From positions 1-23,201 of the IMG/VR virus record IMGVR_UViG_3300025647_000281: DNA of 23,201 bases; one strand, written 5' to 3'. Every line of letters starts with the position of its first letter. Positions within the stretch are counted from its first letter, which is position 1. A program made the translations under genes and the position numbers. The notes under the pieces were generated by a model. The model did not search any database. It had not been told where the DNA came from and was given only the letters and a program-made list of their open reading frames with translations. This DNA comes from a virus. Of the stretch, positions 1-23,201 are shown piece by piece.

Positions 1-3
1 TAC

Positions 4-459
4 TTAGAAGCCAAACCTTTTTAATAATCTAAATATAAACATTAAGAAAGCTAGCCCTAAGAATATATACAATATTATAATTGGTTTAAACTGTGTATCT
101 TTAGTTTTTTCTTCTTCTATTAATTCCTCTTTTTTATTCTCTTCTTTATTTATAAAATACTTTTTAAGTATATCTAATTCAGATTCTAAACATTCTATTC
201 GTTGAGCTCCATCTTTATCATAAACAACACGTAAAGTATTAGTCCCATAAATGTTTTTATTTTTAACCTCTATTATAGTATCTTTAAAAGTTATTTTAGG
301 TACCTCATATGTTATTACAGAACCTTCTCGTTTTATTATTTCAACCCCAACTTCAGAAGATTTTGTATTTGTTTCAGTATTTAATTCTGAACTCTTTTTG
401 TTTTTCATAGTAGAACAACTACATATTAAAACAAGTAATATTACTAATATATTTTTCAT
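4..459 (-). CDS. Candidate unimolecular spanin (lipoprotein with C-terminal membrane anchor)
   Basis: A 151-residue protein built like a u-spanin. The N-terminus is a lipoprotein signal peptide (residues 1-14, hydrophobic ILVILLVLI) with a lipobox ICSC, making Cys15 the likely lipidated residue. A polar, charged linker follows (about 16-124, Glu/Lys-rich at 105-122). A hydrophobic segment (about 125-145) then ends in LLKRFGF, whose positive charge predicts a cytoplasmic C-terminus. Such a protein would tie the outer membrane to the inner membrane across the periplasm, the layout known from phage T1 gp11, which fuses the two membranes in the last step of lysis. It is the next gene after the amidase, which supports a lysis role. 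I see no sequence similarity to a named spanin, so the call rests on topology and position. It could instead be an unrelated phage lipoprotein. The gene ends at the window edge with a complete stop codon. Confidence 0.6.
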   Translation of the reverse strand: MKNILVILLVLICSCSTMKNKKSSELNTETNTKSSEVGVEIIKREGSVITYEVPKITFKDTIIEVKNKNIYGTNTLRVVYDKDGAQRIECLESELDILKKYFINKEENKKEELIEEEKTKDTQFKPIIILYIFLGLAFLMFIFRLLKRFGF

Positions 460-474
460 AGTTTAAAATATTAA

Positions 475-521
475 GTCGATGTCCAGCTAGAGTAAACAAA
501 CAAACATCTAACTGGACCGAC
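475..521 (-). other. Strong intergenic hairpin between amidase and spanin genes
   Basis: The 65-nt gap between these two genes is mostly one hairpin. The arms at 481-491 and 507-517 pair over 11 positions, with one G-U wobble in the minus-strand RNA. After a two-base AT bulge, an outer 4-bp stem (475-478 with 518-521) extends it. The 15-nt loop reads TGTTTGTTTGTTTAC on the minus strand. The hairpin starts three bases after the amidase stop codon. It is followed by TTAATATTTTAAAC and not by a clean U-tract, so it is a poor classical terminator. It may attenuate, protect the 3' end of the upstream message, or limit spanin translation. Confidence 0.6.
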
Positions 522-524
522 TAA

Positions 525-1145
525 TTAATCTTTATAAAAATCTTTTCCGAATTTCTTAACATTAGGGTTTGTTATAATACCTAATTTAACTAATTGTTTA
601 TAACCTAAAGTTCCAGGACATGTTTTACTTGTATTTGGATTATCACAATGACCACGTATACCTTTAATTTTTAATGTTAAACACATCTCATCTGTTAAAG
701 CTTTTAATGTTTTTATAGCATCATCATCTATTTCTTTATAGTCAAAATCGCCTATTAAACATATACCTATACTTTTTGAATTTTGCCCAGAATTATGATA
801 TGTTATTTGCTCTAAATGATTACCTAAATATAAATCACCATTATTTCTTATTAAAGCATGATAACCTATACCAGGCCAATTATGACCATCAACATGCCAT
901 ATAGCCATATTATTTACTTTATAGTCTTCAACAGTAGCACTACAGTGAATATCTATCCATAAACTATCTTTTAATAATTCTCTAGACGAATACTCTTTTG
1001 ATATATTCTTTTTTAAAGCTACTTTTTCTAATTCAAAAGTTGTTCCGTCTGATTTAATTATTTCTTCTCCTGTTCCGTTAAATATACTTATTCCTAAACC
1101 TGATATTGCTGTTATTATTAATAACCAACCTCTTGCTTTTTTCAT
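525..1145 (-). CDS. N-acetylmuramoyl-L-alanine amidase endolysin (T7 lysozyme/Amidase_2 type) with N-terminal hydrophobic anchor
   Basis: A 206-residue zinc amidase that would cut the bond between N-acetylmuramic acid and L-alanine in peptidoglycan to release progeny phage. The catalytic set of T7 lysozyme is visible: zinc ligands His67 (IHCSAT), His165 (RGHCD) and Cys176 (SKTCPG), with Tyr95 (GYHALI) and Lys174 at the positions of the T7 catalytic Tyr and Lys. The core spans about residues 60-190. Unlike the cytoplasmic T7 enzyme it has an N-terminal hydrophobic stretch (about 6-23, rich in Gly, Ala and Ser) after MKKARG. A 40-residue linker leads to the catalytic domain. The stretch could be a Sec signal peptide or a signal-arrest-release (SAR) anchor, so export may not need a large-hole holin. 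It sits 11 nt after the preceding membrane-protein gene and just before the candidate spanin. Confidence 0.92.
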   Translation of the reverse strand: MKKARGWLLIITAISGLGISIFNGTGEEIIKSDGTTFELEKVALKKNISKEYSSRELLKDSLWIDIHCSATVEDYKVNNMAIWHVDGHNWPGIGYHALIRNNGDLYLGNHLEQITYHNSGQNSKSIGICLIGDFDYKEIDDDAIKTLKALTDEMCLTLKIKGIRGHCDNPNTSKTCPGTLGYKQLVKLGIITNPNVKKFGKDFYKD

Positions 1146-1156
1146 ATTTTTATTTT

Positions 1157-1864
1157 TTAATTTAATACTTTTTCTAAAGAAGGCTTTATTGTCCCTTCGT
1201 ATTGTGTTTTAATAAAAGCATCTTCTATTTTTGTAAAATCAAAACTAGTATGAGTTGCTAAGCTACTGTATATTAAAAAGTCGTTATCATCGTCAATAGG
1301 TTTTCTAGCTAAAAACTTTATTCTACTAAAAGTAACGCCTTCTATCTCATAGAAAGATTTTAAAAGACTAGATTCACTCATACTTTCAGTTTTAAGATTA
1401 ACTATACCAACTCTTTCAGCTTTATATAGAATATCTCTGTAGTCTTCGTCTATTTCTATGTTTTTGTACCTATTTATAGCATTTATTTTATACTTATTGC
1501 TATTATGCTGTTCAAATACAACGTTTATTATGTTAAAAGAATCTTTACCATTTTTAGCTATTAAAATTAAAAATCTATCGGCTTTAGTAAAATTAAATAT
1601 TCTTTGTACAGAATTACTTAATTCATTAAAAAATGGCAAGTCAAATATTCTATCTAGGAAATCAAGTTTTATTATAACCTCGCTATGTTTTTTTTCTAAA
1701 GATTCTATTTCTTTTTTAAGTAAATCTATTTCAAGCAATCTTAGCTCTTCATCTTGTTTTTCTTTTCTTTTATCATATTTTTTTTTGAATAAGTCTAAAC
1801 CTATTATTATAGGTGTTATGTACCCTATTACAGTGAAAGCTTTGTTTAATAGTTCAATGTTCAT
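1157..1864 (-). CDS. Membrane-anchored coiled-coil protein with possible GAF-like domain; holin-position gene
   Basis: A 235-residue protein of unproven function. Residues about 8-26 are hydrophobic (FTVIGYITPIIIGLDLF) and are followed by a very basic run (KKKYDKRKEK), so the protein should be anchored with its bulk in the cytoplasm. Residues 30-68 are a charged predicted coiled coil. Residues about 75-235 have the rhythm of a GAF-type sensory fold: RIFNFTKADRFLILIAKNGK near 88, VGIVNL and GVTFSRIKFLARKPID later, then a C-terminal helix. The GAF reading is pattern recognition, not a database match. It lies immediately upstream of the amidase, where a holin is expected, and no other holin candidate is present in the window. 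It may be a single-segment holin, a lysis regulator, or unrelated. Confidence 0.45.
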   Translation of the reverse strand: MNIELLNKAFTVIGYITPIIIGLDLFKKKYDKRKEKQDEELRLLEIDLLKKEIESLEKKHSEVIIKLDFLDRIFDLPFFNELSNSVQRIFNFTKADRFLILIAKNGKDSFNIINVVFEQHNSNKYKINAINRYKNIEIDEDYRDILYKAERVGIVNLKTESMSESSLLKSFYEIEGVTFSRIKFLARKPIDDDNDFLIYSSLATHTSFDFTKIEDAFIKTQYEGTIKPSLEKVLN

Positions 1865-1910
1865 TTATTTGTTTTTTAATATTAAAAAATACCCTCATAA
1901 TTTTTAACAT
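1854..1910 (-). CDS. Possible 18-codon leader ORF upstream of the lysis genes
   Basis: An ATG-initiated ORF reads MLKIMRVFFNIKKQINEH and ends at a TGA that lies 11 nt inside the next gene. Its start is preceded by AGGAG at a 5-nt spacing. This is the best Shine-Dalgarno-like site I noticed in a window where other genes use A-rich leaders. The peptide is basic and amphipathic in appearance. Termination next to the downstream ATG could couple translation of the membrane-protein gene. At this length it may be chance; confidence is low. Confidence 0.22.
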   Translation of the reverse strand: MLKIMRVFFNIKKQINEH

Positions 1911-1928
1911 TTACACTCCTATTATTAT

Positions 1929-2001
1929 AAAGCGGCTTCGACAAGTAGATTAATAGCTTGCTTCCACACAGTTAAATTAATGTTGAGTTACCAGCCGCTT
2001 T
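1929..2001 (-). other. 73-nt intergenic inverted-repeat element between tail and lysis modules
   Basis: A perfect 9-bp inverted repeat (AAAGCGGCT at 1929-1937, AGCCGCTTT at 1993-2001) closes a 55-nt loop in the 158-nt gap between the 93-residue gene and the lysis genes. It is markedly more GC-rich than its surroundings. A smaller CAAG/CTTG pairing (1958-1961 region with 1941-1945 region) could form inside the loop. On the plus strand the right arm runs into TTTTT. On the transcribed minus strand it is followed by ATAATAAT, so it is not a textbook terminator for the late transcript. The size is tRNA-like, but no T-loop or anticodon arm can be drawn. A structured RNA or attenuator is the best reading. 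Confidence 0.45.
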
Positions 2002-2022
2002 TTATTATTAATAATTATAAAC

Positions 2023-2304
2023 TTAATGTTCTTTTTCCTTTAAGTCATTTATGAATTTTCTTCTAACAGTTACCTGCATTATAAAACGAATTATTTGTTC
2101 ATAACTAGGTTCTAAATTAAATCTACAAAAATTAACCACTTCTTCATAAGTTGGTTTAATTAAAAATCCGCTATTAAAGTAAACTAAAGACACTGTGTTT
2201 AAAGCTTGTTTCATTTCGCTTGTGAAGTTTTCAAAAATGAAATTATTCCTTAAATTAGCTTTTTTAATAATAGTTTTGTCCTCTTTTGTTAATGAGTATT
2301 TCAT
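2023..2304 (-). CDS. Hypothetical protein, 93 residues
   Basis: I do not recognise this small protein. It is complete, begins MKYSLTKEDKTIIKKA, and looks mostly helical with a basic C-terminal part (VRRKFINDLKEKEH). It has no signal peptide, no membrane segment and no visible catalytic motif. The start is four bases after the stop of the large fibre gene, so it belongs to the same transcription unit. It is the last gene before the structured gap that leads into the lysis module. Its position after the fibre would fit a fibre assembly chaperone or a small accessory tail protein, but nothing in the sequence shows this. Confidence 0.7.
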   Translation of the reverse strand: MKYSLTKEDKTIIKKANLRNNFIFENFTSEMKQALNTVSLVYFNSGFLIKPTYEEVVNFCRFNLEPSYEQIIRFIMQVTVRRKFINDLKEKEH

Positions 2305-2308
2305 ATAT

Positions 2309-4981
2309 TTATGGGTATATTCTTATTGATAAACTGGTGTTATCTAATTTTCCATCAATTAAAGAACCAGTATTAAATGACCTACATTTTATTATTATTC
2401 TATTAGAAAAAGCGTGAAAATAAGCCCAAGTTACAGAATCAGCGCTTGTTGTTGATTGACTAATAAAAATTTGTATTTTATCTTCATCAATAGTGTTATC
2501 TGGCTCTACTGCATAATAACCAGCTGATATTCTAATTAAAGAAAAATTCAAACCAGTGCTGTTTTCTAAAACATTAATAACAGATGGGTCTTGTGTGCCT
2601 GACTGGGTTAATATTATCGAGTATTCAGAATAAGATTTACCTATATTAGCTATAGGTAATTTAGTTCCATCATCTATTAATACGTTTGTGCCATCACCAT
2701 CTTTTGTTTCAAATGATTTAGCTTTTGCTGGCCCATCTATATTTACAGGACTTTCATTAAACCCTAAATTAATAGGTCTTGCAACAGCACCACTATTTTG
2801 AATATTAAGTGCATTGCTATCATCTAACCATATATAACCACTTTGACCAGATGTATTTTTAAATTTAAAACCACCTTGGCTTCCCCATGTAGCAGTTTTT
2901 GAAATAATAGTTAATTCTGATAAAAATACTTTCCTACCGTTTATATTTTCATTTACAGACCCTGTGGAACGTACAAAATTAGATGCAGCTAATCCTCCTA
3001 ATAAAGCCGCATTTATGTCTGTAATGTTTTCACCGTTACCATAAAATCTTAAAGCTGTTATGTTTCCGTTTTTATTTAAAATTATATCATCCCCAACTTC
3101 AATAACCTCAGAAACATAAAGACCTAAATCAGTTAAAACTTTAAATTTATAAGCTGGACTATGAACTTCAATATCACCATTATCGGCTGTTATATATTGT
3201 ATATCCCCAGCTATATCTGAAAGTATAATAGGTTTGTTATTCATTAACAATTTAGAATCAACATACAAACTACCGTTCAGTAAAAATGAACCTTTATATA
3301 CACCTTGTATAGGTGTATCTAAATTTGATTTTAAGTGACAATTATAAAAAATTAAATCATCTTTATCAGTAGATATATTTATAGCTATTGGCGAATTGTC
3401 TGGTGCAAAGATATTAGAATTGTAAATTCTTATAGAACCACTTGAAGCTCTTTCTATAGGATTTGTACCTGTTGATTCTATTAATTTTATAAAGCAGTTT
3501 ATTATGCCACCGTCATTCTCTAAAACATAACCTAAACTTGTTGCGTGATTACCATATAGGTTCATTACACTGTTTACATCTATGTTATCAAAAGTACCGT
3601 CTTTAGATTTGTAGTCATTAAAATTAGCGTTAATTATTGAACCACCTAATAACGAGTCAGAAGTTCTAATACATACAGAATTATCAGAAATCAGAGCATC
3701 TCCTTCTATATTCAAATATGTTGAGTTAGATATATCAATACATTGTGTTCCGCCTGAAAGACCATCATTTACAATAGTTACATAACCTGTAATGTTTACG
3801 ATTTGCCCTTTATCAGTTGAATTATAAATAACACCTCCTACTGAAGAGCTTTTTAGTACACAGCCTATTTCAAAATGAATATTTAAGTCTTTTATTAAAT
3901 TAATTCTTGTTTCATAGATGCCTTTCTTAACATTTATATAATCACCTTCATCAAAATCATCTATAGCTAAATCTAAAGCAGCACCATAAGCTAAACTTGT
4001 GTTTGATAATGGCTCATAATAATTAGGTATACCTTTTTTATATAATGTTACTAATTCAGTATCTGCTTTAACAGATTTATATGATGAAAAGCTAAAATCT
4101 AATAAATCGTCTAAATCAACAAAATCTACATCATATTCAGCTGCTCCAAGACTTACTTGAACATAATAAGTATTAACTATACTAAAGCTTAAGCCTAAAG
4201 CTCCAATCCATTTTTGCTTTGTTTTGTTAAATATGCTTATAGAAAAATCACCTAAAGAATCATCTAAGTCTTTCATTCCAATTAAGTACTGAGAAAAATT
4301 AGCGTCAAATACTATAGACTCTATTTTATTAGTTAAATCGTTATATTTAACTTTTACAAAAGGTGAATTAACTTCAGTTATAGCTGAACTTGTAACATCT
4401 GATACTTGAAAAGTTTTATTAACTTGGTATTGAGGAATACCTCCTACTTGGTCTTCAGTTAATAAATCATAATCTGTAAATATCACTCCTGTTGAAGTAC
4501 CCATATAAACATAATAAGCAACAACATTTTCACCTATTCTAGGGTCTCCACTAGCATCTATAACTTTTTGAAGATAACCAGTATTTTGATTTCCTTGGTC
4601 AGCCTGCATATCAGCAACTGTAGCATACTCATTTTCTACAGGTCTATTTACAGGTAAAGCTCCTACTGATATATATCCAGTTCCTGTCCATCTAAACAAA
4701 GTGTTAAATGAAGAATCTATATATATTACATTACTTACACCTATAGCTGGAAACTCTGAGAAACTAGAAAATTCCTGAACTGAATCATCAAATATACCGT
4801 TAAGCAATTGATTAACGCTAAGCTTAAATGTTTTATTTAAGTCTTGAAAATATACAGCTATTTTATCTTCGTTAATATTTATAACCCTAGTAGGATTATC
4901 TAAATCGTTTATGCTTTTAGCATTATCTAAAATAGCAGATATAGCTAAAGCATTTTCTTGTACTTGTTGTTCTAAACTCAT
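2309..4981 (-). CDS. Tail fibre or spike with right-handed beta-helix (receptor-binding candidate)
   Basis: An 890-residue protein probably on the tail tip that contacts the host surface. Residues 1-60 are a short helical, virion-proximal part (QQVQENALAISAILDNA). Around 83-107 is the phage fibre motif VIYIDSSFNTLFRWTGTGYI. Residues about 330-600 look like a pectin-lyase-type parallel beta-helix: DLAIDDFDEGDYINVKKGIY opens it, and many short Ile/Asn-rich strands follow (IVNITGYVTIV, SIRIYNSNIF). Around 658-686 is a fibre-like segment (ALLGGLAASNFVRSTG, then NINGRKVF). Residues about 780-890 form a beta-rich C-terminal head domain. A beta-helix of this kind may only be structural or may degrade surface polysaccharide; I cannot identify catalytic residues. 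The start is two bases after the preceding stop. Confidence 0.75.
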   Translation of the reverse strand: MSLEQQVQENALAISAILDNAKSINDLDNPTRVININEDKIAVYFQDLNKTFKLSVNQLLNGIFDDSVQEFSSFSEFPAIGVSNVIYIDSSFNTLFRWTGTGYISVGALPVNRPVENEYATVADMQADQGNQNTGYLQKVIDASGDPRIGENVVAYYVYMGTSTGVIFTDYDLLTEDQVGGIPQYQVNKTFQVSDVTSSAITEVNSPFVKVKYNDLTNKIESIVFDANFSQYLIGMKDLDDSLGDFSISIFNKTKQKWIGALGLSFSIVNTYYVQVSLGAAEYDVDFVDLDDLLDFSFSSYKSVKADTELVTLYKKGIPNYYEPLSNTSLAYGAALDLAIDDFDEGDYINVKKGIYETRINLIKDLNIHFEIGCVLKSSSVGGVIYNSTDKGQIVNITGYVTIVNDGLSGGTQCIDISNSTYLNIEGDALISDNSVCIRTSDSLLGGSIINANFNDYKSKDGTFDNIDVNSVMNLYGNHATSLGYVLENDGGIINCFIKLIESTGTNPIERASSGSIRIYNSNIFAPDNSPIAINISTDKDDLIFYNCHLKSNLDTPIQGVYKGSFLLNGSLYVDSKLLMNNKPIILSDIAGDIQYITADNGDIEVHSPAYKFKVLTDLGLYVSEVIEVGDDIILNKNGNITALRFYGNGENITDINAALLGGLAASNFVRSTGSVNENINGRKVFLSELTIISKTATWGSQGGFKFKNTSGQSGYIWLDDSNALNIQNSGAVARPINLGFNESPVNIDGPAKAKSFETKDGDGTNVLIDDGTKLPIANIGKSYSEYSIILTQSGTQDPSVINVLENSTGLNFSLIRISAGYYAVEPDNTIDEDKIQIFISQSTTSADSVTWAYFHAFSNRIIIKCRSFNTGSLIDGKLDNTSLSIRIYP

Positions 4982-4983
4982 TT

Positions 4984-7674
4984 TTAAGATTTTAAAAAGC
5001 TTCCGCTATCAATTATAAAGCTAGGTATATCTAAACCTCCATAAGTAATATCAAAGCCTGTGTTATTATTATTAGTATTATTATAGTTTACTCCGTTTTT
5101 AATTAAATCAGCTTTTATACCTTCTAAATTAGTGTTGTCTTCATTATCTATAGTTAAAGATGAAGCTTTAACATAACCTAATCCATTTATAAATAAGTTT
5201 TCACAGCTTAAAGCTATAGCTAGTCTAAGAGCAAAATTTCTTGGTATAAAATCAAATATATAAGTATTACCATCATTAAGAGTTGAAGATATAACGTTAG
5301 CACTTAAATCAGTTATATTGTTTTCTATCTCATCTACTATGTATGGTTTAACATGCAACAAAGGAACTCTTATAAAATTCTGTATTCCAGTTTTATAAAA
5401 TATATCTCTGTTGTTATCATTATAATATCTTATAGCAACTGTATTTTCCCACTTTACTTTAACTTCTATATTTTCACTTATATAGTAAACAGGAGGAAAA
5501 ACTGAATCTTCAAAGTTTATTATTAAATCATATAAACCAATTCCAAATAAACTCCAATCTATTGTAAATTCAAAAACATTAAAGTCTAAAACATTATATA
5601 AACTACTAGCTATAGCTTGATAAGGACCTGTAGTATTATAAAATATATAGTCTATTATTATTACTTTTTTATTTGTTTCTCTGTCGTATATTACGTCTTT
5701 GATTTCGTAACTACCTAAATTTATACCATTAATGTTCAATTCTAATATTTGACCAACTATAGCAAAATCAGGTAAATTTCCATTTAAAATATAATCTTCA
5801 CCAGTATCTAACCCTGACTCATCATAATAATTACCAGAAGTAAAAAATATTTTAGCTTCAGTATCACTATGTTTTTGTATAAAACAATCCATACTTTTAA
5901 ATAAGCCCATATTGTTAGATTTTTGAGCTAAAACAAGTTGAGTTTCAGTAACGTTGGTTCCATCTTCTCTTAATCTTACGCTTATATCATTATAAGAAGA
6001 TTTTATTTGTATTGTAGATTTATCGCATGTATTAAATGGTATATTTTGACAATACTTAAACTCAGCTAAAGATTGATAGTCAAAACTATTTTCATCGTTT
6101 CTATATATACTGCAGTCGTCAACATCTTCTTGCTTTATAAAACCAATTGAATTAGCTTCAGATATTTTTATAACTTTATTTCTACTACCATACACATTAA
6201 CAGTAGCTTGTAATAAAACTCTGCATCCTAACAATTCATCAGCTTTGTCTCTAACATATATTGTGTAATCACCTTCGATTTGGCCTGTAAACCTTGGGCT
6301 TGACTGCCAATTAAAACCATCAAGAGAATATTCAAAAGTTAATAGCGGGTTTGTTTCAGGTAGATAGTTATAAAACACCTGTAAGCTAGCTCCTGCTATA
6401 GATTGAACAATTTGAACGTAAAAATCTTCATTTTTTATTTTAGGAACTAAGTAAGGGTAAGCACCAGTTGGTCTTTCTATAATAGCTTCGTATTCACCAC
6501 TTGTGTTTTTTAATACTATAGAATATTGTATATCCCTAAGTAATTCTATTGAATATGGATTATCAGTATTAGAATCTGTTATTAATAAACCATTTATTAA
6601 TATTGTGTCGGCTACTTCAGATGTTTCTACTTCATATGTAAACTTATTACAAAAATCAACAGCTGTACTAGGTGTAGGTAAAACTGGTTCGTCTGCGGTT
6701 TCTACATAATCAATTAATCCTCCATCATTTAATTGAGCTCCTCTAAAATATACACCGTCAATTTCGTTTCCAGCCCAAGATCCATTCCCAGGATTACTTA
6801 ATAAATTTAATGATATTTCTAAAGAATCAAAAACTTCACTTGAAGTAAAAGTTAAACTACATCTATACCAACCATTAGTTTCGTTAGAAATGCTAAAACT
6901 ATCTAAAAATATATTTACTGCATCTCCATTACCAGTAACACCACCAGTTAATAAATCAAATGCACAGTAAGCTTGACTACCATCAATTGCTTTTACACCT
7001 AATATAATTTTACTTAAGCCAGCTTCTTTACAATAAGCAGAGAATGTTTTTGTTTGATTATCTTGTTCTATAATAACAGTCTGCTGAGTGTAATGTGATG
7101 TGAAAGTGCTATTAGCTATTATTTTATTTGAATAGTAAGATGTGCTATTGTATTGAATAGCATCTTCTTGTATTATAACATCTTTATTGTAATTTTCATT
7201 TATATAAGCACCTACACTTTCGCTTCTTATAAATCTGTTTTCTAGTGTAATTCCTGGTGAACCAGTAGAAGGCAATATCTTATCTCTTACTATTGTAAAA
7301 TCAGTAAACTCTATATTATCAATAACAGCTGTTATATTTGCTGTCCCTGAAAAATTACTAAAAGCAACTTGGTCATTAATAGCCTCTATTGTAACTACAT
7401 TATATTCTACAGTAATAATAAAAGTTCCTAAAGAATTAAAATCTATATTCCAAGCAGCTCTAAAGCTACTAGCTGATAGTGAACCAGCAGGAGAACCCAC
7501 TGTTGTTGGTGCTTGTATAACACCATTAGTACCTCTAGGTGACGTAATGAAAGTTTCAATGTAATCCCTGTACAATCCATTTGGAACACCGCCTGAATAA
7601 GAATCCATTCTAAAACTTACAACATCACCAGCAGAAGCCTCTTGATTAAATGTTATTGTTATTTTTGAAGCCAT
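4984..7674 (-). CDS. Large tail protein with carbohydrate-binding-like jelly-roll domain
   Basis: An 896-residue beta-rich structural protein. Residues 1-125 look like one or two immunoglobulin-like sandwiches (ITITFNQEASAGDVVSFRM). Residues about 175-330 match a domain common in phage tail fibres and resembling carbohydrate-binding modules: TFSAYCKEAG near 210, YCAFDLLTGGV near 236, NGWYRCSLTF at 267-276 and YFRGAQLNDGG near 309, ending in DYVETA. The remainder is further beta structure with several cysteines (CNKFTYEV, CRVLLQ, YRNDENSFDYQSLAEFKYCQ). It lies between the hub candidate and the beta-helix fibre, so a distal tail or receptor-contact role is likely. The exact position in the virion cannot be read from sequence. 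Confidence 0.65.
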   Translation of the reverse strand: MASKITITFNQEASAGDVVSFRMDSYSGGVPNGLYRDYIETFITSPRGTNGVIQAPTTVGSPAGSLSASSFRAAWNIDFNSLGTFIITVEYNVVTIEAINDQVAFSNFSGTANITAVIDNIEFTDFTIVRDKILPSTGSPGITLENRFIRSESVGAYINENYNKDVIIQEDAIQYNSTSYYSNKIIANSTFTSHYTQQTVIIEQDNQTKTFSAYCKEAGLSKIILGVKAIDGSQAYCAFDLLTGGVTGNGDAVNIFLDSFSISNETNGWYRCSLTFTSSEVFDSLEISLNLLSNPGNGSWAGNEIDGVYFRGAQLNDGGLIDYVETADEPVLPTPSTAVDFCNKFTYEVETSEVADTILINGLLITDSNTDNPYSIELLRDIQYSIVLKNTSGEYEAIIERPTGAYPYLVPKIKNEDFYVQIVQSIAGASLQVFYNYLPETNPLLTFEYSLDGFNWQSSPRFTGQIEGDYTIYVRDKADELLGCRVLLQATVNVYGSRNKVIKISEANSIGFIKQEDVDDCSIYRNDENSFDYQSLAEFKYCQNIPFNTCDKSTIQIKSSYNDISVRLREDGTNVTETQLVLAQKSNNMGLFKSMDCFIQKHSDTEAKIFFTSGNYYDESGLDTGEDYILNGNLPDFAIVGQILELNINGINLGSYEIKDVIYDRETNKKVIIIDYIFYNTTGPYQAIASSLYNVLDFNVFEFTIDWSLFGIGLYDLIINFEDSVFPPVYYISENIEVKVKWENTVAIRYYNDNNRDIFYKTGIQNFIRVPLLHVKPYIVDEIENNITDLSANVISSTLNDGNTYIFDFIPRNFALRLAIALSCENLFINGLGYVKASSLTIDNEDNTNLEGIKADLIKNGVNYNNTNNNNTGFDITYGGLDIPSFIIDSGSFLKS

Positions 7675-7683
7675 ATTATTTTT

Positions 7684-9990
7684 TTAACTTATTAAATTAT
7701 CGTTAGCTTTTAAAACAGTTACTGTATTTGTTGAAGCGTTTAAACCCCAAATATAACCAGTTTCTATTTCTTCATTTTCGTTTACAAATTGTATTTTAAA
7801 ATAGTAATTAGGTATTTTTTCTAAAGAACCTTGATACATTACTTGCGTACTACTTTTAAATAAATCCAATAGCTTTTCATCTATATTGTAAGTGAATTTT
7901 ATTTCTTCAGGCAAAACTATAGCTCTATCTAAATTAGATACAACTATATCGTCATTTTCTTTATAAGATATTGGCTCATTAATAAACCAAGTTTTTAAAT
8001 TAGAATTAGCTTTAGAACTAGCATATTTTATTTTTTTACTAAGATTAGTAAATTGTTCTAAACCAGACCTTAATATCCAACCGTGTCTTAATAAGCTTCT
8101 TAAAGGTGTAAACAAAAACCCTCTATAATCTTCAGGAAATTCAATACCTTCAGGTAAAGCTTGTAATCTATCAAACCAATCTTTTTGTGTGTATTTATCT
8201 CTAGTTAATCTTTTTAAATCTAAATACCAGTTATGCAAATCTTGTGAAGTATCTTCTTTAGGATATAATCTAGCTATTTTTCTTCTTGTTAACTCTAAAC
8301 CAGTATCATCAGCTCTTATATCTGAAACTTTTAAATATTTTTTACTGCTGTTATTTATTGGCGTTGTTCTTGAAGTTTGGGTGTTCGGCTCATCAAGACC
8401 TAAAGCGTTTTCGTAATCACCTCCTTTGTTAAAGCCGGTGGTAACTCCACTAAAATAATCAGAACTAAGTGTTTTTCTTTCAACATTGCTTACTTGACCA
8501 ATTTTTATTATTATTCTATTTTGATAGAAGTAATCTAAATTTTCAACTCTAAGCTTTTGTACACCATCAACTATTTCAACACCAAAACCTACGTTAAGAG
8601 TAGAATTTAAAGACTCTAATGTTTTCTTTAAAGATAAAATCATTGCCTTATAAATCTCACTGTCTTCAGAAAAATCTCTAACCCATAAACCGCTTATTAA
8701 ACCTAATAAACCATATTCACCATCATTTTGATAATTTATTTCAGTTCTACCGAAAACCTTAGATAGTACTTTATTTTTTTCACCGGTCATTATATAAATT
8801 AATCTTTCTAAAGCATCGTGCACAAACACAAACTTCAAATCTTTAGATTGTTCAAAACTAGAGTCAACACTAACTGTTATTGTTTGGCTTCTTACTAGTA
8901 TATTAGGTTTGTTCATACTTATATTATCTGTAAGATATGTTGGACCTGGACTGAAAGCAAATATTAAACCTTCGTTATAAGCTAAATTATTATACTGGTA
9001 ATCAAAAGAAAAAGATGAGTTATACCAATCACCTATATTTCTATCTCTATCTAGAGTTCTTTGAAAAACAACTTGACTTGAAACTAAATCATATCTTGCA
9101 TCATTAAAATTCCATCTGTATTTTAACATTAAAGCTCTGTGTGTAATACCTTGAAATCCGCTTACCCCTATATCAAAAGTTATTTTACCTTTTACATTTT
9201 TTGATTCAAATGTATTTCCTTGAGTAGTTGAATCCACATAAAACATTTTTGATGCTAAATCTATATATTCACCACTAATTTGGTCTATTGATATACCAGT
9301 TATATCAGCAGTAGCCATTCTAGCTGGCCCCTCTCCTTCTTTTACAGTTAAAGGCGTAACCATAGTATACCTTGTAACTCCAGGTACATTTAGAAAAGGT
9401 ATAATCTGCCCTTCTATAGTGTATAAAACATTATCGTAAGAATTAACAGTATTTATGCTTCTACCATTTTCAATTAATTTTAAGCCTCCATGAGCAACTA
9501 ACGTTCTACCTTTTATTTCTACGCTATTTGTTTGAAGGTTTTGAATACTTATATCACCAACAGAACTAGTTCTATCAAGTTCAAATTCATCATCTTCATA
9601 AGATTCTATTATTCTTTCTAATTGATTAGAATTAAAGTTAATACTTAATATTCTATTTTTTATTTTTCTGGTTTTGTAATCAGCGAAACCTATATAATCT
9701 ATAACCCATTTTACCTGCCCGTCAACATCTTTCAATACGTATTTAGCTAAATATAAATCTGAGCCTATGCCGTAAGTTGCAAAATCAGTTTCTATATAAT
9801 CTTTAGCTTCTTTAACAAAGCCTAAAGAACCTGTAAATTCTGTAAGTATACCATGATACTTTTCATTTCTAGTATAACTTAATGAATCATCAGCCCATCC
9901 TATTGGTTCTTTTATTTTTAAACTACGTTTAGATTTTGATTTTAGTACAAATAAAACGTAATCAGATTGCTCTACTCTAATATTAGACAT
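7684..9990 (-). CDS. Tail hub/baseplate candidate (first gene after the tape measure)
   Basis: A 768-residue soluble protein directly after the tape measure, with adjacent stop and start codons. In siphoviruses this slot normally encodes the distal tail or tail-hub proteins that close the tail tube and carry the fibres. The N-terminal 120 residues (KEPIGWADDSLSYTRNEKYH, then TEFTGSLGFV and KWVIDYIGFADYKTRK) resemble the start of a protein I associate with Bacteroidetes phage tails, without a named family. The middle is beta-rich. About residues 460-620 contain mixed polar sequence with RTTPINNSSKKYLK and a basic helical section. There is no membrane segment or enzyme motif. Assignment rests on position and size. 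Confidence 0.55.
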   Translation of the reverse strand: MSNIRVEQSDYVLFVLKSKSKRSLKIKEPIGWADDSLSYTRNEKYHGILTEFTGSLGFVKEAKDYIETDFATYGIGSDLYLAKYVLKDVDGQVKWVIDYIGFADYKTRKIKNRILSINFNSNQLERIIESYEDDEFELDRTSSVGDISIQNLQTNSVEIKGRTLVAHGGLKLIENGRSINTVNSYDNVLYTIEGQIIPFLNVPGVTRYTMVTPLTVKEGEGPARMATADITGISIDQISGEYIDLASKMFYVDSTTQGNTFESKNVKGKITFDIGVSGFQGITHRALMLKYRWNFNDARYDLVSSQVVFQRTLDRDRNIGDWYNSSFSFDYQYNNLAYNEGLIFAFSPGPTYLTDNISMNKPNILVRSQTITVSVDSSFEQSKDLKFVFVHDALERLIYIMTGEKNKVLSKVFGRTEINYQNDGEYGLLGLISGLWVRDFSEDSEIYKAMILSLKKTLESLNSTLNVGFGVEIVDGVQKLRVENLDYFYQNRIIIKIGQVSNVERKTLSSDYFSGVTTGFNKGGDYENALGLDEPNTQTSRTTPINNSSKKYLKVSDIRADDTGLELTRRKIARLYPKEDTSQDLHNWYLDLKRLTRDKYTQKDWFDRLQALPEGIEFPEDYRGFLFTPLRSLLRHGWILRSGLEQFTNLSKKIKYASSKANSNLKTWFINEPISYKENDDIVVSNLDRAIVLPEEIKFTYNIDEKLLDLFKSSTQVMYQGSLEKIPNYYFKIQFVNENEEIETGYIWGLNASTNTVTVLKANDNLIS

Positions 9991-12900
9991 TTAACTCCAT
10001 TTAGATAAAGACTTTTCATAACTATCATTTCTGACGTTATTATTAAGCTTTATATTATTACTTATTTTAACTTTATCAAAACCTTTATCTATAGAAGATG
10101 TTATAGCGCTGCTTAGTTTGTTTTCATTAAAACTAGCATTAGCTCTTTGGTTTTTAATTTTAAATAAAGAAGACCTAGAAACCATGTCATCATAGTTCTT
10201 ATAAATAGTATCTCCTTTCTTAATAGGTATTACAGCGTTCTTTTTATCTGTTGAAAGTATTTTATTATTTCTTTCAATGTACTCCTTATAGCCGCCATCA
10301 TTAATCATACCAAAATGGTCTTTACTAGCATTATCTAAACCATCTTTATACTGCGGTATAGGCTCAGCTAATATAGCCGCTGTTTGTATTGCTCCTAAAG
10401 CCGCTATTAATATAGCAAAACCACTACCAGCAAATGGCCCAGCGTCACTATATGCTCTCATTATACCTTGAGCTGTAGATATAGCTACATCAGCTACAGC
10501 AAAGGCTTTTCTAGCTTTAGCTTGTTGCTGTTCTTTTTTAAGTCTTTCTTTTTCAAGCTTCTCTATCCTAGCTTCTCTATTGCGACGCAATGTTTCTTGT
10601 TGTTCTTCATCACCTTCAGCTAAAGCTATTAATTTATCGTATTTATCTTCAGTAGCTTTTATTTCAGCATTTATGTTTTCAATGCTTCTTTCAAATAAAT
10701 TATCTACTAAATCGCCTATAGCTTTATTAAACTCTTTAGCTAAATCAAGTATAAAAATAAAGTAAGCTTCCCAGTCTTCTTCGTCTTCAGGAGGAGCTGT
10801 TGGTCTACTAGCTTCTAAAGCATCTACTTGTCTTTTTAAATCATCTATGTATTCATCTGTAGCAGAACCCATTACTTTAGCTAAAAGTATTTCTGCTTTT
10901 ATTAACTCTATTTTAGTATCAATTATAGCATTCGTAGAATCAATTGCTACTTGAGCTAATTCTCTCTCTAGTTGCTTTCTATCTTCAGCTGTTTTATTTG
11001 ATTCTTCAAATTCTTTTTTAATAGCTATTATTCTCTTATCATATAGATTTTGAGTTTTATCTAAAGCTAATTTTTCTAATGTAGTTTGCGATAAAGATTC
11101 AAGTTTTTTGCCTGTATCAACTTCTATATCTATTAAGCTATTAGATAACTTTATTCTTTGAAGCTCAATATACTCGTTTCTTTCGTCTTCTAAATCATTT
11201 ATTCTTTGTATTCCTTTTTCGTAAGATAAAGTGCCATTTAACATTGACTGATTAATAGAAGCAACTTCACTTTCCATTCTTGCTTTAGAGTCTCTTTCTG
11301 AAATTTTAAATAAGTTTTGTTTTATTAATATTTCTTGATTAGCAGCTTTTCTTATAGCGTCTAATCTTATCTCTAGATTAAGTTCTTCATTATCAGCTAT
11401 TAAATTGTTATGTTCTAAACCTTTTTTAGCTATTTCATTCATTATCTCTAGATAATAATCTTTTAGCCTTCTTAATCTTCTTTGTGTTTTTTTAGTTCCT
11501 TCTTCATTTGGTGGAACTTGAACATTAGATTCTTGTATAAGCTTTTTGTATATAATAAACCTAGCTTTAGCATCTGCTAAATCATCTTCTATACCTTCAA
11601 AAGCTTCTTTAACTTCACTAGCTTTATTTATACCTAAAAATGATAATAAATCTTGATTAACTTTACCCCCAAGAAAAGATGTATTTGTTTTTTCGTCAAA
11701 TTCTTTTTTAGCCTCTAGAGCTTTATCGTATATTTTTTGTTGTCTATCATACTCTTCTTTAGCTGCTACTATACCATCTTTAGCTGTTTGTTTTGTTATA
11801 GCTATTTTTTCTTCATTATGCTTGTTAAGCTTAGTTATTAAGTCAGCTAAGTTTTGTTCAGCTATATCTTGAAGTTCTTTAGATGTAGCTTGTTCAATTT
11901 GTATTTTTGTTTCGTCTATTTGTCTTCTTAACTTTATACCTTCTAAGCCTAATTTTTTTTCAGCATCTTCATCAAGCCCATCTTCTATAAATCTTGTACT
12001 AGCTACTATTGATTTTTCTAAATCTTGGCCATAACCAGCAAACAGTTCATCTGTTGCTTTTATAGCTTGGTTAAGAACAGTTAATAAAAATCCAAAAGTT
12101 TTTCTTATTACACTATCTCCTTCTGTTACGTTTTTTATAAAACCCTGCCATGATGCTCCTAATCTATTTTGAGCTGCTGTTATTGTATCAATTCTGTCTA
12201 CTGTTTGAATATCATAAGCAATTTCTAATGCTTGAGCAAATTTAGGTAATACTTCAGCTGAAAGAACTTCTCCTTTTTTCAACATTTCATCAAGCTTAGG
12301 TATTGTAACACCTACAGCTGATGCCATTATACCCATAGCACCAGGTAATCTTTCACCTAATTGTCTACGTAGCTCTTCTGTAGTAACCTTACCTTTAGAA
12401 AGCATTTGTTCTAAAGCTAAATAAACACCTTGTAATTCATCTGTCTGTAAACCAAGAACACTAGCTGCTTTAGTCATAGACTTAAATATATTTTCAGTAT
12501 CTCTTAAAGCTAAACCTGATTCGTTAGCTGCTGCTAAAAACTTAATCCACCTATTTGTTGTAGTAACTAATTCAACACCAAAGTCTTCTGTTAACGCTAT
12601 TAAAAATCTTTCAGAATCTTTAGCTGCTTCTAAACTTCCTGTTATTTTTTCTAAAGCAAAAGAAAATGAATCAAATTGTTTTGTTGTCTCATAAACATTT
12701 TGAAGTAAATCTTTAAACAATTGAACAGCTGATATTGCCCCAAAAGCTCTTAGTATATCATTTAAAGATGAAGTGAATTTTTTATTTTCAGAAGTACCTT
12801 TACTAACTGCTTTAGAATTATTTGATGTAGCTTTAGTAGCTTTATTAGTAGCTGATGTACTTGATTGAGTTGCTTTAGCTGAAGATGTAGTTGTGTTAGC

Positions 12901-13176
12901 ATTTTTTGCTTTGGAACTAGTATTTGAATTAGTAGCTGCTGTATTAGCTGTTAGTTCTGCTGAATTTTTTTTTAGTATAGCTTCTAGGTAATTCATTTTA
13001 TTACCAACATCGCTAATCTTTGTTCTTAAGTTTGAAAAAGCATTTTCTAATTTTTCGAAGTTTTCACCTGTACTTTGAGACATGCTTTTAGATGCTTTTT
13101 TCATGTTATTTACTTCATCTATAACATTTCTTAGCTCCTGTAAAGCTTCTTGAGCGTCTAAACTTAATTTAGCCAT
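9991..13176 (-). CDS. Tape measure protein
   Basis: A 1061-residue protein that sets tail length and is threaded through the tail tube. Residues 1-75 are helical. Residues about 78-130 are a low-complexity Ser/Thr/Asn/Ala/Lys linker. Residues about 135-320 carry the conserved tape-measure domain, including FLAAANESGL near 213 and KGKVTTEELRRQLGERLPGA near 261-280. Long coiled coils fill about 390-880. Near the C-terminus are hydrophobic segments (VADVAISTAQGIMRA, then GFAILIAALGAIQTAAIL) typical of these proteins and thought to act at the host inner membrane. The protein ends with a GGYKEYIERNN and VIPIKKGDTIY tail motif. The gene overlaps the previous one by 8 nt. By the 0.15 nm per residue rule the tail would be about 160 nm. 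Confidence 0.93.
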   Translation of the reverse strand: MAKLSLDAQEALQELRNVIDEVNNMKKASKSMSQSTGENFEKLENAFSNLRTKISDVGNKMNYLEAILKKNSAELTANTAATNSNTSSKAKNANTTTSSAKATQSSTSATNKATKATSNNSKAVSKGTSENKKFTSSLNDILRAFGAISAVQLFKDLLQNVYETTKQFDSFSFALEKITGSLEAAKDSERFLIALTEDFGVELVTTTNRWIKFLAAANESGLALRDTENIFKSMTKAASVLGLQTDELQGVYLALEQMLSKGKVTTEELRRQLGERLPGAMGIMASAVGVTIPKLDEMLKKGEVLSAEVLPKFAQALEIAYDIQTVDRIDTITAAQNRLGASWQGFIKNVTEGDSVIRKTFGFLLTVLNQAIKATDELFAGYGQDLEKSIVASTRFIEDGLDEDAEKKLGLEGIKLRRQIDETKIQIEQATSKELQDIAEQNLADLITKLNKHNEEKIAITKQTAKDGIVAAKEEYDRQQKIYDKALEAKKEFDEKTNTSFLGGKVNQDLLSFLGINKASEVKEAFEGIEDDLADAKARFIIYKKLIQESNVQVPPNEEGTKKTQRRLRRLKDYYLEIMNEIAKKGLEHNNLIADNEELNLEIRLDAIRKAANQEILIKQNLFKISERDSKARMESEVASINQSMLNGTLSYEKGIQRINDLEDERNEYIELQRIKLSNSLIDIEVDTGKKLESLSQTTLEKLALDKTQNLYDKRIIAIKKEFEESNKTAEDRKQLERELAQVAIDSTNAIIDTKIELIKAEILLAKVMGSATDEYIDDLKRQVDALEASRPTAPPEDEEDWEAYFIFILDLAKEFNKAIGDLVDNLFERSIENINAEIKATEDKYDKLIALAEGDEEQQETLRRNREARIEKLEKERLKKEQQQAKARKAFAVADVAISTAQGIMRAYSDAGPFAGSGFAILIAALGAIQTAAILAEPIPQYKDGLDNASKDHFGMINDGGYKEYIERNNKILSTDKKNAVIPIKKGDTIYKNYDDMVSRSSLFKIKNQRANASFNENKLSSAITSSIDKGFDKVKISNNIKLNNNVRNDSYEKSLSKWS

Positions 13177-13786
13177 TTTGTTTTGTATTTTTTCTCTCTA
13201 AGATACTAGAGTAGTGAATAAATCTTTTTATACTATCTTCGTATATATTTATTTTATAACTAAGCGGTATTCCAACCTCTAAGCTTATACACATTTTTTC
13301 AACGTCAGTACTAGTTTCTGTTTTGCTTTTTTTATTTCCGTATTTATTTACAAAGTTTGATTTAGCTATTTTTATTTGATTTTTAATACCTAATAATCTT
13401 TTTTTTATAACTAATACTTGACTAATAACATCTTTGGCTGAATTTATTTGCCAACCTAGTTCTTTTAGTAACAATACAACTTCAAAAGAGTTAGTTTGCA
13501 TATATAATGATATACATTTATTTGTAATGTTGTATCTAAATTCTAAAAAATCAATATGAAATTTAGCTTGATATTCTTTTATTAGTTTATCATTTTTAGT
13601 TAAACCATTATATTCAGCTAATATTTTCTTAAAATGTGCGTGTAGTTTTTGATTTAAAAAATCATCTATATAGACTTTATCAATATTTTCTTTGAATAAA
13701 TATTTGTAATCATTTTCGTCTATTATTTTGAAGAAATTAAAAATTGGTAACTCAGAGCAATCTGCGTATACTTTATCTAATAACAT
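13169..13786 (-). CDS. Pre-tape-measure protein, tail assembly chaperone candidate
   Basis: A 205-residue protein without recognisable domain. It is helical and basic in the middle (QVLVIKKRLLGIKNQIKIAK), and its C-terminal part reads CISLEVGIPLSYKINIYEDS then a basic tail. It occupies the slot immediately before the tape measure and overlaps it by 8 nt. In lambda-like phages this slot encodes the T part of the G/GT tail assembly chaperones, which chaperone the tape measure. Its leader is unusual: the 36 nt before the ATG are nine perfect AAAC units and nothing else. The frame is open upstream through the repeat, as far as a TAG at 13838-13840, in the +1 frame relative to the preceding gene. 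A frameshift fusion is therefore possible. Confidence 0.6.
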   Translation of the reverse strand: MLLDKVYADCSELPIFNFFKIIDENDYKYLFKENIDKVYIDDFLNQKLHAHFKKILAEYNGLTKNDKLIKEYQAKFHIDFLEFRYNITNKCISLYMQTNSFEVVLLLKELGWQINSAKDVISQVLVIKKRLLGIKNQIKIAKSNFVNKYGNKKSKTETSTDVEKMCISLEVGIPLSYKINIYEDSIKRFIHYSSILERKNTKQNG

Positions 13787-13822
13787 GTTTGTTTGTTTGT
13801 TTGTTTGTTTGTTTGTTTGTTT
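13787..13822 (-). repeat. Perfect tetranucleotide repeat (AAAC)9 forming a gene leader
   Basis: Nine uninterrupted copies of GTTT on the plus strand (AAAC on the transcribed strand) span exactly the space between two genes. The last two bases of the upstream TAA stop are the first two bases of the first unit, and the downstream ATG follows the ninth unit directly. The repeat therefore replaces the whole ribosome-loading region. AAAC-rich leaders precede several other genes here, so it may be an unstructured translation enhancer. Slipped-strand change in copy number could tune expression. Confidence 0.95.
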
Positions 13823-14297
13823 AAAAAAAATCCATTTCTAAACCACCACTAGCTGATTCTGAATTTCTTTCTAATGAATTTATCACATCTTCTATACCAG
13901 GCTCTATCATTGTTAGAAAAATAAAGTCTTGTTCTTCTTTAGTAAAATGTAATATAGCTTCACCGTACTTACTTACAAGTGATGATGTTTTACCATCTGT
14001 AGAATTTAATATTAAGTCGTAACCTTGCATTTCAACGTAGAAACCACCGTAAAATAAACCTTCGTCTCTTAGAGTAACAAAACCGCTTCTTTTGTTCTCT
14101 TCTTTTTTCATTAGTACAGTGGAAATTTTGTATTCAGGCTCTATTAAATTGCCTGTACCATCAACACCGTGTTGATATAATCTATTTTTAACTAAGCCTA
14201 TTATTGTAGATTCATTTTTTTTTACTATTTCGCTTATTATCTCATGGAGACTTTTCTCAAAACCGTATAAATCTAAAAGATACTTTTGAAGGCTCAT
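13821..14297 (-). CDS. Virion morphogenesis-like protein between tail tube and tape measure
   Basis: A 158-residue protein. The N-terminal half is helical (FEKSLHEIISEIVKKN). A region about 40-115 follows that recalls neck, tail-completion or virion morphogenesis proteins of Bacteroidetes prophages: NRLYQHGVDGTGNLI, YKISTVLMKK, FVTLRDEGLFYGGFYVEM, then SLVSKYGEAILHFTKEEQ. I know this pattern without a firm function. Position between the tail tube and the tape measure also fits the G-type tail assembly chaperone of lambda. It follows a strong terminator by 12 nt, so it probably depends on readthrough. Its last codons GAT TTT TTT TAA sit in a T8 run (13823-13830), a possible slippery site. Confidence 0.6.
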   Translation of the reverse strand: MSLQKYLLDLYGFEKSLHEIISEIVKKNESTIIGLVKNRLYQHGVDGTGNLIEPEYKISTVLMKKEENKRSGFVTLRDEGLFYGGFYVEMQGYDLILNSTDGKTSSLVSKYGEAILHFTKEEQDFIFLTMIEPGIEDVINSLERNSESASGGLEMDFF

Positions 14298-14309
14298 TAT
14301 TTTTTATTT

Positions 14310-14343
14310 AAAAAACGCTCCCGAAATCCTACAAACGAGAGCG
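14310..14343 (-). terminator. Intrinsic terminator after the tail tube gene
   Basis: On the minus strand CGCTCTCG (14336-14343) pairs with CGGGAGCG (14316-14323), giving eight pairs with one G-U wobble. The loop is 12 nt and TTTTTT (14310-14315) follows the stem. It begins 25 nt after the stop of the tail tube candidate, in the direction of transcription. This is the only textbook Rho-independent terminator I find in the window. It fits partial termination after highly expressed capsid and tube genes, with readthrough feeding the less abundant tail-tip proteins. Confidence 0.85.
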
Positions 14344-14368
14344 CTTCTCACAATTAATCAAAAACAAC

Positions 14369-15307
14369 TTAGATGACAACCTCGTTGTTACTTAAAACGT
14401 TTCTATATAAAACGTTGTTTGAATCAGCTACTTTAGTATTTGTTCCACCGTGGAAATGCTCTACAAAAACATTTTCACCTGTGCTTACAGCTGAACTTAA
14501 AGTTAAAGTGTAATTACCAGGAGTATTTTCTACAACACCACTAATAGTAGCACTCGCTGAATTTACTGTTACAACAAAATCAACATCGTCTAAACCTTCA
14601 ACTAAAGAGCTTCTGTCCGAAGCTAAGACTACTTTAATTTCAAGTGTTGTATCAGTATTTGCAGGCAAAGTAGTAAATGAAATTTCTGTTCCATTAATTA
14701 CAGGTACTTCTTGAGGTGTAATACTCAAATCTTCAATGTGAAGAATTTCGTAATTTCTATCCCATTCCATACGGTCTAAAAACTGCATAGAAACAGCTTT
14801 CATTTCAGGGTCTCCACCTTCTACTTGACGCTTAGTCAACTCTGGCGTAACATGACCTCCTGTAAAACCTTTAAAGTTACCATTTGATTTTCTTACAATC
14901 ATCCAGTTTCCTTCGGTATCACCTATAAGCCAATCAAATCTTTTAAAAGATTCAAGCTTATCTAATTCTCTGTAAAATTCATGACCTTCTTCAAACCAAA
15001 GTTTGTATTCAGGTAATCCTTTAACATTTAATCTTTTGATAGTCTTCGCGTTTGTAGAGAAATTATCATCACCTGATAAATCTTCAAAATTAGAAGCATC
15101 AATTAAAGGTACTGCTATACCTTTCTGTACTAAAGGTCTTAAAAATGTATCATTGAATTCATCAGTTGAAAGCATTTCTGTACCTTTTATTAAACCTATA
15201 GCGTGAGCTGGAGTTCCAAATAAAGATAAACACCCAAGTTTACCTGTATTAATAGTGTCTCCAGACCCGCCACAAGCCTTTTTACTAGCAATTGTTCCTA
15301 AATCCAT
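14369..15307 (-). CDS. Major tail tube protein candidate with C-terminal Ig-like extension
   Basis: A 312-residue structural protein. Residues about 1-200 would form the tube subunit, with a cysteine-containing start (KKACGG, GKLGCLSLFG). Residues about 203-312 look like a separate beta-sandwich appended to it: EISFTTLPANTDTTLEIKV, then FVVTVNSASATISGVV and NYTLTLSSAV. Immunoglobulin-like additions of this type are known on tail tube and capsid proteins, where they decorate the virion surface. Its place after the tail terminator candidate and before the tape measure region, and the strong terminator after it, fit the most abundant tail protein. The start overlaps the stop of the preceding small gene (TAATG). 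Assignment is by context and layout, without a named motif. Confidence 0.65.
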   Translation of the reverse strand: MDLGTIASKKACGGSGDTINTGKLGCLSLFGTPAHAIGLIKGTEMLSTDEFNDTFLRPLVQKGIAVPLIDASNFEDLSGDDNFSTNAKTIKRLNVKGLPEYKLWFEEGHEFYRELDKLESFKRFDWLIGDTEGNWMIVRKSNGNFKGFTGGHVTPELTKRQVEGGDPEMKAVSMQFLDRMEWDRNYEILHIEDLSITPQEVPVINGTEISFTTLPANTDTTLEIKVVLASDRSSLVEGLDDVDFVVTVNSASATISGVVENTPGNYTLTLSSAVSTGENVFVEHFHGGTNTKVADSNNVLYRNVLSNNEVVI

Positions 15308-15465
15308 TATTTAATTCTGTTTTTAGCGGTTAAATTCTGGAAGACTTCTTTACTTAAAGTAGTGAACTTATCACCTACTTTATAAGACTTCTTTTTCTTA
15401 GTACAAGCATCAAAAGCTGATTGCACTATTCCAGAATATGTTTCTTTTTTATTATCTGTACTCAT
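15307..15465 (-). CDS. Small basic protein, 52 residues, coupled at both ends
   Basis: A complete short gene. It starts MSTDNKKETYSGIVQSAFDA, continues with CTKKKKSYKVGDKFTTL, and ends in KNRIK. Its ATG overlaps the stop of the previous gene as ATGA, and its TAA overlaps the start of the tail tube gene as TAATG. It therefore fills the space between two structural genes without a spare base. The leader contains AAAAACAATAAAACT before the ATG, like other genes here. The function is unknown. The segment SYKVGDKFTTLSKEVFQNL resembles small phage proteins in which a short strand pair precedes a helix, but I cannot name a family. Length and tight coupling argue that it is real. Confidence 0.75.
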   Translation of the reverse strand: MSTDNKKETYSGIVQSAFDACTKKKKSYKVGDKFTTLSKEVFQNLTAKNRIK

Positions 15466-15986
15466 AGTTTTATTGTTTTTAAACAAACATTATTTATTCT
15501 GCAGTTAATAATTACTTTTAAAGCATCCCATCCATCTGTAGTAAAATGCATTGAAGTCTTTTCGTCTCCACTATAATTTGGAAACTTAGTAACTTTTACA
15601 TCTCTTTTAAGATTTATAGTATTACTTTTACTCATAGCTAAAATAAAGTTATTGTATATCAAAAACAAAACTTCTTTATAGCTTGTAGTTAATCTTTCTT
15701 CATTAAGTATAGAACTATTTGTGTCAACAGCTATTATGAATTGAGCATTATTAAGAATTACTTCTGTTTTTCTATGCTCTTCAGTTACTGGGTATAATAA
15801 CCATATTAAAGGATATGGATGAAATTCATCATTTTCCTTACTTTTCAAAAAAGCGTTAAGCTCTTTTGGGTCTCCATAACCAAACGTAACTGGGAATGTA
15901 TCACCCCCAACTTCAATACCAGGTATAAAAGAAATAACCTCTTTAAACCTATCTTCTATAACTATTATCTCTTTTACAATTCCCAT
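15462..15986 (-). CDS. Tail terminator/completion protein candidate
   Basis: A 174-residue soluble protein with an alternating helix-strand pattern: FKEVISFIPGI, PLIWLLYPVTEEH near 79-91, AQFIIAVDTNSS near 101, YKEVLFLIYNNFILAM, then a final strand region (ALKVIINCRINN). It lies between the connector candidate and the tail tube candidate, which is where siphoviruses encode the protein that caps the tail tube and joins it to the head. The alpha/beta pattern suits the tail terminator fold of lambda gpU, but I see no diagnostic motif. It overlaps the upstream gene by 1 nt (TAATG) and the downstream one by 4 nt (ATGA). Confidence 0.5.
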   Translation of the reverse strand: MGIVKEIIVIEDRFKEVISFIPGIEVGGDTFPVTFGYGDPKELNAFLKSKENDEFHPYPLIWLLYPVTEEHRKTEVILNNAQFIIAVDTNSSILNEERLTTSYKEVLFLIYNNFILAMSKSNTINLKRDVKVTKFPNYSGDEKTSMHFTTDGWDALKVIINCRINNVCLKTIKL

Positions 15987-16666
15987 TATAAACCAAAATT
16001 ATTAATCATTTCCCAATCAATAGGCTGAAACTCAGCGTAAGTATTTTCGTTGATTAAATTTGAATCATTTATAAAATCATAAAGAGTAACTATAGATTTG
16101 CTGTCGTTAAAATAATCTATACCAACTAAGCCTCTTTTTACTACTATTTCTTTAGTTGTCTCTTCTCCTTGAACAAGAGTTACAAACTTTCTCCATGCAA
16201 AAACTACTTTATTTGTAGGCGGTACAGAAACTGCGTTTTTAGAGCTTTCTATTTGATGCCCGGTTAAAGTATTTGTAATGTACTGTTTTTGCTCGTAGAA
16301 ATAATAAACATAATAAGCTAATAAACTTCTATTGTATTCGCTATTACTAAGAGGGCTCTTAAATCTTAAACCTTTCCAAGTTTTAAATCTGCTTGAATTT
16401 TCTGGGTCTGTATAAGTTTTGCCATTCATTAAATCATCCCATTTCTGGTCAGAGTTAGTATCTATTAGCGATTCTTGACTTTCATCTATATTTAAGATTA
16501 AGTCGTTATACAAACTAGGTCCAAGACACTTAAGTAAACAATCTTCTTCATATTCATTTATAAAAGACTCAACTTCCTCTATAGCTGAACTAGAAGCGTT
16601 TGACGCACTTGGTTTAGCTTCTGGAATGTATATTTCCCCTTTATAATATGTTCTATTGGTTATCAT
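15986..16666 (-). CDS. Head-tail connector (adaptor) candidate
   Basis: A 226-residue, mostly helical protein. After a short start (MITNRTYYKGEIYIPEAKP) come helices typical of phage connector or adaptor proteins that bind beneath the portal: VESFINEYEEDCLLKCLGPS near 32-51, WDDLMNGKTY, and YNRSLLAYYVYYFYEQKQY near 111-129. A tail-like C-terminus follows. The pattern is one I associate with Bacteroidetes phage genes after the capsid gene. It lies between the capsid-linked small gene and the tail terminator candidate, as expected for a gp6-type adaptor. The ATG follows the preceding stop by 27 nt, and its stop overlaps the next ATG. Confidence 0.55.
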   Translation of the reverse strand: MITNRTYYKGEIYIPEAKPSASNASSSAIEEVESFINEYEEDCLLKCLGPSLYNDLILNIDESQESLIDTNSDQKWDDLMNGKTYTDPENSSRFKTWKGLRFKSPLSNSEYNRSLLAYYVYYFYEQKQYITNTLTGHQIESSKNAVSVPPTNKVVFAWRKFVTLVQGEETTKEIVVKRGLVGIDYFNDSKSIVTLYDFINDSNLINENTYAEFQPIDWEMINNFGL

Positions 16667-16693
16667 GTTTACTTAAGTATTAAGAACTAAAAA

Positions 16694-16891
16694 TTATTTA
16701 GAAATATTTTCTGGAAAATACTCTACTAATTTTTCTTTGATTTCAGCTACTTTTTTAGCTATAAGAGCTTTAGCTGTTGACATGTGGTATGTTTCTAAAT
16801 CACCAGTTTTTTTGGTACCCCAAGATTTAGTGAACTTTAAAACTACATATCCAGTTTCAACTTCTTTAGCTTTTTTTTCATTTTCTGCCAT
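16694..16891 (-). CDS. Small capsid-adjacent protein, 65 residues
   Basis: A short charged protein encoded right after the major capsid gene. Its core GYVVLKFTKSWGTKKTGDLE, followed by YHMSTAKALIAKKVAEIKE, fits the widespread small phage pattern of a beta hairpin carrying a Gly-Asp turn, then a helix ending in a Val-Ala-Glu motif. Such genes commonly sit beside capsid or connector genes in many phages. The role is not established; a minor head component is plausible. The ATG is preceded by AATTAAACAAATATATATATT, an A/T-rich leader without Shine-Dalgarno. Confidence 0.65.
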   Translation of the reverse strand: MAENEKKAKEVETGYVVLKFTKSWGTKKTGDLETYHMSTAKALIAKKVAEIKEKLVEYFPENISK

Positions 16892-16904
16892 AATATATAT
16901 ATTT

Positions 16905-16920
16905 GTTTAATTGATTAAAC
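16905..16920 (-). repeat. AT-rich inverted repeat just after the capsid gene
   Basis: GTTTAATTGATTAAAC is a 7-bp inverted repeat around a 2-nt centre, or 6 bp with a 4-nt loop. It lies four bases beyond the capsid stop and before the 65-residue gene. It has no U-tract after it on the minus strand, so it is not a convincing terminator. It may protect the capsid message or be chance in AT-rich DNA. Confidence 0.35.
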
Positions 16921-16924
16921 TTTA

Positions 16925-18139
16925 TTAAGCTGCTTCTATAGCTGCTTGAATTGTTGCTATATCATCATAGATGAAAGCATTTTGGTCTAAATTCTTAACG
17001 TATTGGTAAAATCTACTTTCACCTAACATTGTAAATTCATTTGTAATAAACTGACTGTTTATCCATCCAATACGAATACTGAAAGGAACATAGTTTACTA
17101 CATGATACTTACTCATGTCAGCTACAAATACTTTACCTGCTGGAATTTTAGCCCAAGGTCTAATAGTTACACCGCCAATATTAACTTGGTTAAATAACGA
17201 TGCTTGAGGATATAATGGTAAGTTATTACCATCCTTAGCTGATTGAAACTTTAAAAAGAAATCAATTGGACTAACCATTACTACGTTTGGCATGTAGTGA
17301 GACTCATCAGTATAATTCTGAGTAGTGTAAATATCCGTAATAGCAGCATTAATAACATCCATGATGTTAGTTGAGCCATTAGGTAATTCTCCAGCCATAT
17401 CTCCAGCAACAAAAGTTCTACCGTAAACAGTTGCTCCTGTTGGTAATGAACCTGTACCTGCTGCAAAGAAAACTGCATTTACTTTAAACAAGTCATGTTT
17501 CTTTTGAAGATACTCTCTAGCTATAGACTCTAAACGAGTATAGTCAGTTACTGCTTCTTCAGTTAAAATTTCGTAAGCAGCTACTTTTTTAGGAGTAGGG
17601 TATCTAGTTTCCCATTTGAAATCAGCTTGAGGCTTAGTTCCTCCTTCAGCTACAAATGCATAACCGCCTTCTTTTGGAATCATTTCTGTATAACTAGCAG
17701 ATGGCTCACTAGTTGATGATGTTGTGCAAAGACTTAATAAGTCATTGTCATTTCTTAAGTTAAAAGAACCTAAGTTAGCTCCACGTACAACAGGTACAGT
17801 TTCTGCATCTGTTCCGCTACCAGTTGTGATTGTCCCTACAGCTTTATCTGTAAAAGGATCGAAAACAATTTCTCCAGAACCATTCTTGTGAATCTCCTTG
17901 ATTTTTTCTTTGTTTTCTTTTAAGAAAGCTGAAAACTTTTGTTCTAAAGTTTCTAATTTAGCTTTTTGTTGGCCATCAATAAAGTCCTGCAAAGCTGTAC
18001 CTTGAGTCTTAACTGCTTTAATGGCTTCTTCAAGCTTTTCTTTAGATGCGCTTACTTCTTGTAAATCTTGTAGATTTTTTTGAACAAGAGCAAATTTAGC
18101 TTCTAAACCTTCTTGGATTTTTTTTACTTCTTCATCCAT
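16925..18139 (-). CDS. Major capsid protein, HK97 fold
   Basis: A 404-residue capsid subunit. Residues 1-90 are a charged coiled coil (EEVKKIQEGLEAKFALVQKN), which matches the delta or scaffold domain of HK97-type proteins that is removed by the prohead protease. The mature part begins somewhere after about residue 90. It carries the family pattern: EMIPKEGGYAFVAEGGTKP near 152-170, VAAYEILTEEAV with DYTRLESIAREYLQ, and a C-terminal half with MPNVVMVSPIDFFLK, VTIRPWAKIPAGKVFVADMS and RIGWINSQF. It follows the protease gene by 91 nt, the standard portal-protease-capsid order. The longer spacing contains no clear promoter or terminator. Confidence 0.93.
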   Translation of the reverse strand: MDEEVKKIQEGLEAKFALVQKNLQDLQEVSASKEKLEEAIKAVKTQGTALQDFIDGQQKAKLETLEQKFSAFLKENKEKIKEIHKNGSGEIVFDPFTDKAVGTITTGSGTDAETVPVVRGANLGSFNLRNDNDLLSLCTTSSTSEPSASYTEMIPKEGGYAFVAEGGTKPQADFKWETRYPTPKKVAAYEILTEEAVTDYTRLESIAREYLQKKHDLFKVNAVFFAAGTGSLPTGATVYGRTFVAGDMAGELPNGSTNIMDVINAAITDIYTTQNYTDESHYMPNVVMVSPIDFFLKFQSAKDGNNLPLYPQASLFNQVNIGGVTIRPWAKIPAGKVFVADMSKYHVVNYVPFSIRIGWINSQFITNEFTMLGESRFYQYVKNLDQNAFIYDDIATIQAAIEAA

Positions 18140-18230
18140 TTTGTTAAAATTTCTATTAATAATTAATTTTTAGTTAAACCTTTAAAGTGTCTCAAGACGG
18201 CTTTAATTCAATCATGTAGTGCTTTAGCGG

Positions 18231-19019
18231 CTACTTAATAGACAACCAGTTTTTAATTGCTATTAATTCTTTATTTTCTGCAAGAGTATTTTTAGTCTCT
18301 TGTTTAATTGATATTGTTGGAGTAACAAAATTACTACCCATTGGAACTGCTGAACCTTCTATTGCTTTAGCTTCAGTAATAGCCCAAAACCATTTTCTAG
18401 CTTCTAGTTCAGATTTATTAGCAACCATTGGAGCATATTTTTCCCATGCTTCAAATTGAGCGCCGTAATCTTCATCATTAATACACGTTACTATTTTAAC
18501 GTATCTCATACCAACAGAATGCTGGTCAACATTTCCTTTAGCATATTGTTCGTGCATATACTCGTTACGCTCACGTTTAATAGTAGAATTAAAAACTAAA
18601 GCTTGTGTTTTACCTTCTGCTTCGTAACCTAATTCTCTCCATAAGTAATCTTTAACATAAACATCTAAATCATTTTTATCAGCTATTATGCTGTCAAAAG
18701 CCATTCTGTGCTCTCTTAAATGCTTTAAGTTTTTATTCTCTTTTAAAGATTTATCCCATAAACCTTTAATATGAACATCACCATGCGAATCTAATAAATT
18801 AGTCGTATTAATAACTAAATTAGCTTTAAAAGATTCTTGTTTCAATAAGTCAACAGCTTTGCTAGCTAAACCAAAAGACTTAGTGGCTACAGGCATAAAC
18901 ATAAATCCATCTGCTTTCTTAAAAGATTGCTTCTTAGCATAAATTATTTCGTCTTCTTTCTCTACAAGATAGTCAAATAATTCTTTGTCTGTTTTAAAAA
19001 CTGGTATTTCTAAATCCAT
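18231..19019 (-). CDS. Prohead (maturation) protease
   Basis: A 262-residue protease of the HK97-type prohead serine protease group, which trims the capsid scaffold domain inside the assembled prohead. The family signature pieces are in order: a strand and loop TTNLLDSHGDV near 72-82, the candidate catalytic His in LKHLREHR (about 98-105), the candidate catalytic Ser168 in QHSVGMRYV, and a terminal EAKAIEGSAVPMGSN (216-230), equivalent to the usual EiS-V-P motif. The N-terminal 60 residues are extra. The C-terminal 30 are polar and may interact with the scaffold. The gene lies between the portal and the capsid gene, and its ATG is one base after the stop of the 44-residue small ORF. Confidence 0.85.
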   Translation of the reverse strand: MDLEIPVFKTDKELFDYLVEKEDEIIYAKKQSFKKADGFMFMPVATKSFGLASKAVDLLKQESFKANLVINTTNLLDSHGDVHIKGLWDKSLKENKNLKHLREHRMAFDSIIADKNDLDVYVKDYLWRELGYEAEGKTQALVFNSTIKRERNEYMHEQYAKGNVDQHSVGMRYVKIVTCINDEDYGAQFEAWEKYAPMVANKSELEARKWFWAITEAKAIEGSAVPMGSNFVTPTISIKQETKNTLAENKELIAIKNWLSIK

Positions 19020-19020
19020 G

Positions 19021-19155
19021 TTATTTTGTTATTAATTTGCCACTAGATTTCTCTAAGTCCTTTTTTATGCTTAGATTTTTTAAATCTTTAGCTTCACTTT
19101 CAGACAACTTTTTATGAAGTTGGGGGTTGCGATTCTGTTTGCTTTCCTTGTTCAT
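19021..19155 (-). CDS. Small basic protein, 44 residues, overlapping the portal 3' end
   Basis: A short ORF starts with ATG inside the last 44 bases of the portal gene in another frame and ends one base before the protease ATG. The protein begins MNKESKQNRNPQLHKKLSES, is strongly polar and basic, and should be a single helix in its second half (EAKDLKNLSIKKDLEKSSG). It exactly fills an otherwise unexplained 92-nt gap between two tightly packed genes, which supports it. There is no clear leader because the start lies in coding sequence. The function is unknown; a small scaffold or coupling peptide is possible. Confidence 0.55.
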   Translation of the reverse strand: MNKESKQNRNPQLHKKLSESEAKDLKNLSIKKDLEKSSGKLITK

Positions 19156-20374
19156 TTCCATTGTTTTCTAATTTTAATTCATTTAATTGCATGGTTGAAT
19201 CAAATCCACATATTCTTAAAGCATCTTCTTCAGGCACACCAACTAATAATAAAGCTTTTAATGCACCAGCTTTTAAAGTTATAACTTCATATCTTTCTTT
19301 TAAGATAAATTGCATTATTGGCAAGTGTTCAAAACTGCCTTTTAAAGTGTACTTTAAATCTAAATCTCTATTAAAAACTGCTACTGCACTATTTAAAGAC
19401 GACTGCATCTCATTTTGTACATAAGATACCATTGATTCTTTAAAGTTATTGTAAGTTGTCTTTTTAGCTTCTAGAGACAAAATATCTTTAGGTATATGTA
19501 ATGCTGTGTAAATTAAATTACCATCAACTTTAACACTTTCATCTAACCCTAAATCTCTTAATGCTATATGCATAGATTTCCAAGTTAAATCAGCTTGTGT
19601 TACAACGCCTCTTTTTCTAGAGAATGACAAACCCAACTTCGAATTAAAAATGTTTTCAATGTCTCTTTTTTCAGCTACACCTAATGGAAAACTTTCTTTT
19701 TTACCAGTTATTAATTCCTTACCATTACTTTTTAATATGATGTTTTTAGCAACCATACTATCAAGCGTGTTAATAAGTGTTTGTCTTAAGCCTTCTATCC
19801 TACTAACAACCTTAAACGGATTTTTATGCATCATATTAGGTAAATCGTAAAAGAACAATAAGTCTTTTATCTTTATACTAATATTTTCGCCGTCTTTATC
19901 GTAGATTATTTTATTTTCCATTATAGAAGCTTTATTGCTTCTAAATGATTCTTCATTAAAACCTGATGGCCATTCTATTAAATCGTAATTTAATACAAAT
20001 AAAGATTCTGGATTATCAAAACCTATTATTTTTTTACTATAAACTACAGCTACACCTTGAGCTATCATTATAAACATTAAAGTCTCTAAAAAGTCTTCTC
20101 TTGTTTGATAGTTGTTAGGTTTTCTTAATATCTTTAATAAATCATGTTCTGCTATTTCTTTTCCTGTTGAATTTCTAACAACAGAAAACTCAGCTTGCGA
20201 AAATAATTTCGATACGAATAATATGGCTGGTGTTAAAATTGGATGCTTCTGTGCTAACTCTAAGTTTGACATAGAACTCGTCCAATCACCTATCGCTGTC
20301 ATATCATAAAAGTTTTCTCCACTTTCATTTCTAGTCCAGGATGGCCACGTTATTTTTGGAAGGCTTAACTTCAT
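19112..20374 (-). CDS. Portal protein, HK97 gp3-like
   Basis: A 420-residue portal subunit. The dodecameric portal is the DNA gate at the unique capsid vertex, used by the terminase and then by the tail. The family pattern is seen from NLELAQKHPILTPAILFVSK (37-56), through ILRKPNNYQTREDFLETLMF (81-100), to the stem and wing region with LHIPKDILSLEAKKTTYNNF, and then helices rich in small residues (ALKALLLVGVPEEDALRICG). The end is polar and disordered (NGNEQGKQTESQPPTS). It lies between the large terminase and the protease as expected. A TATATTTG box five bases before its ATG is a possible promoter, which would give an almost leaderless message. Confidence 0.92.
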   Translation of the reverse strand: MKLSLPKITWPSWTRNESGENFYDMTAIGDWTSSMSNLELAQKHPILTPAILFVSKLFSQAEFSVVRNSTGKEIAEHDLLKILRKPNNYQTREDFLETLMFIMIAQGVAVVYSKKIIGFDNPESLFVLNYDLIEWPSGFNEESFRSNKASIMENKIIYDKDGENISIKIKDLLFFYDLPNMMHKNPFKVVSRIEGLRQTLINTLDSMVAKNIILKSNGKELITGKKESFPLGVAEKRDIENIFNSKLGLSFSRKRGVVTQADLTWKSMHIALRDLGLDESVKVDGNLIYTALHIPKDILSLEAKKTTYNNFKESMVSYVQNEMQSSLNSAVAVFNRDLDLKYTLKGSFEHLPIMQFILKERYEVITLKAGALKALLLVGVPEEDALRICGFDSTMQLNELKLENNGNEQGKQTESQPPTS

Positions 20375-20379
20375 AGTAA

Positions 20380-20387
20380 CAAATATA
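20380..20387 (-). promoter_or_regulatory. Candidate Bacteroidetes -7 element before the portal gene
   Basis: TATATTTG on the minus strand matches the Bacteroidetes consensus TAnnTTTG. It lies in the 104-nt gap between terminase and portal, the largest gap in the packaging/head region. The box ends five bases from the portal ATG, so a transcript from it would be leaderless or nearly so. The nearest upstream TTTG lies 30 nt away, outside the usual spacing. Support is therefore partial. The rest of the gap is A/T homopolymer-rich with nothing else recognised. Confidence 0.3.
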
Positions 20388-20478
20388 ATAAATTATAAAG
20401 ACATAAAAAAACTTTTTTCAAACTATTTTCAACTTATTTTGTATTTTTTTTCTTTTACTCAATTTTCAGTATTGACAC

Positions 20479-21762
20479 TTATACTTTTATGTTTAAATAC
20501 TTAACAAGATAAGTTATTATATAACGTAAAGCATCCATGTAGTGGTCATCACTTTTAACAGGTTGGTCAGTTGATTTACCGTATCTATCTATATGCCATG
20601 AGTAATTAGCATATTCTGAAGCAAATTTTTCGTCTAAAACATAGTATATAGAGAAACCTTGAGTAATTGAAATACCTGATTCTACAGAACCTGGACCTTT
20701 AAAAGCTCCTACAGCTAATTGACCAGCAGTTGCTAATATATCTATATAAGAGCTTTTAGCTGAATCACAAACTATAAGACTTTCTCCTTTTTTAATTGAA
20801 TCTATTCTAGATACTACAGTAGGTAACGAATCATCTAAGCTTGTTAACGCCTGATAAAATCTAGGATAAACATAAAAAGCTCCATTACCATCGTATTTAA
20901 CTTCTACAATAGCAGTTGGATTTGATGTTCCGAAATCAAGACCAAAATAACTTGTATAATCTAATTCGTTAAAGTCTTCTTTAGTTATGCCTGTCCAGCC
21001 TCTATATATTCTATTTGGTTTTTCAGAACCTAAACCTAAACCATATACTAACCACATATACTGATTAGCTGTTTTACGTTTAACATTAAGAGGATGCGGA
21101 GGTGGTTGATTTTCTATTGATATAGGCTCATCTTTATAAAATACTTCGGAACCTCTTATTTCATAACTATCTGGTAACCACGGTTCGTATGATAATAATT
21201 GCTTAACAATATTTCTAGGACAAAAAGCGTTATTTTTAAATGTTGAATGTATAAAAACAGTATCTGGGTCATTTCTATAGTTCTCTAACCAAAAGTCTTT
21301 AGAAGGGTTGTAATCACATATTACTTTATCTGCTGTTCTTTGCGTTATCTGTAAGTAAACGTCTTTTGAGAACTCAGTAACTTCGTTGAAATATGATATA
21401 TCTTGAGCACCACCTAAAACTTTACCTATACTATCAGCTCCTTCAAATAATATTTCTGAACCTGTTTTTTTATAAGTAAATTTTCCCTGCTGTTTGTTTT
21501 CTTTAAAATCTAAATATACTTTTTCATCGAACATTATTATTTTCTTGAAGTCCTCCATTACTGTAGCTCTACATGTAACTTTAGTGTCTCTCCATACAGT
21601 TATTTTTATTCTTCTTTTTTTCATCAACTCAGTCATGAGTATCTGTAATATAGAATAAGTTTTAGATGACCTTGAGCCACCCATTGAAACTATCTGCCTG
21701 TATCTTTGATTGTAATATACTTCGGAAGTGAATATAAATGTTTCGCTTACTTGTAAATTCAT
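20479..21762 (-). CDS. terL: Terminase large subunit
   Basis: A 427-residue packaging motor and headful or site-specific nuclease. The N-terminal ATPase has a Walker A GGSRSSKT at residues 28-35 and a Walker B-type strand ISYFNE (122-127, with Glu127 the likely catalytic base). A coupling region follows (VICDYNPSKDFW). The C-terminal RNase H-like nuclease shows the three acidic sites: Asp276 in YFGLDFGTSNP, Asp333 in LIVCDSAKSS, and Asp406/Asp410 in SDDHYMDALRYI. Length and motif spacing suit the PBSX-like (Terminase_3) group. It directly abuts the stop of the upstream membrane-protein gene. The leader AATTAATTTGTTTTAA carries no Shine-Dalgarno sequence. Confidence 0.96.
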   Translation of the reverse strand: MNLQVSETFIFTSEVYYNQRYRQIVSMGGSRSSKTYSILQILMTELMKKRRIKITVWRDTKVTCRATVMEDFKKIIMFDEKVYLDFKENKQQGKFTYKKTGSEILFEGADSIGKVLGGAQDISYFNEVTEFSKDVYLQITQRTADKVICDYNPSKDFWLENYRNDPDTVFIHSTFKNNAFCPRNIVKQLLSYEPWLPDSYEIRGSEVFYKDEPISIENQPPPHPLNVKRKTANQYMWLVYGLGLGSEKPNRIYRGWTGITKEDFNELDYTSYFGLDFGTSNPTAIVEVKYDGNGAFYVYPRFYQALTSLDDSLPTVVSRIDSIKKGESLIVCDSAKSSYIDILATAGQLAVGAFKGPGSVESGISITQGFSIYYVLDEKFASEYANYSWHIDRYGKSTDQPVKSDDHYMDALRYIITYLVKYLNIKV

Positions 21763-22182
21763 TTAAAACAAATTAATTATAAAACTTATAATAGATATTA
21801 TACCTATTACACTAGTTACTAATAAACCAATAAAATATTTAAACCCAGGTTTTCTTATATCAAATCTAATCCAGTCGTAATTATAAAAATTATTCCAATT
21901 AAGACCATTTACTATTTCCATGATATAATCAGCTTTGTCTTCAGCGCGATGAAACTCATCTTCTATGTCTTCAAATTTATCTGGGTTATTTAAAAATGCT
22001 TTATTATATTTTAAAAATGCCCATATTAACTGTGGCCTACTTATTAATGGTTCGTTTATAGTTATAATAGGAGGTGTTTTTTCATCACCAATTATAATTG
22101 TTATTAGGTCTTTTTTTGAACAATCTTCTAAATATTCTTTAAAAGACTTATCTATTTTAAGTGTTTCTACTTTTTTTGCCAT
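21763..22182 (-). CDS. C-terminally anchored membrane protein in the packaging module
   Basis: I do not recognise this 139-residue protein. The first 110 residues are soluble and charged (DKSFKEYLEDCSKKDLITII, then EDIEDEFHRAEDKADYIMEI). The last 25 form one strongly hydrophobic segment (FIGLLVTSVIGIISIISFIINLF) ending at the C-terminus. That is tail-anchor topology with the bulk probably cytoplasmic. It has no signal peptide. The gene abuts the large terminase start and follows the nuclease gene by 4 nt, so it is firmly in the packaging operon, where membrane proteins are uncommon. A superinfection-related or membrane-docking role is possible but only a guess. Confidence 0.7.
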   Translation of the reverse strand: MAKKVETLKIDKSFKEYLEDCSKKDLITIIIGDEKTPPIITINEPLISRPQLIWAFLKYNKAFLNNPDKFEDIEDEFHRAEDKADYIMEIVNGLNWNNFYNYDWIRFDIRKPGFKYFIGLLVTSVIGIISIISFIINLF

Positions 22183-22186
22183 TTTA

Positions 22187-22537
22187 TTAGTATTGTTTTA
22201 TTATTGAATTAACTATTTGTGAAAATGTTGATAAATCTCTTATTATAAAATACTGAAATCCATGTTTAGAAACTTTTTTCTCCCAATCTTGCTGTTTTTC
22301 TGACTGAGTTCCAGTATTTGTTTTTAACTCAAAACAAAATGTATTACCTTTATACATAAATAGCATATCAGAAACACCAGCTACTACACCAGTCATTTTA
22401 AATATCTTGCCTTGTAAAGCAGACCTAGCTCCACCGTTTGGAACAGCAAATAATAAACCTCTTAAATCTTTATGAGTGTTATTAAACCACATGTAACATT
22501 CGGCTTGTATTGCATCTTCTGATTTTTTAGTTGCCAT
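22187..22537 (-). CDS. VRR-NUC domain nuclease
   Basis: A 116-residue stand-alone VRR-NUC protein of the PD-(D/E)XK nuclease superfamily. The family signature is complete: an N-terminal helix with EDAIQAECYMWF (Glu7 and the following region), VPNGGAR at 32-38, GVSDM with Asp57, FELK with Glu70 and Lys72, and Gln82/Gln83 in the following helix. Phage VRR-NUC proteins are thought to act as structure-specific endonucleases, perhaps resolving branched DNA before or during packaging. Here it is encoded just before the terminase, which fits that idea. Its ATG is one base after the stop of the small terminase candidate (TAATATG), and the leader is CAATTAAAACAATAAT. Confidence 0.9.
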   Translation of the reverse strand: MATKKSEDAIQAECYMWFNNTHKDLRGLLFAVPNGGARSALQGKIFKMTGVVAGVSDMLFMYKGNTFCFELKTNTGTQSEKQQDWEKKVSKHGFQYFIIRDLSTFSQIVNSIIKQY

Positions 22538-22538
22538 A

Positions 22539-22961
22539 TTATTGTTTTAATTGTTTAGGTATATCTTCTAATTTTATTATTTCTTTTTCACCTTTAGCAT
22601 TTATTATAACTGTTTGAATGTTTATAATATTGTCAGGTGTTTCGGTATCTCCTTCTTCAACTCTAGTTATTTTAGGTTTAAAATGTTCTAAAAGCTTTAT
22701 GTAATTTCTAGCAAAATCTTTATCAGGCATTTCGCTTATGACTCTTATAAATCTTTCAGTTAAAGAACCATCAATCATTTTCTTTAATAAATCCCATTGA
22801 GTCTCTCCTTCTTCAACTCTTTCTTTTATTACAGTTAATAATTTATTTTTTTCTTTATCTGGAACACTAGCTATTCTAGACTCCATTTTGTTTTTTAATT
22901 CTTCATTTATAGAATACTCTTTAGCTTCTTTAAATAAGTCTTCGTTTTCATCATTAGCCAT
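22539..22961 (-). CDS. Small terminase subunit candidate
   Basis: A 140-residue charged protein. It is helical over residues 1-105 (FKEAKEYSINEELKNKME, EKNKLLTVIKERVEEGETQW) and contains SLTERFIRVISEMPDKDFAR then NYIKLLEHFKPKITRVE near 65-101. This pattern is one I associate with genes upstream of the large terminase in Bacteroidetes phages. The C-terminus carries a short beta section (NIINIQTVIINAKGEKEII). Small terminases recognise phage DNA and load the motor. Position in the packaging operon supports this, but no DNA-binding helix-turn-helix is obvious. It overlaps the preceding small gene by 8 nt. Confidence 0.5.
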   Translation of the reverse strand: MANDENEDLFKEAKEYSINEELKNKMESRIASVPDKEKNKLLTVIKERVEEGETQWDLLKKMIDGSLTERFIRVISEMPDKDFARNYIKLLEHFKPKITRVEEGDTETPDNIINIQTVIINAKGEKEIIKLEDIPKQLKQ

Positions 22962-23127
22962 TCTTATTGTTTCTTTCGTTCCACATTTTTTTGCTAATAG
23001 TTATATAGTCACGCATCATTCCCTCTACGGTCTCACTCATTTCCACTTCATTTTTTACACACTCTATTTTAAACATCATTTTAATTTCTGTATCTATAGT
23101 TAGTGTTGTCGCTACTTTTGTTGCCAT
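22954..23127 (-). CDS. Ribbon-helix-helix (Arc/ParD-like) DNA-binding protein, 57 residues
   Basis: A complete small gene. It begins MATKVATTLTIDTEIKMMFK, where ATTLTID is the DNA-contacting beta strand of an RHH fold. Helix A follows (TEIKMMFKIECVKNE) and then helix B (MSETVEGMMRDYITISKK), with the Met-Ser-Glu-Thr turn that usually starts helix B. RHH dimers bind operators; in phages they act as repressors of their own or neighbouring operons, or as small terminase-like DNA binders. It is the first gene of the visible packaging operon and overlaps the next gene by 8 nt. Its leader is AAATAAAACAATAAAG. A TATATTTG box lies 23 nt upstream, so it could regulate its own promoter. Confidence 0.75.
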   Translation of the reverse strand: MATKVATTLTIDTEIKMMFKIECVKNEVEMSETVEGMMRDYITISKKMWNERNNKNG

Positions 23128-23150
23128 CTTTATTGTTTTATTTACATATA

Positions 23151-23158
23151 CAAATATA
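23151..23158 (-). promoter_or_regulatory. Candidate Bacteroidetes -7 element at the head of the packaging operon
   Basis: TATATTTG on the minus strand fits TAnnTTTG and lies 23 nt before the RHH gene ATG, a sensible place for a promoter. Upstream, TTG at 23183-23185 is 24 nt away, slightly beyond the usual 17-23 nt, so the -33 element is weak. The rest of 23128-23201 is AT-rich intergenic sequence with nothing else recognised. Confidence 0.45.
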
Positions 23159-23201
23159 TACGTTTAAAACGAGGTAAAAAAGCAATTTTAAACAAAGTTA
23201 C

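Follow-up and report, generated by a model that had tools for sequence, protein, structure and literature searches.

The complete spacer between two tail genes of a siphophage consists of nine perfect AAAC units, and this array is probably a leader that grew by slippage, A-rich and unstructured, in a spacer whose length is free to vary. The window (the whole stretch of 23,201 nt analyzed here) covers a part of the phage genome in which terminase, portal, major capsid protein, and tape measure were identified. The known hosts of its relatives are flavobacteria (Polaribacter, Tenacibaculum, Leeuwenhoekiella, and Croceibacter) and, more distantly, Bacteroides.

The (AAAC)9 array and its flanking genes

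On the minus strand, the nine units run from position 13822 to 13787, and the sequence T+(AAAC)9+ATG links the 158-aa gene, at its stop codon, to the start codon of the 205-aa gene (Table 1). The junction reads ...ATG GAT TTT TTT TAA, AC(AAAC)8, ATG TTA TTA..., with the ATG of the 205-aa ORF at 13786 immediately following the last base of the array. The description in the original prediction of nine uninterrupted units from a stop codon to the base before the next ATG is exact on this strand, and the array, which fills the stop-to-ATG gap, is indeed the whole leader of the 205-aa gene. Tandem Repeats Finder reports 9.2 copies with 100% matches, and a pure tandem tract of nine units is long enough for slippage. 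The preceding T8 run is the only run of at least eight T's on the coding strand. A search of the junction for structured RNA gave folds not clearly better than those of shuffled sequences (z-scores of -0.65 and -0.90).

Table 1. Positions of the array and of the features around it in the window.
Feature	Position	Strand	Evidence or remark
Tape measure protein	9991..13176	-	PF20155 TMP_3, E 1.6e-27; 8-nt overlap between its start and the end of the 205-aa gene
205-aa gene, led by the array, before the tape measure gene	13169..13786	-	PHROG 32987, unknown function, E 2e-8; family alignment
(AAAC)9 array, forming the whole spacer and the leader of the 205-aa gene	13787..13822	-	nine perfect units
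TAA stop of the 158-aa ORF; its two A's are the start of the first AAAC unit	13821..13823	-	
T8 run, encoding the Asp-Phe-Phe-stop end	13823..13830	-	weak pairing with upstream GTTTAGAAA
158-aa tail / virion-morphogenesis protein, upstream gene	13821..14297	-	PHROG 6195 'tail protein', E 4.5e-27

The 158-aa protein has homologues in Bacteroides phages and flavobacterial phages. Translation of the 205-aa gene very likely does begin at the ATG at 13786, since homologues of its product start at about the same place and share the motif (x)LYKSCxxLPIYxFF within their first residues. This gene had been assigned to a tail chaperone position: its location directly before the tape measure gene stands; however, the name 'tail chaperone' for its product is a guess from position, because the predicted all-helical structure (pLDDT 82.9) has no significant match in PDB. 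The last bases of the 205-aa gene, at 13169-13176 (AATGGCTAA), also form the start of the tape measure gene. The same 8-nt overlap is kept in four of the five relatives compared (L015, L017, L018, and L020), so the two genes probably share a conserved translational coupling. In addition, a 312-aa protein in the tail-tube position (14369-15307) has weak C-terminal matches to SWM_repeat and Invasin_D3, which suggests an Ig-like domain in its C-terminal part.

At 37 nt, the array exceeds every other period-4 tract in the window; the longest tract in 600 Markov simulations had a maximum of 19 nt and a median of 12 nt. The 23.2-kb record holds this one AAAC array only, with no dispersal of the repeat unit across loci. 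Stretches of at least eight AAAC units occur 21 times in the IMG/VR set of 2.9 million viral contigs, which bears out the claimed rarity of such arrays in phage DNA, and an exact-flank search of IMG/VR found no second copy of the locus. Among the 13 relatives found via the capsid protein, period-4 tracts reach at most 15 nt and AAAC arrays at most two units.

Start sites of the phage and the same junction in relatives

A Shine-Dalgarno (SD)-like motif precedes only one of 21 genes in the window, and an A is present at -3 in 17 and at -12 in 15 of these genes, as expected for Bacteroidota. In F. johnsoniae, reporter and profiling experiments demonstrate that A at positions -3, -6, -12, and -13 boosts initiation, as does low structure (PMC6847099). 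The array contains neither G nor U and provides A at -3, -6, and -12 and C at -13, i.e., three of the four favoured positions. The 60-nt region at the start of the 205-aa gene has a folding energy of -0.5 kcal/mol, the second weakest of 20 genes, with a predicted unpairedness of 0.61-0.67. Moreover, AAAC seeds are 2.8-fold enriched in the other leaders of the phage compared with its genes. The nearly absent SD motifs, the favoured A's, and the low structure make an extreme A-rich unstructured leader of the Bacteroidota type, which the original prediction had offered as its second option, the best fit.

We retrieved the corresponding loci of relatives via the capsid protein and then via tape measure queries; searches with the 205-aa or 158-aa protein alone yielded no close relatives in IMG/VR. 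The resulting 59 distinct junctions were called by a simple ORF rule, by which a few distant ones are possibly misassigned, and the five closest were also inspected singly. None of the 59 relatives has the array at this junction, where the longest period-4 tract is 11 nt, and their spacers range from -40 to +312 nt, with an ATGA-type overlap being the most frequent arrangement; therefore, the length of the spacer is free to vary. This comparison of the spacer in related phages, proposed earlier as a check, identifies the array as an addition private to this phage, as judged from the sequences of the relatives seen.

AAAC arrays in other viruses and in cells

A scan of IMG/VR for (AAAC)6 returned at least 80 stretches. 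We assigned an array to a gene if the 60 nt downstream contained an ATG on the same strand that starts an ORF of 50 codons or more, using mechanically called ORFs and a motif count as the measure of SD usage. Among the matches listed, there are 68 distinct viral arrays of at least six units, of which 32 precede an ATG in the sense orientation only versus four in the antisense orientation only; counting five related methyltransferase arrays once leaves 28 versus four (p = 2e-5). The A-richness of leaders alone would favour the sense orientation. On SD-poor contigs among the matches listed, the array lies at a median of 6 nt before the ATG with no intervening SD-like motif (0 of 17), whereas on SD-rich contigs such a motif separates the array from the ATG in seven of 11 cases (Fisher p = 3e-4). 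In four other contigs (L050, L066, L103, and L107) the array fills the intergenic gap up to the next ATG or within 3 nt of it, as in the window. A broader interpretation, in which (AAAC)n is a recurrent and independently arising start-site repeat of phages that takes the role of ribosome landing site in SD-less hosts (perhaps through S1), with its length tuning the 205-aa product relative to the tape measure protein, we consider unlikely.

In five prophages (L032:1950-2050, L035:5170-5260, L034, L041, and L048), a DNA methyltransferase gene is immediately preceded by ATG-(CC/AC)-(AAAC)9-19, with an SD-like motif separating the array from the methyltransferase start. The encoded enzymes are relatives of the methyltransferase of Haemophilus phage SuMu, in which no AAAC array was found. 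L032 and L035 have 19 and 16 units, respectively, within flanks that are 90-95% identical, and a methyltransferase gene of this type looks phase-variable.

In cellular genomes, (AAAC)5ATG was found in 13 stretches across 84,980 bacterial and archaeal species, about six of them in Bacteroidota and several before no gene. The Bacteroidota counterparts L110, L113, and L117 carry (AAAC)5-10 immediately in front of the ATG of ORFs on the chromosome, which encode proteins of 186 aa (n = 10, Weeksellaceae), 573 aa (n = 5, Flavobacteriaceae), and 233 aa (n = 7, Tamlana); judged by eye, these are purN-like, oxidoreductase-like, and a membrane protein, respectively. We rejected the idea that AAAC leaders are a common feature of Flavobacteriaceae: the sole match to (AAAC)4ATG among 397 genomes is the genome chosen as the centre, with none in the 396 others. 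Thus, the AAAC leader is a permitted but uncommon form, and not a standard one even where SD motifs are unused.

Origin of the array, copy number, and alternative readings

We propose that an AAAC seed between two same-strand tail genes would have grown by replication slippage into a microsatellite, which may now act as the leader of the 205-aa gene, presenting an A-rich, unpaired region to ribosomes that work without SD pairing, and which may have been kept because the product was a good leader of this kind. The array sets the stop and start codons, which overlap in many relatives, 34 nt apart, and its anatomy would buffer its own instability, with the stop codon regenerated and the last 20 nt before the ATG constant at n of at least 5. 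We infer the slippage origin, the leader activity, and the near-neutral copy number; the leader activity is deduced from the F. johnsoniae data (PMC6847099) and from the placement of arrays across phages. Against this interpretation, more cases would be expected in Flavobacteriaceae if an AAAC leader were neutral and easily formed, and at -13, a position that favours A, the array carries C.

To follow the effect of copy number, the junction was rebuilt in silico with n = 0 to 15 units. At n of at least 5, the sequence from -20 to -1 is identical, both proteins are unchanged, and the predicted unpairedness around the ATG is 0.65-0.67 (n = 5 to 15); it is 0.36-0.51 at n = 0-3 and, with the T8 run near the start, 0.36-0.45 at n < 3. 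The array sits outside both reading frames, among consecutive genes on one strand; the stop codon is restored by 'T' together with whichever unit comes first, and each unit shifts the stop-to-start distance by 4 nt. Thus, at n of at least 5, a change in copy number would alter this distance only, and a frame switch or an on/off switch by copy number is unlikely on these predictions, because the proteins, the 20 nt before the ATG, and the predicted accessibility all stay the same. The contingency switch of the original prediction, which would operate by whole-unit slippage, finds no support here; a mild effect of copy number on reinitiation is possible. A related proposal is a contingency or rheostat locus in which slippage alters the stop-to-start distance and thereby tunes both reinitiation at the 205-aa gene and the ratio of this gene to the tape measure. 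Pure nine-unit tetranucleotide arrays can slip, as the different lengths before the methyltransferase genes of two related prophages illustrate, and the distance could matter in this phage given that stop and start overlap in many relatives. However, the same constancy at n of at least 5 and the wide range of spacers tolerated among relatives count against this proposal, no variant of the locus turned up in the exact-flank search of IMG/VR, and, to our knowledge, structural genes are not typical contingency genes; we regard it as improbable.

The sense bias of the viral arrays and their closeness to the ATG on SD-poor contigs mirror the orientation and position of TAACTGA repeats (PMC4679880), which would accord with a sequence-specific mRNA binding site for S1, a cold-shock protein, or a phage regulator, as proposed for those repeats. 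Such a site is quite improbable, though, as the window holds a single array and the relatives none, and a general preference for A-rich unpaired leaders accounts for the bias equally well. A programmed +1 frameshift at TTT-TTT-TAA, yielding a 158-aa/205-aa fusion via a (Lys-Gln-Thr-Asn)3 linker similarly to lambda G/GT, is hardly credible. At n = 9, no stop codon interrupts the +1 frame between the T8 run and the 205-aa gene; however, the frame relation between the two genes is not conserved (0, 1, and 2 in 16, 16, and 27 of the 59 relatives, respectively), one unit gained or lost would break the frame, and the family matched by the upstream gene is one of tail / virion-morphogenesis proteins and not of chaperones. 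Since all three frames occur among the relatives, a conserved fusion, either +1 or -1, was rejected, and a fusion with a copy-number-dependent frame, as initially suggested, is not supported. No conserved slippery heptamer was found before the stop codon; among the junctions printed, the T8 run is common only to L127, where the 158-aa homologue ends with GAT TTT TTT TAA (GATTTTTTTTAA) as in the window, without a spacer, and where a -1 shift would be required. The T8 run is therefore coding sequence and not a slippery site kept for fusion. In L127 (1880-1950) this homologue ends with GATTTTTTTTAATG, its stop codon overlaps the next ATG, and a -1 slip on the T8 run would join the frames, an arrangement that is possibly due to chance. 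An assembly artefact in the metagenomic contig is likewise highly improbable: only one record of the phage exists in our data and no second assembly was found, but the 36 nt are shorter than any usual read length, and the ORFs on either side are intact and have homologues in relatives.

The nearest precedent of the array is the TAACTGA start-site repeat, a direct repeat found in marine Beggiatoaceae, Cyanobacteria, and some Bacteroidetes, of which one genome carries 169 sets (MacGregor, 2015, PMC4679880). Both are short tandem repeats in forward orientation that end at or just before the start codon; some TAACTGA arrays, which are long in some Bacteroidetes, also overlap the end of the upstream ORF, and SD motifs are seldom present. 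Unlike the seven-base unit of that dispersed family, the window has a four-base unit in a single array, and in a phage. The Kozak-like A-rich initiation regions of Bacteroidetes (Baez, 2019, PMC6847099) share with the array the lack of SD, A at -3, -6, and -12, and low structure, whereas ordinary leaders of this kind are not tandem repeats and the array departs from them by its C at -13. The AGAT repeats of Moraxella catarrhalis uspA2, located between its promoter and start codon (PMC4679880), similarly form a pure tetranucleotide tract between transcript start and start codon, and in both cases copy number can change without altering the protein. However, uspA2 encodes a surface protein of a bacterium and its copy number depends on the strain, while in the window the gene is a phage tail gene within a gene cluster, and the register before its ATG does not depend on copy number.

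Thus, not every tetranucleotide array should be taken for a phase-variable switch. The sense-oriented AAAC arrays before phage starts, which lie near the ATG on SD-poor contigs and behind an SD-like motif on SD-rich ones, make the leader idea testable across phages, and the array described here, with one repeated word in a slip-proof register, offers a natural case for testing how start sites are found by ribosomes that disregard Shine-Dalgarno sequences.
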